Below, piece by piece: positions 1 to 64,000 of a stretch of 64,000 bases of DNA. Under the pieces are notes generated by a model. It was not told the origin of the DNA. It ran no database searches and saw only the letters and a list, made by a program, of their open reading frames with translations. A program made the position numbers and the translations under genes. This DNA is from Synergistaceae bacterium (GTDB taxonomy: Bacteria > Synergistota > Synergistia > Synergistales > Aminobacteriaceae): the NCBI GenBank assembly GCA_018436595.1, contig JAHDLC010000001.1, positions 1-64,000 of the forward strand. The letters run 5' to 3'. Every line of letters begins with the position of its first letter. The first letter of the stretch is position 1.

Positions 1-1
1 C

Positions 2-169
2 CGCCCCGAAGGCTTCACGGTGACCGTGCGGGAAGTCCGGCTGTCGGCCGGCGCCGGGTTCCTCGTCGCCATTACGGGATCGGTGATGACCATGCCGGGG
101 CTGCCGAAAAAGCCGGCTGCCCTTACCATAGACATCGACGAAGAGGGCCGCATCACCGGCCTCTTTTAG
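2..169 (+). CDS. fhs: Formate--tetrahydrofolate ligase, C-terminal fragment
   Basis: Only the last 55 codons lie in the window; the gene enters from the left edge. The translated end contains [17 protein letters not shown] and then MTMPGLPK before finishing in ITGLF, which is the characteristic C-terminus of Fhs. The enzyme makes 10-formyl-tetrahydrofolate from formate, ATP and tetrahydrofolate in the cytoplasm, feeding purine synthesis and one-carbon metabolism; in amino-acid fermenters it can also run in the ATP-forming direction. A strong hairpin terminator follows 15 bases after the stop, so this is the end of its transcription unit. The identity is confident although the fragment is short. 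Confidence 0.85.
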
Positions 170-183
170 GGGAGGATGCCATG

Positions 184-212
184 ACCGCCAGGATTTTTCC
201 TGGCGGTTTTTT
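184..212 (+). terminator. Rho-independent terminator after fhs
   Basis: A perfect 10-bp stem (184-193 with 198-207) closes a TTTT loop and runs into a T tract ending at 212. It lies just after the fhs stop codon. The 207 bases from 213 to the next promoter hold no gene that I can support. Confidence 0.9.
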
Positions 213-419
213 CGTTATGTCCCGCGGTGTTTCCGATGGTCTCCCGCAGGCTCCTTTCAATGCTTCGTCCCCGTTTTAAACTCCGCGCTATCCTTTCTCT
301 TCTGCAATCTGCCGAAAAGATTCACCCTTTCCAGGATTTTGCCTTCCGGGTCCGGCTCTCATGAGTTTTTACACTCTTCGGCTTTGCCGTTAAATACCCG
401 GGCGGGAGAACATTCGGTC

Positions 420-447
420 TTGACAAAATAAAATTTACGTTCATAAT
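420..447 (+). promoter_or_regulatory. Sigma70-type promoter of the sugar transporter operon
   Basis: A perfect TTGACA (420-425) is followed after 16 bases by CATAAT (442-447); an overlapping TAATAT gives an 18-base spacer. The surrounding DNA is much more AT-rich than the genome. Transcription would start near 455, about 280 bases before chvE. Confidence 0.65.
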
Positions 448-454
448 ATATTTA

Positions 455-735
455 TTGAATCAATCAATTATGATAAGAGGAAAAGTTGTCCCCCGGAACC
501 TTCCAAATAAGAATGGAAAAAGCTGCAAATTCCTGTTCCAAATACAGTTCTGCCCCCGCGCCTTGCAACCGGTACGGAACAGGGAATCTTCATTTAAGAG
601 GAGATGATGCCGCTCCCGCTGCAGACAACAGGGCTCCCCTGCCGAAAGGGGATGCGGAACGAAGGCGCCTCCCCCGGGGAGGATGAAAAGGGGCAGCGCC
701 CCTTGAAGAAAGCTGAAGAAGGAGTGTGGATCGTC
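455..735 (+). promoter_or_regulatory. Long structured 5' leader of chvE
   Basis: About 280 transcribed bases separate the promoter from the chvE start. They contain at least three local hairpins: CCCCT/AGGGG (636-640 with 647-651), CCTCC/GGAGG (668-672 with 678-682) and a 7-bp stem AAGGGGC/GCCCCTT (688-694 with 698-704). The chvE reading frame is open back to 604, but that stretch has no signal-peptide character, so I treat it as untranslated. I recognise no riboswitch class. Confidence 0.4.
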
Positions 736-1782
736 ATGAAGAAAGTGCTTCTCGCTCTTTTCGCTCTTGTCCTGATCTTCTCCTCCGCCGCACTTGCAGC
801 AGATCTCGTGGGCGTGGCCATGCCCACCCAGTCCCTCCAGCGCTGGAACGAAGACGGCGCGAACATGAAGAAGATCCTCGAGGAAAAGGGATACAAGGTG
901 GATCTTCAGTATGCCGAGAACAACGTGAGCACCCAGATTTCCCAGCTTGAAAACATGATCACCAAGGGATGCAAGGTCCTCATCATCGCCTCCATCGACG
1001 GGACCGTCCTCTCCGACGTCCTGGCCAGCGCCGCAGCGGCCAAGATCCCCGTCATCGCCTACGACCGGCTGATCCGCCAGACTCCCAACGTGGACTACTA
1101 CGCCACCTTCGACAACTTCAAGGTGGGTGTCATCCAGGGAAAATTCATCGAGGAAAAGCTCGGTCTGAAGGAGGGCAAGGGGCCCTTCAACATCGAGTTC
1201 TTCGGCGGTTCCCCCGACGACAACAACGCCTATTTCTTCAACGGCGGTGCCATGAGCGTGCTGCAGCCCTACCTCGACAGCGGCAAGCTGGTGTGCCAGT
1301 CCGGCCAGACGAAGATGGAGCAGATCGCCATTCTGGGATGGAAGTCCGAGGATGCCCAGGCCCGGATGGATAACCTGATCTCCAAGTCCTACACCGACAA
1401 GAAGCTCCACGTAGTGCTTTCCCCCAACGACTCCCTCGCTTACGGTGTCGCCGCTTCCCTTGACAACAACGGCTACATTCCCGGCAAGGACTGGCCTATC
1501 ATCACCGGCCAGGACTGCGACAGGGCCAACGTGAAGAACATGATCGCCGGCAAGCAGTCCATGTCGGTCTTCAAGGACACCCGTGCCCTCGCCGCCAAGG
1601 TGGCGGAGATGGTGGGCGACATCATGCAGGGAAAGGCCCCCGAAGTGAACGACACCAAGACCTACGACAACGGCGTGAAAGTTGTTCCCTCCTACCTGCT
1701 CGAGCCGGTCTTCGCCGACGTGAACAACTACAAGGCCCTGCTTCTCGATTCCGGGTACTACAAGGAAGAAGAACTGAAGTAG
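736..1782 (+). CDS. chvE: ChvE-type multiple-monosaccharide binding protein
   Basis: This is the periplasmic receptor of a sugar ABC transporter, 348 residues long. It opens with a clear signal peptide ([15 protein letters not shown], probable cleavage near residue 21). The mature protein follows Agrobacterium ChvE closely: VGVAMPT near the start, then [32 protein letters not shown] and a C-terminal [11 protein letters not shown]. ChvE-type proteins bind several aldoses such as glucose, galactose, xylose and arabinose. The start at 736 is chosen because the signal peptide begins there and GGAG lies 11 bases upstream; an in-frame extension to 604 is unlikely. It is the first gene of a four-gene unit with mmsA, mmsB and galM. 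Confidence 0.92.
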
Positions 1783-1798
1783 CGCTTCCTTTCTGCCG

Positions 1799-1820
1799 GG
1801 GGGCGGAGCGCTCCGCCCCC
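1799..1820 (+). promoter_or_regulatory. Intercistronic GC-rich stem-loop between chvE and mmsA
   Basis: A perfect 22-bp palindrome centred on GAGCGCTC lies in the gap between chvE and mmsA. There is no T tract after it. Such structures after a binding-protein gene usually protect the upstream mRNA or partly attenuate the transporter genes, giving more receptor than ATPase. That role is inferred here. Confidence 0.6.
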
Positions 1821-1849
1821 TGAAAACACCGGAGACGGGGGCTGACCTT

Positions 1850-3394
1850 ATGGCGAAAGAACTCCTGCTGATGCGGAATATCACCAAGACCTTCCCCGGC
1901 GTGCGCGCCCTGAAGGATGTCTGTCTCGACGTGGAGGAGGGCGAGATTCACGCCATCGTCGGCGAGAACGGCGCCGGCAAATCGACACTGATGAACATCC
2001 TCTCCGGGGTGTACCCTTCCGGAGAATACGAAGGGGAGATTCTCTTCGACGGCGAACCCTGCGTCTTCCGGTCCATCCGGGACAGCGAGGAAAAGGGGAT
2101 CGTTATCATCCACCAGGAACTCGCCCTGGTGCCCTACCTTTCCATTGCGGAAAACGTCTTTCTCGGCAACGAGCGGGCCCGACGTGGCGTGGTGGACTGG
2201 GACGAGACCTACACACGCACCGCCGGGCTTCTTGAAAAGGTTCACCTGAACGAAAAGCCGTCGGTCCTGACGAAGGACCTCGGGGTGGGCAAGCAGCAGC
2301 TCGTGGAAATAGCCAAGGCACTCTCCAAGCACGTCCGGCTGCTCATCCTGGACGAACCCACGGCCGCCCTGAACGACGAGGACAGCGGGCGCCTTCTCAC
2401 GCTGCTGCTGGACCTCAAGGCCGAGGGTATCACCTCCATCATCATATCCCACAAGCTGAACGAAGTTGAAAAGATCGCCGACCGGATTACCGTGCTCCGG
2501 GACGGCGCCGTCATAGAGACCCTGGACAACGGGGAGCGGACCATCCGGGAGGACCGGATCATCAAGGGAATGGTGGGCCGGGAGATCGTGGACCGGTTCC
2601 CCAAAAGGGACACCCGCCCGTCGGACGAGATTGCCCTGGCGGTGGAGAACTGGACGGTCCGGGACCCGCTCCGCCCCGACTGCCTGAAGATCAAGAACGT
2701 AAGCTTCACCGTGCGGCGGGGAGAGGTGGTGGGCCTCGTGGGCCTCATGGGCGCCGGGCGGACGGAACTGGCCATGAGCATCTTCGGCCGCTCCTACGGC
2801 ATGGACATCTCGGGACGGATCCTCCTGGGAGGAGAGCCTGCGGAACTGCCCTCGCCGAAGGAGGCCATCGGCCGCGGCCTGGCATATCTCACCGAGGACC
2901 GGAAATCCTCAGGACTGATCCTGATCGACGACATCTGCCGCAACATCTCCCTGGCGAGCCTGTCCAGGCTCTGCGGGCGGAAGGGCGTCATCGACTGCAA
3001 CCGGGAGGTGACGGCGGCTGAGGGACTCCGGAAGCGGCTCGGGATCAAGACGCCCAGCATCTTCCAGAAGACGGGGAACCTGTCCGGAGGAAACCAGCAG
3101 AAGACGGTGCTCGCCCGGTGGATTCTGTCCGATCCCGACGTGCTGCTCCTCGACGAGCCCACCCGGGGCATCGACGTGGGGGCGAAATACGAGATTTACT
3201 GCATCATCAACGAACTGGCCGCGGCGGGCAAGGCCGTGGTGCTCATCTCCTCCGAAATGCCGGAGGTGCTCGGGATGAGCGACCGGATTTACGTGATGAA
3301 CGAGGGACGGATCGTGGGCGAGCTGTCCCGGGAAGAGGCCTCCCAGGAGGCCATCATGAAGTGCATCATGCAGAGCAATCGGGAGGTGGCCTGA
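1850..3394 (+). CDS. mmsA: Multiple-monosaccharide ABC transporter ATPase (MmsA/GguA-like)
   Basis: The protein has 514 residues and two tandem ABC domains, as in XylG, MglA and GguA. The first Walker A is GENGAGKST at residues 38-46, with [12 protein letters not shown] as Walker B. The second domain has the degenerate P-loop [12 protein letters not shown] near residue 295, lacking the lysine, but a good signature LSGGNQQK and [11 protein letters not shown]. This asymmetry is normal for the sugar subfamily. It energises uptake of the sugar delivered by ChvE through MmsB at the inner membrane. The stop overlaps the mmsB start (ATGA at 3392-3396), implying translational coupling. Confidence 0.92.
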
Positions 3395-4560
3395 TGGAGA
3401 AGATGAAAGAGATGTTCATGGCGAACATCCGCCAGTACGCCATGATGGTGGCGCTCATCTTCATCGTTATTCTTTTCCAGTACCTGACTGAGGGCGTGCT
3501 GCTCCGGCCCCTGAACATCACCAACATCATCCAGCAGAACAGCTATATTCTCATCCTCGCCATCGGCATGCTCCTGTGCATCCTCACGGGGAACATCGAC
3601 CTCTCGGTGGGCTCCGTGGCGGCCTTTATCGGCGCCGTGGCCGCCACCATGATGGTCACCTGGAAATGGCCTGTGCTGCCCTCGGTGCTTCTGGCCCTGC
3701 TCCTCGGTGTGGCTATAGGGTGCTGGCAGGGGTACTGGATCGCCTACTTCCGCATCCCTGCCTTCATCGTCACCCTGGCCGGAATGCTCTGTTTCCGTGG
3801 GCTGACGCTGGTCATGCTGAGGGGACAGACCATCGCGCCCATGCCCCAGTCGTTCCAGAAGTCCATTTCCACCTTCATCCCCGATGTTCTGGGGGGAGCG
3901 GACCTGAACTACACGGCTCTCGCGGTGGTGGCGGCTGCCATCCTCGCCTTCGCCTTTGCCGACCTGAGGAGCAGGCGGAAAAAAATCGCCTGCGGCTTCG
4001 ACGTGCTTTCTTTCCCCTTGTGGACGCTGAAGATTCTCACCATGGGAGCGGTTCTCATGGCGTTTTCCTGGCAGCTCGCCCGTCACCGGGGTCTTCCGGT
4101 GGTGCTGGTGCTCCTGGGCTCCCTGGTGCTGATCTATTCCTTCATCACGGGAAAAACGGTCTTCGGACGGCACGTCTATGCCTTCGGCGGGAACGAAAAG
4201 GCGGCGAAGCTCTCCGGCATCGACACGAACAGGGTGTTTTTCCTCGTCTATGCCAACATGGGACTCCTGGCGGCGGTGGCGGGACTGGTCTTCATGGGCA
4301 GGCTGAACGCGGCGTCGCCCATGGCGGGCACCAACTTCGAGCTTGACGCCATCGGCGCGTGCTACATCGGCGGCGCCTCGGCGTCGGGGGGCATCGGGAC
4401 CGTGGCGGGGGCCATCATCGGCGGGCTCATCATGGGCATCCTGAACAACGGCATGTCCATCGTGGGCGTCTCCATCGACTGGCAGCAGGTGGTCAAGGGG
4501 CTGGTGCTTCTCGGGGCGGTGGCCTTCGATGTCTATACGAAGCGACGTACTGCACGGTAG
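3394..4560 (+). CDS. mmsB: Multiple-monosaccharide ABC transporter permease (MmsB/GguB-like)
   Basis: This is a very hydrophobic 388-residue inner-membrane permease of the BPD_transp_2 family (XylH, RbsC). It has roughly ten to twelve membrane segments. Family landmarks are LCILTGNIDLSVGS in the first third, FIVTLAGMLCFRGL, and GGASASGGIGTVAGAIIGGLIMG near the end. The start is the ATG overlapping the mmsA stop; longer in-frame extensions run antisense-like through mmsA and are rejected. The 3' end overlaps galM by 32 bases, so all four genes are probably one transcript. Confidence 0.92.
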   Translation: MEKMKEMFMANIRQYAMMVALIFIVILFQYLTEGVLLRPLNITNIIQQNSYILILAIGMLLCILTGNIDLSVGSVAAFIGAVAATMMVTWKWPVLPSVLLALLLGVAIGCWQGYWIAYFRIPAFIVTLAGMLCFRGLTLVMLRGQTIAPMPQSFQKSISTFIPDVLGGADLNYTALAVVAAAILAFAFADLRSRRKKIACGFDVLSFPLWTLKILTMGAVLMAFSWQLARHRGLPVVLVLLGSLVLIYSFITGKTVFGRHVYAFGGNEKAAKLSGIDTNRVFFLVYANMGLLAAVAGLVFMGRLNAASPMAGTNFELDAIGACYIGGASASGGIGTVAGAIIGGLIMGILNNGMSIVGVSIDWQQVVKGLVLLGAVAFDVYTKRRTAR

Positions 4561-5590
4561 CGCGGCCTGCGTGGCTTCCGGCTTTTTTGGAACCACGGAG
4601 GGTGGAGAGCGGGTGTTCCTCCACACACTGGCCAACGGCGGCGTTACGGTGCGGTGCCTTGATTTCGGCGGGGCGGTCCATTCCATCGAGGTCCCGGACA
4701 AGTCCGGCCGGGCTGAAAATGTCGTCCTGGGATTTGACGGCCTGAAGGAATACGAGCGTGACCGTTCCTGGTGCGGTGTCCTCTGCGGCCCCGTGGCGGG
4801 ACGCATCGCCGGGGCCTCCGTCCACCTTGGCGAAAGAGTGCTGTCCCTGGAAGCCAACGAGGGAACCACGTGCCTCCACAGCGGTTCAACGGGCTTTTCC
4901 AAAAGCGTCTGGAAGGGGATGACCTTCTGCGACGGCCATGTCGCGGGCGTTCGCTTCTCCCTGACCACCCTCCCCGGGGAGTGGGGGTTTCCCGGGGTGC
5001 TTTCGGCGAAGGCGGTCTACACCCTGGACGGCGGAGGAAGGCTCTCCCTGGAGTGGGAGGCGTGGTCATCGGAGGACACGCTTTTCGCCCCTACCTTCCA
5101 CGGCTATTTCAACCTCGGCGGTCCCGATTCCGTTTCGGTGGAGGATCACCGTCTGCTCCTCCGGGCCGGGAGGTACATGCCCCTGGACGGGCAGTCCCTT
5201 CCCCGGCTCCCCGAGCCGGTGGGAGGAACGCCCTTCGATTTCCGCTCCTCCAGGCCGCCCCTTCCCGTCGACCTCTTCGACCATCCCTTCCTTCCCGACG
5301 AAGGGCGGGGGATTGATATTCCCTGCGCCGTCCTCGACCACCCGGCGAGCGGGCGGCGGATGGAGCTTTTCACCGACCAGCCCGCCGTGGTGTTCTACGG
5401 GGGGAGATCCCTTTTCCCGGACCAGGTCTTTTCAGGGGGGCGGCAGGGCAGGCCCGGACTGGCCCTCGCCCTGGAACCCCAGTGGTACCCCAACGCCGCC
5501 GCCCTTCCAGGGTTTCCTCTTCCTGTGCTGCGACAGGGAGAGCGGTTCACGGCACGGTCGGAGTGGCATTTTTCCCTTCTTCCCGGATAG
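4529..5590 (+). CDS. galM: Aldose 1-epimerase (galactose mutarotase)
   Basis: A 353-residue cytoplasmic mutarotase that interconverts alpha and beta anomers of aldoses after uptake. Conserved elements are CGPVAGRIAGA, LHSG-STGFSKSVW, HGYFNLGG with the probable catalytic histidine at residue 191, and LEPQWYPNA with the catalytic-base glutamate at residue 316. The start overlaps the last 32 bases of mmsB, and the position at the end of a monosaccharide import operon fits the function. It ends 7 bases before the convergent ilvB stop. Substrate preference (galactose or another aldose) cannot be read from sequence. Confidence 0.88.
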   Translation: MSIRSDVLHGSAACVASGFFGTTEGGERVFLHTLANGGVTVRCLDFGGAVHSIEVPDKSGRAENVVLGFDGLKEYERDRSWCGVLCGPVAGRIAGASVHLGERVLSLEANEGTTCLHSGSTGFSKSVWKGMTFCDGHVAGVRFSLTTLPGEWGFPGVLSAKAVYTLDGGGRLSLEWEAWSSEDTLFAPTFHGYFNLGGPDSVSVEDHRLLLRAGRYMPLDGQSLPRLPEPVGGTPFDFRSSRPPLPVDLFDHPFLPDEGRGIDIPCAVLDHPASGRRMELFTDQPAVVFYGGRSLFPDQVFSGGRQGRPGLALALEPQWYPNAAALPGFPLPVLRQGERFTARSEWHFSLLPG

Positions 5591-5597
5591 TCTTTTC

Positions 5598-7271
5598 CTA
5601 CACCTTCACCCTGTACAGGAAGTCCTTCAGGGCCGCCCCCGCGGGGACCATGGGGAGGATGAGCTCTTCCCTGGGGATGCGGCAGTCAACCAGGGCCGGT
5701 CCGGGCGTTGCGAGCATGTCCGGAAGCAGGCCTTCCAGTTCGACCATGGACGTGCAGGTGTGTCCCGGCACGCCCAGGGCTTCCGCCAGGGCGGCGAACC
5801 GGCAGGGGGAGAGAGGCGTGGTGCCGGAGTACCGTTCGTTCCAGAAGAGTTCCTGCCACTGGCGGACCATGCCGAGGGCCCCGTTGTTCAGGACGAAGAT
5901 CTTCACGGGGATGCCGTACCGGGCGCAGGTTTCGAGCTCCTGGCAGTTCATCAGGAATCCGCCGTCTCCGGCGAAGCAGAGCACGGGGGTGCGGTTTCTG
6001 GCCAGGGAGGCGCCCATGGCCGCCGGGAGGGCGTACCCCATGGTGCCGAGGCCCCCGGAGGTGAAGAAGGTTCCGGGCTCGTTTGTCCTGTAGAACAGGG
6101 CGGTCCACATCTGGTTCTGGCCTACGTCGGCCACCACGGGCCACTTGTCCTTCGCCTCTGCCCGCACGGACTCCAGGACCGAGGAGGGAACGAAGTCCGC
6201 CGATCCGGGGTCGGAGAGGGGGTATTCTTCCTTCCACCGTTCCACCGTGGCCGCCCACTCGCCCCGGCTGCATTCCCCGAGCTCTTCCGTGACCGTGCCG
6301 AGGATGGCCTTTGCGTCGCCGAGGAGGTGCACCCGGCACGGGACGATCTTGTCGAACTCCGCCTCGTCGATGTCGCCGTGGATGACGGCGGCGTCTTTGG
6401 CGAAGCAGTCGAGCCTGCCGGTGGTGCGGTCGCTGAACCGGGTTCCCACCGCGAAGAGGACGTCCGCCTCTGAAAGGGCGAGGTTGGCCCAGGGGGTGCC
6501 GTGCATGCCCGCCATGCCCAGGGAGAGGGGATGGTCCTCGGGGAAGGCCCCCTTCCCCATGAGAGTGGTGGCCACGGGGATGCCGCATTTCTCCGCCAGG
6601 CGGAGGAGGAAGGCGGAAGCCCCGGAGGAGAGGATGCCGCCCCCTGCGAGGATCACCGGCCGTTCTGCGCCCCGGAGGAGGGCGGCGGCCTCGTCCGCCC
6701 GGGACAGGTCGGTCTGCATCTTCAGGCGGCCGTTGCCGTAAAGGGTATGTTCCGGGTAGATGAACTCGCCCTCGGCCTTCTGGATGTCCACGGGCAGGTC
6801 CACGAGCACGGGGCCGGGGCGGCCCGAGACGGCGATCTCGAAGGCCCCCTTCAGCGCCGAGGGAAGCTCCTCCACGGAGCGGACGAGAAAGCTGTGCTTC
6901 ACCGCCGGCAGGCTGCTCCCGAAGGTGTCAGACTCCTGGAAGGCGTCGGTGCCGATGAGGCGGGTGGCCACCTGTCCGGAGATTGCCACGAGGGGAACGG
7001 AGTCCATGAAGGCGGTCGCCAGTCCGGTGAGGATGTTGGTGAACCCCGGGCCGGAGGTGCAGATGCACACCCCCGGCTTTCCCGAGGCCCGGGCGTACCC
7101 GTCCGCGGCGTGGGCCGCAGCCTGTTCGTGCCGCATGAGGATGTGGGCGAAAGGGGCATCATAGAGGGCGTCGTAGAGGGGTATGACCGACCCTCCCGGT
7201 ATGCCGTACACGCACTTCACTCCCTCGATCGCAAGGGCTTCCACCACCATCCTGGCTCCCGTCTTCTTCAT
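5598..7271 (-). CDS. ilvB: Acetolactate synthase large (catalytic) subunit
   Basis: A 557-residue ThDP-dependent enzyme that condenses two pyruvates, or pyruvate and 2-oxobutyrate, in the first common step of valine, leucine and isoleucine synthesis. The activating glutamate is E49 in MRHEQAAAHAADG. The central FAD-binding region is present, and the ThDP/Mg site is the GDGGFLMNC...NN motif near residues 438-465. It is the last gene of ilvN-ilvC-ilvB, 34 bases after ilvC. In most bacteria the large subunit comes first, so the order is unusual. It lies under the control of the Ile-rich leader at 8923-9030. The identity is confident. Confidence 0.93.
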   Translation of the reverse strand: MKKTGARMVVEALAIEGVKCVYGIPGGSVIPLYDALYDAPFAHILMRHEQAAAHAADGYARASGKPGVCICTSGPGFTNILTGLATAFMDSVPLVAISGQVATRLIGTDAFQESDTFGSSLPAVKHSFLVRSVEELPSALKGAFEIAVSGRPGPVLVDLPVDIQKAEGEFIYPEHTLYGNGRLKMQTDLSRADEAAALLRGAERPVILAGGGILSSGASAFLLRLAEKCGIPVATTLMGKGAFPEDHPLSLGMAGMHGTPWANLALSEADVLFAVGTRFSDRTTGRLDCFAKDAAVIHGDIDEAEFDKIVPCRVHLLGDAKAILGTVTEELGECSRGEWAATVERWKEEYPLSDPGSADFVPSSVLESVRAEAKDKWPVVADVGQNQMWTALFYRTNEPGTFFTSGGLGTMGYALPAAMGASLARNRTPVLCFAGDGGFLMNCQELETCARYGIPVKIFVLNNGALGMVRQWQELFWNERYSGTTPLSPCRFAALAEALGVPGHTCTSMVELEGLLPDMLATPGPALVDCRIPREELILPMVPAGAALKDFLYRVKV

Positions 7272-7305
7272 GGCGTTCTCTCCTCTCTCCGTATCTCTTA
7301 TACAA

Positions 7306-8316
7306 TCAGGCGTCTGGGGCCGATTTGGCGTCCATCCAGGGCATCATGGCCCGAAGCTCTTTGCCCACGGCCTCGATGGGATGGCTCTTCTCCTGCTGCA
7401 TCCACTTTTTCATCCGGGGGCGGCCGCACTGGTTCTCGAGCATCCAGTCCTTGGCGAAGGAGCCGTCCTTCACGTCCGCAAGGAGAGCCTTCATGGTCTC
7501 CCTGACCCTGCCGTCGATGACCTTTTTGCCGGCGGTCAGGTCGCCGTACTTGGCGGTGTCGCTGACGGAGTAGCGCATCCAGCCCATGCCGCCCTCGTAC
7601 ATGAGGTCCACGATGAGCTTCATTTCGTTGAGGCATTCAAAATAGGCGATTTCGGGCTGGTACCCCGCCTCCACGAGGGTGTCGAAACCAGCCTTGATGA
7701 GCTCGGTGATGCCGCCGCAGAGCACGGCCTGTTCGCCGAAAAGGTCGGTCTCCGTCTCCTCGGCGAAGGTGGTGCAGAGAACGCCGGCCCTGCCGCCGCC
7801 GAGGGCGCAGGCGTAGGCCAGCCCCAGTTCCCGGGCGTGCCCGGACGCGTCCTGTTCCACGGCGAGGAGGCAGGGAACGCCCCGCCCTTCCGTGTACATG
7901 CGGCGGACGAGATGGCCGGGCCCCTTGGGGGCCACCATGAAGACATCGTTGTCCTTCGGGGGTTCCACCTGGCTGAAGTGGACGGAGAAGCCGTGAGCGA
8001 AGGCCAGGGCAGCGCCCTTCTTCAGGTTCGGGGCCACCGACGCGCGGTAAACATTGCCCTGGACATGGTCCGGCATGAGGAACATGACCACGTCGGCGTT
8101 TTTCACGGCGTCGCCCACTGAATGGACCGCAAAGCCGTCCCTCTCGGCCGTCGCCCGGGATCTGCTGCCTTCGTGAAGCCCCACCACCACGGAGACCCCG
8201 CTGTCGCGCAGATTCTGGGCATGGGCGTGCCCCTGGCTTCCGTACCCGAGCACGGCCACCGTTTTTCCCTCGAGAACCTTCATGTTCGCATCCCTGTCGT
8301 ACAGTACTGTTGCCAT
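7306..8316 (-). CDS. ilvC: Ketol-acid reductoisomerase
   Basis: A 336-residue class I KARI, the second enzyme of branched-chain synthesis, which isomerises and reduces acetohydroxy acids with NADPH and Mg2+. The nucleotide-binding loop is [17 protein letters not shown] at residues 24-40. Further on come [24 protein letters not shown] and the metal-binding helical domain with [20 protein letters not shown]. The start at 8316 is preferred over an in-frame one at 8370 because AAGGAG lies about 9 bases upstream and the shorter protein matches the family length; the longer form would overlap ilvN. Confidence 0.93.
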
Positions 8317-8356
8317 CTTTTCCAGCTCCTTCGCGTAATGAGATTGTGTGCTGTCG

Positions 8357-8830
8357 TCAGTTCGTTCCAAGGGCCAGGGGGCCGCTTTTCACCGATTCCA
8401 CGAGGCCGAGGCCCCGCACGTTTTCAAGGCAGTCGTCCAGCAGGACGCCGGGGCCCATCATCTCGAAGATGAGGGATGAGCCGCGGTCCTCCGACACCGA
8501 ATGAGGGTAGCCCTTCATGACCTCGAAAAGGGCCTCCCGCTCCTCCGGCGACGGAGCAAACTTCAGGAGCATCATGCACCGCTCCACGCACCCGCCGGCG
8601 CTCAGATCCTCCACCGTCACGGTCTCCACCATCTTCCGGATCTGGCGCACGGCCTGGCCCGCCTGCCGTTCATCCCCGCCGATCACCAGGGTGTACCGGG
8701 CCATTCCCGGGCGCTGGGTCGCCCCGGCGGTCACGCCCCGGACCTGGAATCCCCGGCGCTCCATGAGCCCCGAAATGCGGGAAAATACCCCCCGTCCTTC
8801 CTCCGTCACCACGCCTATGGTCCGTTCCAT
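8357..8830 (-). CDS. ilvN: Acetolactate synthase small (regulatory) subunit
   Basis: A 157-residue regulatory subunit with an N-terminal ACT domain ([19 protein letters not shown], then an RGVTAG stretch) and the usual C-terminal half. It binds valine or related effectors and stimulates IlvB. It is the first structural gene of the operon and follows directly after the leader terminator at 8866-8902. Having ilvN in front of ilvC, with ilvB last, is a departure from the common ilvB-ilvN-ilvC order. Confidence 0.9.
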
Positions 8831-8865
8831 GCGCCTCTCTCCTCCTTCTCGAAAACTGCCGGGAT

Positions 8866-8902
8866 AAAAAAAGGGACCCCCGCTCGTATGTGCGGGGGTC
8901 CC
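8866..8902 (-). terminator. Attenuator terminator of the ilvN-ilvC-ilvB operon
   Basis: A perfect 11-bp GC-rich stem (8873-8883 with 8892-8902) with an 8-base loop is followed on the minus strand by seven T residues (8872-8866). It lies between the leader-peptide stop (8923) and the ilvN start (8830), where an attenuation terminator belongs. Confidence 0.88.
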
Positions 8903-8922
8903 TCGGAAGTGCCTTCGTCCGG

Positions 8923-9030
8923 CTACACGACGAGAAGCGCTCCGGGAGGGGCCCCGCAGCGAATAATAATGACGGCGATAATTATGGAAACGGCACTGGA
9001 AGCGTAAACGGTACTGATCATTTTCTTCAC
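8923..9030 (-). CDS. ilv operon leader peptide (Ile-rich)
   Basis: A 35-codon peptide starts with GTG at 9030, six to eight bases after the strong ribosome-binding site GGAGGG. Its centre reads SIIIAVIIIR: six isoleucine codons, one alanine and one valine in eight (8962-8985), and it ends ALLVV. The stop is 20 bases before the terminator stem. Just after the Ile run, 8948-8957 (RNA GCGGGG...TCCC) can pair with the 5' arm of that stem, giving a plausible antiterminator. A ribosome stalled for charged Ile-tRNA would favour it. An ATG at 9021 is an alternative start but is too far from the ribosome-binding site. Confidence 0.85.
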   Translation of the reverse strand: MKKMISTVYASSAVSIIIAVIIIRCGAPPGALLVV

Positions 9031-9121
9031 CGGAACTCCCTCCTTCGCTTCTGCGTTGTGTGATACCATGTTTCCCGGCGCTGTGCTTAAATTACTGGGC
9101 GGATGCCGGAAATTGTGGGTA

Positions 9122-9150
9122 ATCCTACAGGGGTTTTTCCGGACTGTCAA
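9122..9150 (-). promoter_or_regulatory. Promoter of the ilv leader and operon
   Basis: On the minus strand a perfect TTGACA (9150-9145) is followed after 17 bases by TAGGAT (9127-9122), giving a start near 9115 and an 85-base untranslated region before the leader peptide. The box lies in the divergent gap shared with pheA. Confidence 0.7.
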
Positions 9151-9203
9151 GAGACTCAAAAATAAAAGAAAATTCGAAAAATACAAGGGCTGGAGGGAGT
9201 TTC

Positions 9204-10271
9204 ATGGACAAGGAAAAGCTGCAGCATTTCCGGGAGAAGATCGACACTCTGGACAAACAGATCGCCGGACTCATCGCCGAGAGGGCGGAGACCGCCAGGG
9301 AGATCGGCAGGGCCAAGGGGGGCGCTCCCGTGTACGATCCCGTCAGGGAAAACCAGGTCATCGGGAGGGTGCTTCTCTCGTGCCCCGGCCTGGACCCGGA
9401 GGCGGTGACCAGAATTTATCGGGAATTAATCTCTCTGTGCCGGGGAGTGCAGCACCGTCCGAAGGCGGCCTTCCTCGGGCCGGAGGGGTCTTTCTCCCAC
9501 GAGGGAGTGTTCGCGGCCTTCGGCGGGACAGTGGATCCCGTGCCGTGCCCCTCCTTCCCCGACGTCTTTGCCGCGGTGGACAAGGGACTGGCCGACTGGG
9601 GCGTGGTTCCTGCGGAAAACTCGCTGGAGGGAACGGTTCTCCCCACCATGGACGCCTTTGCCTCGGCGGCGAAGGATATAGTAATACATAATGAAGTATC
9701 TATTAAGATTGATCACGTGCTCGCCTCGGAGGGAACAGCTCCGGAGGACATCCGGGAAGTTCTTTCCCACCCCCAGGCTCTGGGCCAGTGCAGGGAATGG
9801 CTCCGGGCGAACCTGCCCCGGGCGGAGCAGGTTCCCGTGGGCAGCACGAGCGCGGCGGCGGCGGCGTGCGCCGGACGCCCCGAGCGGGCAGCCGTCTGCA
9901 GCGCCCTGGCCGCGGAGCGGTGCGGACTGTCTGTTCTCGCTGAAAAAATCCAGGACCGGGGAAGCAACAGGACCCGTTTCTGGGTGGTGGGGCGGGGAAC
10001 ACCCCGGAGGGGGGAGCGGAACAAGACCTCGTTCCTGTTCAACGTGGAGCACAAGCCGGGGCGGTTGTTCTACGCCCTGGAGCCCCTCTACGAAAACGGC
10101 CTGAACCTGACCCACATCCAGTCCAGGCCCCTTTCCGGGAGCCCCTTCGAGTACTATTTCTTCATCGACGTGGAAGGGTTCCTTGAGGATGAGCCGGTAC
10201 GGAAGGCTCTCGATACCATGAGGGAGCGGACGGTTTTCCTGCGGCTGCTGGGCTCCTATCCCTGCCGGTGA
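9204..10271 (+). CDS. pheA: Bifunctional chorismate mutase/prephenate dehydratase (P-protein)
   Basis: A 355-residue enzyme converting chorismate to phenylpyruvate. Residues 1 to about 80 are an AroQ chorismate mutase helix bundle (LREKID-type start, RAETAREIG). Residues 88 to about 270 are the dehydratase, with FLGPEGSFSHEG, PAENSLEGTV, LSHPQAL-QC and NRTRFWVV. The rest is an ACT domain (HKPGRLFYAL, THIQSRP) for phenylalanine feedback. The start has GGAGGGAG upstream. Codons at 9676-9713 are a striking run of A/T-ending codons in an otherwise GC-rich gene. The 3' end overlaps aroK convergently by 110 bases. Confidence 0.93.
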   Translation: MDKEKLQHFREKIDTLDKQIAGLIAERAETAREIGRAKGGAPVYDPVRENQVIGRVLLSCPGLDPEAVTRIYRELISLCRGVQHRPKAAFLGPEGSFSHEGVFAAFGGTVDPVPCPSFPDVFAAVDKGLADWGVVPAENSLEGTVLPTMDAFASAAKDIVIHNEVSIKIDHVLASEGTAPEDIREVLSHPQALGQCREWLRANLPRAEQVPVGSTSAAAAACAGRPERAAVCSALAAERCGLSVLAEKIQDRGSNRTRFWVVGRGTPRRGERNKTSFLFNVEHKPGRLFYALEPLYENGLNLTHIQSRPLSGSPFEYYFFIDVEGFLEDEPVRKALDTMRERTVFLRLLGSYPCR

Positions 10272-10833
10272 TTCCGGGGAAGGGCGATTCCACGGACCAC
10301 AGCACCGCCGCCGTGCCGTAGAGGTCTTCCAGTATCCTGTCGGTCACCGACGAAACGGGGAATTCGTCGGTGGCCACCCTGATGTGGCAGTGGGAGTAGG
10401 CAGGGCGGCGCTTGATCATGAGGGCCCTAACGTTTCCGCCGTCCAGCAGGGGGCGGGCGCCTTTCTGCTTCTCGGCCCGGGAGAGCACCGTTTCAGGCCG
10501 GACGTCCAGGATAACGAGCTTCGCGCGGGAGAGGACCATGCCCCGGAGTTCCTCGTTCACCAGGGCGCCTCCGCCGAGGGAGACCACCTGGCGGCTTCCC
10601 TCGAGGGCGCCGGCCACGGCGGCGAATTCGTATCTCCGGAAGGCGGGTTCGCCCAGGATGGAGAAGATCTCCGGAACGGTCATCCCTGCCCGCTCCTCGA
10701 TCACCCTGTCCGTGTCGGTGAAGGTCCATCCGAGCCTCCGGGCGAGTTCGCTTCCCACGCTTGTTTTTCCCGAGCACATGAACCCGCCGATGAAAATGTT
10801 GTCCCGTCCAGTGTCATGAAGGCATGCAGTCAT
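10162..10833 (-). CDS. aroK: Shikimate kinase with long C-terminal tail
   Basis: This enzyme phosphorylates shikimate with ATP. The P-loop is GGFMCSGKTSVG near residues 16-27, with the Mg/shikimate DTD motif (FTDTDRVIEER) and SLGGGALV following; the lid region has KGARPLLDGG. The family usually ends near residue 170-180, while this frame has 223 residues. The last 37 codons are read antisense over the ACT-domain end of pheA and are Pro/Ser/Arg-rich, so they may be fortuitous read-on or a real extension. The start overlaps the aroC stop by 20 bases, indicating coupling in aroA-aroC-aroK. Confidence 0.85.
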   Translation of the reverse strand: MTACLHDTGRDNIFIGGFMCSGKTSVGSELARRLGWTFTDTDRVIEERAGMTVPEIFSILGEPAFRRYEFAAVAGALEGSRQVVSLGGGALVNEELRGMVLSRAKLVILDVRPETVLSRAEKQKGARPLLDGGNVRALMIKRRPAYSHCHIRVATDEFPVSSVTDRILEDLYGTAAVLWSVESPFPGITGRDRSPAAAGKPSAPSWYREPSVPAHPQGTLPRR

Positions 10834-11998
10834 GGAGATTCCACCTTTCAGCGTGTTTTCTGTAAGCCTCGAACCGTTCCTTCAGGTCCTGCATCCGGTC
10901 GCTTCCGAACTGCTCCGCAGCCATGGAGCCCACGATCCATGCCGTCATGGCCTCGGCCACCACGCAGGCCGCCGGGACGGCGCACACGTCGCTCCGTTCA
11001 CTGTGGGCCGCCGACGGTCTCCCCGAAACCGTGTCGAAGGAGAGCAGTCCCTTCCTCATGGTGGGGATGGGCTTCATGGCCGCCCGGATGAAAATTTCCT
11101 GCCCGGTGCTCATGCCGCCTTCGATGCCCCCCGCGTGGTTCGTCTTCCTGGTCCAATGCCCGTCCTCCACGAAAATGGGGTCGTGGACATCCCGCCCGGG
11201 GAGACCGGCGCTGCGGAACCCGTCGCCGACTTCCATTCCCTTGACTGCGGGGATGGCCATGAGGGCTCCGGCGAGGCGTCCGTCCAGCCTGCCGTCCCAT
11301 TCGGTGAAGGAGCCTATGCCTGCCGGAAGGCCGGTGACGGAGACCACGAAGGTTCCCCCGAGGCTGGTTTCCTCTTCCGCTGCGGCGGTGATGCGGGCTT
11401 TCAGGGCGGGCTCGTCCTCCTCCCGGGCGACGCCGAGTTCTGAGAGGGCCGCCCGCCGCCATTCATCGTCGCCCGCCGGAAGGGAAGCTGCCACGCCGCC
11501 GATGGACTCCACGGCGCTGCGGACGGTGACGCCCAGTTCCTTCAGAACGAGGGCCGCCAACGCTCCGGCGAGGGTCCGGGGGGCGGTGGTGCGGGCGCTT
11601 GCCCGTTCCAGGATGTTGCGCATGTTCTCCACGCCGAACTTGATGCTGCCGGGGAGATCGGCGTGGCCAGGCCTGGGGGCCGTGACGGCCTTTTCCCTGT
11701 CGGCGGCGGGGGAGATGCTCCAGGGGTTCATCACGCCGTCCCAGTGCTCCCATTCCGCGTTGTCTACGGAGATACCCACGGGACCGCCCGTGGTGAGTCC
11801 GTTCCGGATTCCTCCCCAGAGAGTGAGTTCATCCCGCTCCACGTTCTTTCTGCCACCCCTGCCGAATCCGCGCCTCCTCCGGGCCATGACGCCGGAAAGG
11901 TCGTCCCGGGAGATGGAAAGCCCTGCGGGAAGCCCGTCCACTACCACGAGAAGTCCCCTGCTGTGGGACTCTCCGCTGGTGAGGAATCTCCAGGCCAT
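10814..11998 (-). CDS. aroC: Chorismate synthase
   Basis: A 394-residue FMN-dependent enzyme making chorismate from EPSP. Signature stretches are FLTSGESHSRG at the N-terminus, RRRRGFGRGGR, RPGHADLPG, and TNHAGGIEGGMSTG in the second half. The start at 11998 is chosen because the family begins right at the W-R-F-L-TSGESH motif; a GTG at 12010 is possible but would overlap aroA. It sits between aroA (2 bases away) and aroK (overlapping). Confidence 0.93.
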   Translation of the reverse strand: MAWRFLTSGESHSRGLLVVVDGLPAGLSISRDDLSGVMARRRRGFGRGGRKNVERDELTLWGGIRNGLTTGGPVGISVDNAEWEHWDGVMNPWSISPAADREKAVTAPRPGHADLPGSIKFGVENMRNILERASARTTAPRTLAGALAALVLKELGVTVRSAVESIGGVAASLPAGDDEWRRAALSELGVAREEDEPALKARITAAAEEETSLGGTFVVSVTGLPAGIGSFTEWDGRLDGRLAGALMAIPAVKGMEVGDGFRSAGLPGRDVHDPIFVEDGHWTRKTNHAGGIEGGMSTGQEIFIRAAMKPIPTMRKGLLSFDTVSGRPSAAHSERSDVCAVPAACVVAEAMTAWIVGSMAAEQFGSDRMQDLKERFEAYRKHAERWNLHDCMPS

Positions 11999-12000
11999 GG

Positions 12001-13287
12001 TCAGATGCACCCCCCGGTGAGCCGGTCAAGAGTGGAGAAGAATCCCGGGTAGGAGATGGCCGCGCACTCCGGATCCTCGATGTCCACTGGGCTGTCGGCG
12101 GCGAGAGCCGCCACGGCGAGGGCCATGGCCACCCGGTGGTCGCCGGAGGCTGAGACCCTTCCGCCCGAGAGCCTGGAAGGCCCTGTGATCCTCCATCCGT
12201 CCTCGAGTTCGGTCACCTTCGCTCCCAGGGCCGAGAGTCCTTTGGCCACCGCCACGATCCGGTCGCTCTCCTTGAAGCGAAGCTCCATGGCGTCCCGGAT
12301 CTCCGTGGTACCCTCCGCAAGGGCCGCCGCCACGGCGAGGATCGGGAGTTCGTCGATGAGCCGGGGGATCTCGGCGCCTGAAACTTCCGTCGCCCGGAGT
12401 CTGCTGGAATGGACGGTGATGGTGCCGGCGGGTTCGCCGCCCCAGAGTCCCGACCGCTCCACGGAGAAGGCCAGCCCCATGCGCTCGAGAACACGGAGAA
12501 GGCCTGTCCGGGTGGGGTTCAGCCCCACGCCGGGAAGGGAGATGGACGAATCGGGGAGGACGGCCGCCGCAACGATCCAGAAGGCGGCGGAGGAGAAGTC
12601 GCCGGGGATGGTCCATTCCCCGCCTCTGAGGGGTTTTGAGGGTGCCATGGTGATGGAGTGTCCGTCGATGTAGAGGGGGATTCCGAGGTGGGCGAGCATC
12701 CGCTCCGTGTGGTCCCTGGAGGCGAGGGGTTCGATGACGGTGGTGGGCTCGTCGGAGGAGAGGCCTGCGAGGAGAAGGGCTGTCTTGACCTGGGCGCTCG
12801 CCGTTTCGAGGACGTGGGTGGCTCCCCGGAGGCGCTTCCCGGTCACTTCCAGGGGGAGGGAGGCTCCGCCTTCGGGACCGTCGATGGTTGCTCCCACGGA
12901 CTGGAGGGGCTTCACGATGCGGAGCATGGGCCGTTTCGACAGACTGGCATCCCCCGTAATGGTGGCCCTGACGCCGGGTTTTCCCGCCAGGAGGCCGCAG
13001 AGGGTCCGGGCCGTCGTGCCCGAATTGCCCGCATCCAGCACCGAGGAGGGAGAGGACAGCCCCGAAGGAGCGGAGACGGAGAGGGTCGTTCCCTTCCGGT
13101 GGATGTCCGCTCCCGCCTTTTCGAGGCAGGAGAGGGTGGACGCGCAGTCCGCCCCGTCGGAGAAATTGTGCGCCGTAATCCCGTCCACGGACACCGCCCC
13201 GAGCAGCGCCGCCCTGTGGGATATGGACTTGTCGCCCGGGAGTGTGACCGTTCCCGTAATCTTTTTCGCCGGATGGATTCTCTTCAT
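12001..13287 (-). CDS. aroA: 3-phosphoshikimate 1-carboxyvinyltransferase (EPSP synthase)
   Basis: A 428-residue two-domain enzyme joining shikimate 3-phosphate and PEP. It shows PGDKSISHRAALLG near the N-terminus, LDAGNSGTTARTLCG, the RLRATEVSGAEIPRLIDELP catalytic stretch, and GDHRVAMALAVAAL near the end. The ATG at 13287 is preferred, with AGGGG about ten bases upstream; a GTG at 13296 sits on top of that site. It is the first structural gene after the Phe/Tyr leader and its terminator, so transcription of aroA-aroC-aroK should depend on that attenuator. Confidence 0.93.
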   Translation of the reverse strand: MKRIHPAKKITGTVTLPGDKSISHRAALLGAVSVDGITAHNFSDGADCASTLSCLEKAGADIHRKGTTLSVSAPSGLSSPSSVLDAGNSGTTARTLCGLLAGKPGVRATITGDASLSKRPMLRIVKPLQSVGATIDGPEGGASLPLEVTGKRLRGATHVLETASAQVKTALLLAGLSSDEPTTVIEPLASRDHTERMLAHLGIPLYIDGHSITMAPSKPLRGGEWTIPGDFSSAAFWIVAAAVLPDSSISLPGVGLNPTRTGLLRVLERMGLAFSVERSGLWGGEPAGTITVHSSRLRATEVSGAEIPRLIDELPILAVAAALAEGTTEIRDAMELRFKESDRIVAVAKGLSALGAKVTELEDGWRITGPSRLSGGRVSASGDHRVAMALAVAALAADSPVDIEDPECAAISYPGFFSTLDRLTGGCI

Positions 13288-13321
13288 TGCCTGCACGCCC
13301 CTTTTTGTGTGGTGTGAAAAT

Positions 13322-13359
13322 AAAAAAGACCGGATCTCGGCTGGAAACCGGATCCGGTC
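13322..13359 (-). terminator. Attenuator terminator of the aroA-aroC-aroK operon
   Basis: A 9-bp stem GACCGGATC/GATCCGGTC (13351-13359 with 13328-13336) extends inward with CGG/CCG and is followed on the minus strand by six T residues (13327-13322). It lies between the leader-peptide stop (13420) and aroA. Confidence 0.88.
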
Positions 13360-13464
13360 TTTGCTGTTCTTTCTTTTCCCCCCTCGGGGGGCGGTCGTTG
13401 TGCCTGTGCTGCTGACCCCTTATCCCCCGAAGCTTTGAGAAGCAAGCCGTCGATCGGTTTCCAG
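13341..13464 (-). promoter_or_regulatory. Predicted antiterminator pairing in the aro leader
   Basis: The RNA copy of 13452-13464, inside the leader-peptide codons just past the tyrosine run, is complementary to the RNA copy of 13341-13354, the loop and 5' stem edge of the terminator. It makes 13 pairs with one bulged base. The two structures exclude each other. The distance from the Tyr codons (about 20-30 bases) leaves the upstream strand free when a ribosome stalls there and masked when it reads on to the stop. Confidence 0.7.
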
Positions 13465-13554
13465 AACAGGACAGACCAGGGGATAATAATAATATCCCTG
13501 GTCGCAGCTAAACGCGAATTCAAACACGAAGGTTGCGTTTATCCTGGAAATCAT
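13420..13554 (-). CDS. aro operon leader peptide (Phe/Tyr-rich)
   Basis: A 44-codon peptide starts with ATG at 13554, with AAAGGAG about 8 bases upstream. It begins MISRINATFVFEFAF: four phenylalanines in seven residues. Then SCDQG is followed by four consecutive TAT tyrosine codons (13484-13495). The Tyr run lies in the loop of a local RNA hairpin (13474-13481 with 13496-13503, GACCAGGG/CCCTGGTC), a likely pause structure. The peptide stops about 60 bases before the terminator stem. Its composition implies that both Phe-tRNA and Tyr-tRNA shortage raise aroACK transcription. A shifted frame over the same DNA reads IIII but has no ribosome-binding site. Confidence 0.85.
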   Translation of the reverse strand: MISRINATFVFEFAFSCDQGYYYYPLVCPVLETDRRLASQSFGG

Positions 13555-13588
13555 CGGTATGCTTCTCCTTTCCCCGAAAGTTTCGTGC

Positions 13589-13617
13589 AAGATACAGCTT
13601 TTTGTCCGCCTTGTCAA
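13589..13617 (-). promoter_or_regulatory. Promoter of the aro leader and operon
   Basis: On the minus strand a perfect TTGACA (13617-13612) is followed after 17 bases by TATCTT (13594-13589), so transcription begins near 13582, just before the leader ribosome-binding site. This is the same geometry as the ilv promoter. Confidence 0.75.
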
Positions 13618-13862
13618 GGGGATTCTTTATCCAATATCATTAATAAAATACAAATCTAAAACAAATGATATTTTAATGCAATAAATACTTTCCTTCCGAA
13701 AGAGCCTCTTCCCGGAACAGCGTCCCGGAACCGGGGTGCCCGTTCGATGTCGCTGGTAAATTCTGTCTATTTGGTCAACCTTTTCCCTCCATGAAAGCGT
13801 ATTGTCAAAAGGGAGCAAAATCACCCAAAAATAAAAAGAATCGGCCGTAACTTGTCAAAATA

Positions 13863-13890
13863 TTGAATTAATCCATAAGTGATTTATATT
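13863..13890 (+). promoter_or_regulatory. Promoter ahead of ppnP
   Basis: TTGAAT (13863-13868), a 16-base spacer and TATATT (13885-13890) lie in a very AT-rich stretch just before ppnP. A second possibility is TTGTCA (13852) with CATAAG. The 13618-13862 gap between the aro promoter and here holds no gene I can support; the sequence TTGTCAAAA occurs twice in it. Confidence 0.5.
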
Positions 13891-13942
13891 CTTAAAGGAA
13901 AAGAAAGCTATTGTGTCAAAATCGCAAAAGGAGCTGGTTCCC

Positions 13943-14254
13943 ATGGATGTGTTCAAAGGGGTGGACATGGCTGTGAAAGGAAACATCTACGAGGAAGGGA
14001 AAGTCACCAGCAGAACCTACTGGACGGCTGAAGGCGAGAGAAAGACTGTGGGGATCATGCTGCCCGGCAGCTACTCCTTCTCCACCTCGTCCAATGAAAA
14101 GATGGAGATAACCAACGGCGGCGTCGAGGTACAGCTCGCCTCCGGCGGGGAATGGACCGGGTACCGTGAAGGCGGGTTCTTCCTGGTGCCTGCCGGAGTT
14201 TCGTTTCAAATCCGCTGCGACGGTATTGCCGAGTATGTCTGCAGCTATTCCTGA
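13943..14254 (+). CDS. ppnP: Pyrimidine/purine nucleoside phosphorylase
   Basis: A 103-residue single-domain cupin of the PpnP (formerly YaiE/DUF1255) family, which splits nucleosides with phosphate. The diagnostic core is present: KVTSRTYWTAEG, KTVGIMLPGSYSF-ST, a turn with MEITNGGVEVQL, then FFLVPAGVSFQI and a terminal EYVCSYS. The ATG at 13943 has AAAAGGAG nine bases upstream; a GTG at 13913 would add ten residues and has a weaker site. It is 47 bases ahead of a molybdenum hydroxylase, which suggests nucleoside or purine breakdown, although that link is inference. Confidence 0.85.
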   Translation: MDVFKGVDMAVKGNIYEEGKVTSRTYWTAEGERKTVGIMLPGSYSFSTSSNEKMEITNGGVEVQLASGGEWTGYREGGFFLVPAGVSFQIRCDGIAEYVCSYS

Positions 14255-14301
14255 GAATAGCTGAACAGCATTATTTGTATCGATCGAAGGAGGGTGCTGC
14301 T

Positions 14302-17223
14302 GTGGCTTTTCGGAAGATGTGGCTGAAGATCAACGGCGCGAACCGGATTTTCATCTGTGACCCAGAGAAAGACTCCCTGGCCGACGTGCTGCGACGCCTT
14401 GGGCTCACCAGCGTCAAGGTCGGCTGCGGGACGGGGGTCTGCGGTTCCTGCTCGGTGATTCTTGACGGGCAGCTCATTCGCTCCTGCACACGGAAAATCG
14501 CGAAAGTGCCGGAATACAGCGAGGTCATTACGCTGGAAGGAATCGGAACCCCGAAGAATCTTCACCCCCTGCAGGTCGCTTTCATGAAATTGGGCGCCGT
14601 CCAGTGCGGCTTCTGCACGCCGGGATTCATCGTGTCTTCCTACGCTCTGCTCCTGGAAAACGCCGACCCGACGCGCAAGGAAGTGAGAGCGTGGTTCCAG
14701 AAACACAAAAACGTCTGCCGCTGCACTGGGTACAAGCAGATTGTCGACGCAGTCATGGAGGCGGCGAAAGTTATCCGGGGCGAAGCGGCCATCGATGAAA
14801 TCGGGCCGTCCTATTCGACGGAGGACGGATATTACGGAAAGCCCGTCGTTCGTCCTACTGCTCTTGCAAAGGTCTGCGGCCTTGCCGATTACGGCGACGA
14901 TCAGGAACTGAAGATGCCCGCGGACACTCTCCATGTTGCCGTCGTGCAGCCCCGGACGGCCCATCATGCCAGGATTCTGGAGATCGACATTTCCGAAGCT
15001 GAGAAGATGCCGGGCGTCAAAAAAGTCATCCTGGCCGCCGATCTCAAGGCCGCCGGCGGGACGAACATAATGGCGGAAGGCCAGATGCACGAACGTACAA
15101 CGGTTATGGCACCAAGCAGGGAAGTGCTCAACGAAACGAAAATATACAGGTACGGCGACGTTGTGGCCCTGGTGGCGGCCGACACGAAGGATCGGGCACG
15201 GGCGGCCGCGGCAAAGGTCAAAGTGAAGATCGAGCAGCTTCCCGAGTACCTGAATTTCCTCGAGGCGGTCATGCCGGACGCTCTGCGCATTCACGAGGAT
15301 ACGCCGAACATCTTCTGCATCCAGCCTCTCCTCAAGGGAGCGGGGCTCGAGGAGCCGACGAAAGTCGCCGAAATAATTGATTCCTCCCCCTACAGCGTCG
15401 AGGGGAGCTTTTATTCCGCCCGCCAGCCCCATCTCACCATAGAAGGGGACAGTGTGCAGGCCTATTTCGACGAGGAAGGGTACCTTACCTTCCAGTGCAA
15501 GTCCCAGGGAGTGTACTCCTCCATCGGCCGCATCGGAAACTCCATCGGCATTCCGAAGGACAGGCTGCGGGTGGTCATGAACCCCACCGGCGCCAGTTTC
15601 GGCTGGTCGACGAATGCCGGCGACCTCTGTCTGGCCGGAGCCGCAGCAGCAGTCCTGAAATCTCCCGTCTCCCTGTCGATGAGCTACGAGGAGCACCAGC
15701 ACTTCTCGGGAAAGCGCTGCCCCTGCCACTCCAACGGACGGGCTGCCTGCGACGAGAACGGCAAAATAACCGCGGTGGAGTTTGATTACGGCATGGACCA
15801 CGGCGCCTACTCCTGGGGCGGGGACGACATCGTCACCAAGCAGCCCCGGTTCGCCTTCTTCCCCTACTATGTGCCCCACGCGGCCGGGCTGTCCCGGATC
15901 GCCAACACGAACCACAACTTCGGCACGGCGTACAGGAGCTACGGTTCCCCCCAGGCCTACACCCTGAGCGAAGCCCTGATGGACATGCTTGCCGAGAAGG
16001 CGGGGATCGACCCCTTCGAGTTCCGGTGGAGGAACATTGCCCGGGAAGGCCAGACCAACATCAACAGCTATCCCTTCCGCCAGTACCCCATGGAAGAGAT
16101 GATGAACATCATGCGCCCCCACTACGAGCGGGCTGTCCGGGAAGCGAAAAAGGGCTACACTCCGGAAAAGCGCCGGGGCGTGGGTCTTTCCTGGGGCGGC
16201 TTCAACGTCACGGAAGGCGGAACCGACAAGGCTACGGTCGCCATCGAGCTGAACCCCGACGGCACCTTCACGAAGTACGACACCTACCAGGAGCTGGGAC
16301 AGGGCGGGGACATCGGTTCCCTCATGCTCACCCTCGAAGCCCTGAAGCCCCTCGGGGTGACTCCGGAGCAGATCCGCCTGGTGCAGAACGACACCAGGCT
16401 CTGCCCGGACTCGGGCATGTCCGGCGCAAGCCGCACCCACTTTATGAGCGGCAACGCCACCATCCTCGCCGCCGAAAAGCTGATCGCCGCCATGCGGAAA
16501 CCGGACGGCACCTACAGGACCTACGACGAGATGAAAGCGGAGGGACTGGAGACGAAGTACTTCGGCACCTACTCGAACACGTCGGTGCCGGGGCTCTGCA
16601 GACTCGATCCGAACACCGGAGTCGGCGATCCCACTCCAGCCTTCACCTACTGCCTGAACCTGGCCGAGGTCGAAGTGGACACCGCCACGGGCAAAACGAC
16701 CGTGCTCCGCTTCACCTGCGTCAGCGATGTGGGGAAAGTCGGAAACATCGACTCCGTCAACGGGCAGGCCTACGGCGGCATATCCCATGCCATCGGCTTC
16801 GCCCTGGGCGAGAATTACGACGATGTCAAGAAACACACGAACATCGCGGCCTCCGGCGTGCCCTACATTGAAACCATCCCGGACGAACTCGAGGTCATCT
16901 ACTACGAGCGTCCGGACGAGAGCGGTCCCTTCGGTTCTTCCGGCGCCTCGGAAGGCTTCCAGTCATCGGGCCACATGGCCGTACTCAACGGGATATACAA
17001 CGCCTGCGGAGTCCGAATCTACGAAATGCCCGCTTCTCCTGAAAAGGTCAAGGCCGGTATCGATATCCTGGCCGCGGGCGGAAAGATCACTCCCCCGAAG
17101 AAGTATTTCCTTGGCTCGGATCTGTACGAGGAACTGGAGAACATCAAGGCCAACCCCGTTCAGGCGGGACCTGAAGACTACTTCGTTCCTCTCGGAAGCG
17201 GAACCGCTGAGCGGTTCTTCTAA
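14302..17223 (+). CDS. Molybdenum aldehyde oxidoreductase (MOP type, xanthine oxidase family)
   Basis: A single 973-residue chain laid out like the Desulfovibrio gigas aldehyde oxidoreductase. Residues 1-75 are a plant-type [2Fe-2S] domain (Cys 42, 47, 50, 62). Residues about 95-160 are the helical [2Fe-2S] domain with VQCGFCTPGF and VCRCTGYK. The rest is the molybdopterin domain. The catalytic base is probably E884 in GSSGASEG. No FAD domain is present, as in the MOP class, so electrons would leave through a ferredoxin or flavodoxin. The GTG at 14302 is seven bases after AAGGAGGG and is preferred. Substrate is unknown; pairing with ppnP leaves purine hydroxylation open, but the architecture favours aldehydes. 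Confidence 0.85.
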   Translation: MAFRKMWLKINGANRIFICDPEKDSLADVLRRLGLTSVKVGCGTGVCGSCSVILDGQLIRSCTRKIAKVPEYSEVITLEGIGTPKNLHPLQVAFMKLGAVQCGFCTPGFIVSSYALLLENADPTRKEVRAWFQKHKNVCRCTGYKQIVDAVMEAAKVIRGEAAIDEIGPSYSTEDGYYGKPVVRPTALAKVCGLADYGDDQELKMPADTLHVAVVQPRTAHHARILEIDISEAEKMPGVKKVILAADLKAAGGTNIMAEGQMHERTTVMAPSREVLNETKIYRYGDVVALVAADTKDRARAAAAKVKVKIEQLPEYLNFLEAVMPDALRIHEDTPNIFCIQPLLKGAGLEEPTKVAEIIDSSPYSVEGSFYSARQPHLTIEGDSVQAYFDEEGYLTFQCKSQGVYSSIGRIGNSIGIPKDRLRVVMNPTGASFGWSTNAGDLCLAGAAAAVLKSPVSLSMSYEEHQHFSGKRCPCHSNGRAACDENGKITAVEFDYGMDHGAYSWGGDDIVTKQPRFAFFPYYVPHAAGLSRIANTNHNFGTAYRSYGSPQAYTLSEALMDMLAEKAGIDPFEFRWRNIAREGQTNINSYPFRQYPMEEMMNIMRPHYERAVREAKKGYTPEKRRGVGLSWGGFNVTEGGTDKATVAIELNPDGTFTKYDTYQELGQGGDIGSLMLTLEALKPLGVTPEQIRLVQNDTRLCPDSGMSGASRTHFMSGNATILAAEKLIAAMRKPDGTYRTYDEMKAEGLETKYFGTYSNTSVPGLCRLDPNTGVGDPTPAFTYCLNLAEVEVDTATGKTTVLRFTCVSDVGKVGNIDSVNGQAYGGISHAIGFALGENYDDVKKHTNIAASGVPYIETIPDELEVIYYERPDESGPFGSSGASEGFQSSGHMAVLNGIYNACGVRIYEMPASPEKVKAGIDILAAGGKITPPKKYFLGSDLYEELENIKANPVQAGPEDYFVPLGSGTAERFF

Positions 17224-17229
17224 TCTCAC

Positions 17230-17268
17230 AACAGGGCGGCGGGTGTGCAATTCCTCCGCCCTGTTTCT
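17230..17268 (+). terminator. Terminator after the aldehyde oxidoreductase
   Basis: A 10-bp stem AACAGGGCGG/CCGCCCTGTT (17230-17239 with 17256-17265) runs into a short T-rich tract. It begins six bases after the oxidoreductase stop and may give only partial termination before the next gene. Confidence 0.65.
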
Positions 17269-17369
17269 CCCTCCGGCCGCACCGGGCGGACATGGTAGAA
17301 TTTCCCCGGAGCAGTCATTGGCCGGGATCCTGGCGATTGCCGGAAGAAGCCCTTTTTCGGAGGATGCTC

Positions 17370-18680
17370 ATGGAAAAAATTCTGCGTCAGACGTACAGCG
17401 TGTGCCCGGTATGCCTGGAAAGGATACCGGCGGTTCACGTCGCCCGGGGCAGGGAAGTGCACCTGGTAAAACAATGCCCCCGGCACGGCGGCTTTTCGGC
17501 GGTGATCTGGCGGGGGCTGCGGGACCTGGAGGAATGGAGAGGGGACCAGCCTCCCATTGCGGAAGGGGAAAACGAACAGTGTCCCCACGCCTGCGGGCTC
17601 TGCCCCGACCACAGGCAGGACACCTGCTGCACTGTGCTGGAAGTGACCAGGCACTGCAACCTGAAATGCACCTTCTGCTTCGCCGAGGGAGGCGAAGGCG
17701 GGGATATTCCTTTCGAAACCCTGCGGGGCCGCCTGCAGGCCCTCGCGGTCCCGGGCAAAACCCTCGTGCAGCTCAGCGGCGGGGAGCCCACCGTCCGGGA
17801 TGATCTGCCCCGGCTTGTCTCGGCGGCCAGGGAAGCGGGCTGCCGGCATGTGCAGCTCAATACAAACGGCCTGCGCCTCGCCGAGGATGAAGAGTACGTC
17901 CGCACACTCGCGGAGGCGGGCCTTTCCTTCGTTTTTCTGCAATTCGACGGCACTGATGACGCCTTCTACAGGGCCCTTCGCGGACGGGATCTCCTCGACG
18001 TCAAACTTCGGGCCATCGACAACTGCGCACGGTTCAACCTGGGCGTGGTGCTCGTCCCGACCCTCGTTCCGGGGATCAACACGGGGGAAATAGGCAACCT
18101 CATCAGGTTCGCCGTTTCCCGCACCCCTGCGGTACGGGGCGTCCATTTCCAGCCGGTGAGCCATTTCGGACGAATTCCCGCACTTCCGTCGGACAGCAGG
18201 CGCTTCACTCTCGACGAGCTGCTCGCCGCCATCGAGGAACAGGCGGGGGATCTGGTGCCGAAGGATTCCATCATTCCTTCCCGCTGCAACCACCCCCTGT
18301 GCGGATTTCATGCCGACTATGTTGTCACGAGCGGGGGCAGGCTGCACCCGCTGCACAGGGAGGGAGGGCAGTGCTGCGGCAAGGTCGTTTCGGCCGATCA
18401 AAACCGGTCCTTCATCGCCACGAAATGGGAGCGGCCGGAACCCCCGGAATCTGCTTCCCGGAATGACAACGACGGGGAGAAGGGCTGCTGCGCAGCGGAC
18501 CTGAAATCTTTCGACGGTTTTCTCTTGTTTGCCCGGAGGTACAGCTTCACGCTGACCGCCATGGCGTTCCAGGATGCGGGAAATCTCGACCTTGAGCGCC
18601 TGCGCAGGTGCAGTCTCCATGTTTTTGACGATGGCCGGTTCGTTCCCTTCTGCTCCTATTACCTGACGGCCCAGGGGTGA
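17370..18680 (+). CDS. Radical SAM protein, TrsS-like
   Basis: A 436-residue radical SAM enzyme. The cluster motif is C96-x3-C100-x2-C103 (HCNLKCTFCF), followed by the SAM-binding LSGGEPTVRDD. In front is a Cys-rich module (VCPVC near the start, CPHACGLCPDH before the core) and behind it another set (CNHPLCG, CCAADL, a final VPFCSYYLT), so extra metal centres are likely. This layout recalls the TrsS radical SAM (seleno)protein family, which I remember as clustering with MOP-type aldehyde oxidoreductases in Desulfovibrio. That gene is the immediate neighbour here. The ATG at 17370 is six bases after CGGAGG. The reaction is unknown. Confidence 0.7.
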   Translation: MEKILRQTYSVCPVCLERIPAVHVARGREVHLVKQCPRHGGFSAVIWRGLRDLEEWRGDQPPIAEGENEQCPHACGLCPDHRQDTCCTVLEVTRHCNLKCTFCFAEGGEGGDIPFETLRGRLQALAVPGKTLVQLSGGEPTVRDDLPRLVSAAREAGCRHVQLNTNGLRLAEDEEYVRTLAEAGLSFVFLQFDGTDDAFYRALRGRDLLDVKLRAIDNCARFNLGVVLVPTLVPGINTGEIGNLIRFAVSRTPAVRGVHFQPVSHFGRIPALPSDSRRFTLDELLAAIEEQAGDLVPKDSIIPSRCNHPLCGFHADYVVTSGGRLHPLHREGGQCCGKVVSADQNRSFIATKWERPEPPESASRNDNDGEKGCCAADLKSFDGFLLFARRYSFTLTAMAFQDAGNLDLERLRRCSLHVFDDGRFVPFCSYYLTAQG

Positions 18681-18908
18681 CGGGAAAAGCTGAAACATAC
18701 CCCTGCGAAGAAGTGTTGTCCGGAGATGGAAGAGCAGAGAAAAGAGATCGCCGTGCTCAGCCGAAAAGTTTTCGTCGTCCCGCCGGAAGTGCAGGAAGCG
18801 AGCTGGCGCAGGAGCGGGATCCCGGAACCTGGCAGAGCGGCTCCCGCTGCCCGGCTGCAGGGAAGGAATGAGCCCGGAACACCGCCGGGATCATTCCGTG
18901 TTTCCTGA
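18681..18908 (+). other. Open frame continuing past the radical SAM stop codon
   Basis: After the TGA at 18678-18680 the same frame stays open for 75 codons, with mostly G/C third positions and a KKCCPE stretch. An ATG at 18726 with an abutting GGAG would give a 60-residue peptide. It could be chance, a small gene, a decayed C-terminal extension or readthrough of the TGA. I recognise no domain. The rest of the gap, to 19060, shows nothing else. Confidence 0.2.
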
Positions 18909-19060
18909 ACCCGCTCCCGTTGGAACAAGGTCCCCTGGAACGGTCCTCCCTGTCCCCTTCTCCCAAAGCATCCCCCATGGTAGCATAGCCTTGAAATTTG
19001 ACAGAATTTTTGTGTAGTTTCGGGCTGCCCGGCTTCCCGAAGGAGGAGGTGACCTGCATT

Positions 19061-20725
19061 ATGTCCCTGTCCGCATTTTTCCGCTGGCTTGAGAGGCACT
19101 TCAGAAACAAAGCGCTCATGATCCTGTTTCTCGCCGCCCTGAACCTCGGGGTTTATGCCCTTGTTCTCGCAACGGGGGGCATCAAGTACGTCTACTCCCA
19201 TTCCATGTACATCCCCATTCTCCTGGCGGGGTTTATTTTCGGCGCCCGGGGGGGCGTTCTTGCCGGCCTGGCCGGCGGGGTTGTCCTCGGTCCCTTCATG
19301 CCCATCGAAACAACCACCGGCGAGCCCCAGCTTCTGCTGAACTGGCTCTACCGGACAGGGCTGTTTACCCTGATCGGCCTGTTCAACGGAGTTGCGGTGG
19401 AAATGCTCCGGCGCCAGCTCAGGGAGAACGAATGGCTGGCCCGGCATGACCCCTTTACCCGGCTTCCCAACAGGGTCGCTCTCATGGAATACATCGAGGC
19501 ATCCGGCAGGGAAGGCGGGGAAGCTGGAACGGCTTCTTCCGCCCTTTTCGCCGTTTTCGCCGAAAACCTCATGGAGGCGGGGGCCACTTTCGGAGTCCGG
19601 ATTACGGACGAAATCATGGTGCAGATGCATGACCGCCTGCAGGGCCTCTTCCCGCACGGGACTCCCGTTTTCAGCACCCAGCCCGGGGAGCTGTCGGTGA
19701 TTCTGCCCTGCGGAGGGGCGGAGGAGGCCCGGGATGAGATGGACCGCATCTCTGCGGCCATGAAGGAACCTTTCGTTCTGCCGGACATGTCCCTGCACGT
19801 GGAAGCAGTCGCGGGCTGCGTGATGCTCGAGAAAAACGGGGAGGACGGCCACGCCGTGCTCCGGAAGGCGGATATCGCCGCCCATAGCGCGGGACGAAAG
19901 GGGCAGGAAAGCCTGCTCTATGACAGTGAGCTTGACGGAACCATCGCGGAAAACCTTGAGATGCTGGGTGCGCTGAAGGGCGCCATGGAGAAGGGAGAGC
20001 TGCTTCTTCACTACCAGCCGAAAGTGTCCATGAGGGACGGCCGGGTGGTGGGGGCGGAATCCCTGCTGCGGTGGGGGCACCCCGTCCGGGGGCTGGTGTA
20101 TCCTGCCTCCTTCGTTCCCCAGGCGGAGAAGAGCAACCTGATGAACGCCCTCACGGAGTGGGTGATCAATGAAGCCCTGGACCAGTCCGCCCGGTGGAGG
20201 AAGGAGGGGATCGTCCTCTCTCTCGCCGTGAACGTGTCGGCCAGGGATCTCACGTCACCCCGGTTCGCTGAGATGATCCTCGAAGCCCTCGCCCGAAGGG
20301 ACCTGGACGGAGATAGCCTCGAGCTGGAAATAACCGAAAGCGCCATCATGGAGGATCCTCTGCACGCCATCGGGGTACTGAAGCGCTTTTCCGATGTGCG
20401 GGTGGTCATCTCCATCGACGATTTCGGCACGGGATACTCCTCACTGCAGTATCTTTCCCGTTTCCCTGCCACGGTGATCAAGGTGGACCAGTCTTTTGTC
20501 CGGAATCTCCGCTCCGACGACGGTGCCCGGCATATCATCGACGCTGCGGTGCGCCTCGCTCACGCCCTGGGAATGGAGGTTGTGGTGGAGGGGGTCGAGT
20601 CGGAGGAGACCTTTGAGATGCTCCGGGAGATGGGCTGCGACATCGCCCAGGGATACGGCGTTTCACCGCCCCTTTCCGTGGATGAATTCAGCGGCTGGTT
20701 TTTCAGCAGAACAATGAACGGCTGA
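19061..20725 (+). CDS. Membrane-anchored EAL-domain protein with degenerate GGDEF
   Basis: A 554-residue protein with four or five membrane segments in the first 125 residues, a GGDEF-like domain (about 135-290) and a C-terminal EAL domain. The signature GGDEF is replaced by PGELS, so cyclase activity is unlikely. The EAL domain keeps most catalytic residues: ESL in place of EAL in GAESLLRWGHP, NVSARDL, EITESAI, IDDFGTGYSSL, KVDQSFV, VVEGVE and QGYGVSPPL. It is therefore probably a cyclic-di-GMP phosphodiesterase at the inner membrane. The start at 19061 follows AAGGAGGAGG. A membrane diguanylate cyclase at 39656 is a possible functional counterpart. Confidence 0.85.
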   Translation: MSLSAFFRWLERHFRNKALMILFLAALNLGVYALVLATGGIKYVYSHSMYIPILLAGFIFGARGGVLAGLAGGVVLGPFMPIETTTGEPQLLLNWLYRTGLFTLIGLFNGVAVEMLRRQLRENEWLARHDPFTRLPNRVALMEYIEASGREGGEAGTASSALFAVFAENLMEAGATFGVRITDEIMVQMHDRLQGLFPHGTPVFSTQPGELSVILPCGGAEEARDEMDRISAAMKEPFVLPDMSLHVEAVAGCVMLEKNGEDGHAVLRKADIAAHSAGRKGQESLLYDSELDGTIAENLEMLGALKGAMEKGELLLHYQPKVSMRDGRVVGAESLLRWGHPVRGLVYPASFVPQAEKSNLMNALTEWVINEALDQSARWRKEGIVLSLAVNVSARDLTSPRFAEMILEALARRDLDGDSLELEITESAIMEDPLHAIGVLKRFSDVRVVISIDDFGTGYSSLQYLSRFPATVIKVDQSFVRNLRSDDGARHIIDAAVRLAHALGMEVVVEGVESEETFEMLREMGCDIAQGYGVSPPLSVDEFSGWFFSRTMNG

Positions 20726-20775
20726 TCATCCGCGCGTTTCCGTGGGGGCCGCTGCCCAAAAAGAGAAGGGAACGC

Positions 20776-20819
20776 AAAAAAACGGCACCCCCGGTTCCAG
20801 CCAGGGAGTGCCGTTTTTT
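20776..20819. terminator. Bidirectional terminator between the EAL gene and aqpZ
   Basis: A stem AACGGCAC/GTGCCGTT (20781-20788 with 20808-20815) extended by CCC/GGG is flanked by an A run on the left and a T run on the right, so it can stop transcripts in both directions between two convergent genes. Confidence 0.85.
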
Positions 20820-20844
20820 GTGTTCCTGAATCTTTCGTCCGGCC

Positions 20845-21534
20845 TCAGGAATTTTCCTGGCTGATCATGCGGTAGACGATGGCCCCGAGGATCGCTCCGG
20901 CGATGGGGGCGGCCCAGAAGAGCCACAGCTCGGAAATGGCCCATCCTCCCTGGAAGACTGCCACGCCGGTGCTCCGGGCAGGGTTCACGGAGGTATTGGT
21001 CACGGGGATGCTGATGAGGTGGATCAGGGTCAGTGCGAGTCCGATGGCCAGGGGCGCGAATCCCTGGGGGGCCCGCTTGTCGGTGGCGCCGAGGATGACG
21101 ATGAGGAACATCATGGTCATGACCACTTCGGTGACGAGGGCGGCCATCATGGAGTAGCCCCCGGGCGAGTGCTCGCCGAAGCCGTTGGTGGCAAATCCGG
21201 CTGTCACGTCAAAGCCGGCCTTGCCGCCGGCGATGAAGAAGAGGACCGCCCCTGCGGCGATCGCTCCAAGGACCTGGGCGATGATGTAGGGGATGACCTG
21301 GGACGCGGGGAAGCGGCCGCCGGCCCAGAGGCCGATGGAGACCGCCGGGTTCAGGTGGCAGCCGGAAATGTGGCCGATGGCATAGGCCATGGTCACCACG
21401 GTGAGGCCGAAAGCAAGGGACACTCCGAGAAGACCGATCCCCACGTTCGGGAAGGCCGCCGCGAGCACGGCGCTGCCGCACCCGCCGAGCACAAGCCAAA
21501 ACGTACCGAAAAACTCCGCACCATATTTGTTCAT
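20845..21534 (-). CDS. aqpZ: Aquaporin Z-type water channel
   Basis: A 229-residue MIP-family channel with six membrane helices and both NPA half-helices: HLNPAVS (NPA at 62-64) and SVNPARS in the second half. The [11 protein letters not shown] and [10 protein letters not shown] contexts, with a histidine and arginine near the selectivity filter, fit the water-selective AqpZ group rather than glycerol facilitators. The ATG at 21534 follows AAGGAG by eight bases. It is monocistronic, with its own promoter and a terminator shared with the convergent EAL gene. Confidence 0.93.
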
Positions 21535-21649
21535 TTTCCCATCTCCTTCTGACTGACGGATTCTTTCCGACAGGCTAAAACTCCGGTTTTCTGCAGGTCT
21601 GACCCGGTATCATTCTGCAGGGGAGAAACAGAACGTATCATTATGGAAC

Positions 21650-21677
21650 ATTAGATGGTAGTCCACCTTTTTGTCAA
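21650..21677 (-). promoter_or_regulatory. Promoter of aqpZ
   Basis: On the minus strand TTGACA (21677-21672), a 16-base spacer and TCTAAT (21655-21650). The -35 box lies inside a small inverted repeat TCCACCTT/AAGGTGGA (21662-21684), a possible operator. The untranslated leader would be about 100 bases. Confidence 0.5.
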
Positions 21678-21814
21678 GGTGGAAGGGGAGTTCTGTGCGT
21701 ATTGTTTTTAGGGGAAAGAGTGTCCAGTCGAAATGAAAGACCGTTATTTCTTTTTCTTTTGGGTCTTTTCTGTATTGTTCGGTGAGTGTGGTGCGATCAC
21801 CGCCCGGCGGACAC

Positions 21815-21855
21815 CACGAAACGGCCCGGGGGAAGGTACGCAGGGCCGTTTCGTG
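21815..21855. repeat. Perfect 13-bp inverted repeat
   Basis: CACGAAACGGCCC (21815-21827) is repeated in inverted form at 21843-21855 with a 15-base loop. It is downstream of the 993-residue protein gene on the minus strand and may end that transcript, but no T tract follows on either strand. I see no gene between 21678 and 21983. Confidence 0.5.
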
Positions 21856-21983
21856 TCAGGGAAATCAGGGGCGGGGAAGCCCCGGGTCTGCCTCCATTTT
21901 TCTGAGCTCCGCCGCGCTGATGCCGGTGCTGAATGTGATTTCAGTTCTGCAGTTGCTTTCTCGGTGCCGGTCTTTGCAGTTTT

Positions 21984-24965
21984 TCATTTTCTTCGGTTCC
22001 CGCTCTTCCATCCGGCAAGCAGACAAAGGGGCAGAAACAACAGCAGACCGTGAAAGACGGCGGTATCCGAAAACATGAGGCATCCGCCGCTTCCGCCCGT
22101 TTCTGCGGGAAGGTACCGGACGATCACGTTGTTTAACCGGTTCAGTTCTGCGGGGAAAATATCTCCGAGGCAGAGAAAAACGGCCTTTTTTCCGTTGAAG
22201 ACAGGTGCCTGTGCAAGCCTGGACAGGGGGAATTCGCAGCGGACGGCGGCTGTGCCGCCCGGTTCGATGGGGGGAAGCGGAACGGATTGAAACAGCGACC
22301 CGTGGGTCAGCGCTCCGGTATGGATGGCGACTGATCCTTCCCTGTTTGGAAACTCCCCGGAGTTTCGTATTACGGCGGTAACGGTACATACTCCGTTGTC
22401 ACCCTGGGTAAGGTTCGTTCCGCTTCCGTCGAAAAGGAGGTCCGGATTGCCGGAAGTCCCAAAGGGACCGTTCGGGAAGAAATTGACGGTATTACCGCGC
22501 AGGCTCTCGATACCCCCCTCATTTCGCGCGATGAGCGAAATGCCGTACATCTTGCCGTTGCGCAGTCCTTCGATGACGGCTGAATGCAGGCCCGATTCCG
22601 GATCCCTGTCCGAGAAGAGAACGCTCCTCATCCGGTGGATTTCCGCGACCCCGTTCCGGTCATCGTGGAGTTCCACGATGTACTCCCGGACTCCTTCCAC
22701 GGAATTCCACCGTACTTCCACGAATCCGTCGCCGGGAGAGACATCGGCGGGGGCAAGGACGGGAGCCGGCGGTGCGTCCGGATGGCGGACCGTCACGGTG
22801 CCGGTGCTCCGTATGATGGTTCGGGGGTTGTTTTCATCGGAGGCGGCGGCAAAAAGTCTGTATGTTCCCGTGGGGATGTGCATCGCCCCGATATCCCAAT
22901 GGTAAATTCCGCTGTCTTCAGGATCGTTCGAGAGAAGGCGCATGTCCGAACCGTCCTCTTTTGTGCCGTAATACAGGGATACCTTCGGCGACGGGTGGAA
23001 ATCATCGCTCACGGTCCATTCTACCGGGAGGGGATTTCCGTTCCAGGTTATTGCCTCCCGCAGTCCCGTGAAGGCAACTTCCGGCGGGTTGTCCGGGAGG
23101 ATGAGCTGAATATCGAAGGTTCCAAGTTCCTGTGCGTTTTCTATCTCCACCGTGTATCTGCCGGGCGAAGGCTCACCGACGAGGAAATAGCTTTCACCGA
23201 TGGCATGATTTTCCCTGCGGCATACGGGGGCTGAGGGGGGATTCTCTCCCGGGCCGAAGGTCGGCGTCGTTTCCCACGGATGTTCCGTGCCGTCCGGAAA
23301 AATGAGGTTGGCCCTGGGTAATCCTTTTTCGCTCCGGACGACGAAATAGGCGAAGGGGACCGTCTCATCGAGCAGGACTGTCTGCCTGGCAACGGCTTCA
23401 GTGGCTGCGGCTGATACGCTGAACGGAACGCGGATGCCGTTTACAAAGAACGCCGGGTGGTCAGGATGTGTGAAATCGACTCCCACCGATACGCTGTAGT
23501 CGAAAAAGACCACGTGAAAGGAGACCCGGGCCCCCAGCCACGCCTTTTCTATTCCGGACTGAGAACCGCGGAGCAGGCCTTCCGCGCTGACGTTGGCGAA
23601 CTGGTATCCCCCGATCAGGGGGATGTTTCTGGGGATTTCGATCCTTCCCTCCGTTATGAATGTCTGCTCGATTTTTTCGTTCAGATAGGAGAGCGATCCC
23701 TTATGGACACCGTGAAAAAGGCCGCCCCACCAGTAAACATTCCCCTCCATGGAGAGCCCGGGGTGCCCCCATCCGATGGAGATCCTCGCGTCGCCGAGAG
23801 GGAGGTAGCGGAGCAGAGCAACATCGCCTGAGAATGAGACTCCGCCTGCCGGAGCGAGCGTGAAGGCCACGTTGCCTTCGAGAAGGTTAAGCCCCGTCGC
23901 CGCGGCGAATTTGTCGAGGGCGTACGCGATGTCCACGAGGTGGAATCCTATATTCCCCTGGATGCTGAGCTTTGAGGGATCGCAGATGTCGCTTATTTTA
24001 AACCCGAGAGCGTTCCATTCTGCGGCGACGGGGTTGTACTGGGTCATAGGAAGGATGCAGAGATGTGATTCGGTGAGTTCCAGGGAACCGCCGATGGTGT
24101 TGATGCAGAAAGGATCCAGTTTGAAGCCGAAGGCGAAACCCAGGCCTCCTTCTCCCTTTCCTCCGGAAAATGTTTCGATCCGGCCGGGAATGGTGATGAA
24201 ACCTGACATTTCAAAGTCAAGCTGAAGAAAGTCGATGTCCACCGTGAAGTCGGGAATGGGCCAGCCGTATTTCCTGACGCTGATCGCCGACAGGGGGGCA
24301 CTGAGGGTGTTGAAGTGGAGGGGCGGCATGGAGGAGCCTTCCCTGGAGAGGATCATCCCCTGCTGGACGGGGAAGGGCAGGCCGAGGGCCGGAATGCTTC
24401 CCTGCACATCGGGAAGTGCGACGGAGTCTTTCGTTACAGAGAATACGGGAGGATCTTCCACATAGGCGAAAGGAAGGCCGAAGAGCGGATCGAACGTGGA
24501 TTCACCGCCGCCGGCTGTGACCTGAACGGCCTTCGTGACGGGATCGGTCGTTGTGCTGTCGATGCGGATGTTTCCCCGGTAGAGGTTCCAGAGTTTCGGC
24601 GTCGATTGGGAGTGACGCCTCATGCCCAGTGCTCCGAGCAGGACCGGGCTCTCCGTCCAGAGTCGGATGCCTCCGGGGTCGAAGTAGAGAGATGCCGCTC
24701 CGCCCGGCGGATCGCCGACGGAAAGGACAGGTTCGGCCCGGTTGACTGACAGCGTGATGTTCCCTGCCGCAACATAGTTCGGGCCGGATTGAACGATGCT
24801 GTCCGCCTCGACGGTGATGTCCCCCAGGACGCGGGACTGGCGGCTGTCCCCGGGCACGGCGCCGGACGGCAGGGAGAGGGGCAAGGCAAGGAAGAAAAGC
24901 AGCAGGCAGAACATTGCCGCCGGTGCAGGCAACCGGGCAGGGCCGGTTTTTCCATTTGTATTCAC
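21984..24965 (-). CDS. Large exported protein with Synerg-CTERM-like C-terminus
   Basis: A 993-residue protein of unknown function. It starts with GTG six bases after AAGGAGGGG and has a signal peptide (hydrophobic FCLLLFFLALPLSLPSG near residues 19-35). Residues about 45-500 are beta-rich with many DITVEADSI/GNITLSV-type strands. The middle has an Ig-like stretch (NPLPVEWTVSDDFHPSPKVS). A fibronectin-III-like domain follows near 720-820 (VEVRWNSVEGVREYIVEL), then a CARDB-like stretch. The end is GGSGGC, about 20 hydrophobic residues and GNRRK, matching the form of a Synerg-CTERM sorting signal. It is probably anchored at the cell surface. Confidence 0.7.
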   Translation of the reverse strand: MNTNGKTGPARLPAPAAMFCLLLFFLALPLSLPSGAVPGDSRQSRVLGDITVEADSIVQSGPNYVAAGNITLSVNRAEPVLSVGDPPGGAASLYFDPGGIRLWTESPVLLGALGMRRHSQSTPKLWNLYRGNIRIDSTTTDPVTKAVQVTAGGGESTFDPLFGLPFAYVEDPPVFSVTKDSVALPDVQGSIPALGLPFPVQQGMILSREGSSMPPLHFNTLSAPLSAISVRKYGWPIPDFTVDIDFLQLDFEMSGFITIPGRIETFSGGKGEGGLGFAFGFKLDPFCINTIGGSLELTESHLCILPMTQYNPVAAEWNALGFKISDICDPSKLSIQGNIGFHLVDIAYALDKFAAATGLNLLEGNVAFTLAPAGGVSFSGDVALLRYLPLGDARISIGWGHPGLSMEGNVYWWGGLFHGVHKGSLSYLNEKIEQTFITEGRIEIPRNIPLIGGYQFANVSAEGLLRGSQSGIEKAWLGARVSFHVVFFDYSVSVGVDFTHPDHPAFFVNGIRVPFSVSAAATEAVARQTVLLDETVPFAYFVVRSEKGLPRANLIFPDGTEHPWETTPTFGPGENPPSAPVCRRENHAIGESYFLVGEPSPGRYTVEIENAQELGTFDIQLILPDNPPEVAFTGLREAITWNGNPLPVEWTVSDDFHPSPKVSLYYGTKEDGSDMRLLSNDPEDSGIYHWDIGAMHIPTGTYRLFAAASDENNPRTIIRSTGTVTVRHPDAPPAPVLAPADVSPGDGFVEVRWNSVEGVREYIVELHDDRNGVAEIHRMRSVLFSDRDPESGLHSAVIEGLRNGKMYGISLIARNEGGIESLRGNTVNFFPNGPFGTSGNPDLLFDGSGTNLTQGDNGVCTVTAVIRNSGEFPNREGSVAIHTGALTHGSLFQSVPLPPIEPGGTAAVRCEFPLSRLAQAPVFNGKKAVFLCLGDIFPAELNRLNNVIVRYLPAETGGSGGCLMFSDTAVFHGLLLFLPLCLLAGWKSGNRRK

Positions 24966-25038
24966 TGAATTCCCCTCCTTGAGAAAAATCGGGGCGTACC
25001 CCGGGAAAGAGAGATGAAAATGGAACGGGTATCATAAT

Positions 25039-25044
25039 ATTATA
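25039..25044 (-). promoter_or_regulatory. Possible -10 box for the 993-residue exported protein
   Basis: A perfect TATAAT on the minus strand in a very AT-rich stretch (25020-25075), about 75 bases before the start codon. No good -35 box is present at the right distance, so this is tentative. Confidence 0.35.
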
Positions 25045-25092
25045 AAAATCCAAATTTTGAAATATTTTCAGGCCGGATGAATTCGAAAAACG

Positions 25093-25140
25093 AAAAAAAC
25101 GGCGGAGTCTCTCCGGTGTTCCGGAGACAACCCCGCCGTT
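25093..25140 (-). terminator. Terminator of the amidohydrolase-serine dehydratase operon
   Basis: A stem AACGGCGG/CCGCCGTT (25098-25105 with 25133-25140) with a second inner stem CTCCGG/CCGGAG, followed on the minus strand by a run of seven T. Confidence 0.88.
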
Positions 25141-25161
25141 ATGGGACGGATATTTCAGCTC

Positions 25162-26094
25162 TCAGGAAAGGCCGAACCTGGTCTCCAGGTCCCTGAGCTT
25201 GGCCGCGCTGATCCCGATGCCTCCGCATACCACCACGAGAACGGTGCCGGCGTCTCCGAGGAGGGGCGTATTATCGTAGATGGCGGAAAGGGAGACACCG
25301 CAGGCGGGCTCCACGAGGACCCGGTGGTCGTCGAGGAACCGCCCGCAGGCAGAGACGGCCGCTTCATCGGCAGCGACGTAGGGTATGATCCTGTGGTTCC
25401 GGGTCAGCTCGAGAGCCATCGGGGCCACTGCACGGGCCCCCAGCGAAGTGGCCACGGATGTTATGCCATCCAGCTCGACGATCTCCCCCGCCGCAACGGC
25501 AGCGGCAAAGGAGGCCGCTCCCTCGGTTTCGCAGGCGAGCACCGGTACATCCCCCCAGCCGTTGCGGTCCATTCCGGCCACCACGCCGCAGAGCAGGCCG
25601 CCGCCCCCCACTGACAGCACGACTGCGTCGGGCTTCGGTCCCTGTTTCGCCGCTTCGTCGATGAGGGTACCGTGGCCGTCCCACATGACGGGGTCGTCAA
25701 AGGCATGGATGTATTTCGACTTCGGATCTTCCCCGGACATCTTCAGGGCCAGCTCGTTGGATTCCTTCCAGCTTTTCCCGGAGACGATAACCTCGGCTCC
25801 CAGGGAGGCGATGGCTTTCTTCGCCTCTTCGGACGTGGTTACCGGGACGATGACGGTGGTGCAGACGCCAAGCTCCCTCCCGGACCATGCGGCGGCGTAG
25901 CCGGCGTTTCCGCCGGAGGGGGAGATGAACCGCGTCGCCCCGGCATTGGCCGCTTCCTCGCAGACACGGCCGATCCCCCGCAGCTTGAAGGATCCGGCGG
26001 GCTGCATGTTCTCCATTTTCAGGAACACCCTCCGCCCCGAGACGGCACCCAGGGGGACGGATTCCAGGAGAGGGGTTTCTCTATGGAGTGCCAT
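25162..26094 (-). CDS. PLP-dependent serine/threonine dehydratase (SDS type)
   Basis: A 310-residue fold-type II PLP enzyme. The Schiff-base lysine is K37 in GSFKLRG. The phosphate/substrate loop is SPSGGNAGYAA, and the cofactor glycine loop is SVGGGGLLCG. Stretches such as GITSVATSLGARAV, VLVEPACGVSLSAIY and VVVCGGIGIS resemble animal L-serine dehydratase more than biosynthetic IlvA, and no C-terminal regulatory domain is present. It should deaminate serine or threonine to pyruvate or 2-oxobutyrate. The start lies two bases after the upstream amidohydrolase stop, so the two are cotranscribed, suggesting that the hydrolase releases its substrate. Confidence 0.82.
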   Translation of the reverse strand: MALHRETPLLESVPLGAVSGRRVFLKMENMQPAGSFKLRGIGRVCEEAANAGATRFISPSGGNAGYAAAWSGRELGVCTTVIVPVTTSEEAKKAIASLGAEVIVSGKSWKESNELALKMSGEDPKSKYIHAFDDPVMWDGHGTLIDEAAKQGPKPDAVVLSVGGGGLLCGVVAGMDRNGWGDVPVLACETEGAASFAAAVAAGEIVELDGITSVATSLGARAVAPMALELTRNHRIIPYVAADEAAVSACGRFLDDHRVLVEPACGVSLSAIYDNTPLLGDAGTVLVVVCGGIGISAAKLRDLETRFGLS

Positions 26095-26096
26095 GG

Positions 26097-27275
26097 CTAT
26101 TGCCAGTTGAGGGCGAATTTGGCCATCACTGCCGGACCGATCCAGAAGACGCTCTCGTTCACGTCGAATTTCGGGTGATGGTGGGGGTAATCCCGTTCGT
26201 CACCGTATGTTGCCGGCAGGAAGAAGAAGGAGCCCGGCACCTTTTCCTGGAAAAAGGCCATGTCCTCTCCGCCCATGGTGGGTTCCACCACTTCGTGGAC
26301 AAGATCCGCGCCGAGGATGTCCTCCATGGCGGCCTTCATTTTTTCCGTCATTTCGCGATCGTTGAGAAGGGGAGGAGGGCCGTAGGTGAAGGTGATGGAC
26401 GCCTTGCCCCGGAGAGCCTCCGCCACGTCGGTGCAGATCGCTTTCAGCCGTGTCTCCAGGTGTTTCCTGGTCTCCGGCGAAAGGGAGCGGATGGTTCCCC
26501 TGATGGTGCAGCTCGGGGCAATGATGTTGGGCATGGTGCCGCCCTGGATGGTGCCCACGGTAATGACGGCGGAATCCAGCGGGCTCGTTTCCCTGCTGAC
26601 CACGAGCTGGAGCAGGTTGACCGCCTGGCAGGCCATGGCTACCGGGTCGATTGTCAGGTGGGGTGTGGCCCCGTGCCCACCCTTTCCTTCGAAGGTGACG
26701 GTGAACCAGTCGGAGGCCGCCATGAGGGCGCCGAAGCGGTAGCCGGCCTCACCGGCCTTGAAGCCCTTCCAGAGGCTTCCGATGTGGAGGCCGATGATGC
26801 CGTCCATGGCGGGGTTTTCGAACAGCCCGTCCTCGATCATGGCGGGGGCTCCCTTTCCGTCCTCCTCAGAGGGCTGGAAGATGAGCTTCACCGTTCCCTG
26901 GAGGTCGTCCCGGCACTCCGTGAGGATTTTCGCCGTACCCAGGAGCATGGCGGCGTGGGCGTCATGGCCGCAGGCGTGCATGTTGCCGTTGGAGGCGGCG
27001 AAGGGAAGTCCCGTGTCCTCGGTCATGTTGAGGGCGTCGTAGTCCGCCCGGATGCCGAGGACCTTTCCGGGTTTTTTCCCCTTGATGAGGGCCACGATTC
27101 CCCGCATGCCGTTCCCGTGGCGGATCTCGTCCGCGCCCATTTTTTCGAGTTCCTCGACGATGAGCTTTTCCGTGGCGGCGGTGTTGAAGCCGACTTCCGG
27201 ATTGGCGTGGAGTGTTCGCCTCCACCGGATGACCTGGTCGTTCAGCTCCTGCGCTTTTTTCTTTACGTCGAACAT
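26097..27275 (-). CDS. M20-family amidohydrolase
   Basis: A 392-residue di-zinc amidohydrolase of the M20D group (hippurate hydrolase, IAA-amino acid hydrolase, N-acetyldiaminopimelate deacetylase). Metal-site motifs are IRADYDAL, MHACGHDAHAA, FQPSEEDGKGA, IGLHIGSLW and, near the end, TMGGEDMAFF. The dimerisation domain lies in the middle (GKGGHGATPH). The ATG at 27275 follows AAGGAG by nine bases; the frame is open much further upstream but only as antisense of the divergent gene. Cotranscription with a serine/threonine dehydratase hints at an N-acyl amino acid substrate. Confidence 0.85.
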   Translation of the reverse strand: MFDVKKKAQELNDQVIRWRRTLHANPEVGFNTAATEKLIVEELEKMGADEIRHGNGMRGIVALIKGKKPGKVLGIRADYDALNMTEDTGLPFAASNGNMHACGHDAHAAMLLGTAKILTECRDDLQGTVKLIFQPSEEDGKGAPAMIEDGLFENPAMDGIIGLHIGSLWKGFKAGEAGYRFGALMAASDWFTVTFEGKGGHGATPHLTIDPVAMACQAVNLLQLVVSRETSPLDSAVITVGTIQGGTMPNIIAPSCTIRGTIRSLSPETRKHLETRLKAICTDVAEALRGKASITFTYGPPPLLNDREMTEKMKAAMEDILGADLVHEVVEPTMGGEDMAFFQEKVPGSFFFLPATYGDERDYPHHHPKFDVNESVFWIGPAVMAKFALNWQ

Positions 27276-27482
27276 GGATACCATCTCCTTTTGTCCCTTG
27301 CCGATTAGAACCATGGTACGAAGGATGATATCATGGATAAAACCGATTGCGAAATGTTCGCGGAAAACCTGTTTTTTCTGAAGAGCGGTCCCGCAGGCTG
27401 TGTGCCCTGCCCCTGGGAAGACTGCGGGATTTCCGGCATTGCCGGGGCTGAAGGGCATTGAAAGGAGAGAAAGCCAGGAATC

Positions 27483-28931
27483 ATGGACAAGAGAAATATG
27501 TACGGCATCATCGAAGACAAACGGGATTTTTTCGTCGCCGTGGACAGGAAGGTATGGGAATACGCCGAAACTGCCTTCGTGGAGTTCAAGTCGGCGGACG
27601 CCCTGTGCGAAGCCCTGGAGGCGGAAGGCTTTGCCGTGGAGCGTCCCGTGGCGGGGCTGGAAACGGCCTTCTGCGGTTCCTGGGGGCAGGGAAGCCCCGT
27701 GATCGCCTTCCTCGGCGAGTACGATGCCCTGTCCGGGCTCAGCCAGAGGGACGGGGCCACGGAAAAGGATCCCCTCGTTCCGGGCGGCAACGGCCACGGA
27801 TGCGGCCACAACAATCTCGGCGCCGGGGCCCTCGCGGCGGCGGTGGCCTTCCGGGATTACCTGAAGGCCTCGGGAAAGAGCGGCACGGTCCGCTATTACG
27901 GCTGTCCCGGCGAGGAGGGCGGCTCGGGAAAGGCCTTCATGGCCAGGGCGGGGGTCTTCGATGACGTGGACGCCGCCCTGACGTGGCACCCCGGGTCCGT
28001 GAACGCCGTCTTCCCCTTCAGTTCCCTGGCGAACTACCAGGTGGCCTACCGCTTCCGGGGAGTGAGCGCCCACGCGGCGGCCTGTCCCCATCTCGGACGG
28101 AGCGCCCTGGATGCCGTGGAGCTGATGAACATCGGGGTGAACTACCTCCGGGAGCACGTGATCCCCGAGGCCCGGATGCACTACGCCATCACCGACTCCG
28201 GCGGGTTTTCACCCAACGTGGTGCAGCCGAAGGCGGAGGTGCTCTACCTCCTCCGGGCTCCCCGGACGCCCCAGGTACAGGAAATCTACGAACGGGTGAA
28301 CGACATCGCCAGGGGCGCCGCCCTCATGACGGGAACGGAGCTGGAGACCGTCTTCATCAAGGCCTGCGCCAACGTGGTCCAGAACAATGTCCTCGAGGAA
28401 GTCCTCTACAGGAATTTCACTGAACTCGGAGTCCCTGCCTATTCGGAGGAGGACCGGGAGTTCGCCCGGAAGATCTTCGAAGGGATCGCCCCGTCGGAGC
28501 GGAGCCAGGACCTCGACCAGTATTCCGCCCCCGGTGGAAAGGCGGGAAAGGAAGCCGCCCGGCGGCTCCGGGAGCGTCCTCTCGCCGACGAGGTCCTTCC
28601 CTACGGGCAGAGCGAGTTCGTCCTGCCCGGCTCAACCGACGTGGGGGACGTGAGCTGGAATGTGCCCACGGGGCAGGTCTGGGTGGGCACCTGGCCGAAC
28701 CACACTCCCGGTCATTCCTGGCAGATCACCTCGGCGGGAGGAGTGTCCCTCTCCCACAAGGGGATGCTCCACGCGGGCAAGGTGCTGGCCGCCGCCGCCG
28801 CAGACCTCCTGGACGACCCGTCCCTGATCGAGCGGGCCAAGGAAGAGCTCCGGCTCCGGCTGGACGGCGACAGCTACCGCTGCGCCATTCCTGACGACGT
28901 CCGTCCCAGGCCCCTGAATTCAGGCAGATAG
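27483..28931 (+). CDS. M20-family amidohydrolase, AbgB-like
   Basis: A 482-residue M20 peptidase resembling the B subunit of p-aminobenzoyl-glutamate hydrolase. It shows FLGEYDALSGL, the zinc motif GNGHGCGHNNLGAG, YYGCPGEEGGSGKAFM and the dimerisation strand FRGVSAHAAACPHLGRSALDA. The C-terminal STDVGDVSW and GHSWQ stretches are typical of AbgB. In Escherichia coli AbgB works with AbgA; no obvious AbgA partner lies next to it, although another M20 gene is divergent from it across a 207-base gap. GGAGAG is present 13 bases before the start. Substrate is unknown; an acylated amino acid or aminobenzoyl-glutamate is likely. Confidence 0.8.
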   Translation: MDKRNMYGIIEDKRDFFVAVDRKVWEYAETAFVEFKSADALCEALEAEGFAVERPVAGLETAFCGSWGQGSPVIAFLGEYDALSGLSQRDGATEKDPLVPGGNGHGCGHNNLGAGALAAAVAFRDYLKASGKSGTVRYYGCPGEEGGSGKAFMARAGVFDDVDAALTWHPGSVNAVFPFSSLANYQVAYRFRGVSAHAAACPHLGRSALDAVELMNIGVNYLREHVIPEARMHYAITDSGGFSPNVVQPKAEVLYLLRAPRTPQVQEIYERVNDIARGAALMTGTELETVFIKACANVVQNNVLEEVLYRNFTELGVPAYSEEDREFARKIFEGIAPSERSQDLDQYSAPGGKAGKEAARRLRERPLADEVLPYGQSEFVLPGSTDVGDVSWNVPTGQVWVGTWPNHTPGHSWQITSAGGVSLSHKGMLHAGKVLAAAAADLLDDPSLIERAKEELRLRLDGDSYRCAIPDDVRPRPLNSGR

Positions 28932-28946
28932 GAACGGAGGCTCTTT

Positions 28947-29660
28947 ATGAAGGAAATGTATTACACCATAGCGGACGAAGTGTTTACAGCCTTTCCGGAC
29001 TATGTCCGGGGCGTGGTGGTCGCCCGGGACGTGCGGAACGGCCCTTCCCCCGGCGAACTGACCGCCCTGCTGCGGGAGGCCGAGGCGGCCCTGAGGGAGA
29101 CCCTCGGGACGGGCAATCCTGCGGAGCACCCCCGCATCGCCTCATGGCGTGAGGCCTTCCGGAAGACGGGCGTGAAGCCGGCGGAATTCCGTTCCTCCAT
29201 CGAGGCCATGGCCCGGCGGGTCGCGAAGGGACAGGAGCTTCCTTCCATCAACGCCCTGGTGGACATCGGCAACGTGCTGTCCCTGCGCCATCTCGTCCCC
29301 ACGGGAGGTCACTCCCTGGACGATGTGACGGAGGACATCGCCCTCCGGGCGGCCACCGGGAACGAGGTGTTTGTCCCCTTCGGTGAAACGGAGGAGGAGC
29401 ATCCCTTCCCAGGCGAGTTCATTTTCGCCGAGGGAAAGAAGGTGCTCACGAGGCGCTGGAGCTGGCGACAGGCGAACCACACCCTCACCCTTCCGGAGAC
29501 GAAGTCCATCGAGTTCAACGTGGACGGCCTGCCTCCCGTGGAGAGAAGCGAAGTGGAGGCGGTCTGCGGCGAACTGGAGGAGCTTGTGGAGCGCTTCTGC
29601 GGCGGGACTTTCCGCCGGGAGATCCTGTGCGCTTCACAGCCCCGGATGAGCCTGTCGTGA
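28947..29660 (+). CDS. B3/B4 tRNA-binding-domain protein
   Basis: A 237-residue stand-alone version of the B3/B4 domain found in the beta chain of phenylalanyl-tRNA synthetase. Recognisable stretches are HPRIASWREAFRKTGVKP, SSIEAMARRVAKG, LPSINALVDIGNVLSLRH, a GGHSLDD turn and RRWSWRQANHT. Free-standing proteins of this kind are proposed to bind or hydrolyse mischarged aminoacyl-tRNA or free amino-acid derivatives, but the role is not settled. It begins 15 bases after the AbgB-like gene and is probably cotranscribed with it. Confidence 0.8.
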   Translation: MKEMYYTIADEVFTAFPDYVRGVVVARDVRNGPSPGELTALLREAEAALRETLGTGNPAEHPRIASWREAFRKTGVKPAEFRSSIEAMARRVAKGQELPSINALVDIGNVLSLRHLVPTGGHSLDDVTEDIALRAATGNEVFVPFGETEEEHPFPGEFIFAEGKKVLTRRWSWRQANHTLTLPETKSIEFNVDGLPPVERSEVEAVCGELEELVERFCGGTFRREILCASQPRMSLS

Positions 29661-29671
29661 TTCTGCCTTTA

Positions 29672-30256
29672 GCATCATTCTGAGGGCAAAGCCGGTTTGT
29701 CATCCTGAGCGCGAAGTTAGTTTGTCATTCTGAGGGCGAAGCCCGAAGAATCCCGCCCCTTGGAACCTTAGAATCAAACCCAGATCCTTCCCCTCCGGGG
29801 ACGCGATCGTCGCAAAAACCGCTCCTCGGAATGACAGGGGGCTTGTTTGTCATCCCGAGCGGAGCGATCGCCCAGTATCCCCGGAGGGGGAGGATCTCGC
29901 CCCTGGTGGTCCAGGAATTAAACCCGAGATCCTTCGGGCAAAGAACGCCCTCAGGATGACAAACAAAGCACATGTTCGGGCCGATGCTGCCCTTGTTTGT
30001 CATCCCGAGCGGACGCGAGGGATCTCGGTCTTGAGCAGCTGGAATCAAAAGCGAGATTCCTCCCCTCCGGGGACGCGATCGTCGCAAAAACCGCTCCTCG
30101 GAATGACAGAAAACACGCTGTGTTGAGGCGTACCCTCAGGACGACAGAATCGAGATCCTTCGTCGCCAAAACCGCTCCTCAGGATGACAAAACGATAGTG
30201 TCATCATGAGGGCAAAGCCGGTCTGTCATCCTGAGGAGCGCAGCGACGAAGGATCT
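29672..30256. repeat. Cluster of dispersed intergenic repeats
   Basis: The 614-base gap holds no gene. It is filled with about ten copies, in both orientations, of a short unit reading GTCATCCTGAG or GTCATTCTGAG, usually with GAAGGATCT- or AAGAATC-like partners. Inverted copies such as CTCAGGATGAC occur at 29950 and 30178. One composite block of 49 bases is repeated exactly at 29789-29837 and 30061-30109. This is the type of palindromic repeat often seen scattered between genes in several bacterial phyla. Confidence 0.8.
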
Positions 30257-30274
30257 GCAGTTGGTTTTCAGGGC

Positions 30275-30811
30275 TCATTTCACCCGTTTGCTCACCGCCT
30301 GGATGAACCCCCCGAGCACGTCGTGGCTGTAGGAAAACCCGTGTTTCAGGTAGAAATCCATGGCCTCGCCGTTTCCGTTGGAGATGAAGATGTAGATCAG
30401 TTCCATGTACGGAAAGCTCTCAAGCCACTCCATGGAGATGTCGAAAAGCCGGGAGCCCAGTCCCGAGCCCCGGTAGCCGTCCCGGATGTACAGGTTGCTG
30501 AGGCACCCGATCCGCTCCGGATAACCGGCCGTGTCCGGCAGAAGCCTGAAGGAGGAGTTCTTCATCCCCTCCGCCGATTCCACGGTGGAAAAGACGTACC
30601 CCACGGGAATCGCCCTGTCTTTCGCGATGGCGGCGTGTTTTTCCAGGGCGCTCTCCCAGCTTTTTTTCATCCTCGTGTCGAAGTTCATGCCGTCGAACCG
30701 CTCCGGCTCCATAAAGGCCTTTGACTTCTGGAAGGCCATCAGCCCGTCGCACAGTCCCCTGCACTGTTCTATGTCCTTCTCTCCAAGGATTTCGATGGTG
30801 ATGTTCTTCAT
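30275..30811 (-). CDS. GNAT-family N-acetyltransferase
   Basis: A 178-residue protein with a GNAT fold. The acetyl-CoA loop region is NLYIRDGYRGSGLGSRLFD, followed by the family's C-terminal YIFISNGNGEAMDFYLKHGF strand and helix, where the substrate side is closed by a conserved aromatic. The ATG at 30811 is preceded by GGGGAGG; longer in-frame versions reach back into the regulatory region. It is divergent from an HxlR regulator with two palindromes between them, so it may be that regulator's target. The acetylated substrate cannot be deduced. Confidence 0.8.
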   Translation of the reverse strand: MKNITIEILGEKDIEQCRGLCDGLMAFQKSKAFMEPERFDGMNFDTRMKKSWESALEKHAAIAKDRAIPVGYVFSTVESAEGMKNSSFRLLPDTAGYPERIGCLSNLYIRDGYRGSGLGSRLFDISMEWLESFPYMELIYIFISNGNGEAMDFYLKHGFSYSHDVLGGFIQAVSKRVK

Positions 30812-30865
30812 GATTTTTCCTCCCCCGCAAAACTGATTGTTTTCCGGCGCCGTATTTGCTACTGT

Positions 30866-30880
30866 AAAAGTGACACTTTT
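30866..30880. promoter_or_regulatory. Candidate HxlR operator in the divergent gap
   Basis: A perfect 15-bp palindrome, AAAAGTG-A-CACTTTT, followed 10 bases later by a weaker AAGT-N4-ACTT element (30888-30899). Both lie between the divergent GNAT and HxlR genes and are much more AT-rich than their surroundings. Their position fits autoregulation and control of the GNAT gene. Confidence 0.45.
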
Positions 30881-30961
30881 TTTTCGCAAGTATGCACTTT
30901 TTTGTAACCATACCTACCTGGAGGAAAGCAATGATCCTGCGGGGAAACAAGGAGGTGCGCC

Positions 30962-31330
30962 ATGGGAGGGAAATGCCCCATCGAGACCACCCTGTCGCTG
31001 ATCAACGGGAAGTGGAAGCTGCTGATCCTGAAGGAGCTGTCACAGGGAGCGGTGCGGTACGGAAAGCTGGGGGCGGCCATTCCGGCCGTCAGCGCCAAGG
31101 TGCTGACCCAGCAGCTCCGGGAGCTGGAGGAGGACGGCCTGATCGTCCGGACGGTCTATGCCGAGGTACCGCCGAGGGTGGAGTATTCCCTGTCGGACAT
31201 GGGGGCGAGCATATTCTCCGTCTTCAAGGAACTCCGCCGCTGGGCTCTGGAGGACGACGGGCTGGCCCGGGGGGAATGCTCCTTCTGCGGGCAGTGCATC
31301 CCCATTCACGGCATGGGGAAGGGAGACTGA
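30962..31330 (+). CDS. HxlR-family winged-helix regulator
   Basis: A 122-residue DNA-binding protein with the HxlR/MarR-like winged helix: CPIETTLSLINGKWKLLIL at the start, LTQQLRELEEDGLIVR for the recognition helix, and PPRVEYSLSDMG for the wing. C5 is at the position of the redox- or electrophile-sensing cysteine in YodB-type members, and the C-terminus adds a CSFCGQC cluster, so a thiol-based or metal response is possible. AAGGAGG is at ideal spacing. It is divergent from a GNAT gene and probably binds the palindromes between them. Confidence 0.88.
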   Translation: MGGKCPIETTLSLINGKWKLLILKELSQGAVRYGKLGAAIPAVSAKVLTQQLRELEEDGLIVRTVYAEVPPRVEYSLSDMGASIFSVFKELRRWALEDDGLARGECSFCGQCIPIHGMGKGD

Positions 31331-31370
31331 TTCCTCCCTTCCCCATGGAAGCCGGCTGTTTTTTCTTTTC
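31312..31370 (+). terminator. Terminator-like hairpin over the hxlR stop
   Basis: A perfect 14-bp stem (31312-31325 with 31334-31347) spans the last codons and stop of the regulator gene; a T-rich tract follows only 11 bases later (31359-31370). It separates the gene from the convergent kor operon. Confidence 0.55.
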
Positions 31371-31371
31371 C

Positions 31372-31899
31372 CTAGAGCGAAACTGCCGCGAATCCCTTCC
31401 GGAAGGCCTCTTCGCTCCCTTTCCGGAGGGGCGAGGAGGACGCCGTTTTCTTCCTGAGGACCTCCGCGGCCGATTCCTCCCGGATCACGCCGGACAGGGC
31501 GGTTACGAGCCCCAGGGCCGCCAGGTTGGCCGTCCCCGGGTCGGCGAGGGCCGAGAGGGAATAACCCGTTTCCCGGGACGCGCCCTTTCCCGACGGGGTC
31601 ACCCTGTCGCTGTCGTAGATCAGGACCGCCTCCGGTCCGAGGACGGGGCTGTACCGGTCATAGGCCGCCTGGGCGAGGCAGAGGACTGCAGCGGGCTCTT
31701 CCGCCTCGATGAAGTCGATCTCGTCGTCGCTGATGATCACGTCCGATTTCGTGAAGGTGCCCCGGGCTTCCGTTCCGTAGGAGGACGAGAGGCAGGCGTT
31801 CCGCCCCTCCAGCACCGCCGCCTCGCCGAGGATGGCCCCGATGGTGACGAGCCCCTGGCCCCCCACGCCCGCCAGCACGATCTCCGTTTTTCCGTTCAT
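31372..31899 (-). CDS. korC: 2-oxoacid:ferredoxin oxidoreductase gamma subunit
   Basis: A 175-residue gamma subunit, recognised by IVLAGVGGQGLVTIGAILGEAA at the start and SSSYGTEARGT in the first third. Together with the alpha and beta genes upstream it forms an enzyme that oxidatively decarboxylates a 2-oxoacid to acyl-CoA and reduces ferredoxin. Such enzymes turn the keto acids from amino-acid deamination into energy. Its start overlaps the korB stop by four bases. Substrate (2-oxoglutarate or branched-chain/aryl keto acids) is not decided by sequence. Confidence 0.82.
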   Translation of the reverse strand: MNGKTEIVLAGVGGQGLVTIGAILGEAAVLEGRNACLSSSYGTEARGTFTKSDVIISDDEIDFIEAEEPAAVLCLAQAAYDRYSPVLGPEAVLIYDSDRVTPSGKGASRETGYSLSALADPGTANLAALGLVTALSGVIREESAAEVLRKKTASSSPLRKGSEEAFRKGFAAVSL

Positions 31900-32726
31900 G
31901 ACGGTTCCTCCTCTCTCCGGAGAGCCGCAGCCGCTTTCCGGTACCTCGTGCCGTAGTCCTCTGACTGATGGTCGGCGAAGACGCCGAGGACCTGCTTTCC
32001 GCGGAGCTCCTCTTCGGTCATCCCGGCGGCCCTTTCACGGGGTACGGAATGGTCCCGGAGCCACGAGAAGGCTTCGGCCGGCGTCCGCAGGCCGTTCCTC
32101 CGGCTGAAATGGGTGGGGCAGACGGACGCCGCCTCCACGAAGGAGAATCCCCTGTGTTCCAGGCCCCGGCGGATGAGGACGCGGAGGTTTTCTCCGCCGC
32201 ACACCGATCCCCGGGCGACGAAGGGAGCACCCGCAGCGGCCGTAAGAGCGCAGAGATCGAAGGAGTCCTCCACGTGGCCCAGGGGCGAGGTGGATGTAAT
32301 GCTTCCCCGGGGAGTGGTGCCCGAGTACTGTCCTCCCGTCATGCCGTAGTTGTAGTTGTTCACCACCACCGCCGTGAGGTCCACGTTCCTCCTGGCGGCG
32401 TGGATCAGGTGGTTGCCTCCGATGGTGGCGCCGTCGCCGTCGCCCATGAGGACCACCACGGTGAGTTCCGGGTTGGCGAGCTTGATCCCCGTGGCGAAGG
32501 CGAGAGCCCGCCCGTGGGTCCCGTGGAAGGCGTTCACCGCCAGGTAGTCGTCCGCCCATCCCCAGCATCCGATGCCCGAGACGGCGGCGGTCTTCCTGCG
32601 GTCCAGCCCGAGGTCGGCAAAGGCACCGGCGATGGCCTTCAGGACGAGGCCGTTGCCGCAGCCGGGGCACCAGATAGTGGGCAGCCGGTTTTCCGCGAGG
32701 TATTCCCTACAGTCCCGGGCCGTCAT
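31896..32726 (-). CDS. korB: 2-oxoacid:ferredoxin oxidoreductase beta subunit
   Basis: A 276-residue ThDP-binding subunit. It carries WCPGCGNGLV near the N-terminus, a GIGCWGW stretch and the ThDP/Mg motif GDGDGATIGGNHLIHAARRN, followed by a VVVNNYNYGMTGGQ loop typical of Kor/Vor beta chains. No CxxC ferredoxin domain is fused. It overlaps korA upstream by four bases (ATGA) and korC downstream, so all three are translationally coupled. Substrate is unresolved. Confidence 0.87.
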   Translation of the reverse strand: MTARDCREYLAENRLPTIWCPGCGNGLVLKAIAGAFADLGLDRRKTAAVSGIGCWGWADDYLAVNAFHGTHGRALAFATGIKLANPELTVVVLMGDGDGATIGGNHLIHAARRNVDLTAVVVNNYNYGMTGGQYSGTTPRGSITSTSPLGHVEDSFDLCALTAAAGAPFVARGSVCGGENLRVLIRRGLEHRGFSFVEAASVCPTHFSRRNGLRTPAEAFSWLRDHSVPRERAAGMTEEELRGKQVLGVFADHQSEDYGTRYRKAAAALRREEEPS

Positions 32727-33868
32727 GACCTGGCCTCCCTGAGAGCGGAGAGGATATCCCCGGGGGGGATGAGGGTGCCGTCCACCCGGCTGATTCCCCT
32801 GACGGGTATGCCGAAATCGTTGAGCCGCCGGACTTCCCCCGCGGCCTGGCCGAGGTTCAGCTCCGGCACCACGGCGCCCCTGACCCGGGAGAGAACGTCC
32901 CGCACGTCGTCGTCGGGGAAGGGCCAGAGAGTGGTGAGCTCCAGGAGCCCCGCGGGAATGCCCTGTCTCCTGGCCTCCCTCACGGCGGCCCGGGCGGACC
33001 TGGCGGAGCATCCGAAGGCGATGACCGCCAGGTCAGCGTCGTCGAGGAAGAAGCGCCGGACCCGGACGATGGCATCCCGGTTCTTTTCGATCTTGCCCGC
33101 AAGATGGCGGATCACCCTGTCGGCGTTCGCCGGGGAGGCTCCCTGCCCTCCCGTTTCATCGTGCATGGAGCCTGTGACGCGGAAGATGTAGTCGCTCCCG
33201 AAGGGGGGAAGGGGTGTGATGACCTTCTCCTCCGGATCCACGGCGAAGGGCCGGTACGCTTCGGGGGGGCAGTTCGGCAGGGGCCGCGGGGCCCTCTCTT
33301 CAGGTGTTGGGGAGCGGAAGCGAACGTTTTCCTTCAGCTTGGCCACCGCCGCGTCGGCGAGCAGGATCACCGGCGTTCGGAACCGGTCGGCCAGGGAGAA
33401 GGCCCGGATCGTGAAGTCGTAACAGTCCTGCACCGACGACGGGGCCAGGGTGATGATGCCGTGATCCCCGTGGGTACCCCACCGGGCCTGCATCACGTCC
33501 CCCTGGGCGGGTTTCGTGGCCATGCCGGTGGAGGGGCCCGAGCGCTGGACGTTTACCACCACGCAGGGGATCTCCCCCATGACGGCCATGCCGAGGTTCT
33601 CCTGCATCAGGGAGAAGCCCGGGCCGCTGGTGGCGGTGAAGGCCCTCGCCCCGGAGACGGACGCCCCCACGATGGCGGCCATGCTCGACAGCTCGTCCTC
33701 CATCTGGACGTACATGCCCCCGGTCTCCGGAAGCCGCCTGGCGGCAGTTTCAGCGATTTCGGACGACGGGGTGATGGGGTATCCGGCGTAAAACGAGGCT
33801 CCCGCCGCGACAGCACCTTCGGCGATGGCCTCGTTGCCTGACGTGAAAACCTGCGCGAGTCCGGTCAT
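32723..33868 (-). CDS. korA: 2-oxoacid:ferredoxin oxidoreductase alpha subunit
   Basis: A 381-residue alpha subunit with GNEAIAEGAVAAGASFYAGYPITPSSEI at its start, followed by ATSGPGFSLMQENLGMAV and RSGPSTGMATKPAQGDVMQA, the standard Kor/Por alpha signatures. The ATG at 33868 lies eight bases after AAGGAGG. The small delta/ferredoxin (KorD) gene often found in such operons is absent, so electrons must pass to a separately encoded ferredoxin. The gene lies 26 bases downstream of the EamA transporter, so it may be read from the same transcript. Confidence 0.87.
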   Translation of the reverse strand: MTGLAQVFTSGNEAIAEGAVAAGASFYAGYPITPSSEIAETAARRLPETGGMYVQMEDELSSMAAIVGASVSGARAFTATSGPGFSLMQENLGMAVMGEIPCVVVNVQRSGPSTGMATKPAQGDVMQARWGTHGDHGIITLAPSSVQDCYDFTIRAFSLADRFRTPVILLADAAVAKLKENVRFRSPTPEERAPRPLPNCPPEAYRPFAVDPEEKVITPLPPFGSDYIFRVTGSMHDETGGQGASPANADRVIRHLAGKIEKNRDAIVRVRRFFLDDADLAVIAFGCSARSARAAVREARRQGIPAGLLELTTLWPFPDDDVRDVLSRVRGAVVPELNLGQAAGEVRRLNDFGIPVRGISRVDGTLIPPGDILSALREARS

Positions 33869-33894
33869 GGAATCCTCCTTCATGTGGAAATTGC

Positions 33895-34803
33895 TCATGC
33901 TGTTCCTTCCGCCGGTTCCTTCGCCGTCTCCTTGACGGGAAGCAGCAGGATGCCGCAGAGGATCAGGGCGGCTCCGCCGATGGAGACCGGGGTGAGCCGC
34001 TCTCCCAGGATGAGGGCGGAGAGGACGCAGGCCGTGAGGGGCTCGGCGAGGGAAATTGTGTAGGCATCCCGGAGGTAGATTTTCCGGAGCCCGAGGGAAA
34101 AGAGGCTCATGGGAAGGGCCATGGTGGCGAAGCCCAGGGAGAAGGCCACTGCAGAACCTGCGCCGCTGAACATCCACGAGGAGTCCAGGGTGAGGAGCAC
34201 GGGAAGGGCGATGAAGCTGGCCGCTCCCGTGGCCACGGCGATGGTCTGGGTATCGTTCAGCCGGGCCCCCTGCATCTTGAAGCCCAGACCCATGAGGGCG
34301 TAGCAGAAGGCGGCGGTGAAGGCGAGGGCTATACCGCGGGGCTCGAGGACCATGGGGCCGGAGGAGCCGCCGAGGACCAGCAGGGTGCACCCCGCCATGG
34401 CGACCAGCGTGGAGAGGAACCACCTGGCCGAGAGGGGTTCCCGCTGCACAAAGGAGCCGAGGGCCCCGGCGAACATGGGCGAGGCGCCGATGGCGATCAT
34501 GGTGCCCACGGAGACACCCGTCAGCTTGAGAGCGGTGAAGAAGGAGAACTGGAATCCCACGAGGCCCGCCACGCTCACCAGGAGGGCGGGGATGGATGTC
34601 CGGCGGAGGAAGCCGAGACCGCCGTCCCGCCAGGCACACCAGACCAGCAGGAGAATTGCGGATATAACGATTCGGGCGGAGCCCACCGTGAGGGGAGGGG
34701 TGCCCGGGGGGGCCAGTTCCTGGAGCGTCCCCGTGGTGCCCCAGCACATGCTTGCCAGCAGAACGAGTATCATTCCCTGTACGCGGTTCTTGTCAGTACC
34801 CAT
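33895..34803 (-). CDS. EamA-family (DMT) exporter
   Basis: A 302-residue inner-membrane protein made of two EamA repeats, about ten helices. The pattern includes LLASMCWGTTGTLQ at the start, GFQFSFFTALKLTGVSVGT ending the first repeat, and a second repeat finishing SLAEPLTACVLSALILGE. Members export amino acids, metabolites or drugs. The ATG at 34803 is preferred; a GTG at 34818 would overlap the AAGGTG site. It is unusual in having a leader of about 190 bases with twin AGGA-loop hairpins. It leads into korABC, so it may relieve build-up of an amino acid or keto acid. Confidence 0.82.
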   Translation of the reverse strand: MGTDKNRVQGMILVLLASMCWGTTGTLQELAPPGTPPLTVGSARIVISAILLLVWCAWRDGGLGFLRRTSIPALLVSVAGLVGFQFSFFTALKLTGVSVGTMIAIGASPMFAGALGSFVQREPLSARWFLSTLVAMAGCTLLVLGGSSGPMVLEPRGIALAFTAAFCYALMGLGFKMQGARLNDTQTIAVATGAASFIALPVLLTLDSSWMFSGAGSAVAFSLGFATMALPMSLFSLGLRKIYLRDAYTISLAEPLTACVLSALILGERLTPVSIGGAALILCGILLLPVKETAKEPAEGTA

Positions 34804-34879
34804 GGATTGAGTCAACACCTTCTGATATTCCCAAACCCGCAGGCAGCGGGGAGCGTCACCGGTGCTCGCTTGGGCCGCC

Positions 34880-34935
34880 GGTGCAGATTGTCATCCTTGA
34901 CAACTGCACCTGAAACCGACATCCTTGTCGGTTTC
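34880..34935 (-). promoter_or_regulatory. Twin hairpins with AGGA loops in the EamA leader
   Basis: On the minus strand two adjacent hairpins are nearly perfect. One is a 10-bp stem (34926-34935 with 34912-34921), the other a 13-bp stem with one bulge (34898-34910 with 34880-34893). Both have the four-base loop AGGA. The first reads ACAAGGATGT across the loop, matching the known CsrA/RsmA high-affinity consensus (RUACARGGAUGU). A weak promoter (TTGACC at 35023, TACAAT at 35002, 15-base spacer) and a small GCGGG hairpin near 34840 frame a possible leader or small RNA. Confidence 0.55.
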
Positions 34936-35043
34936 TCGGCCCGGGCGCTGTGCCCGGCGACACTCCCTCTGCCAGGAAAAGCTGCGGATTTAGGATATTG
35001 TATGGAACAAAGAGGCGGGTCAATCGTAGCCCGTGGATCTCCT

Positions 35044-36435
35044 TCAGTCAAATGGGCTATGAATGATTTTTTGGAAAGGAGGTTCCTTTTCCTCAGTATT
35101 TTCGCTGCCGGGGAGAATTTTCTCAGGCTGTTTCAGCGGCAGTGCGATCTCGACGATAAGCCCCCCGTCCGGAAAGTTGCCCGCGGATATCCTGCCGCCG
35201 TGGCATCGGACCGCCCGTTCGGCGATGGCGAGCCCAAGGCCCGTGCCGCCGCTCCTGCGGTCTCTCGAGTAATCCAGGCGATAAAAGGGGCGGAAGATCC
35301 GGGGCAGCTCCTCCTCGGGAATTCCGGGTCCCTGGTCGCGAACGGAAACGACCGTTTCATTCCCCTTCTGCCTGGCGATGATTTCAAGTGTTCCGCCGGA
35401 AGGCGTCGCCCGCAGCCCGTTGCGGATAACGTTCTCAAAAGCCTGGCGGAGCAGCTGCTCATCACCGTGGAGTTCCATTGTGCAGGGCATGATCGAAGCC
35501 GCAACCGTTTTTCCTCCGTTCATTCCCTCGAAGCGGGCATCCTCGGTGATCTCGCGAAGCAGTTGGACTATATTGACGGGGGCTCCGTCCATCTCCCGGG
35601 GGTACAGTTCCGCCCGGGAGAGCGAAAGGATCTGGCTGACCATCTCGTTCATCCGTTCGGCATCCCGTCCGGCGCGGTCCAGAAATTCCGCCGCCTCGGG
35701 AGCGCACCCTTTTCGTGCAAGGGTCAATGCGACGTCAAGACGCTGGAGGGGGGAGCGCAGTTCGTGGGAAATGTCTCCCATGAGCCGCTGCTGTGAGGTC
35801 AGAAGGTCCTGGATTCTTTCAGCCATGCCGTCGAAAGCTTTGCCGAGATCTGCGATATGGTCTCCCCGCCCCGTGACCGATTCACCCGCCCTGACTCCCA
35901 AATCTCCCCTGCCGAGCTGCACGGCGGCCTTCCTCAGCTCGAGGATCGGGGAAACGATATGCCGTACGAGCACCAGGCAGAGCAGGGCACCGATGCCCAT
36001 CGGAATCAGAAACATCCACCAGTGGCGCGGAGGAAAGGGCGGTCTGCCGCGAAACAGCGACAGCTCCCCCAAGAGCGTGTACGTTCCCCCGGATGTTTTG
36101 ACGGGGATCTCGGTTCGTACTGTTCCCGGCGGTGTTTGTCCGTTGTCTGCCCTGTGTTCACCGGGGGGAAGAAGCGAAAAAAAGATGCCGCTCTGAGCCT
36201 CTGCCTGCGCCAGCAGCACGGAAAGGGCAGTTTCGTCCCCCAGTTTGAGCAGGGCACCGGCTTTTTCCGCCAGGCCGTCTGCGGACCATGTCAGAAGGCG
36301 CTGGAGTTCTTCGGGAGGCTGGAACGTGTGTCGGGATTTTTCGATCGTAAAAAAAACCTCGTTGACGACGAGCGAGAGGAAAAGGGCCAGAAGAAAACCA
36401 ATATAGACTTTCCAGAAGAGCGAGAGACGCTTCAT
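35044..36435 (-). CDS. Sensor histidine kinase (CpxA/EnvZ type)
   Basis: A 463-residue inner-membrane kinase: a membrane helix at residues 8-30, a periplasmic sensor region to about 135, a second helix (WWMFLIPMGIGALLCLVLV), then a HAMP domain. The dimerisation box is DISHELRSPLQRLD with the phosphorylated H224. The catalytic domain has N (QAFENVIRNGLRA), G1 (DQGPGIP), F (RIFRPFYR) and G2 (GGTGLGLAIAERA) boxes. Its start overlaps the stop of the response regulator gene (ATGA), so the pair is coupled. The stimulus is unknown; CpxA-like kinases sense envelope stress. Confidence 0.9.
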   Translation of the reverse strand: MKRLSLFWKVYIGFLLALFLSLVVNEVFFTIEKSRHTFQPPEELQRLLTWSADGLAEKAGALLKLGDETALSVLLAQAEAQSGIFFSLLPPGEHRADNGQTPPGTVRTEIPVKTSGGTYTLLGELSLFRGRPPFPPRHWWMFLIPMGIGALLCLVLVRHIVSPILELRKAAVQLGRGDLGVRAGESVTGRGDHIADLGKAFDGMAERIQDLLTSQQRLMGDISHELRSPLQRLDVALTLARKGCAPEAAEFLDRAGRDAERMNEMVSQILSLSRAELYPREMDGAPVNIVQLLREITEDARFEGMNGGKTVAASIMPCTMELHGDEQLLRQAFENVIRNGLRATPSGGTLEIIARQKGNETVVSVRDQGPGIPEEELPRIFRPFYRLDYSRDRRSGGTGLGLAIAERAVRCHGGRISAGNFPDGGLIVEIALPLKQPEKILPGSENTEEKEPPFQKIIHSPFD

Positions 36436-37148
36436 TGCGTGTCCCTCTCCTGTCCGCAGCCTGAGCGGCCGGGAAAGACGAGGACATAGCCTTCCCCGCG
36501 GATGTTTCTGATGCGTTCCGAACCGTCGCTGTAGGGACCGATCTTGCGCCGGAGATTGCTGACATGAACGCCGATGCTCCGGTCGAAGGCGGAATAGCCC
36601 CGTCCGAGGACTTCCCGGGAGATCCTGTCCAGCGGGACGATGTGCCCGGCGGACAGCATCAGAAGCTCGAGCAGCCGGAATTCGGTCCCTGTGAGTTCAA
36701 CCGGGTGTCCTTCAATCGAAACGGAACGGGACATTGTATTCATTGAAAGGTCGCCGATCTCCTCGGAGCCTTCGTCATCACCTGCCGTCCCGGTCCGGCG
36801 CAGCACGGCACGGACCCGTGCTGCCAGCTCCCTGGTGTTGAAGGGTTTCGGTACGTAATCGTCAGCCCCCATCTCCAGTCCCACGATCCGGTCGACATGT
36901 TCCCCCCTGGCGGTGAGCATCAGCACGGGGACACGGCTTTTTGCGCGGATCTCGCGCAGTGCGTCGAAGCCGCTGCACCCCGGCAGCATGACATCCAGGA
37001 TCACGATGCTGTAAATGCCTGACAAAGCTTCCGATATTCCGGCGGGACCGTCGTGAACAGCCTTGCATTCAAAGCCCTCTCCGGAAAAGAATGCTGCAAG
37101 CAGTTCGCCCAGTTCCACGTCGTCATCGATCAATAAAATGGGTCGCAT
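36432..37148 (-). CDS. OmpR/PhoB-family response regulator
   Basis: A 238-residue regulator. The receiver has the acidic pocket DDD (residues 8-10), phospho-acceptor D52 in VILDVMLPG, a conserved T (LMLTARG) and lysine (VPKPF, near 102). A winged-helix DNA-binding domain follows (LTGTEFRLLELLMLSAGHIV, SNLRRKIG, RGEGYVL). The ATG at 37148 lies about nine bases after AAAGGAAG. The cognate kinase gene overlaps its 3' end. Target genes are not evident, but the 231-base gap upstream is shared with a divergent zinc-ribbon gene. Confidence 0.9.
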   Translation of the reverse strand: MRPILLIDDDVELGELLAAFFSGEGFECKAVHDGPAGISEALSGIYSIVILDVMLPGCSGFDALREIRAKSRVPVLMLTARGEHVDRIVGLEMGADDYVPKPFNTRELAARVRAVLRRTGTAGDDEGSEEIGDLSMNTMSRSVSIEGHPVELTGTEFRLLELLMLSAGHIVPLDRISREVLGRGYSAFDRSIGVHVSNLRRKIGPYSDGSERIRNIRGEGYVLVFPGRSGCGQERDTQ

Positions 37149-37379
37149 TGTTTTTCTTCCTTTCCCTGCATCCAAACACTCTTCAAAGTATAGCAAGGGC
37201 GACGGAAGAGAGAGCATTGCTTTGTTTTTCTTTGCACTTCTTCGTAAAAGAGCTGTGTTTCTTGATGCTATTTTTCCCCGGGGTAGCCGAAAAGAAAACA
37301 AGAAGCGCGGTGTCGTATCCGGAGGGAGGGAAGTGTTCCGTCCCGCGTTTCAACAGGGAAGGGGGGGAAAGGAATATCA

Positions 37380-37769
37380 ATGGAGATCCGGGGAATTTCG
37401 CAGGGGATGGCTCAATACAACGTGCGCATCAATTCGGAGGAAAAGGACGGAGTCTCGAAGGAGCATGAAAACGCTTCGGGGACCTCTTCGTCCGGAACAA
37501 CGCAGACGCAGAATACATCGGGAACTCCAGCTTCGTCAGGTGCGGGCGAGGCATCAACCGAAAACAACGGCACATGCAGCAATTGCGGGGCCACTCTCGC
37601 GTCGGGAGCCTCCGTCTGCGGCAAGTGCGGTACGGTGGTAGAGTCCGCTTCGGCCAAGCTGCTTAGGGAGCTGACCGAGAGCGGAGAGATGGCGAACAGT
37701 ACGGATCATGGAATATCAGCGCTCTCCGTGCAGGCAGCCCTGTCAGATCAGGAGGAGGAAAAACTGTAG
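37380..37769 (+). CDS. Small Ser/Thr-rich protein with a zinc ribbon
   Basis: A 129-residue protein I do not recognise. It opens MEIRGISQGMAQYNVRIN, then has a low-complexity Ser/Thr/Gly segment (residues about 33-62), a single zinc ribbon CSNCGATLASGASVCGKCG near 66-84, and an acidic helical tail ending EEEKL. No signal peptide or membrane segment is seen, so it is probably cytoplasmic. AAAGGAAT precedes the start. It is divergent from the two-component system and convergent with the SUI1 gene. The 37149-37379 gap shows no other feature. Confidence 0.6.
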   Translation: MEIRGISQGMAQYNVRINSEEKDGVSKEHENASGTSSSGTTQTQNTSGTPASSGAGEASTENNGTCSNCGATLASGASVCGKCGTVVESASAKLLRELTESGEMANSTDHGISALSVQAALSDQEEEKL

Positions 37770-37790
37770 AATTCGAACGTCAGGGAGACG

Positions 37791-38189
37791 TCAGTGTGCC
37801 CTGGTGACCTTCACCCTTCGGGCGGCAAACCATTCGGCGGTCCGTTCGATCTGGTCGCCCTGAAGCAGGATGTCGTCTCCCTCCACGGTCCCCCCGCAGC
37901 CCATGGCCGTGCGGAGTGTTTTCGCCAGCGCCGCCGTGTCCGGCGGAGTTCCGTCCCGAAAGGAAATGCGGGTGACGGTCTTGCCTCCCCGTCCCTTCGT
38001 CTCCCTGGAAAGGACGGCCCGGCCGGGCAGGCTCCCTTCCCCGGAGGAAGGGTGGGTGTCTGGGTGTGCCTTTTCCGGAGGGGTTTCCTCCGGCGGGGTG
38101 TCTTTCCCCAGGAGGGTCCCCAGGGAAATCCCGAGAGGGGAAGCATCCGCTTCCACTGAAATCCGCTCCTTTTTTCCTTTTCCTGCCAT
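37791..38189 (-). CDS. SUI1/eIF1-family translation factor (YciH-like)
   Basis: A 132-residue protein with a C-terminal SUI1 domain: RETKGRGGKTVTRISF, then a short loop, LAKTLRTAMGCGGTVEGD and ILLQGDQIERTAEWF. The N-terminal 60 residues are Pro/Glu-rich and poorly conserved in the family. Bacterial YciH proteins are proposed to influence start-codon fidelity on the ribosome. The ATG at 38189 has AAAGGAG nine bases upstream; the longer frame to 38339 has no such site and is rejected. Confidence 0.87.
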   Translation of the reverse strand: MAGKGKKERISVEADASPLGISLGTLLGKDTPPEETPPEKAHPDTHPSSGEGSLPGRAVLSRETKGRGGKTVTRISFRDGTPPDTAALAKTLRTAMGCGGTVEGDDILLQGDQIERTAEWFAARRVKVTRAH

Positions 38190-38292
38190 GGCGCCCGTCT
38201 CCTTTGCCGGTCGGGTAGTTGGAGGTATCCCTTTTCCCGAAAATATTCTAAAATAGATCTTCTGAAATATACAGGGGAAAGGGGGAAGGATC

Positions 38293-39486
38293 TTGGCGCG
38301 ACGGACGGGATGGCTGCTTCTGGCGGCATGTTTCCACATGGCCTATGTTCTCCGGCTCTCCGCCGGGGTGCTCGCCGCACCTCTCGGGAGGGAATTCGGT
38401 CTGACCGCCGGAACGTTCGGTCTCATGTCCTCCATGGTCTTTTATGCCTATACCCTGATGCAGGTACCCGTGGGCATCCTCGCTGACACCGCCGGTCCGC
38501 GGCTCACTGCCGCATGGGGGATGGCCGCGGCCGGGGCGGGAGCCCTTCTCTTCGCATCGGCGGGAAGCCCTTTCCTCCTCTTTGCCGGGAGGATCCTCAT
38601 GGGTGCCGGCGTGGCTGGAGCCTTCGTCTGCACCATGAAGTTCCTGGCGGACAACTTCGAGGGGGAGCGGTTCGCCACCCTCTCGGGGATCACGTCCCTC
38701 ATCGGCAACGCTGGAGGCATGACGGCCCAGGCGCCCCTGGCCCTGCTCGTGGCCGCCCTCACCTGGAGATGGTCCTTTGTCCTGCTCGGCTGCGTTTCCC
38801 TCCTGCTTTCCCTGCTCTGCTTCCTGGTGCTCCCCCGGGGCGGACGACGTTCCTTTTCCCTCCCCATGCTGCAAAAGGGGCTCAGGAATGTGTTCTCAAC
38901 GGGGGCCATGTATTCCCTCAGCCTGAACTACCTCGCCAGCCAGGCCTGTTTCCTCGCCCTCTCCGGCACGTGGGGGATCTCCTACCTGAGGGCCGTTCAC
39001 CGGATCGACGGGGCGCCGCTCATGACCCTTCTGGCGGCAGGCGTCATGGCGGGCGCCGTGGCCGCCGGAAAGCTCTCTGACCTGTGGCGGAGCAGAAAGA
39101 AGCCTCTCTGCCTCTTTGCCCTGGCCCACTTCTTCCTATGGGGCCTCCTTGTCTACCTCCCCGGTCCCTTCCCCCGGCCCGGCCTCGCCGTCCTTCTCGG
39201 CGGCATCGGCTTTTTCGCCGGGGCGCTGGTCATACCGTGGTCCGTGGCCAGGGAGCTCAATTTCCCGGAACATACCGGCCTGTCCATCGCCGTGATGAAC
39301 ACCGTCGCCTTCCTCGCGGTGGCGGTGCTCACCTCCTCCATGGGGCGGGTTCTCGACAGTGCGGCCGCCATGCCCCCGGCAGATGCCTGGCGGCACGTCC
39401 TTCTTCTGCCCCTGGCCGTTTCCGCGGCCGGGCTGGTCGGGGCGCTCCTGACGCCGGAGACCTTCGGGCGGAAGAAAACGGGGTGA
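38293..39486 (+). CDS. MFS transporter
   Basis: A 397-residue major-facilitator carrier with about twelve helices. The loop 2-3 motif is visible as GILADTAGPRLTAAWG, and the helix-4/5 region as GRILMGAGVAGAFVCTMKF. It begins with TTG after GGAAGGA. Its overall plan resembles the MFS protein at 62612-63919 (short N-terminus, MVFYAYTLMQVPVGIL versus HFYAYAFLQPVSGIL), so the two may be distant paralogues. The gene stands alone; substrate cannot be deduced. Confidence 0.85.
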   Translation: MARRTGWLLLAACFHMAYVLRLSAGVLAAPLGREFGLTAGTFGLMSSMVFYAYTLMQVPVGILADTAGPRLTAAWGMAAAGAGALLFASAGSPFLLFAGRILMGAGVAGAFVCTMKFLADNFEGERFATLSGITSLIGNAGGMTAQAPLALLVAALTWRWSFVLLGCVSLLLSLLCFLVLPRGGRRSFSLPMLQKGLRNVFSTGAMYSLSLNYLASQACFLALSGTWGISYLRAVHRIDGAPLMTLLAAGVMAGAVAAGKLSDLWRSRKKPLCLFALAHFFLWGLLVYLPGPFPRPGLAVLLGGIGFFAGALVIPWSVARELNFPEHTGLSIAVMNTVAFLAVAVLTSSMGRVLDSAAAMPPADAWRHVLLLPLAVSAAGLVGALLTPETFGRKKTG

Positions 39487-39555
39487 CCGGTTTCCACCTC
39501 CGCAGGGATGGGCCTGGTCTGCACAGCATGATCCTTCCGCGTCCCGCGGAAGAGA

Positions 39556-39564
39556 TGGTATAAT
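39556..39564 (+). promoter_or_regulatory. Extended -10 promoter of the diguanylate cyclase gene
   Basis: TGGTATAAT is a perfect extended -10 element about 90 bases before the cyclase start. No clear -35 box is needed for this class and none is seen. Confidence 0.5.
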
Positions 39565-39655
39565 CCAAAAGATTCATTGGTGCAGAGTATTATGTGCATT
39601 ATATTGCGGGGAGAGCCCCAAAGCTCCCTTCTTTCCTGAAAGGACGTATGGCGCT

Positions 39656-40801
39656 GTGATCCTCGATGTCCGGACGGTATTTTTCATTACATTCCTTTAC
39701 GGTCTGCTGACCGGCGTGGGGCTGATCTCCGCGTCGAGGTCCTACTCCGGAACCCTCCGGAGGAGCATGAACGTCATGGGCGCGGGCGCGGTGTTCCTGA
39801 TGTCGGGGGTTCTCGCCGCAGGCCTTCAGGGGATATGGCTGACGTCCTTCTCCTCGGTGCTTCTGGCCAATTTCCTGATGCTCTGGGGTGCGGGAGAGTA
39901 TTACCAGGCCCTCCGCCTCTTCGACGGGCAGGAAACCAGCCGTTGGTTCACTTTTGCGGTCGCTGCCGCAGTGACGGGGGTGAACCTGTTTTTTTACGCC
40001 GTCGTTCCCTCCCTGTCCACACGCGTTATCGTCATGTCCCTCGCCTTTTCCTTCCTCATGGGGCTCTCCGGAATCAGGATCCTCCGGTCCAGGTCCGTTT
40101 CCGGAACGTCGGTGCGCAATACGGCCAGCGGCAGCTTCTGGCTCGTGAGCCTTCTTTTTGTCGCAAGGGTGGTCGGGACCCTGTTTTTCGGGGGGTATAA
40201 AACGGCCCTTCTGCACAACAACCTCTGGCAGACCCTCCTTTTCTCCGGCTCGGCAGTGGGGTTCGTCCTCATCAACTTTTCCTACCTCCTGCTCTGCAAC
40301 GGCCAGTTCAACCGTCACCTGGAGCAGCTCGCCCTCACCGACCCCCTCACGGGGCTGTTCAACCGCAGGGCCTTTTCAGACCTGGCCCTCCGGGAGATCG
40401 CCCGGTCCGCCCGGTCCGGTGAGCCCCTCTCGCTGATCATGATCGACGCCGACGGCTTCAAGAAGATCAACGACACCTTCGGCCACGCCGCAGGCGACAG
40501 GGTGCTCCAGCACCTCTCCGTTCTCATCAGGGACAGCGTCCGCCCCCAGGACGTGGTGGGACGGCTCGGGGGGGACGAGTTCGCCGTGCTCCTGCCGGGG
40601 GCCAACCACATTATGGCTCTCGGCGTGGAGGAGCGCCTCGTCGCCGCAGTGGATGAGCACCCCCTTTCCTGGCACGAGGGAAAAATTCCCCTGAGGATCA
40701 GTGCCGGGACCGCGGCGCTCAACCTCGGGGACCCCGATTTCGACGACCTGCTCTCCAGGGCGGACGACGCCCTCTACCGGGCCAAAAGGTACGGGAACTG
40801 A
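39656..40801 (+). CDS. Membrane-bound diguanylate cyclase
   Basis: A 381-residue protein: about six or seven membrane helices in residues 1-220, a short coiled linker and a GGDEF domain. The active site is intact (RLGGDEF, with GGDEF at residues 305-309), and substrate-binding residues are present in MIDADGFKKINDTFGHAAGD. No RxxD inhibitory site is seen five residues before GGDEF. It should make cyclic di-GMP from two GTP at the membrane. The start is GTG with AAAGGA about 12 bases upstream. A phosphodiesterase-like counterpart is encoded at 19061-20725. Confidence 0.9.
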   Translation: MILDVRTVFFITFLYGLLTGVGLISASRSYSGTLRRSMNVMGAGAVFLMSGVLAAGLQGIWLTSFSSVLLANFLMLWGAGEYYQALRLFDGQETSRWFTFAVAAAVTGVNLFFYAVVPSLSTRVIVMSLAFSFLMGLSGIRILRSRSVSGTSVRNTASGSFWLVSLLFVARVVGTLFFGGYKTALLHNNLWQTLLFSGSAVGFVLINFSYLLLCNGQFNRHLEQLALTDPLTGLFNRRAFSDLALREIARSARSGEPLSLIMIDADGFKKINDTFGHAAGDRVLQHLSVLIRDSVRPQDVVGRLGGDEFAVLLPGANHIMALGVEERLVAAVDEHPLSWHEGKIPLRISAGTAALNLGDPDFDDLLSRADDALYRAKRYGN

Positions 40802-40824
40802 AGTCCGATTCACGATGGATTGAT

Positions 40825-40875
40825 AGAAGGAGGTCTCTCTCCGCTCCGGGAGAGAGACCTCCTTCTTTCTTTTTC
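40825..40875 (+). terminator. Terminator of the diguanylate cyclase gene
   Basis: A perfect 17-bp stem (40826-40842 with 40849-40865), a six-base loop and a T-rich tail. Nothing else is seen before the promoter of the next gene at 41008. Confidence 0.92.
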
Positions 40876-41007
40876 CTTACGGAACCGCTTCCGCGCCCGG
40901 AATCTTCCTGCGGCGTATCATCAGCGCTGCCGGAATCATGCCCTATCGTAACGGGTAGAAAATTTCCCAGATAATTTCGGCAGATTATAAAAAAACAACG
41001 GCTGAAG

Positions 41008-41016
41008 TGCTACAAT
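41008..41016 (+). promoter_or_regulatory. Extended -10 promoter of the 584-residue exported protein
   Basis: TGCTACAAT (TGn plus TACAAT) lies about 115 bases before the start codon in an AT-rich stretch; the -35 region is poor. Confidence 0.45.
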
Positions 41017-41130
41017 TCAGTTTAGGCGAAAAGGGGTGATAATACAAAAAATTACGAAAAAACTCCTGCGTGCAAGGGGACGATCGGACGAACTGCTTTG
41101 ATCCGCATTTTCACAAGAGGAGGCTGGAAG

Positions 41131-42885
41131 ATGAACAGCTTTGCCGGAAAAAAAGGCGGGATTTACCTTTCTGCGGCGGTTGGTTTGTTGTTCCTTTTTC
41201 TTCTTTTGCCGGGACCGGCGGAATCGCTCAACAAACCGGCTCCAAATCCCTTTCTCTCTTCGGAAATATATGGAATCACCCATTTTGACTCGTCCCAGAG
41301 CGATTCAACTCCTTTCGGCCCTCCCCGGGGGGCATTCCGCGTGAATCTTTCCGGCAGGCCCGTTTCCTATGGGGGCCCCGTCAATATCATAACCCTTGCA
41401 TCCACAGACCCTGACTTCATGTGGGCAGTGGGGACCGACCGCGTCGCCTACGTGAATAAAAAGGACGGCGCATGGGAAGAAGTCGCCAGGTTTGAGGCTC
41501 TTGAAGACGCTTCAGGCGGAGTGCTTCCGGCCATTCCGGGCGAAAAATTCAGGGAGTTCGGAGAGTCCTCCGCCGAGGGGATGGACGTTGACGAGATGGA
41601 CCAGTTCCTGGGGGATCTTTTCGGAAGTAATTACGATAACAGGTTCGGGAATGGCTCCTACTCTGTTGTGGACAACGGAAATGTGCTGTATACCCATTTT
41701 GGCGCAAACCTGTACGGATTTGCCCTTACCGACCCCGGCAACCCCTCCGCAGGAATTGCGGTACGCTACGTTCTTGAGGATATTATTACCGCTGTCGAGG
41801 GTCCCGTTTTTCCTGCCGGAACGCGCCTTTTCGGCCTTTCCATGACCTACGACGGCCATCTGGTAGTCACTTTCAGCAACGGCGTTGCCGTCATCGACAG
41901 GGATCTTGACTTGTCCTCGGTTCATTTCCACCGGTTTGCCGATTACGAATATGTGAGCAATTCCATAGCGGTGGACGAAGACGGCGGAATATACATTGCA
42001 AGCGCAGGGGTTGTTCCTGAGGTGGGAGGAATGATGCGCAAGCTCGTCTGGACGGGAAGCGGAATTTCCGACAGCCCCGATGACGGTTCGTGGCAGTGCG
42101 CCTATGAAGGCTCCGCAGTACTCCCTCCCATGATAAAGATGGGCTACGGCACCGGTTCCACCCCGACCCTGATGGGCTTTGGGGAAAACGAGGACAGGCT
42201 GGTTGTCATAACCGACGGTGCTGAACAGATGCATCTTCTCGCCTTCTGGCGGGATGAGATTCCGGCCGGAGGGGAGCGGCTGGCGGGCAGCATACCCGTG
42301 ACCTGCGGTTTTGACGAGCTTCCGGAATGGATACAGTCGGAGCAGTCGGTGGTAGTATCGGGATACGGGGCCTTTGTGGTGAACAACCTGCCCGGGACGG
42401 TGGACCCCGACCTGCCGGGGAAAAACAAGATCCTCCAGGTCGCGCTCATGGGGCCCGCCTACCCTACATCCTACGGTGTGGAGCGCTATGAATGGAACCC
42501 TGAAAACGACGAATGGTCCAGTCTCTGGGCACGCCCCGACGTCTCTTCCACGAGCATGATTCCCGTCCACAGCCAGTCTGGGGGAATGGTACTCGTCAAC
42601 GGGTACACCCCCGGGAACGGTTGGGAAATAACGGGGCTCGACTGGAACACGGGCAGGACGGTGCACCAGACCATATTCGGCCGGTCCAACCACGGAAACG
42701 GCGCCTATGCCATCCTGCAGTACCTGAAGGATAATGAACTGCTCTTCAACACTTTCAGCGGCCCCATACGGGTCCAGTACGATACGGGGGGAAGCGGCGG
42801 GTGCTCTGCCGGCGGATCCTTCGCCCCGTTGCCGGTGTTGCTCCTTGTGCCGCTGGCCCTTCTCGCGGCGGGCCGGAAAAAGTAG
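41131..42885 (+). CDS. Exported protein with Synerg-CTERM C-terminus
   Basis: A 584-residue protein of unknown function. It has a signal peptide (LSAAVGLLFLFLLLPGPAES, cleaved about residue 34). The mature part is a run of beta-strand segments with WAVGTDRVAYVNK-, LYTHFGANLYGFAL- and MTYDGHLVVTFSNG-like repeats, which look like blades of a propeller of the kind used for binding or lyase functions. The end is GGSGGCSAGG, a hydrophobic stretch FAPLPVLLLVPLALLA and GRKK, the clearest Synerg-CTERM signal in the window. The ATG at 41131 lies eight bases after GGAGG. It is probably surface-anchored. Confidence 0.75.
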   Translation: MNSFAGKKGGIYLSAAVGLLFLFLLLPGPAESLNKPAPNPFLSSEIYGITHFDSSQSDSTPFGPPRGAFRVNLSGRPVSYGGPVNIITLASTDPDFMWAVGTDRVAYVNKKDGAWEEVARFEALEDASGGVLPAIPGEKFREFGESSAEGMDVDEMDQFLGDLFGSNYDNRFGNGSYSVVDNGNVLYTHFGANLYGFALTDPGNPSAGIAVRYVLEDIITAVEGPVFPAGTRLFGLSMTYDGHLVVTFSNGVAVIDRDLDLSSVHFHRFADYEYVSNSIAVDEDGGIYIASAGVVPEVGGMMRKLVWTGSGISDSPDDGSWQCAYEGSAVLPPMIKMGYGTGSTPTLMGFGENEDRLVVITDGAEQMHLLAFWRDEIPAGGERLAGSIPVTCGFDELPEWIQSEQSVVVSGYGAFVVNNLPGTVDPDLPGKNKILQVALMGPAYPTSYGVERYEWNPENDEWSSLWARPDVSSTSMIPVHSQSGGMVLVNGYTPGNGWEITGLDWNTGRTVHQTIFGRSNHGNGAYAILQYLKDNELLFNTFSGPIRVQYDTGGSGGCSAGGSFAPLPVLLLVPLALLAAGRKK

Positions 42886-42913
42886 ACCGCCTGCGGAACT
42901 GAGCGACCATGAC

Positions 42914-42949
42914 AAAGGAGCTCCCCTCAATTGAGAGGGGAGCTCCTTT
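42914..42949. terminator. Bidirectional terminator
   Basis: A perfect 15-bp stem (42914-42928 with 42935-42949) with a six-base loop separates two convergent genes; T residues follow on both strands. Confidence 0.9.
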
Positions 42950-42963
42950 CATTTCGGTTTTGC

Positions 42964-44184
42964 CTATTCGTACCGCAGGGCTTCGATGGGGTTAAGGAGG
43001 GAGGCCTTCCAGGCGGGGTAGAAACCGAAGAAGATGCCAACGAAAACGGAGAAGCCGAAGGCCAGCACGATGGATCCGGTGGAGACGACGGTGGCCCAGC
43101 CGAGAATCCCGGTGATGATCTTCGATGCCGACGTGCCGAGGACGATGCCGATGATCCCCCCCGCCACGGAGAGGAGCAGGGCCTCCATGAGGAACTGGGT
43201 CCGGATGTCCGATCCCCGGGCGCCGATGGCCATGCGGATGCCGATCTCCCTGGTGCGTTCCGTCACGGAGACGAGCATGATGTTCATGATGCCGATGCCG
43301 CCCACGAGCAGGGAGACGGAGGCCACCGCCCCGAGGAGCAGGGACATGACCTTGGTGGACTGGGCCGCCGCATCGAGCATCTCCGCCATGTTCCGCACGT
43401 CGAAGTCGTCGGTTTCCCTTTCGGAGAGCCGGTGCCGCTGCCGGAGGATGGCCTTGATCTCCCGTTCCGCCTCGGACACGGAGTCGCCGTTCAGGGCCGA
43501 GACGGTAATCCTCTGGACCGAGTTTGCCGCCGCCCTGCGGAAGAGCCGGAGCTGGGCCGTCCGGAAGGGAACAAAGGCCGTGTCGTCCTGGTCCTGGCCC
43601 CAGGGGGTCTGACCCTTGGGGGCCAGAACGCCCACCACATCCATGGGGACGTTCCGGATGCGGATGGTCTTGCCGATGGGGTCTTCTTCGCCGAAGAGGT
43701 TTTTCGCCACCGTGGAGCCGAGGACAACCACCTTGGCTCCGCTCCGGGCCTCCCCGTCGAGGAAGAACCGCCCGTCGGCGATGCGCCATTCCCGTATGTC
43801 GAAGATGGAGGGCGTGCTGCCGGTGATCATGGTGGACCAGTTCATGTTGCCGTAGACGAGCTGGGTTCTGCTGTAAATCTCCGGGGCCACGCCCTTCAGG
43901 GCAAAAGCTTCCTGTTCCAGGGCCTCGGCGTCCTGCACCGTGAGAGTTGATGCCGATCCCGCCTGCTGGCGGACGCCTCCCGCCGTGGAGGCTCCGGGCA
44001 TGACGATGAGGATGTTGCTCCCCACGCCGGAGATGAACTTCTGGATGTTGACGCTGGCCCCGGCGCCGATGGCCACCATGGTGATCACTGCGGCGACGCC
44101 GATGATGATGCCCAGCATGGTGAGGGCCGACCGTATTTTGTTGGAGAGCAGGGAGCGCACGGCGGTGCGGAGGGTCTCAAGCAC
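42964..44184 (-). CDS. MacB/FtsX-type ABC transporter permease
   Basis: A 406-residue permease with the MacB topology: one N-terminal helix (RSALTMLGIIIGVAAVITMV), a large periplasmic domain (residues about 45-280) and three C-terminal helices including GGIGIMNIMLVSVTERTREIGIRMAIGA, the hallmark of the FtsX fold. It works with the ATPase encoded just upstream and the adaptor and outer-membrane genes of the same operon. MacAB-TolC pumps export macrolides, peptides or virulence lipoproteins; the cargo here is unknown. The start overlaps the ATPase stop by eight bases. Confidence 0.88.
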   Translation of the reverse strand: MLETLRTAVRSLLSNKIRSALTMLGIIIGVAAVITMVAIGAGASVNIQKFISGVGSNILIVMPGASTAGGVRQQAGSASTLTVQDAEALEQEAFALKGVAPEIYSRTQLVYGNMNWSTMITGSTPSIFDIREWRIADGRFFLDGEARSGAKVVVLGSTVAKNLFGEEDPIGKTIRIRNVPMDVVGVLAPKGQTPWGQDQDDTAFVPFRTAQLRLFRRAAANSVQRITVSALNGDSVSEAEREIKAILRQRHRLSERETDDFDVRNMAEMLDAAAQSTKVMSLLLGAVASVSLLVGGIGIMNIMLVSVTERTREIGIRMAIGARGSDIRTQFLMEALLLSVAGGIIGIVLGTSASKIITGILGWATVVSTGSIVLAFGFSVFVGIFFGFYPAWKASLLNPIEALRYE

Positions 44185-44869
44185 GGGGAGCCCTCCTTTC
44201 GTCGCCGGTGAGTTTGCCGTCCCGGAACATGAGGGTCCGGGAGCTGTATTCGGCGATGTCGGGTTCGTGGGTGACCAGGATGATGGTCTTGCCCTCCCGG
44301 TTCAGCTCCACGAAAAGATTCATGATCTCCCCGCTGGTTTTGGTGTCCAGGTTGCCCGTGGGCTCGTCAGCCAGGATGAGGGGCGTTTCTCCCACCAGGG
44401 CCCGGGCGATGGCCACCCGCTGCTGCTGGCCTCCTGACATCTGGCTTGGACGGTGTGTCATCCTTTCCGCGAGACCCACCCGCTCGAGGGCGGCCTTCCC
44501 ACGATCCTTTCTGGTTTTTCCCGGGACCCCCGCGTAGATGAGGGGCAGCTCCACGTTCTCCAGGGCGGTGGCCCGGGGAAGGAGGTTGAACCCCTGGAAG
44601 ACGAAGCCGATCTTCCTGTTCCGGATTCCGGCGAGGGCGTCCTTCGGCAGGGACCCCACCTCGCTGCCGTCGAGGGAGTAGGAGCCTTCGTCGGGCACGT
44701 CCAGGCAGCCGAGGATATTCATCATGGTGGACTTGCCCGAGCCGGAGTGCCCCATGATGGAGACGAATTCCCCCCGGTCCACCGTGAAGGTCACTCCGTC
44801 CAGGGCCCGGAGCTCCACGTCGCCGGTGCGGTAGATTTTCACGATGTCCCGAACATCGATGAGGCTCAT
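44177..44869 (-). CDS. MacB-like ABC transporter ATPase subunit
   Basis: A 230-residue ATPase of the LolD/MacB group. Walker A is GHSGSGKST, the Q-loop region FVFQGFNLLPRATALENVELP, signature MSGGQQQRVAIARAL, Walker B LILADEPTGNLD and the H-loop VTHEP. In MacB the ATPase and permease are fused, while here they are separate overlapping genes, as in many Gram-positive and deep-branching bacteria. The ATG at 44869 overlaps the adaptor stop by four bases. Confidence 0.9.
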   Translation of the reverse strand: MSLIDVRDIVKIYRTGDVELRALDGVTFTVDRGEFVSIMGHSGSGKSTMMNILGCLDVPDEGSYSLDGSEVGSLPKDALAGIRNRKIGFVFQGFNLLPRATALENVELPLIYAGVPGKTRKDRGKAALERVGLAERMTHRPSQMSGGQQQRVAIARALVGETPLILADEPTGNLDTKTSGEIMNLFVELNREGKTIILVTHEPDIAEYSSRTLMFRDGKLTGDERRAPRA

Positions 44870-46119
44870 TTGAAGATCTTCCCCCACAGGGATTCCTTTG
44901 GCTGCTCCGAGAAGGAGACCGCCAGGAGGTCACCCTCCTTCAGCTCCTTCGAGGTGATGACCTCCACAAAGGAGCCGTCGCCGATGCCGGCGCGGAACTG
45001 GATCTTCTCTCCGAGGACACCGTCCCGTACCGTCCAGACGGAGGACACCGTTCCCGTCCTGCCCGCGTTGCCGTTCCCGTTGCCCTGGCCGGCTCCGCCT
45101 CCGGGTCGGCGTCGGGGCATGGAAGGACTGAAGGGGGACGACGTGGCGGCGGCAGTCTGCGGAGCGGCATCCTCCGGGGGAGGGGAAAACCTCAGGGCCG
45201 CCATGGGGACCTTCAGGACGTCCTTCCGGCGGTCGGTGACGATAGACACGTTGGCCGTCATTCCGGGCTTGAGCTTCAGGTCGGGGTTGGCCACGGAGAT
45301 GATGACGGGGTAGGTTACCACGTTGTCCGATGTGGCGGGGGAGATGCGCACCTGCTTCACCTTCCCTTTGAAGGTGGTTCCGCTGTAGGCGTCCACGGAG
45401 AATTCCACTTCCTGCCCTTCCTTTACCCTGGATATGTCGGCCTCGTCCACGGACGTCTCGATCTGCATGTCCGAAAGGTCCTTGGCGATGGTGAAGAGAA
45501 CGGGGGCCGACAGGCTCGCGGCCACGGTCTGGCCTACGTTCACCTCCCTCGAGATGATGACGCCGTCCTCCGGGGAGAGGATTTTTGTGTATTCCAGGTT
45601 CGTCTCCGCCTGCCTGAGGGACGCCTGGACCTGGAGCACCCTGGCATCCGCTTCCTGGACGCTTGCCCTGTTGGTCAGCCGGGTGGTTTCCACGGCGTCG
45701 AGTTCGCTTCGTGCGATGAGCTGACGGTTCCACAGCTCCTTGTACCGCTTGAGGTTCCGGTCGCTCTCCGCAAGATTGGCCCGCGCCCTGGCCGCCGAGG
45801 CCCTCGCCACGGCGAGGTTCGCCCTCGCTTCCTCCAGCTTCGCCTTGAGCACGTCGGGGTCGATGAGGGCGATGAGCTCTCCCTTTTTCACGTGCTGGTT
45901 GAAGTCGGCGTAAATTTCCTTGAGGGTACCCGAGACCTGGGTCCCCACTTCCACCACGGTGACGGCTTCCAGCTTGCCTGTGGCGGTTACGGTGGAGGTG
46001 ATATCTCCCTTCTCCAGGGGAACGGTGCGGAACGTGTACCGGGGCCCGTCGGAATGGGAGAACCGGAGATAGGCGAAACCGGCGGCGATGAGGATCAGAA
46101 GGATAAAAACCTTTTTCAT
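44866..46119 (-). CDS. MacA-like periplasmic adaptor (HlyD family)
   Basis: A 417-residue membrane-fusion protein. It starts with an N-terminal membrane anchor (KKVFILLILIAAGFAYL), then the biotinyl-lipoyl half motifs (GTQVSGTLKEIYADFNQHVKKGE and the matching LSPEDGVIISREVNVGQTV), a long alpha-hairpin with SAARARANLAESDRNLKRY, and beta-barrel and membrane-proximal domains. An unusual Gly/Asn/Arg-rich insert (residues about 330-355, ending GQGNGNGNAGR) interrupts the C-terminal part. It should bridge the inner-membrane transporter and the TolC-like channel encoded just upstream. Confidence 0.9.
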   Translation of the reverse strand: MKKVFILLILIAAGFAYLRFSHSDGPRYTFRTVPLEKGDITSTVTATGKLEAVTVVEVGTQVSGTLKEIYADFNQHVKKGELIALIDPDVLKAKLEEARANLAVARASAARARANLAESDRNLKRYKELWNRQLIARSELDAVETTRLTNRASVQEADARVLQVQASLRQAETNLEYTKILSPEDGVIISREVNVGQTVAASLSAPVLFTIAKDLSDMQIETSVDEADISRVKEGQEVEFSVDAYSGTTFKGKVKQVRISPATSDNVVTYPVIISVANPDLKLKPGMTANVSIVTDRRKDVLKVPMAALRFSPPPEDAAPQTAAATSSPFSPSMPRRRPGGGAGQGNGNGNAGRTGTVSSVWTVRDGVLGEKIQFRAGIGDGSFVEVITSKELKEGDLLAVSFSEQPKESLWGKIFK

Positions 46120-47366
46120 TTGAATTCACCTCCGAGAGTCTGTTCGAGGTCCGAAACGGCGGTGCTGTAATCGTGGAGCGCCTGGAAATGGCTTACCCTG
46201 GCGGAGTTGAACGCAAGGAGGGCGTCGGCGACCTCGAGGACGTTCCCGACGCCCATCTCGTACCGCCCCTCGGCGAGGGTCAGGTTTTCTTCCGCCTGGC
46301 GCACGAGGAGTTCGGCAGCGGGGATCCGGGCTTCCGCCTCCCGGACGGAAAGCAGGGCGGACCGGACCTCGTAGCGGACGGTCTGCTCCAGTTTTTTCAG
46401 GGAAGCGTCAAGGCCGTCGGCGGATGCCCGCGCCTCGGCGATCCTGTAATCCGTCAGGCCCCCGTCGAACACGGGAACGGAAAGGGTGATCCCCACGCTG
46501 TAATCGTCATCGGGAGGAAGGCCCGTGCCCGAGAGCTTTGCGGACCCCGTGACGGAGATGGTGGCGGCGTTGCTCTTGGCGGCGATGGAAATGCCGAGTT
46601 TTCCCGCCCGGCTTTTCAGCCGGGAAGAACGGATGTCCGGCCGGTTTTCGAGGGCCTGCTCCAGGGCGAAATTTTCAGCGGGGATGTCCCTCGGGGCAAG
46701 GAAGTCCGATACGGGCCGGGCATGGTCCAGGGGAACGCCCACGGCCCGCGACAGGGCGGCCCCGGCGGTTTCGAGGGACGACTCGGCGGAGACCAGGTCG
46801 ATCCGGGCGTTGCTCAGGTCCACCTCCGCCTTGGTGACGTCGAACCGGGCCTTGACTCCGGCATCATAAAACCCCCGGGCCTTGTCCAGGTGACGCTGGT
46901 AGGTCTTCACCGCCGATTCAGCCTGGTCGCGCTTGCGCATGGCCAGGAGCAGCCCGTAGTAGGCGTCCTTGACGCCGGTGCGAACGGAAAGCACGGTCTC
47001 CCGCTGCGATTCCGACGCGGCATCCACCGAGAGGCCCTGGCTTTTCCTCTCCAGGGCGTTCTTGCCGGAGTCGGAGAGCAGCTTGCTCACGGAGAAGGAC
47101 GTGGTATAGGATCCGTCACTGCCGGAATTCCTCGAACCTGACGCTGAGAGATTTCCCTTCAGGGCGTTGCTCACCCGCACCTGGCCGAGCTTCGCCTGCT
47201 GTCCGGCCAGGGCCGCCCGGGCCTCTTCGAGGGCGGGGTGATTTGCCTCGGCCAGGGCAAGACATTCCTCCAGGGAGATCGTTTTTTCTTCAGCGAAAAG
47301 GCTTCCCGAGAGAGTCAGCACTGTCAGGATTACAAGAAGTGCGGGAGCGAAATTTCTTTTGTTCAT
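46116..47366 (-). CDS. TolC-family outer-membrane efflux protein
   Basis: A 416-residue outer-membrane factor with a signal peptide (ALLVILTVLTLSGSLFA) and two repeats of the OEP domain, each with long helices: EECLALAEANHPALEEARAAL near the start and the second beginning near residue 220 (ALENRPDIRSSRLKSRAGK). Its presence shows a diderm envelope. It is the first gene of the four-gene operon; the MacA-like gene starts within its stop codon. The 47367-47486 region upstream holds no further gene. Confidence 0.9.
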   Translation of the reverse strand: MNKRNFAPALLVILTVLTLSGSLFAEEKTISLEECLALAEANHPALEEARAALAGQQAKLGQVRVSNALKGNLSASGSRNSGSDGSYTTSFSVSKLLSDSGKNALERKSQGLSVDAASESQRETVLSVRTGVKDAYYGLLLAMRKRDQAESAVKTYQRHLDKARGFYDAGVKARFDVTKAEVDLSNARIDLVSAESSLETAGAALSRAVGVPLDHARPVSDFLAPRDIPAENFALEQALENRPDIRSSRLKSRAGKLGISIAAKSNAATISVTGSAKLSGTGLPPDDDYSVGITLSVPVFDGGLTDYRIAEARASADGLDASLKKLEQTVRYEVRSALLSVREAEARIPAAELLVRQAEENLTLAEGRYEMGVGNVLEVADALLAFNSARVSHFQALHDYSTAVSDLEQTLGGEFK

Positions 47367-47486
47367 GGGCTTCCATCCCCTTTGTTTGTCTGTTCGCCCT
47401 TATTCTAACCCTATGGAGGGGATGGCCGGTCCGTATTTGGTGCAGTTTTTTTTCGTGAATCTGCGGGGAGGGTAAAGAAAGGTAAA

Positions 47487-47516
47487 GAGCCGGGGGCCCC
47501 GGAGGGCCCCCGGCTC
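47487..47516 (-). terminator. Terminator of the hydrolase/membrane-protein operon
   Basis: A perfect 13-bp GC stem (47487-47499 with 47504-47516) lies just after the stop at 47527; the following minus-strand sequence is T-rich though not a pure T run. Confidence 0.65.
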
Positions 47517-47526
47517 AGGAGAAGAA

Positions 47527-48204
47527 TCAGTGAATGAGCTTTGCCTTGTAGAATATCCGTGAAATGGCGATGGTGCCGAACACCGACGCCAGGATCACCA
47601 GCCATATGGGAGCCTTGAAGTGGAGAAGGGTGAGGGGGATGGCCAGGGCGAAGGGAGCCAGCTTGGGCTGCCTCATGGCGAACTGGCCGAACACGGCGCC
47701 GAAGATGGCCGGAGCGGTGAATTTCCGGAAGGCGTCAGCCACAAAGGCCGGGAAGAGGCCGATGAGCCATGCTCCCACGAAGGCCGCCAGGGTCACCCCG
47801 GCAAGGTTCACCACCACGGAGCCGATGATCCCCATGGTCCCGATGATCTCCGCCTGCTTGGTCCCTTCCTCAACGCCCACCACTTCCTGGGCCATGGCGG
47901 AGCAGGGAAGGCGGAGGTTGGAGATGTTGCCGCTGAGGAAGGAGATGTAGGTCCCCGCAAGGCCGAGGATGGGGTAGTAGGAGATGGGCTCCACGATGTA
48001 GAAGGCGCCGAAGACGGATGCCACAAGCCCCCATGCGGTGAGTGCGGCAGAGAAGGGAGGCAGGATGCCGTGGACCATGTAGAGGTAGATGAGGGGGATG
48101 AAGCTCAGCACGCAGGCCAGGAGCATGGTGCTGATGCCGAGCCGGATGACCGGCGTGGTCCATACCTCGTGGTACTTCTGCTCGTTGATCTGTTCCGCTG
48201 CCAT
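47527..48204 (-). CDS. Integral membrane protein, partner of the DUF5058-like protein
   Basis: A 225-residue protein with six or so membrane helices, starting MAAEQINEQKYHEVWTT and containing SYYPILGLAGTYISFLSGNISNLRLP, a conserved-looking loop, and MGIIGSVVVNLAGVTLAAFVGAWLIG. No known motif for energy coupling is seen. The ATG at 48204 is nine bases after GGAG; a GTG at 48213 abuts it. It starts 20 bases after the stop of the other membrane protein, and the two together look like halves of a two-part transporter. They follow an N-carbamoyl amino acid hydrolase gene, so uptake of its substrate is a fair guess. Confidence 0.6.
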   Translation of the reverse strand: MAAEQINEQKYHEVWTTPVIRLGISTMLLACVLSFIPLIYLYMVHGILPPFSAALTAWGLVASVFGAFYIVEPISYYPILGLAGTYISFLSGNISNLRLPCSAMAQEVVGVEEGTKQAEIIGTMGIIGSVVVNLAGVTLAAFVGAWLIGLFPAFVADAFRKFTAPAIFGAVFGQFAMRQPKLAPFALAIPLTLLHFKAPIWLVILASVFGTIAISRIFYKAKLIH

Positions 48205-48223
48205 TTCAGTCACCTCTCCTTCC

Positions 48224-48925
48224 CTAGTAGAACATGGCGGCGAACATGCCGATAAGCATGGCTATGCCGAGGGTGTATTCCTTGATCTGCGGCATTTTCT
48301 TCGCCACCTGCAGCAGGAGGACCATGGATACGGCCCCCGTCACGGCCGCCACGAGGGGGCCGCTCACCGCCGTCAGATTCCGGCTGTTCAGGTAGCCGAA
48401 CACGCCGATCATGGCCGCCGTGGAAAGGATTCCCAGCCATTTCGTGTCCCCGCCGCCCACCTTTTCCCGGACATCCTCCAGCTTGTGGGCGAAAAGCCCC
48501 ACGAGCAGGAGCCAGCCGACGCCGTTGATGGCCATGGTCCACCAGGACACCGCCATCACCTGGAGAGTGTAGCCCTCTCCTCCGAACTTCACTCCCATGG
48601 CGTCGGCGCCGAGGGTGGCCGCCGTCAGCTCCGTGGGAGCGGCGCCGATGACGGCGAGGCGCATCCAGGCCATGGGGGCGCCTATCACCGACATGAGGCC
48701 CACCATGATGATGAAGATGGCCACCACGGGGCCGATGGACGTCACCATACCGGTGCGGAAGGCCTGGGAAAGCTGTTCCCTGGTCAGGTTCACCGCATCG
48801 GCGGCGTGGTAGATCTGCCGGTAGTACAGAAGCACCTGGACCAGGGCGATGATGACGATTGGAGCGGCCGTGAGCCATGCACCCATGGAATTTGCCACTT
48901 TCAACACTTCGTCCACGCAAGACAC
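48224..48925 (-). CDS. Integral membrane protein, DUF5058-like
   Basis: A 233-residue membrane protein with about six helices. Segments such as GAWLTAAPIVIIALVQVLLYYRQ, FRTGMVTSIGPVVAIFIIMVG and VSWWTMAINGVGWLLLVGLF fit the DUF5058 family of putative transporters, from memory. The start is GTG at 48925, or GTG at 48916, which is better spaced from GAGAGG. It lies 88 bases after the hydrolase gene and just before the partner membrane protein. No ATPase or binding protein is nearby, so transport would be secondary. Function is not established. Confidence 0.6.
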   Translation of the reverse strand: MSCVDEVLKVANSMGAWLTAAPIVIIALVQVLLYYRQIYHAADAVNLTREQLSQAFRTGMVTSIGPVVAIFIIMVGLMSVIGAPMAWMRLAVIGAAPTELTAATLGADAMGVKFGGEGYTLQVMAVSWWTMAINGVGWLLLVGLFAHKLEDVREKVGGGDTKWLGILSTAAMIGVFGYLNSRNLTAVSGPLVAAVTGAVSMVLLLQVAKKMPQIKEYTLGIAMLIGMFAAMFY

Positions 48926-49013
48926 CTCTCTTTCCTCTCAATGAACAGCCTTTTCAGCACTCTTTCTCCCTATGTTGGCCGCAGCGTTCCGGATGTGTCC
49001 TTCCCGCCTCCTT

Positions 49014-50255
49014 TCATTTCGAAAGTTCGTACAGCACGTCCGCCAGCAGCGAGACCCCCTTTCCAATGTCCTCCTGCCCGGTAAACTCCTCGGGCACGTG
49101 GCTTCTGCCCCCTTTGCTCGGGATGAAGATCATCCCGGTGGGCACCAGGGGGGCGAACATGCAGGCATCGTGGACGGCGCCGCTGTTCATGCGCGCATAG
49201 CGAAAATTTCTTCTCCGGGCGCAGGTTTCCGTTACGCCGGCGATGTGCCCGTCAAGCAGAACCGGGGCGGATTCGGAGATGTGCACCACGTCCACGGAGA
49301 CGTCCCTCGAGGCGGCGAGAGCTTCGGCCGCCTTCTCTATTCCGGCCGCGACGGATTCTATCCCGGCGTCTTGTACATCCCTGATGTCAACGGTGAACGT
49401 GACTTCTTCCGGAATGATGTTGGACACGTTGGGGCGGCAGAGAATCTTTCCGACTGTCGCCACGGTGGAGCCCGTCGCCGATTTCTTCGCCAGGTCTTCG
49501 ATGGTGCCCATGAGCCGGGCCCCGGCGGCCAGAGGATCCTGCCGGAGCGTCATGGGGGTGGCCCCCGCATGATTCGGCACGCCCCTGATCCGTATTTCAA
49601 GGACCCTGATGCCCGCCACAGCTTCGACGATGCCCACTGGAACTCCCCGTGACTCGAGCACCACGCTCTGCTCGATGTGGAGTTCCACCATGGCCTTGAT
49701 TGTTTCCGGACGAAGGAGGTTGTCCGCCATGGATTCCGGGGCGTATCCCCCTTCCCGGAGCAGGCCGGCCATGGATTTTCCTTCCGGGGTTTTGAGTTTC
49801 TCCATATGGGCGAGGGTGTATTTTCCCACGAGAGCCTTGCTTCCCGCGAGGGTGGAGCCGAAATTGGACCCTTCCTCCTCGGCGAACATCGCCACCTCGA
49901 GAGGACACCGGCGGGGGAGGCCGCTTTCCATGATTGCCTGGACAGCCTCGATGGCCCCAAGGGTACCCACTGCGCCGTCGTACTTTCCACCGTGAAGGAC
50001 GGTGTCGATGTGGGAACCGGAGAGAACGGCGGGCGCGCCCGGATCTGATCCCTCCAGGCGCGCCCGCATATTTCCCGCTCCGTCCACAGTCGTTTTCAGG
50101 CCCATGGAGGAGAAAAGTGCTTCCAAATATTTCCTGGCTTCCCTGTCCTCAGGTGAATAGGAAAACCTCGTAATTCCCTTTCCCGGAGTGGCGTTGAATC
50201 CGCTCAGGATCTCCAGGCGGCTCATCAGGCGGGAAATGTCCACATTCAACGACAT
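49014..50255 (-). CDS. Zn-dependent N-carbamoyl-L-amino acid hydrolase/allantoate amidohydrolase
   Basis: A 413-residue M20C metalloenzyme. Family motifs in order are SGSHIDTVLHGGKYDG (metal), AEEEGSNFGS (metal and catalysis), ELHIEQSVVL, RGVPNHAGATPM in the dimerisation domain, MNSGAVHDACMFA (last metal histidine) and FIPSKGGRSHVPEE. These enzymes release ammonia and CO2 from ureido groups such as N-carbamoyl amino acids, ureidopropionate or allantoate. It leads an operon with two integral membrane proteins. The substrate could be pyrimidine- or hydantoin-derived, which I cannot decide. Confidence 0.88.
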   Translation of the reverse strand: MSLNVDISRLMSRLEILSGFNATPGKGITRFSYSPEDREARKYLEALFSSMGLKTTVDGAGNMRARLEGSDPGAPAVLSGSHIDTVLHGGKYDGAVGTLGAIEAVQAIMESGLPRRCPLEVAMFAEEEGSNFGSTLAGSKALVGKYTLAHMEKLKTPEGKSMAGLLREGGYAPESMADNLLRPETIKAMVELHIEQSVVLESRGVPVGIVEAVAGIRVLEIRIRGVPNHAGATPMTLRQDPLAAGARLMGTIEDLAKKSATGSTVATVGKILCRPNVSNIIPEEVTFTVDIRDVQDAGIESVAAGIEKAAEALAASRDVSVDVVHISESAPVLLDGHIAGVTETCARRRNFRYARMNSGAVHDACMFAPLVPTGMIFIPSKGGRSHVPEEFTGQEDIGKGVSLLADVLYELSK

Positions 50256-50295
50256 GACACTTCACTCCTCTCTGAACATGTCAAAAACATTTCAT

Positions 50296-50324
50296 ATTAT
50301 AGAACCGAAAAGAGACGAAATAAA
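50296..50324 (-). promoter_or_regulatory. Promoter of the hydrolase/membrane-protein operon
   Basis: On the minus strand TATAAT (50301-50296) is preceded after 17 bases by TTTATT (50324-50319). It follows directly after the RND operon terminator. Confidence 0.45.
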
Positions 50325-50343
50325 GGGCAAATTGGAAGTGTTG

Positions 50344-50376
50344 AAAAAACATCCGGCCCCATCATGGGGCCGGATG
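50344..50376 (-). terminator. Terminator of the RND efflux operon
   Basis: A perfect 11-bp stem CATCCGGCCCC/GGGGCCGGATG (50350-50360 with 50366-50376), followed on the minus strand by six T residues. Confidence 0.92.
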
Positions 50377-50393
50377 CGTCGAACGGGGCGGAA

Positions 50394-53300
50394 CTAGGCT
50401 TTCAGCGCTTCGGCATAGAGCACCGGAACGACCACCAGGGTCAGCACGGTGGCGAAAGAAAGGCCGAACATGATGGTCACCGCCATGGCGGAGAAAAGAA
50501 CGTCGAAGTAGAGTGGGATCATGCCGAGGACGGTGGTGAGAGCCGCCATCATTACGGGACGGCACCGGCTGATGCCCGAATCCAGGATGGCGTCGAAGGG
50601 GGCTTTCCCAAGCCGGATTTCGAGGTCGATCTGGTCGATGAGGACAATGGCATTCTTGATGAGCATCCCGGCCAGGCTCAGGAACCCCAGGAGAGCGAGG
50701 AAGTCAAAGGATTTTCCCATGACCAGCAGCCCCACGGAAAGGCCCATGACGGACAGGGGCAGGCAGAGAAGGATGATGAGGGGCTGCCGGAGGCCGTTGA
50801 AGAGGGCCACCAGAATAACCACAATAACCATGAAGGCCACGGGGATCATTCCCATCAGACCGCCCTGGGCTTTGCGTGAGTTTTCATATTCACCGCCCCA
50901 TTCCATGGTGGTGCCGGGGGGCAGGGGAAGGGACTCAATCTTTTCCCGGACTCGGCTGAAAAGGGCGGCAGCCGACCCTGAACCGCTGTCGGCCTCCACG
51001 GTGAGAGCCCTCATGCGGTTGATGCGGTAAACGGCCGGGTCCTCGGCGGTCACTTCGATGTCCTGTGCCGCCTGCGCGAGGGGGATGTACCGCCGGGAGA
51101 GGGTGCTCCAGATCTGGGTCTCGCCCAGATTCTCCAGGCTGCCCCGCTCTTCCGCCGGAAGACGGGCCATCATGGGGACAAGTTTTTCCCCTTCCCGGAA
51201 GAGCCCGACTCTCAGTCCCGAATAGGACGCCTTGAGGGCGTTCGCCACGTCCTTTCTGGTCAGGCCGAGTTCCTGGATGGTATCGCCCAGGACGGGGCGG
51301 ATGACCTTGACCCGTTCGCCCCAGTTGTCCCGTATGTTGATGCTGTCGGGGTCTTCTTTCAGAACGGCCACGGCTTTGTTCCGGAGGTCCCTGAGGGTGT
51401 CGGGATCCTCGCCCAGAAAGCGGACCTGGACCTTCGCGCCGCCGCCGGTTCCCTTGCTGAAAGAGCGGATTCTCGGGTCGAGATGGGGCAGTTCGGCCCG
51501 GACAAATTCTGCGAGCCTGCTTTTCAGCCGTTCAGCTCCCTCGGAATCCGTAGCCTCCACAATAAGATGGCCGTAGTTTGACGCAGGGTCCCCGGGGGTG
51601 TAGGTGAGGATGAAACGCAGCGCTCCTTCTCCCGCGTAGACGGCCACTGATTTCGTTTCGGGCTGAACGGAAAGGAAGGCCTGCATTCTCCGGCCGTCGT
51701 CAAGGGTGGCTTCCACGCCGGTTCCCCTGATCCGCCAGAAATCCACGGTGAACATGGGGCTCGTGGAGTTGGGGAAGAAGGATTTGTCCACCATGCTGAA
51801 GGCAGCCATGGAGAGGACCAGCAAGACGAACACCGAGGCGATGACGGTCTTTCGCCGGGTGAGGCAGATCCGGAGGAAATTCCGGTACGCCCTGTAGATG
51901 GGCGTGCCGTAAGGATCGGTGGAGACTGCGGATTTCGTTGTCCTGAGGACGGCAGCTCCCGCGAGGGGGGTGACCGTTACCGCGAGGAGCCAGCTGAGCA
52001 TAAGAGAAATGCCCACCACCTGGAAGAGGCTCCGGCAGTATTCACCCGTGCTGTCGGGGGAGAGTCCTATGGGAGCGAAGGCGATTACGGCGATGATGGT
52101 CGCCCCGAGAAGGGGCATCTGGGTCTGCCCCACCACCTCCCTGGCGGCAGCGGCGGGGTCCTTCCCCTGCTCGACTCCCACGAGAATGCCGTCGGCCACC
52201 ACGATGGCGTTGTCTACGAGCATCCCGAGGGCGATGATGAGAGCCCCGAGAGAGATACTGTGGAGGTCGATGGCCGCGAGTTTCATGGCGACGAAGGTGG
52301 CGAGGATGGTGAGAAGGAGCATGGCGCCGATGAGCAGGCCGCTCCGAAGGCCCATGAAGACGAGAAGGATCCCGATGACTATGGCGAGGGCCTCGAGAAG
52401 GTTCGTGACGAAGTTGTCGATGGACTCTTTGACTGTGTCCGCCTGGTAGTAGATCAGATGCATCTCCATCCCCACGGGGGTCCGGGGGAGGAGTTCCCGG
52501 AGCCTCTGCTTCACCGCTTCGCCGATGGTGATCACGTTGCCCCCGTCCACATTGGAGACGCCTATGCCGAGGGCGGGTTTGCCGTTGAACCGCATGGCCC
52601 TTGCCGGAGGTTCCATGTAGCCTCTGGATACCGAGGCGATGTCGCCGAGCCGGAGGGTCTGCCCGGAGCCTGCCCGGAGCAGGAGGTTTTCCAGGACGTC
52701 CAGGGACGAAAAGTATCCCGTGGGGGCTATGCGAAGCAGCTCCGGCCCCACGGCTGCCGAACCCGCTCCTGTGACCACGTTCTGGGCGGAAAGAAGGTTC
52801 GAGATTTCGTCCAGGGAGATCCCCAGGGCAGCCATGCGGGTGCGGTCCATCTCCAGGTAGATGACCTCCTGCTGGATGCCGGCGATTTCCACGTTGGCCA
52901 CGCCCGGAACGAGAAGGAGCTCACGGCGCAGAAAGTCACCGTGGTCCTCCAGTTCCCGGAAGGTATAGCCCTCCCCGGTGAGGGCGAAATACACGCCGAA
53001 GACATCGCCGTAGTCATCGTTCACCACCGACGGGCCCGCTCCCGGGGGGAGGCTGGACTGGATATCCGATATTTTCCGGCGAAGTTCGTCCCATATCTGG
53101 GGAAGATCCTTCGCCGTGTAGGTATCCCTGATGTCCACGTAAACTATGGACACTCCTTCTTTCGAGAGGGACCGGACCTTGTCGGTCTGGCCGAGTTTCT
53201 GTGCGGCGGATTCGATGAGAGCCGTTACCTCTTCCTCTACCTCCCGCGGTGAGGCACCGGGGTAGGTCGTGCTTATGGCCGCCGTTTTGATGGTGAAAGA

Positions 53301-53414
53301 CGGGTCTTCAAGTTTTCCGAGCCTCCCGTAGGCCCAGACGCCTCCTATGACGACCAGGACGGTGAGAAACCATGTGATGGTGCTTTTCCGCAGGGAAAAA
53401 TCGGCGAAATTCAT
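50394..53414 (-). CDS. RND-family efflux pump (AcrB/MexB type)
   Basis: A 1006-residue inner-membrane pump with twelve helices and two large periplasmic loops. It starts LRKSTITWFLTVLVVIGG. The TM4 proton relay is ALGMLVDNAIVVADGI, with a single aspartate pattern as in pumps of the CusA/AcrB-like short group. TM10-TM12 carry LAGMLIKNAIVLIDQID. At 1006 residues it is slightly shorter than AcrB. It works with the membrane-fusion protein encoded 12 bases upstream; no outer-membrane gene is in this unit, so it may share the TolC-like protein at 46116-47366. Substrate is unknown. Confidence 0.9.
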   Translation of the reverse strand: MNFADFSLRKSTITWFLTVLVVIGGVWAYGRLGKLEDPSFTIKTAAISTTYPGASPREVEEEVTALIESAAQKLGQTDKVRSLSKEGVSIVYVDIRDTYTAKDLPQIWDELRRKISDIQSSLPPGAGPSVVNDDYGDVFGVYFALTGEGYTFRELEDHGDFLRRELLLVPGVANVEIAGIQQEVIYLEMDRTRMAALGISLDEISNLLSAQNVVTGAGSAAVGPELLRIAPTGYFSSLDVLENLLLRAGSGQTLRLGDIASVSRGYMEPPARAMRFNGKPALGIGVSNVDGGNVITIGEAVKQRLRELLPRTPVGMEMHLIYYQADTVKESIDNFVTNLLEALAIVIGILLVFMGLRSGLLIGAMLLLTILATFVAMKLAAIDLHSISLGALIIALGMLVDNAIVVADGILVGVEQGKDPAAAAREVVGQTQMPLLGATIIAVIAFAPIGLSPDSTGEYCRSLFQVVGISLMLSWLLAVTVTPLAGAAVLRTTKSAVSTDPYGTPIYRAYRNFLRICLTRRKTVIASVFVLLVLSMAAFSMVDKSFFPNSTSPMFTVDFWRIRGTGVEATLDDGRRMQAFLSVQPETKSVAVYAGEGALRFILTYTPGDPASNYGHLIVEATDSEGAERLKSRLAEFVRAELPHLDPRIRSFSKGTGGGAKVQVRFLGEDPDTLRDLRNKAVAVLKEDPDSINIRDNWGERVKVIRPVLGDTIQELGLTRKDVANALKASYSGLRVGLFREGEKLVPMMARLPAEERGSLENLGETQIWSTLSRRYIPLAQAAQDIEVTAEDPAVYRINRMRALTVEADSGSGSAAALFSRVREKIESLPLPPGTTMEWGGEYENSRKAQGGLMGMIPVAFMVIVVILVALFNGLRQPLIILLCLPLSVMGLSVGLLVMGKSFDFLALLGFLSLAGMLIKNAIVLIDQIDLEIRLGKAPFDAILDSGISRCRPVMMAALTTVLGMIPLYFDVLFSAMAVTIMFGLSFATVLTLVVVPVLYAEALKA

Positions 53415-53426
53415 GGTGCCCCTCCG

Positions 53427-54722
53427 CTACCGGCGTGGTCCTTCGTAGAGGGTGACCGGGTCGCCCTCCTGCAGAAAGGACACTCCAGCCGTGACGATCC
53501 TGTCTCCCGGCGCCAGCTCTCCCTTCACTTCCGCCATGTCGGCCCGGAAGCCGGAAACCAGCACCGGAACCGCCGTGACTTTCAGGGGATCCGTGCCCGA
53601 TATTTTCCACACGAAATGCTCCGTTCCCTTTCCGGCGAAGACCGCTTCGGAAGGCACTTCCAGAGAACCGGGCGAGGCCGGGTCGAGGCCGGTGACGATG
53701 ACGTCCACGGTCATGCCGGGGAGGACGGTGATTTCCTCAGGTTTTTGCAGGGAGAAGGTCACCAGGTATGTCTGCGTCTGGGGGTCGGCCGAGGCTGAGG
53801 CTTCCCTGTAGGTGAGGGGGATGCGCTTGTCGGGCAGGGTACTGAATCTCGCCGCCGCACGGGTGAGAACGTCTCTTCGGGCGAGGGCCACAAGCCGCTC
53901 GGAAACGGAAATGGATACCTCCAGGGAACCGAGATCCTGGAGGCTCACTACAGGCTGGTCCTTCTGGACGCTCTGGTTGTTGTCGGCGTACCTTTCGACG
54001 ACCACTCCGCCGAAGGGGGCGCGGAGTTCCGTGTCCTTCAGGGCGTTCTCCGCCGCTGCCACCCGTCCCTCGATCCCCCTGACGGTGTATTCCATGGCGG
54101 CGATGTCCTCCGGCCTGGCGCCCGCACGGCCCCTGGCAAGTTCCTGGGAGGCGCTCTGGTAGGCGGAGCGGGCAACCTGGTAGGATGTGCGGGCCTTGTC
54201 GTATTCGGCCCTGGAAAAGCCGCCTGCCTTGTAGAGCTTCTCTACCCGGTCCATGGTGGTCAGGGCGTCGTTCATCTGGGCCCGGGCGGACTCCACCTTC
54301 GAGGAGAGCATGGCGACCTCTTCTTTCCTTGCCCCGGCCCTCATGGCATCAAGCTGTGCCCTGGCGTTCCCCAGCTCGTTCTTCGCATTGGCGAGCTGGA
54401 TCTGGAAATCCCTCGGGTCCAGGCGGGCGAGCAGCGTTCCTTCCTCCACGTAGACTCCCTTCACGGAGGGCAGTTCGATGATCTGCCCCGACACCCTGAA
54501 GGCCAGGTCAACCTTCTGGGAAGCGACTACTTTCCCCGGGAATGTCCTTTCCCCCCCGGCGTTCCTTGCGGCTACGGTCATGTACTTCACCGGCCGGGAC
54601 TGGAGGGGAGTCTGAACGGCATCTTTCTCCACGGTTCCTTTGCCCGCGAAGAGATAGAGTGCTGCCGCGACCGCTGCCGTGACTGCAATGCCTGCCATTC
54701 GTTTTTTTGCCGTAAGTGCCAA
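53427..54722 (-). CDS. RND efflux membrane-fusion protein
   Basis: A periplasmic adaptor of about 431 residues. An N-terminal helix (RMAGIAVTAAVAAALYLFAG) anchors it; the lipoyl halves are FPGKVVASQKVDLAFRVSGQ and ELRAPFGGVVVERYADNNQ, with a long coiled alpha-hairpin between (residues about 105-220, Ala/Arg/Glu-rich). The frame is open to TTG at 54740, but AGGAGG overlaps that codon. A TTG at 54722, eight bases after AGGAGG, is the better start. It pairs with the pump downstream. Confidence 0.87.
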   Translation of the reverse strand: MALTAKKRMAGIAVTAAVAAALYLFAGKGTVEKDAVQTPLQSRPVKYMTVAARNAGGERTFPGKVVASQKVDLAFRVSGQIIELPSVKGVYVEEGTLLARLDPRDFQIQLANAKNELGNARAQLDAMRAGARKEEVAMLSSKVESARAQMNDALTTMDRVEKLYKAGGFSRAEYDKARTSYQVARSAYQSASQELARGRAGARPEDIAAMEYTVRGIEGRVAAAENALKDTELRAPFGGVVVERYADNNQSVQKDQPVVSLQDLGSLEVSISVSERLVALARRDVLTRAAARFSTLPDKRIPLTYREASASADPQTQTYLVTFSLQKPEEITVLPGMTVDVIVTGLDPASPGSLEVPSEAVFAGKGTEHFVWKISGTDPLKVTAVPVLVSGFRADMAEVKGELAPGDRIVTAGVSFLQEGDPVTLYEGPRR

Positions 54723-54874
54723 GGGTATCAGCCTCCTCAAAAGGTAAGTGAACGGGGAAAAGGACAGAAAACAACCAACACCGGAAACAACTCTGCCGCC
54801 CGGCAGAACGGGAGTACCAGCAGTACCTGAGGCACATTTCCAGCTTATTGAAGAAATAAACAGGAAATGGATCG

Positions 54875-54883
54875 ATTATACCA
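54875..54883 (-). promoter_or_regulatory. Extended -10 promoter of the RND operon
   Basis: On the minus strand TGGTATAAT is a perfect extended -10 element, about 150 bases before the adaptor start. The -35 region (CCTTTT) is weak. Confidence 0.55.
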
Positions 54884-54901
54884 GGGAAAGGGGTGGAAAA
54901 A

Positions 54902-54933
54902 GGAGGCGGGGCCGGTTGGGGAAACCGGCCCCG
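54902..54933 (-). terminator. Terminator after the M42 peptidase gene
   Basis: An 11-bp GC stem CGGGGCCGGTT/AACCGGCCCCG (54907-54917 with 54923-54933), followed on the minus strand by CCTCCTTTTT. It is about 200 bases downstream of the M42 stop; the sequence between (54934-55129) holds no gene I can support. Confidence 0.6.
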
Positions 54934-55129
54934 TGATTCAGGGAATGAATGTTTCTGCCCGGAAACCGGGCTGATCCTCTTTCTCCAAGGAAGAAAAAGG
55001 AGGAGGTGCAAAAAGTTGTGTATCCAAAATACTGTATTCGTTATGCTATCACCCAAAAACACATTTGTAAAGTAGGTAAAAGTACCTATCGTGAAAGAAA
55101 TCCCAAAAAGGTTCCATGTTCCCCTGAGG

Positions 55130-56221
55130 TCAGATGAAATCCAGAGAGACAGAACCGTTTCCTGCCATAACTTCCTTGAGCACCTGTACGGCCCCTGCCG
55201 CATCGTTCAGGTTCACCAGCTCCACGGGGGAGTGGGAATACCTTCGGGGGGTCAGAAGGACGCCGACCGGTATTCCATGGGATTCGAGGGAGATGTTTGT
55301 GGCGTCGGTGGTATATACCTCGCCTCCGAGGGTGACCATCTGAAGGGGCACCGCGGCCCTTTCCGCAGCCTCTTCGAGTATCCGCCTCACTTTCGGGTGG
55401 ACAACGTTGGCGATGAAGGCTGAATCGTAGCCGTCCAGAAGGGCAATGGCGGGCCCGCCGCCCAGTCTCACCGGAAGCTGGCGGTCATAGCTCACGTCAG
55501 GCGTGTCTCCGCTGGGGATGGTGTCGAGGGCGACAGCGTAGTCGGGGGCAACCCTGCCGCTCACCATGGCCGCCCCCCGGAGTCCGATCTCTTCCTGGAC
55601 TGTAATGACGCCGCACAGGGTTCCGGGGAAGGATGTTCCCCGAAGTTCCTCGAAAAGGGCGATGAGAATTGAGCATCCTATCCTGTCGTCAACAGCCTTC
55701 GAGCAGATAAGGTCGGGATTCGTCATTTCCATGAAGTCCCCTTCGAAGTTGATGCGGTCCCCCACCCGGATGCCCATGGCCAGGGCTTCCTCCCTGGAAA
55801 ATGCCCCTACGTCGATGTAGCATTCGTTCATGGGCTTGACCTTCGTGCGCTCCTCGGCGCTCATGAGGTGCCCCGCCTTGATTCCCAGAATTCCGGGGAT
55901 GGTGCCGTTGATCCTCACTCTCCGTCCCTGGAGAAGAAGGTCGCTGACAACGCCGATGCGGCTCATGAGGAGGAATCCGTTCGGAAGGATGTTCTTCACG
56001 CACAGGCCGATTTCGTCCGCATGGGCCGCCGCCATCACCTTCGGTCCCGGCAGCCCGCCTTTCCTGACCGCAATGATGTTCCCCCACCTGTCCACCAAGA
56101 GTTCATCCGCCAGGGGACGGAGCTTGTCGGCCAGAACGGCGATGATTTTCCGCTCATCGCCGGACACTCCCGGGATGGCGGTGAGTTCCCTGAGCAACTC
56201 TTTGAGTCTCTCCTTCAGCAT
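55130..56221 (-). CDS. M42-family aminopeptidase
   Basis: A 363-residue di-metal aminopeptidase of the M42 (glutamyl aminopeptidase, TET) family. Metal and catalytic motifs are AAHADEIGL, SKAVDDRIGCSIL, TVQEEIGLRGA, VALDTIPSGDTPDV and, at the end, PRRYSHSPVELV. These enzymes usually assemble as dodecameric tetrahedra and trim short peptides in the cytoplasm. It follows 58 bases after the M20 gene, past a terminator-like hairpin. Together with the neighbouring M20 and kynureninase genes it fits peptide and amino-acid fermentation. Confidence 0.9.
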   Translation of the reverse strand: MLKERLKELLRELTAIPGVSGDERKIIAVLADKLRPLADELLVDRWGNIIAVRKGGLPGPKVMAAAHADEIGLCVKNILPNGFLLMSRIGVVSDLLLQGRRVRINGTIPGILGIKAGHLMSAEERTKVKPMNECYIDVGAFSREEALAMGIRVGDRINFEGDFMEMTNPDLICSKAVDDRIGCSILIALFEELRGTSFPGTLCGVITVQEEIGLRGAAMVSGRVAPDYAVALDTIPSGDTPDVSYDRQLPVRLGGGPAIALLDGYDSAFIANVVHPKVRRILEEAAERAAVPLQMVTLGGEVYTTDATNISLESHGIPVGVLLTPRRYSHSPVELVNLNDAAGAVQVLKEVMAGNGSVSLDFI

Positions 56222-56244
56222 GGAATTCTCCCCTTTCAGGAAAA

Positions 56245-56272
56245 GAGCGCGGGGAGCCCTGAAGGGCTCCCC
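56245..56272 (-). terminator. Terminator-like hairpin between M20 and M42 genes
   Basis: A 9-bp stem GGGGAGCCC/GGGCTCCCC (56251-56259 with 56264-56272), loop TGAA, followed on the minus strand by CTCTTTT. Termination may be partial, letting some transcript run into the M42 gene. Confidence 0.65.
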
Positions 56273-56279
56273 GAAGCGA

Positions 56280-57482
56280 TCAAGCCTGTTTTTTCAGCCA
56301 GTCGAAGGCCATGGTGGCCATCACGGCAGGCCCTATCCAGAGGATGTCCTCGTCGATGTCGAACCTGCTGTTGTGGTGGGGCCAGGTCTGTCCCTTGGCC
56401 TCGCTGCACCCGGGAAGGAAGAAGAAGGTTCCCGGGGCTTTTTCGAGGAAGAAGGCGATGTCCTCTCCTCCCATGGAGGGCCGGGAAATTTCCCTGACCT
56501 TTTCCGGCCCCACGATCTTCTCCGCGGCGAGCCTGAGTTCCTCGGTCATGGCGGGGTCGTTCACCACGGGAGCGGGGCCCTCCCATCCGTATTTGAACTC
56601 GATGTTTCCCCTCATGCTCGAGGCGACGCCGGAAGCGACCTCCTCGATGCGGCGGGCCAGGAATTCCCGGGTCGGCTGGTTGAGGGCCCTCACCGTGCCG
56701 GTGATTCGACACTCCCCGGGGATGATGTTGAAGGCCGTTCCCGCGTGGACTTCGCCGAGGCTGACGACTGCCGGTTCGAGAGGATCCACTTCCCGGCTTA
56801 CGATGGTCTGCAGTTCCGAGATGATCTGTCCGGCGATGGAAATGCTGTCCACCGAGCCGTGGGGATAGGCGCCGTGGGACCCTTTCCCCCTGATGAGGAT
56901 CTCGAACCGGTCCATGCAGGCCATGATGCCGCCGGGGCGATAGCCGATCTCTCCGGGGACGAAGTCCTTCCAGATGGAGCCCGTGTGAAGTCCCGCCATG
57001 GCGTCCGGGACGGGATTGTCGAAGGCGCCGTCGTCGAGCATTCTCTTTGCTCCTCCCGGGCCGTCGGGGCAGCCTTCCTCGCCCGGCTGGAAGATGAAGA
57101 GGACGCTCCCCTCGAGTTCGTTTTTCGCCTCGAGAAGAAGCTTTGCCGCAGCCAGCCCCATGGCGGCATGGGCGTCGTGGCCGCAGGCGTGCATGCAGCC
57201 GTTGGTCGAGGCGAAAGGCAGGCCTGTCTCCTCTTTTATGGGCAGACCGTCCATGTCGGCCCTGATGGCGAAGACGGGTTTTTTCCGCTTTCCCTCGAGG
57301 AGTGCCGCCACTCCGTGACCGCCGAGGCCCTTTCGGTAGGGGATGCCCATCCTGTCAAGTTCGGCGCAGACGTACGCCTCCGTCAGTGGGGTATTCACTC
57401 CGGTCTCGGGAATCCTGTGCAGGTCTCTTCTCCACTCTACGATCGCATGGTGCATTTTCTGCGCTGCAGCCCGAAAATCCAT
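56280..57482 (-). CDS. M20-family amidohydrolase
   Basis: A 400-residue M20D amidohydrolase, related in layout to the protein at 26097-27275 and probably a paralogue: IRADMDGLPIKEETGLPFAS, MHACGHDAHAAMG, FQPGEEGCPDGPGGA, LHTGSIWKDFVPGEIGYRPG, GKGSHGAYPHGSVD and SMGGEDIAFF. It likely releases an amino acid from an N-acyl or N-aroyl conjugate. It lies downstream of kynureninase with a terminator between, so it is probably a separate unit whose promoter would lie in 57483-57587; that stretch is AT-rich upstream of the start but shows no clear boxes. Confidence 0.85.
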   Translation of the reverse strand: MDFRAAAQKMHHAIVEWRRDLHRIPETGVNTPLTEAYVCAELDRMGIPYRKGLGGHGVAALLEGKRKKPVFAIRADMDGLPIKEETGLPFASTNGCMHACGHDAHAAMGLAAAKLLLEAKNELEGSVLFIFQPGEEGCPDGPGGAKRMLDDGAFDNPVPDAMAGLHTGSIWKDFVPGEIGYRPGGIMACMDRFEILIRGKGSHGAYPHGSVDSISIAGQIISELQTIVSREVDPLEPAVVSLGEVHAGTAFNIIPGECRITGTVRALNQPTREFLARRIEEVASGVASSMRGNIEFKYGWEGPAPVVNDPAMTEELRLAAEKIVGPEKVREISRPSMGGEDIAFFLEKAPGTFFFLPGCSEAKGQTWPHHNSRFDIDEDILWIGPAVMATMAFDWLKKQA

Positions 57483-57587
57483 CGTCCGATCTCCTCCTTT
57501 TCAAAATCTTCGCACAATATTGTCTGCGCGATGCAATGTTAGTTCAAAAACCTCCCTTTGTACAGACCGTCTCCTTTTCTCCGGCCC

Positions 57588-57622
57588 GGAAAAAAGAAAT
57601 GCGGTCCCCGGGCGGGGACCGC
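57588..57622 (-). terminator. Terminator of kynU
   Basis: A 9-bp stem GCGGTCCCC/GGGGACCGC (57601-57609 with 57614-57622) with a short loop, followed on the minus strand by a T-rich tract. Confidence 0.85.
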
Positions 57623-57645
57623 GGGAAAATTACGGGGGAGAGCTG

Positions 57646-58935
57646 CTAGGACACCGCGTCCCTGACGGGGGAAAAAGCCTCGTACTCCTTGCCGTCCACG
57701 ATCTCCTTCAGAGCCTCCGCAACCCTGAGGACGTCCCCGAAGGAGTTGTAGAGAGGAACGGGTGCAAGGCGGATGACCTGTGGCGGCCTGAAATCAGGGA
57801 TGATCTTCCGCTGCTTCAGAGCCTGGCATATCCTCCATGCCTCCGGGTGCTCCACGGCCAGGTGGCCGCCCCGACGGCTGTCCTCCCTGGGGGTCCCCGA
57901 AGAGTAGCCGTAGGGAGCGGAGGAGAGCGCTCCTTCAATGATTTCGGCGAGAAAGCCCGTAAGGGCGAGGGATTTGTGCCGCAGCCGCTCCATGCCGGCC
58001 CTGGCGAATATGTCGAGGGACGGTAGCAGGGGGGAGGCGGAGAGCACCGGCGGGGTGCCGATCTGCCATCCTCCGGCGGACCGGGCATGGCTGAACTCCA
58101 GATCCATGTCGAACTGGCGGCTCTTGTCGCATCCGAACCAGCCCGCAAGTCCCGGCTCCAGGTCGAAATGTCTCCGGTTGACGTACAGGAACGCGGGGCT
58201 TCCGGGGCCGCCGTTCAGGTACTTGTAGCTGCACCAGAAGGCGAAATCGGCGTCCCAGTCTGAAAGCCTGTGGGGAACGGCCCCTGCGGAGTGGGCGCAG
58301 TCGAAGCCGATGAGAATGCCCCGGTTGTGGGCTTCCTTCACGAGGCGTTCCATGTCCAGGAGCTGACCGCTCCGGTAGAGCACCCCCGGAAGGAGGGCCA
58401 GGGCCGCCCGGTCGTCGAAGGCGGCGATGATGTCATCCTCGTCGAGGGTGCGTCCGTCCCGGGAGCGGACCAGCACGAGGTGCTCCTTCGGGTCGAATCC
58501 TTTCAGACGGATTTGGCTTTCAAGAGCGTAGATGTCCGAGGGAAAGTTCAGCTCGTCGGCCACGATCTTCGTCCGTGTTCCCGAGGGCTTGTAGAAGGTG
58601 CTCACCAGGGCGTGGAGGTTCACCGTGGTGGAGCCGGACATGACCACTTCATCGGTAGATGCTCCCATGAGGGGCGCCATCTTCCGTCCCGCCTCTTCCG
58701 CGAGATGAAACCATGGAGGGGTTCCCTCGAGCCAGCCCCCTATGGCCAGGTCCCGCCATTCACTGAAAGTTTTCTCAAGGGCGTCTCCGGCAGCCCGGGG
58801 CGGCAGCCCAAGGGAGTTGCCGTCCATGTAGGCCGTTTCCGGAGGAATGTGGAACTGGTCCCGGAAGGATTTCAGAGGATCCCACCTGTCCATTTCCTCC
58901 GCCCGGGCCCGGTACGCCGCGAATCGTTCATCCAT
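57646..58935 (-). CDS. kynU: Kynureninase
   Basis: A 429-residue PLP enzyme that cleaves kynurenine (or 3-hydroxykynurenine) into anthranilate (or hydroxyanthranilate) and alanine. Typical stretches are FHIPPETAYMDGNSLGLPPRA, the LAIGGWLEG loop, GSTTVNLHALVSTFY, DCAHSAGAVPH, and the Schiff-base lysine in SYKYLNGGPGSPAF. The ATG at 58935 follows GGTGG; the frame is open another 31 codons upstream through a tandem repeat but without a good site. No tryptophan dioxygenase or formamidase gene is nearby, so kynurenine may come from outside. Confidence 0.9.
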   Translation of the reverse strand: MDERFAAYRARAEEMDRWDPLKSFRDQFHIPPETAYMDGNSLGLPPRAAGDALEKTFSEWRDLAIGGWLEGTPPWFHLAEEAGRKMAPLMGASTDEVVMSGSTTVNLHALVSTFYKPSGTRTKIVADELNFPSDIYALESQIRLKGFDPKEHLVLVRSRDGRTLDEDDIIAAFDDRAALALLPGVLYRSGQLLDMERLVKEAHNRGILIGFDCAHSAGAVPHRLSDWDADFAFWCSYKYLNGGPGSPAFLYVNRRHFDLEPGLAGWFGCDKSRQFDMDLEFSHARSAGGWQIGTPPVLSASPLLPSLDIFARAGMERLRHKSLALTGFLAEIIEGALSSAPYGYSSGTPREDSRRGGHLAVEHPEAWRICQALKQRKIIPDFRPPQVIRLAPVPLYNSFGDVLRVAEALKEIVDGKEYEAFSPVRDAVS

Positions 58936-59001
58936 AATCCGCCACCCTTTCGTGTGTTTCATTTTTTCGAGAATAGCACACCGGGGCGGAAATATGGAGG
59001 G

Positions 59002-59033
59002 TATTCTCCCATAAATGTATTCTCCCATAAATG
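59002..59033. repeat. Tandem 16-bp repeat next to the exported-protein promoter
   Basis: TATTCTCCCATAAATG occurs twice in immediate succession, directly abutting the -35 box of the promoter at 59034-59062 and about 65 bases upstream of kynU on the other strand. It may be a double operator for one or both genes. Confidence 0.6.
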
Positions 59034-59062
59034 TTGACAGGCCCTTAATGGGGAAATATGAT
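59034..59062 (+). promoter_or_regulatory. Strong sigma70-type promoter
   Basis: TTGACA (59034-59039), exactly 17 bases, TATGAT (59057-59062). This is the best match to consensus in the window and points at the beta-helix exported-protein gene. Confidence 0.8.
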
Positions 59063-59150
59063 CGACAGGGCTGAAACGCCCGACTGTTTCCACTCCTTCG
59101 AGAATACGGATCACGATGCCTTTTTCATTCCACTGCAGAACTGACGATGA

Positions 59151-61958
59151 AGGGAGCTGCAAACATTCACGTCTTCTTCCGGCCCTGCTGTACGTTTTCT
59201 CCGGTATTTCCTTCCATTATTCCTCAGTCTTTGTGTCCTTGCATTTTCAATCGCTCCGGCCCCGGCTGCGGTCTGGCATGTGAGGCCGTCCGGCACCGGA
59301 GGCGGGTCGGACTGGGACAACGCGTCTGCGGATCTCGCGGCGGTTCTGAGGAACGCCCAGCCGGGAGACGAGATCCTGGCGGCGGAGGGAGTCTATGTCC
59401 CCGCTTTCGACAGGAACGGAAACCCGGTAAACGGTGCTGCCCGGACCTTCGCCCTGAAGAGCGGAGTGAAGCTCCTCGGCGGTTTTCCGGCTGAAGGAAG
59501 CCCGTCGCTGCAGGACAGGGATCCCCGGACATTTCCCACGGTCCTCACCGGAGATCTTTTCGGTGACGACCAGGTTGATGCTGAAGGTAAAGCGGTCCTT
59601 GTGGGGCAGAACGCCTATCACGTGGTGTATGTTGCCGGGGTGGACGAAACGGCGGTGCTCGACGGCTTTGTTGTTTCTGGAGGCAGGGCGGACGGCCAGG
59701 GTGAAGACGCCATGGGGGGCGGGATGTACTGCATAAATGCCTTTCCGGTCATAGAAAACTGTGTTTTTCGGGGGAATGCCGCAAAGTCCGGCGGCGGGGG
59801 GATGTACAATTCAGCTTCCAGTCCGGACGTTGGAAACTGTGTTTTTCTGGAGAATACCGCTTCTTCGGGCAGCGGAGCGGGTATGTTGAACTCCGCCTCC
59901 GACCCTGCTGTGGAGGACTGCCTTTTCCGAAGTAACTCCATCTTCTCCCCGTCCGGATCGGTATACGGCGGAGGGATGGCGAATCGTTCGGCCTCGGCGC
60001 CGTCGGTGAAAAACTGTGCCTTTATCGGAAACAGCGTGTACTCGGCCTCCGGTTCCGGGTACGGCGGCGGGATGTGCACAACGGCGTCCAGTACCGTTGA
60101 GTCAGTCAACTGCACCTTCACCGGGAACGAAGCGTCGGCGGCAGGAACGGGAAGAGGGGACGGAGGAGCTTTCTACGTGACGGGATCAGGTTCCTCTCTT
60201 GTGCTGCTGAACTCGACGCTTTCGGGAAACAGCGCCAAGAATGCCGGAGGCGGGCTGTTTATTAACAGCGGTTCCGTCATGGCGGCAAACTGTATCTTCT
60301 TCGGCAGCGATTTAGTGCAGGTCAGGAAACAGGCAGACGGATCCCTCGCGCTCCTTTCCTGTCTTTACCGGGCCGGAAGCGTCACAGGGACGGGGATTGT
60401 CTCGGAGAATAGCCTTTTCGGCGAACCGCTCCTCGGAGAGCCGGCGGACAACGGCGGATTCACCCCCACCATGGCTCCCGGGGAGGGAAGCCCCACCCTT
60501 GATGCCGGTGTGGGCCCCGGAGAGGTCAGCTTCAACGGCGGAGTCCTCGTCATTCCGGACAGGGACCAGCGGGGGAAGGAGAGGCCCGGCGGCGGGGCTG
60601 TGGATATCGGGGCCTGCGAGATCCAGTGGTATTCCCTTTCGTCTTCCGCCTCGGGAAACGGCGAGGGTCACATTGCGGTTTCCCCCGAAGCAGCATCCTA
60701 TGTCGAGGGAACGGAGGTCACTCTCTCAGCCAATCCGGCGGAAAGCTCCCTCTTCACCGGGTGGGATGGGGATCTCGCGGGGACTGAAAGTCCGGCGACG
60801 CTGGCCATGGACGGCGACAGGACGGTGACTGCCGCCTTCGCCCTTAAAACCTTTACCGTAACCACATCGGCAGGTCCGGGAGGAAGCGTTTCTCCATCAG
60901 CGACGGTCCAATGGGGAGGTTCCGTCACGGTCACCGTGACCCCGGGCAGCGGTTACGCCGTCTCCGGCCTGCTGGTGGACGGAGAGCCTGCAGAACCTGC
61001 CCTCTCCTTCACCTTTGAGAATGTGACCTCGGACCGGACCCTTGCCGCTTCCTTCACGGCGCTGAATCCCGGAGGACCGGATGATCCCGGAGACCCCGGA
61101 GACCCCGGAGATCCCGGAGACCCCGGAGAACCGGGAGACCCCGGAGAACCGGGAGACCCTGATGAGCCAGGAGAACCAAGCGAACCGGAAGATCCGAATG
61201 ACCCTGAAGCCCCCAATCCTGCAGGGAGAATCGTTATCCTCGATGAGAGCGCCGCCCTGGATGCCATTCTTTCCGGCATGATTGCCGTTTCGCTGCCAGA
61301 AGGCACAGCCACAGGCGATTTCTTCAGGATGACACCGGCGGACATTTCGGATATATCCCTGCGCTTCTGCTCTCCGGAAGAGTTGGGAGCGGACCGGCCC
61401 CGGGGGATGCTCTGCGCCGTTTCCTTCGAGATAGGGGCTTCGGTGTCGCCGGGGAAGACGGGGATTCTTCCCGTGGACCTGGAGATGACGGTCCCGGAGG
61501 AAAGCCTCTCCGAAGAATGCCGCCTGGCCATTGCCGCGGGAGAGGAGACTCTGAGCCTCGCGGAGGCCTTCCTGGAACAGGTCTCTCTGGTGAAAATCCT
61601 TCCCGACGGAGGATATGCTTTCGGCCTTCTCGCGAAAGAAAACGGCTTCGGCGCCGATCCGCTGGACTTTTTCTCTGTGGTCCGGGACGAAGGAATTTTC
61701 AGGGTGGGGGTGCGGCTTCTCCTGGCCGACGGGGTCGCGGAGGGCGTACCGTCCGTGCAGGCCGTGTCGTGGGAAAGCGACAGCCGTTTCCTCGTCTTTG
61801 ACGGGGAACGGGACGGGAGATTCAGGGATCCTGTGGCGGCGGCCGAAAAGGAGGCCGGCGACGTGTATTCGGCAGGCAGGGGAGGGTGTTCTGCCGTGAA
61901 CCCCGGCGGTTTTGTCCTGCTGCTCCTCCTGCCCCTGCTGCTTCTGACCGGGAGATAG
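59151..61958 (+). CDS. Beta-helix exported protein with Synerg-CTERM-like end
   Basis: The frame is open from 59151; the first usual start in it is GTG 59280, giving 892 residues. But the codons before 59280 encode a convincing signal peptide (FLPLFLSLCVLAFSIAPAPAA) leading into VWHVRPSGTG, so translation must begin further upstream. The ATG at 59147 is in another frame, which suggests a one-base frameshift or an unusual start. Domains from residue 1 at 59280: right-handed beta-helix with GGGMYN-type repeats (about 120-340), InlB-like repeats (about 460-600), a Pro/Gly/Asp linker of PGD and PGE triplets, and an unknown domain. It ends GGC, a hydrophobic stretch and a final Arg. Probably a surface adhesin-like protein. 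Confidence 0.7.
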   Translation, partial: RELQTFTSSSGPAVRFLRYFLPLFLSLCVLAFSIAPAPAAVWHVRPSGTGGGSDWDNASADLAAVLRNAQPGDEILAAEGVYVPAFDRNGNPVNGAARTFALKSGVKLLGGFPAEGSPSLQDRDPRTFPTVLTGDLFGDDQVDAEGKAVLVGQNAYHVVYVAGVDETAVLDGFVVSGGRADGQGEDAMGGGMYCINAFPVIENCVFRGNAAKSGGGGMYNSASSPDVGNCVFLENTASSGSGAGMLNSASDPAVEDCLFRSNSIFSPSGSVYGGGMANRSASAPSVKNCAFIGNSVYSASGSGYGGGMCTTASSTVESVNCTFTGNEASAAGTGRGDGGAFYVTGSGSSLVLLNSTLSGNSAKNAGGGLFINSGSVMAANCIFFGSDLVQVRKQADGSLALLSCLYRAGSVTGTGIVSENSLFGEPLLGEPADNGGFTPTMAPGEGSPTLDAGVGPGEVSFNGGVLVIPDRDQRGKERPGGGAVDIGACEIQWYSLSSSASGNGEGHIAVSPEAASYVEGTEVTLSANPAESSLFTGWDGDLAGTESPATLAMDGDRTVTAAFALKTFTVTTSAGPGGSVSPSATVQWGGSVTVTVTPGSGYAVSGLLVDGEPAEPALSFTFENVTSDRTLAASFTALNPGGPDDPGDPGDPGDPGDPGEPGDPGEPGDPDEPGEPSEPEDPNDPEAPNPAGRIVILDESAALDAILSGMIAVSLPEGTATGDFFRMTPADISDISLRFCSPEELGADRPRGMLCAVSFEIGASVSPGKTGILPVDLEMTVPEESLSEECRLAIAAGEETLSLAEAFLEQVSLVKILPDGGYAFGLLAKENGFGADPLDFFSVVRDEGIFRVGVRLLLADGVAEGVPSVQAVSWESDSRFLVFDGERDGRFRDPVAAAEKEAGDVYSAGRGGCSAVNPGGFVLLLLLPLLLLTGR
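61082..61160 (+). repeat. In-frame 9-bp tandem repeats
   Basis: About nine imperfect copies of a 9-base unit (gaccccgga or gaaccggga) encode the GDP/GEP linker of the exported protein. Copy number could change by slippage without breaking the frame. Confidence 0.8.
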
Positions 61959-62037
61959 ATCCGGTTGCGCTCCTGTCCTGTACAATCGGGGGGGCAGAAC
62001 ATACTGCCCATGCCGTTGAGAAAGGGCTGAGACCGTC

Positions 62038-62601
62038 ATGACGGAAAGAAACGAACTGGAGAAAATGCTGGCCGGAGAGCTCTACGACGCTTCCGACAGG
62101 GAGCTTGCCGGTATGAGGGAGAAGGCCCGGGACCTGTGCCGTCTCCTGAACGCCTCGCCTGAGGCCGACGGGGACGGGAGGCGCTCCCTGTTCATCAGCC
62201 TCTTCAGTTCCGGGGGGGAAACGGTGAACGTCCAGCCTCCCTTCTTCTGCGATTACGGCGTACATATCTTCCTCGGGCGGAAGGTGTTCTTCAACTTCAA
62301 CTGCGTCATTCTCGACGTGTGCAGGGTGACCATCGGGGACTATTCCATGTTCGGCCCCGCAGTTCAGATCTACACGGCGGTCCACCCCATGGAAGCTGAG
62401 GCCCGGCGGGGCAGGGAGTTCGGCAGGCCCGTCACGGTGGGCTCCGATGTCTGGGTGGGCGGGGGAGCCATTCTCTGCCCCGGGGTGACCGTGGGTTCCC
62501 GGTCCGTGATAGGCGCTGGAAGCGTGGTCACCAGGGACATCCCGGAAGGCGTCTTCGCGGCGGGAAATCCCTGCCGGGTGATCCGCAGGGTCGAACCGTA
62601 A
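62038..62601 (+). CDS. Maltose/galactoside O-acetyltransferase-like hexapeptide enzyme
   Basis: A 187-residue left-handed beta-helix acetyltransferase of the Maa/LacA/NodL group. It begins with the N-terminal Mac domain (EKMLAGELYDASDREL), then NVQPPFFCDYGVHIFLGRKVFFN, ILDVCRVTIGDYSMFGPAVQIYTAVHP with the catalytic histidine, and ends in hexapeptide repeats VTVGSDVWVGGGAILCPGVTVGSRSVIGAGSVVTRDIP. It transfers acetyl from acetyl-CoA to a sugar. GAAAGGG is 11 bases upstream. It stands alone and is convergent with the next MFS gene. Confidence 0.9.
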   Translation: MTERNELEKMLAGELYDASDRELAGMREKARDLCRLLNASPEADGDGRRSLFISLFSSGGETVNVQPPFFCDYGVHIFLGRKVFFNFNCVILDVCRVTIGDYSMFGPAVQIYTAVHPMEAEARRGREFGRPVTVGSDVWVGGGAILCPGVTVGSRSVIGAGSVVTRDIPEGVFAAGNPCRVIRRVEP

Positions 62602-62611
62602 CGGGAGAGGG

Positions 62612-63919
62612 TCAGCTTTTCCCGTCCTCCCCCGTATCCGGAACGAGAGGCTCCCTTCCGAGGGGGTGGAGGGCGAAAAGGCTGGCAGCCATGGCGAAGG
62701 CGACCACGGTGAACCCGGCGAAGTAGCCTGCGGCGGTGAACGTGCCGGGAGCTTCCCCCGGGAAATGATCGATGATGATGCCGGTCCCCCACTGGAAGAC
62801 CACTGCCGACAGCACGGCGGTCATGTTCATGGCGCCGAAGATTGATCCCCTCATGCCCGGAGGAGAGACGGCCGTAATGGCTGCCAGTGAGAACACCCCC
62901 CGCATCCCCGAGGTCATCCCCACGGCAAAGGCGGCCATGCCTCCCATCCACACGGCACCGCTCCAGCCCGCCGCCGCAAGCAGCAGAAACCAGCTCAGCG
63001 CGTTGGCCGTGCTGACCTTCCGTATGATTCCAGGCAGTCCGGCGGGGGAGACGAGTATGCCGCTGGTGAAGACGGGGCCCAGCATCATCCCCACGCTGAC
63101 CAGGGAACTCCAGAACCGGGCGGAACCCGACGAGGCATTGAAGGCCGCGGCAAACCACGACACGCCCCACAGACCCTGGAAGGTGAGCAGGGAGGCGGAC
63201 GAAACGGCCCAGAGGGTCTGGAGAGCCCGGACGCGGCGGTTTTTCATTATAAAGAGCATCGCCTGCCCGATGCCGGGAAAGATGGAGAGGAAACTCCTGG
63301 TTTCCTTTCTTTCGGCGGAAAGGCGGATCGGGTCGCTCGGGGCCCTGCGGGCAAGGACCAGCGCCATGGCGAGGGGGATGGCCGAGAGCAGGGCGAAGGT
63401 GCCCGTCATGCCGAAGGTGTCAACGGCGAAGCCGAGGGGAGCCACGGACACGATGGCCCCGAGGCTCGACAGTCCCAGGTTGATGGCCGCGTAAAAACAG
63501 TACCGCTCCGGCGGGAAGGCGAAGGCCTGGAATACGAGGACGGCGGAGTACATGGGGGCGACGCCGAATCCGGAGAGAAGCCGCCATGCCCCCAGGGTGA
63601 AGGGTGTTCTCACGAAGGTGAGCAGCAGGCAGGACGCCGCCGTGAGGAGCAGTCCCGATGTCACCACCCTCACCGGTCCGTACCGGTCGTGGAGTATGCC
63701 CGAGACGGGCTGGAGGAAAGCGTAGGCGTAGAAGTGGACGCTCGAGATGAAGCCCACCAGCGCCGCGCTCATGCCGAGGCGCTCTCCTTCCATGGGCAGC
63801 ACCACCGATGCGGAGATGCGGAAGAAGACGGTCAGGAAGAAGGAGCCCACCAGGAGAAGAAAGAGGGGGAAAGACGAATCGGAAATCAGGCCGCGAACGG
63901 TGCTTTTTGATAATGACAC
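62612..63919 (-). CDS. MFS transporter
   Basis: A 435-residue carrier with about twelve helices. The conserved loop is GILHDRYGPVRVVTSG after helix 2, and GAWRLLSGFGVAPMYSAVLVF marks helix 4. It starts with GTG seven bases after AAGGAGAG. The protein resembles the MFS carrier at 38293-39486 in layout. It has an extended cytoplasmic loop between helices 6 and 7 (RRAPSDPIRLSAERKETRS). Substrate is unknown. The remaining 81 bases to the window edge hold only its upstream region. Confidence 0.85.
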   Translation of the reverse strand: MSLSKSTVRGLISDSSFPLFLLLVGSFFLTVFFRISASVVLPMEGERLGMSAALVGFISSVHFYAYAFLQPVSGILHDRYGPVRVVTSGLLLTAASCLLLTFVRTPFTLGAWRLLSGFGVAPMYSAVLVFQAFAFPPERYCFYAAINLGLSSLGAIVSVAPLGFAVDTFGMTGTFALLSAIPLAMALVLARRAPSDPIRLSAERKETRSFLSIFPGIGQAMLFIMKNRRVRALQTLWAVSSASLLTFQGLWGVSWFAAAFNASSGSARFWSSLVSVGMMLGPVFTSGILVSPAGLPGIIRKVSTANALSWFLLLAAAGWSGAVWMGGMAAFAVGMTSGMRGVFSLAAITAVSPPGMRGSIFGAMNMTAVLSAVVFQWGTGIIIDHFPGEAPGTFTAAGYFAGFTVVAFAMAASLFALHPLGREPLVPDTGEDGKS

Positions 63920-64000
63920 GGGGGACTCTCCTTTGCTCCAGTCAATGTGGTGAACAGCATACCACAGGTCATAGCAGTTCAGAAGGGGGCGGAAAGACCG

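Follow-up and report, generated by a model that had tools for sequence, protein, structure and literature searches.

The window, by which we mean the entire 64,000-nucleotide stretch of Synergistaceae DNA analyzed here, carries aroA, aroC, and aroK on its minus strand, with pheA (chorismate mutase/prephenate dehydratase) convergent to them. The sequence upstream of aroA contains a promoter, a short open reading frame rich in Phe and Tyr codons, and an intrinsic terminator. The genes and leader features, given in window coordinates, are as follows.

10162–10833, minus strand: aroK, shikimate kinase (best matches are shikimate kinase models, scoring under their strict cut-offs)
10814–12010, minus strand: aroC, chorismate synthase (gene-family call)
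12001–13287, minus strand: aroA, 3-phosphoshikimate 1-carboxyvinyltransferase (TIGR01356, 380 bits)
13589–13617, minus strand: sigma-70-type promoter, TTGACA (13617–13612), 17 nt, TATCTT (13594–13589)
13540–13571, minus strand: strand A, comprising the Shine-Dalgarno sequence, start, and first codons; can pair with strand B
13420–13554, minus strand: leader ORF of 44 codons, ATG 13554–13552, stop 13422–13420, Shine-Dalgarno AAGGAG
13510–13530, minus strand: Phe control codons, TTC GTG TTT GAA TTC GCG TTT (Phe at codons 9, 11, 13, and 15)
13474–13503, minus strand: hairpin H2, GACCAGGGATA-TTATTAT-TATCCCCTGGTC, whose loop holds the Tyr run
13483–13494, minus strand: Tyr control codons, four TAT (codons 21–24; three to five in relatives)
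13444–13464, minus strand: strand B, 5' strand of the antiterminator, CTGGAAACCGATCGACGGCTT; retained in L007, where the reading frame differs
13378–13391, minus strand: local CCCCCCGAGGGGGG hairpin between the leader stop and the terminator, seen by eye
13341–13362, minus strand: strand C, 5' arm and loop of the terminator and partner of the antiterminator, used in pairing tests against strand B
13322–13362, minus strand: intrinsic terminator (C:D; hairpin 13362–13325) followed by T6 (13327–13322)

The aroA gene probably starts at the ATG at 13287, which is conserved and well spaced, and not at the GTG at 13296. The 3' ends of aroK and the convergent pheA overlap by 110 bases (window 10162–10271), and these genes also overlap in genomes G001 and G002. 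A MAG of the order Synergistales has an AroA 79% identical to the window's, from which the organism is placed in that order.

An earlier note on this DNA had described the promoter, the 44-codon leader with its Phe and Tyr codons, the hairpin with Tyr codons in the loop, a 13-pair antiterminator, and a terminator with six T, and each of these elements was confirmed in the minus-strand sequence. The promoter matches consensus at 10 of 12 positions, CCCCTTGACA and a similar –10 element also occur in relatives, and the transcript is expected to start near 13582. The encoded peptide, MISRINATFVFEFAFSCDQGYYYYPLVCPVLETDRRLASQSFGG, has four Phe within seven codons. Thirteen pairs with a one-base bulge join CTGGAAACCGATC (13464–13452) to GATCCGGTTTCCAG (13354–13341), and because this duplex extends via ACGGCU to the terminator foot, the antiterminator uses up the whole 5' arm of the terminator. 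Strand B begins 18 nt past the last Tyr codon, and a stalled ribosome would leave this antiterminator strand free. In the default fold of the leader, strand B is paired with the Shine-Dalgarno/start region, itself a third competing strand; strand A, by pairing with strand B, may act as an anti-antiterminator and would also mask the leader's own start. A local GC hairpin resembling CCCCCCGAGGGGGG is present in several relatives and is possibly a pause site.

The leader exceeds chance expectation both as a reading frame and as an RNA. Two short frames in the real window reach eight Phe/Tyr in 16 codons, one of them the aroA leader, and after dinucleotide shuffling of the window, repeated 60 times, no frame with at least eight appeared. 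The folding z-score of the leader RNA was –5.0, a value matched by none of 200 shuffles. With Rfam, no family reached its gathering score on the window, T-box and amino-acid leaders included, and a search of seven loci at a relaxed E-value returned nothing credible. Comparison of the leader DNA with plasmid records, and of the hairpin pattern with viral contigs, produced no match.

Recurrence and alternative pairing in relatives

Judged by sequence comparison, recurrence in relatives is decisively the strongest evidence that this putative leader is genuine. A peptide-profile search found it in eight of 83 genomes of the same family, the window's own included, in three genera; a further match in G094, at 17.5 bits, was weak and was taken as chance. 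Every examined genome of the family with a close aroA has the leader (G062 included), and all eight have the order leader-aroA-aroC-aroK with pheA convergent. The earlier note had staked its reading on conservation of the Phe/Tyr codons, and they are conserved before aroA in the seven other genomes: across the eight genomes and three genera, three or four Phe are kept, together with three to five consecutive Tyr codons. Phe codons alternate synonymously between TTC and TTT, and the Tyr run grows and shrinks by whole codons, with TAC variants. One genus has Cys at codon 9, Phe at codon 10, and Tyr at codon 11, and L006 has Tyr at Phe-11.

The leader of L007 is informative for strand B. In this leader, one nucleotide is deleted past the Tyr run, which shifts the frame, and TGGAAACCG and ACGGCT are unchanged downstream; the antiterminator DNA is kept across the frameshift, and strand B is therefore kept as RNA. 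Comparison of L007 with its relatives in this way separates two kinds of selection, on codons upstream and on RNA pairing downstream.

Three sets of tests bear on the alternative structures. First, pairing of strands B and C was stronger than in dinucleotide shuffles of B (z ≤ –2) in 26 of 27 leaders, all but L156. In an alignment of 21 sequences, 86% of B:C cells were paired, with 28 two-sided changes, and neither figure was reached in any of 500 shuffles; these counts are lowered by F163 and F168, which fall out of register in this alignment (A3). When the partner strand was slid by one to three columns as a control, pairing was only 20–58%. Second, the foot of the terminator (C:D) was 98.4% paired, again reached in none of 500 shuffles, so both alternative structures proposed in the earlier note, antiterminator and terminator, covary. 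Hairpin H2, with 90.9% of its cells paired, shows covariation of its own. Third, A:B pairing had z-scores of –1.7 to –4.4 in seven of eight aroA leaders and 0.1 in L005; it is strong in L001 and weaker in several aroF leaders.

The aroF leader family and the tryptophan codon

The genome from which the window comes has a second attenuator before its DAHP synthase operon, aroF-aroB, with a leader and terminator of its own (GGFFQFAFTGGLWLYCATG). This and three further leaders outside the window are listed here.

L130:984–1230 (G000:C27): attenuator homologous to the one in the window; precedes aroF-aroB and contains Phe, Trp, and Tyr codons
L226 (G062:C58:134444–134528): third copy type, before aroE (gene family confirmed); peptide core FSGFSFS..RWYY
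L227 (G061:C17:5152–5235): third copy type, before an apparent aroE (called from similarity of the first residues); peptide core FSGFSFS..RWYY
L193:5330–5377 (G000:C45): trpDCFBA operon preceded by an NWWW leader, MIRNTLSQNWWWRAK; no trpE or trpG before trpDCFBA

The aroF-aroB leader recurs in the two genera that are better sampled, where it contains as many as three Tyr. Other sampled families have a homologous leader type before aroF-tyrA-aroA, YYRFTDGQWRYYASG, in which Tyr and Phe codons are joined by one Trp codon. The order-wide core of the aroF leaders, FTDGQWRYYASG, contains Tyr, Phe, and one Trp codon, and these leaders keep Tyr at the position of the Tyr run and have more Tyr upstream. 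The control regions of the aroA and aroF leaders can be aligned. Hairpin H2 has a homologue in the aroF leaders, a Trp/Tyr hairpin whose stem contains the Trp codon and whose loop contains the Tyr codons. At the corresponding position, aroF leaders of most families have CAG TGG (Gln-Trp) and the aroA copy has CAG GGA or CAG GGT (Gln-Gly).

A covariance model of the control region, H2, and strand B (R1), built from 22 leaders that include the window's (74.5 bits), matched 39 of 183 genomes of the order, or 38 in ten families without the weak match in G038 (27.6 bits), matches that are partly by construction because many of the same genomes supplied training sequences. Matched genomes outside the training set include G108, G125, G173, G174, G179, and G181. 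Most matched genomes have one copy; there are two in the g1 genomes that have the pathway and in most g9 genomes, and three in G062. Leaders L143, L148, and L149, from other genera of the family, are different aromatic-rich leaders (for example, AYFSNYFRFTYYWGKA) that precede a more distant aroF, have terminators of their own, and are unmatched by R1.

By these alignments, the aroA leader is not isolated and is best described as a copy derived from the aroF leader found throughout the order, which contains codons for all three aromatic amino acids. We infer that a Gly codon replaced the Trp codon, in a lineage without a detectable chorismate-to-anthranilate step. The window's genome, estimated to be 100% complete, has trpD and trpC and, by reading of ORFs, trpF, trpB, and trpA, and a family search of it found no protein with the Chorismate_bind domain of TrpE/PabB. 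The same search found none in seven of the eight genomes with an aroA leader, the exception, G062, being large and 8% contaminated; all eight have trpC. Elsewhere in the order, most of the sampled genomes have both trpC and a Chorismate_bind protein. With no detectable Chorismate_bind enzyme, chorismate therefore seems to feed Phe and Tyr only and, if so, the amino acids it supplies match exactly the pair that the aroA leader reads. The association between the Trp codon and trpE represents one clade, not independent evidence, and has exceptions each way: G062, and G048, which is without both trp genes yet keeps Trp in its leader. The aroF leader of the genomes with an aroA leader keeps its Trp codon. 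Two genomes of the same genus, G003 and G004 (93–95% complete), are without close aroA, aroF, trpC, Chorismate_bind, and leaders, and are perhaps aromatic auxotrophs.

These comparisons suggest a Synergistales attenuator regulon made by copying one leader: the aroF copy would sense Phe, Tyr, and Trp, the copy at aroA-aroC-aroK would sense Phe and Tyr, and another would stand before aroE. The codons of each copy would have been retuned to the remaining products of the pathway, with loss of the Trp codon from the aroA copy in the absence of trpE. We offer this scenario tentatively and rate its chances a little below even.

Proposed attenuation mechanism and competing readings

The region has an ORF with a Shine-Dalgarno sequence and clustered codons for pathway products, a terminator before the first structural gene, and a mutually exclusive antiterminator. 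On the strength of its sequence and pairing, the leader is very probably a classical ribosome-mediated transcription attenuator that senses charged tRNA-Phe and tRNA-Tyr and controls aroA-aroC-aroK. When Phe or Tyr is short, a translating ribosome would slow within codons 9–24, leaving strand B (13464–13444) free to pair with strand C and allowing readthrough. With both amino acids plentiful, the ribosome would cross B to the stop at 13420, covering B, which would then be captured by the Shine-Dalgarno/start strand A as the terminator (13362–13322) forms. Translation of the leader, stalling felt at each codon block, and the size of the response are what we infer for this mechanism, and Phe and Tyr would each truly be sensed.

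Folding with a modeled ribosome is consistent in direction with this scheme. Equilibrium folds of the full transcript almost always contain the terminator and do not discriminate between stall positions; the switch must therefore be kinetic, and a kinetic decision is usual for attenuators. In a model that includes only the ribosome footprint, in transcripts in which strand D has yet to be made, the mean P(B:C) over 26 leaders was 0.39 for stalls at aromatic codons versus 0.06 at late codons; the window's own leader showed no discrimination (0.26 versus 0.23). When RNA 5' of the ribosome was also barred from pairing, P(B:C) was 0.84 at aromatic codons versus 0.00 at late codons, the latter value being built in because strand B itself is then barred. 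For the window's leader, stalls at codons 9–13 and 22–24 are expected under this barred model to antiterminate well, and stalls at codons 15–21 poorly (0.14).

The competing readings differ in what they make of the aromatic codons. The attenuator may in practice answer to Phe alone, or chiefly to a single amino acid, with the Tyr run kept for the hairpin or by descent. We regard this as unlikely, although the Tyr codons do lie within a strong hairpin with its own covariation, and the AroR leader of Corynebacterium glutamicum, which reads Phe-Tyr-Phe, is described as responding to limitation of Phe but not of Tyr (PMC11802643); the Tyr codon of AroR is without effect, and Tyr sensing in the aroA leader may therefore also be weak. 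Against a purely structural role, any loop sequence would serve if the hairpin alone mattered, and the run of three to five consecutive Tyr codons changes by whole codons and includes TAC variants. The order-wide aroF leaders, moreover, keep Tyr at this position and add more upstream.

Control could alternatively depend on whether the leader is translated at all, for example under a general shortage of amino acids or ribosomes, with A:B hiding the Shine-Dalgarno sequence. The A:B pairing covers both this sequence and the start codon in the most stable default fold, but A:B is unsupported in some leaders and conservation of the aromatic codons is left unexplained, and we consider control of this kind improbable. 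That the ORF encodes a conserved small protein with a function of its own, and not a disposable leader peptide, is more doubtful still: peptides across the family are 44–98% identical to the window's, but this conservation coincides with paired RNA, the number of Tyr varies, and L007 reads the C-terminal half in another frame with the DNA kept. An ordinary terminator beside a chance ORF, each common enough in itself, has next to no probability, contradicted as it is by the chance statistics, the conservation, the covariation of alternative pairings, and the aroF and aroE paralogues.

Relation to known attenuators

Ribosome-mediated attenuation, as proposed for the aroA leader, is a mechanism of a long-known textbook class. 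The E. coli pheL, pheM, and trpL leaders have, like the aroA leader, competing strands, control codons, and a T-run terminator, but each reads one amino acid and precedes terminal-branch or synthetase genes. One leader can serve several amino acids, as in the E. coli ilv and thr attenuators, which involve other amino acids and unrelated sequences. Leader-peptide attenuators have usually been described one at a time, mostly in Proteobacteria and Actinobacteria. If the copying scenario is true, order-wide paralogues with differing codon sets would permit a direct test of codon content against the amino acids read and of whether leaders, like genes, undergo copying and retuning. The leaders would also bear on regulation of aromatic genes in bacteria that have trpDCFBA but no detectable trpE.

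Attenuation of pheA, pheST, and trp is covered in a review (PMC11802643), and the earlier note's remark that pheA lacks such a leader here is consistent with our scan for aromatic-rich short ORFs. The same note knew of no description of a Phe/Tyr leader on a common-pathway gene, a view that does not hold given AroR (PMC11802643) and the candidates of Stav et al., 2019 (PMC6429828), as these sources present them. Our literature search on leaders with Phe and Tyr codons and on Synergistetes attenuators gave nothing beyond these two and the uORFC-13-1 motif. A search for a leader with all three aromatic amino acids, for paralogous copies on several aro operons, or for a copy at aroA found no report, which is weak evidence.

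Three described systems come closest. In the AroR leader of the C. glutamicum aroF operon (Neshat et al., 2014), Phe limitation matters and Tyr limitation does not, according to the review's account (PMC11802643). As there described, AroR resembles the aroA leader in placing Phe and Tyr codons ahead of a gene of the common pathway and in the proposed ribosome-mediated attenuation of transcription; it differs in having Phe-Tyr-Phe only and in belonging to another phylum and another gene. The uORFC-13-1 motif of Acholeplasma aroF shares a uORF, a structure, and a terminator before aroF, but its available description gives at least one Phe codon, does not mention Tyr or Trp, and places it in one genus and environmental sequences (PMC8632094). 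Finally, the Fig. 6 legend of Stav et al., 2019 lists two candidate uORFs at shikimate genes that encode Phe and Tyr (PMC6429828). The available text leaves genome and gene unspecified and does not mention Trp, aroA, or copies. These candidates are, like the aroA leader, short Phe/Tyr ORFs before shikimate-metabolism genes, and because the five genomes of that study include a Synergistetes genome, Thermovirga lienii (PMC6429828), one of them may be a member of the aroF leader family.
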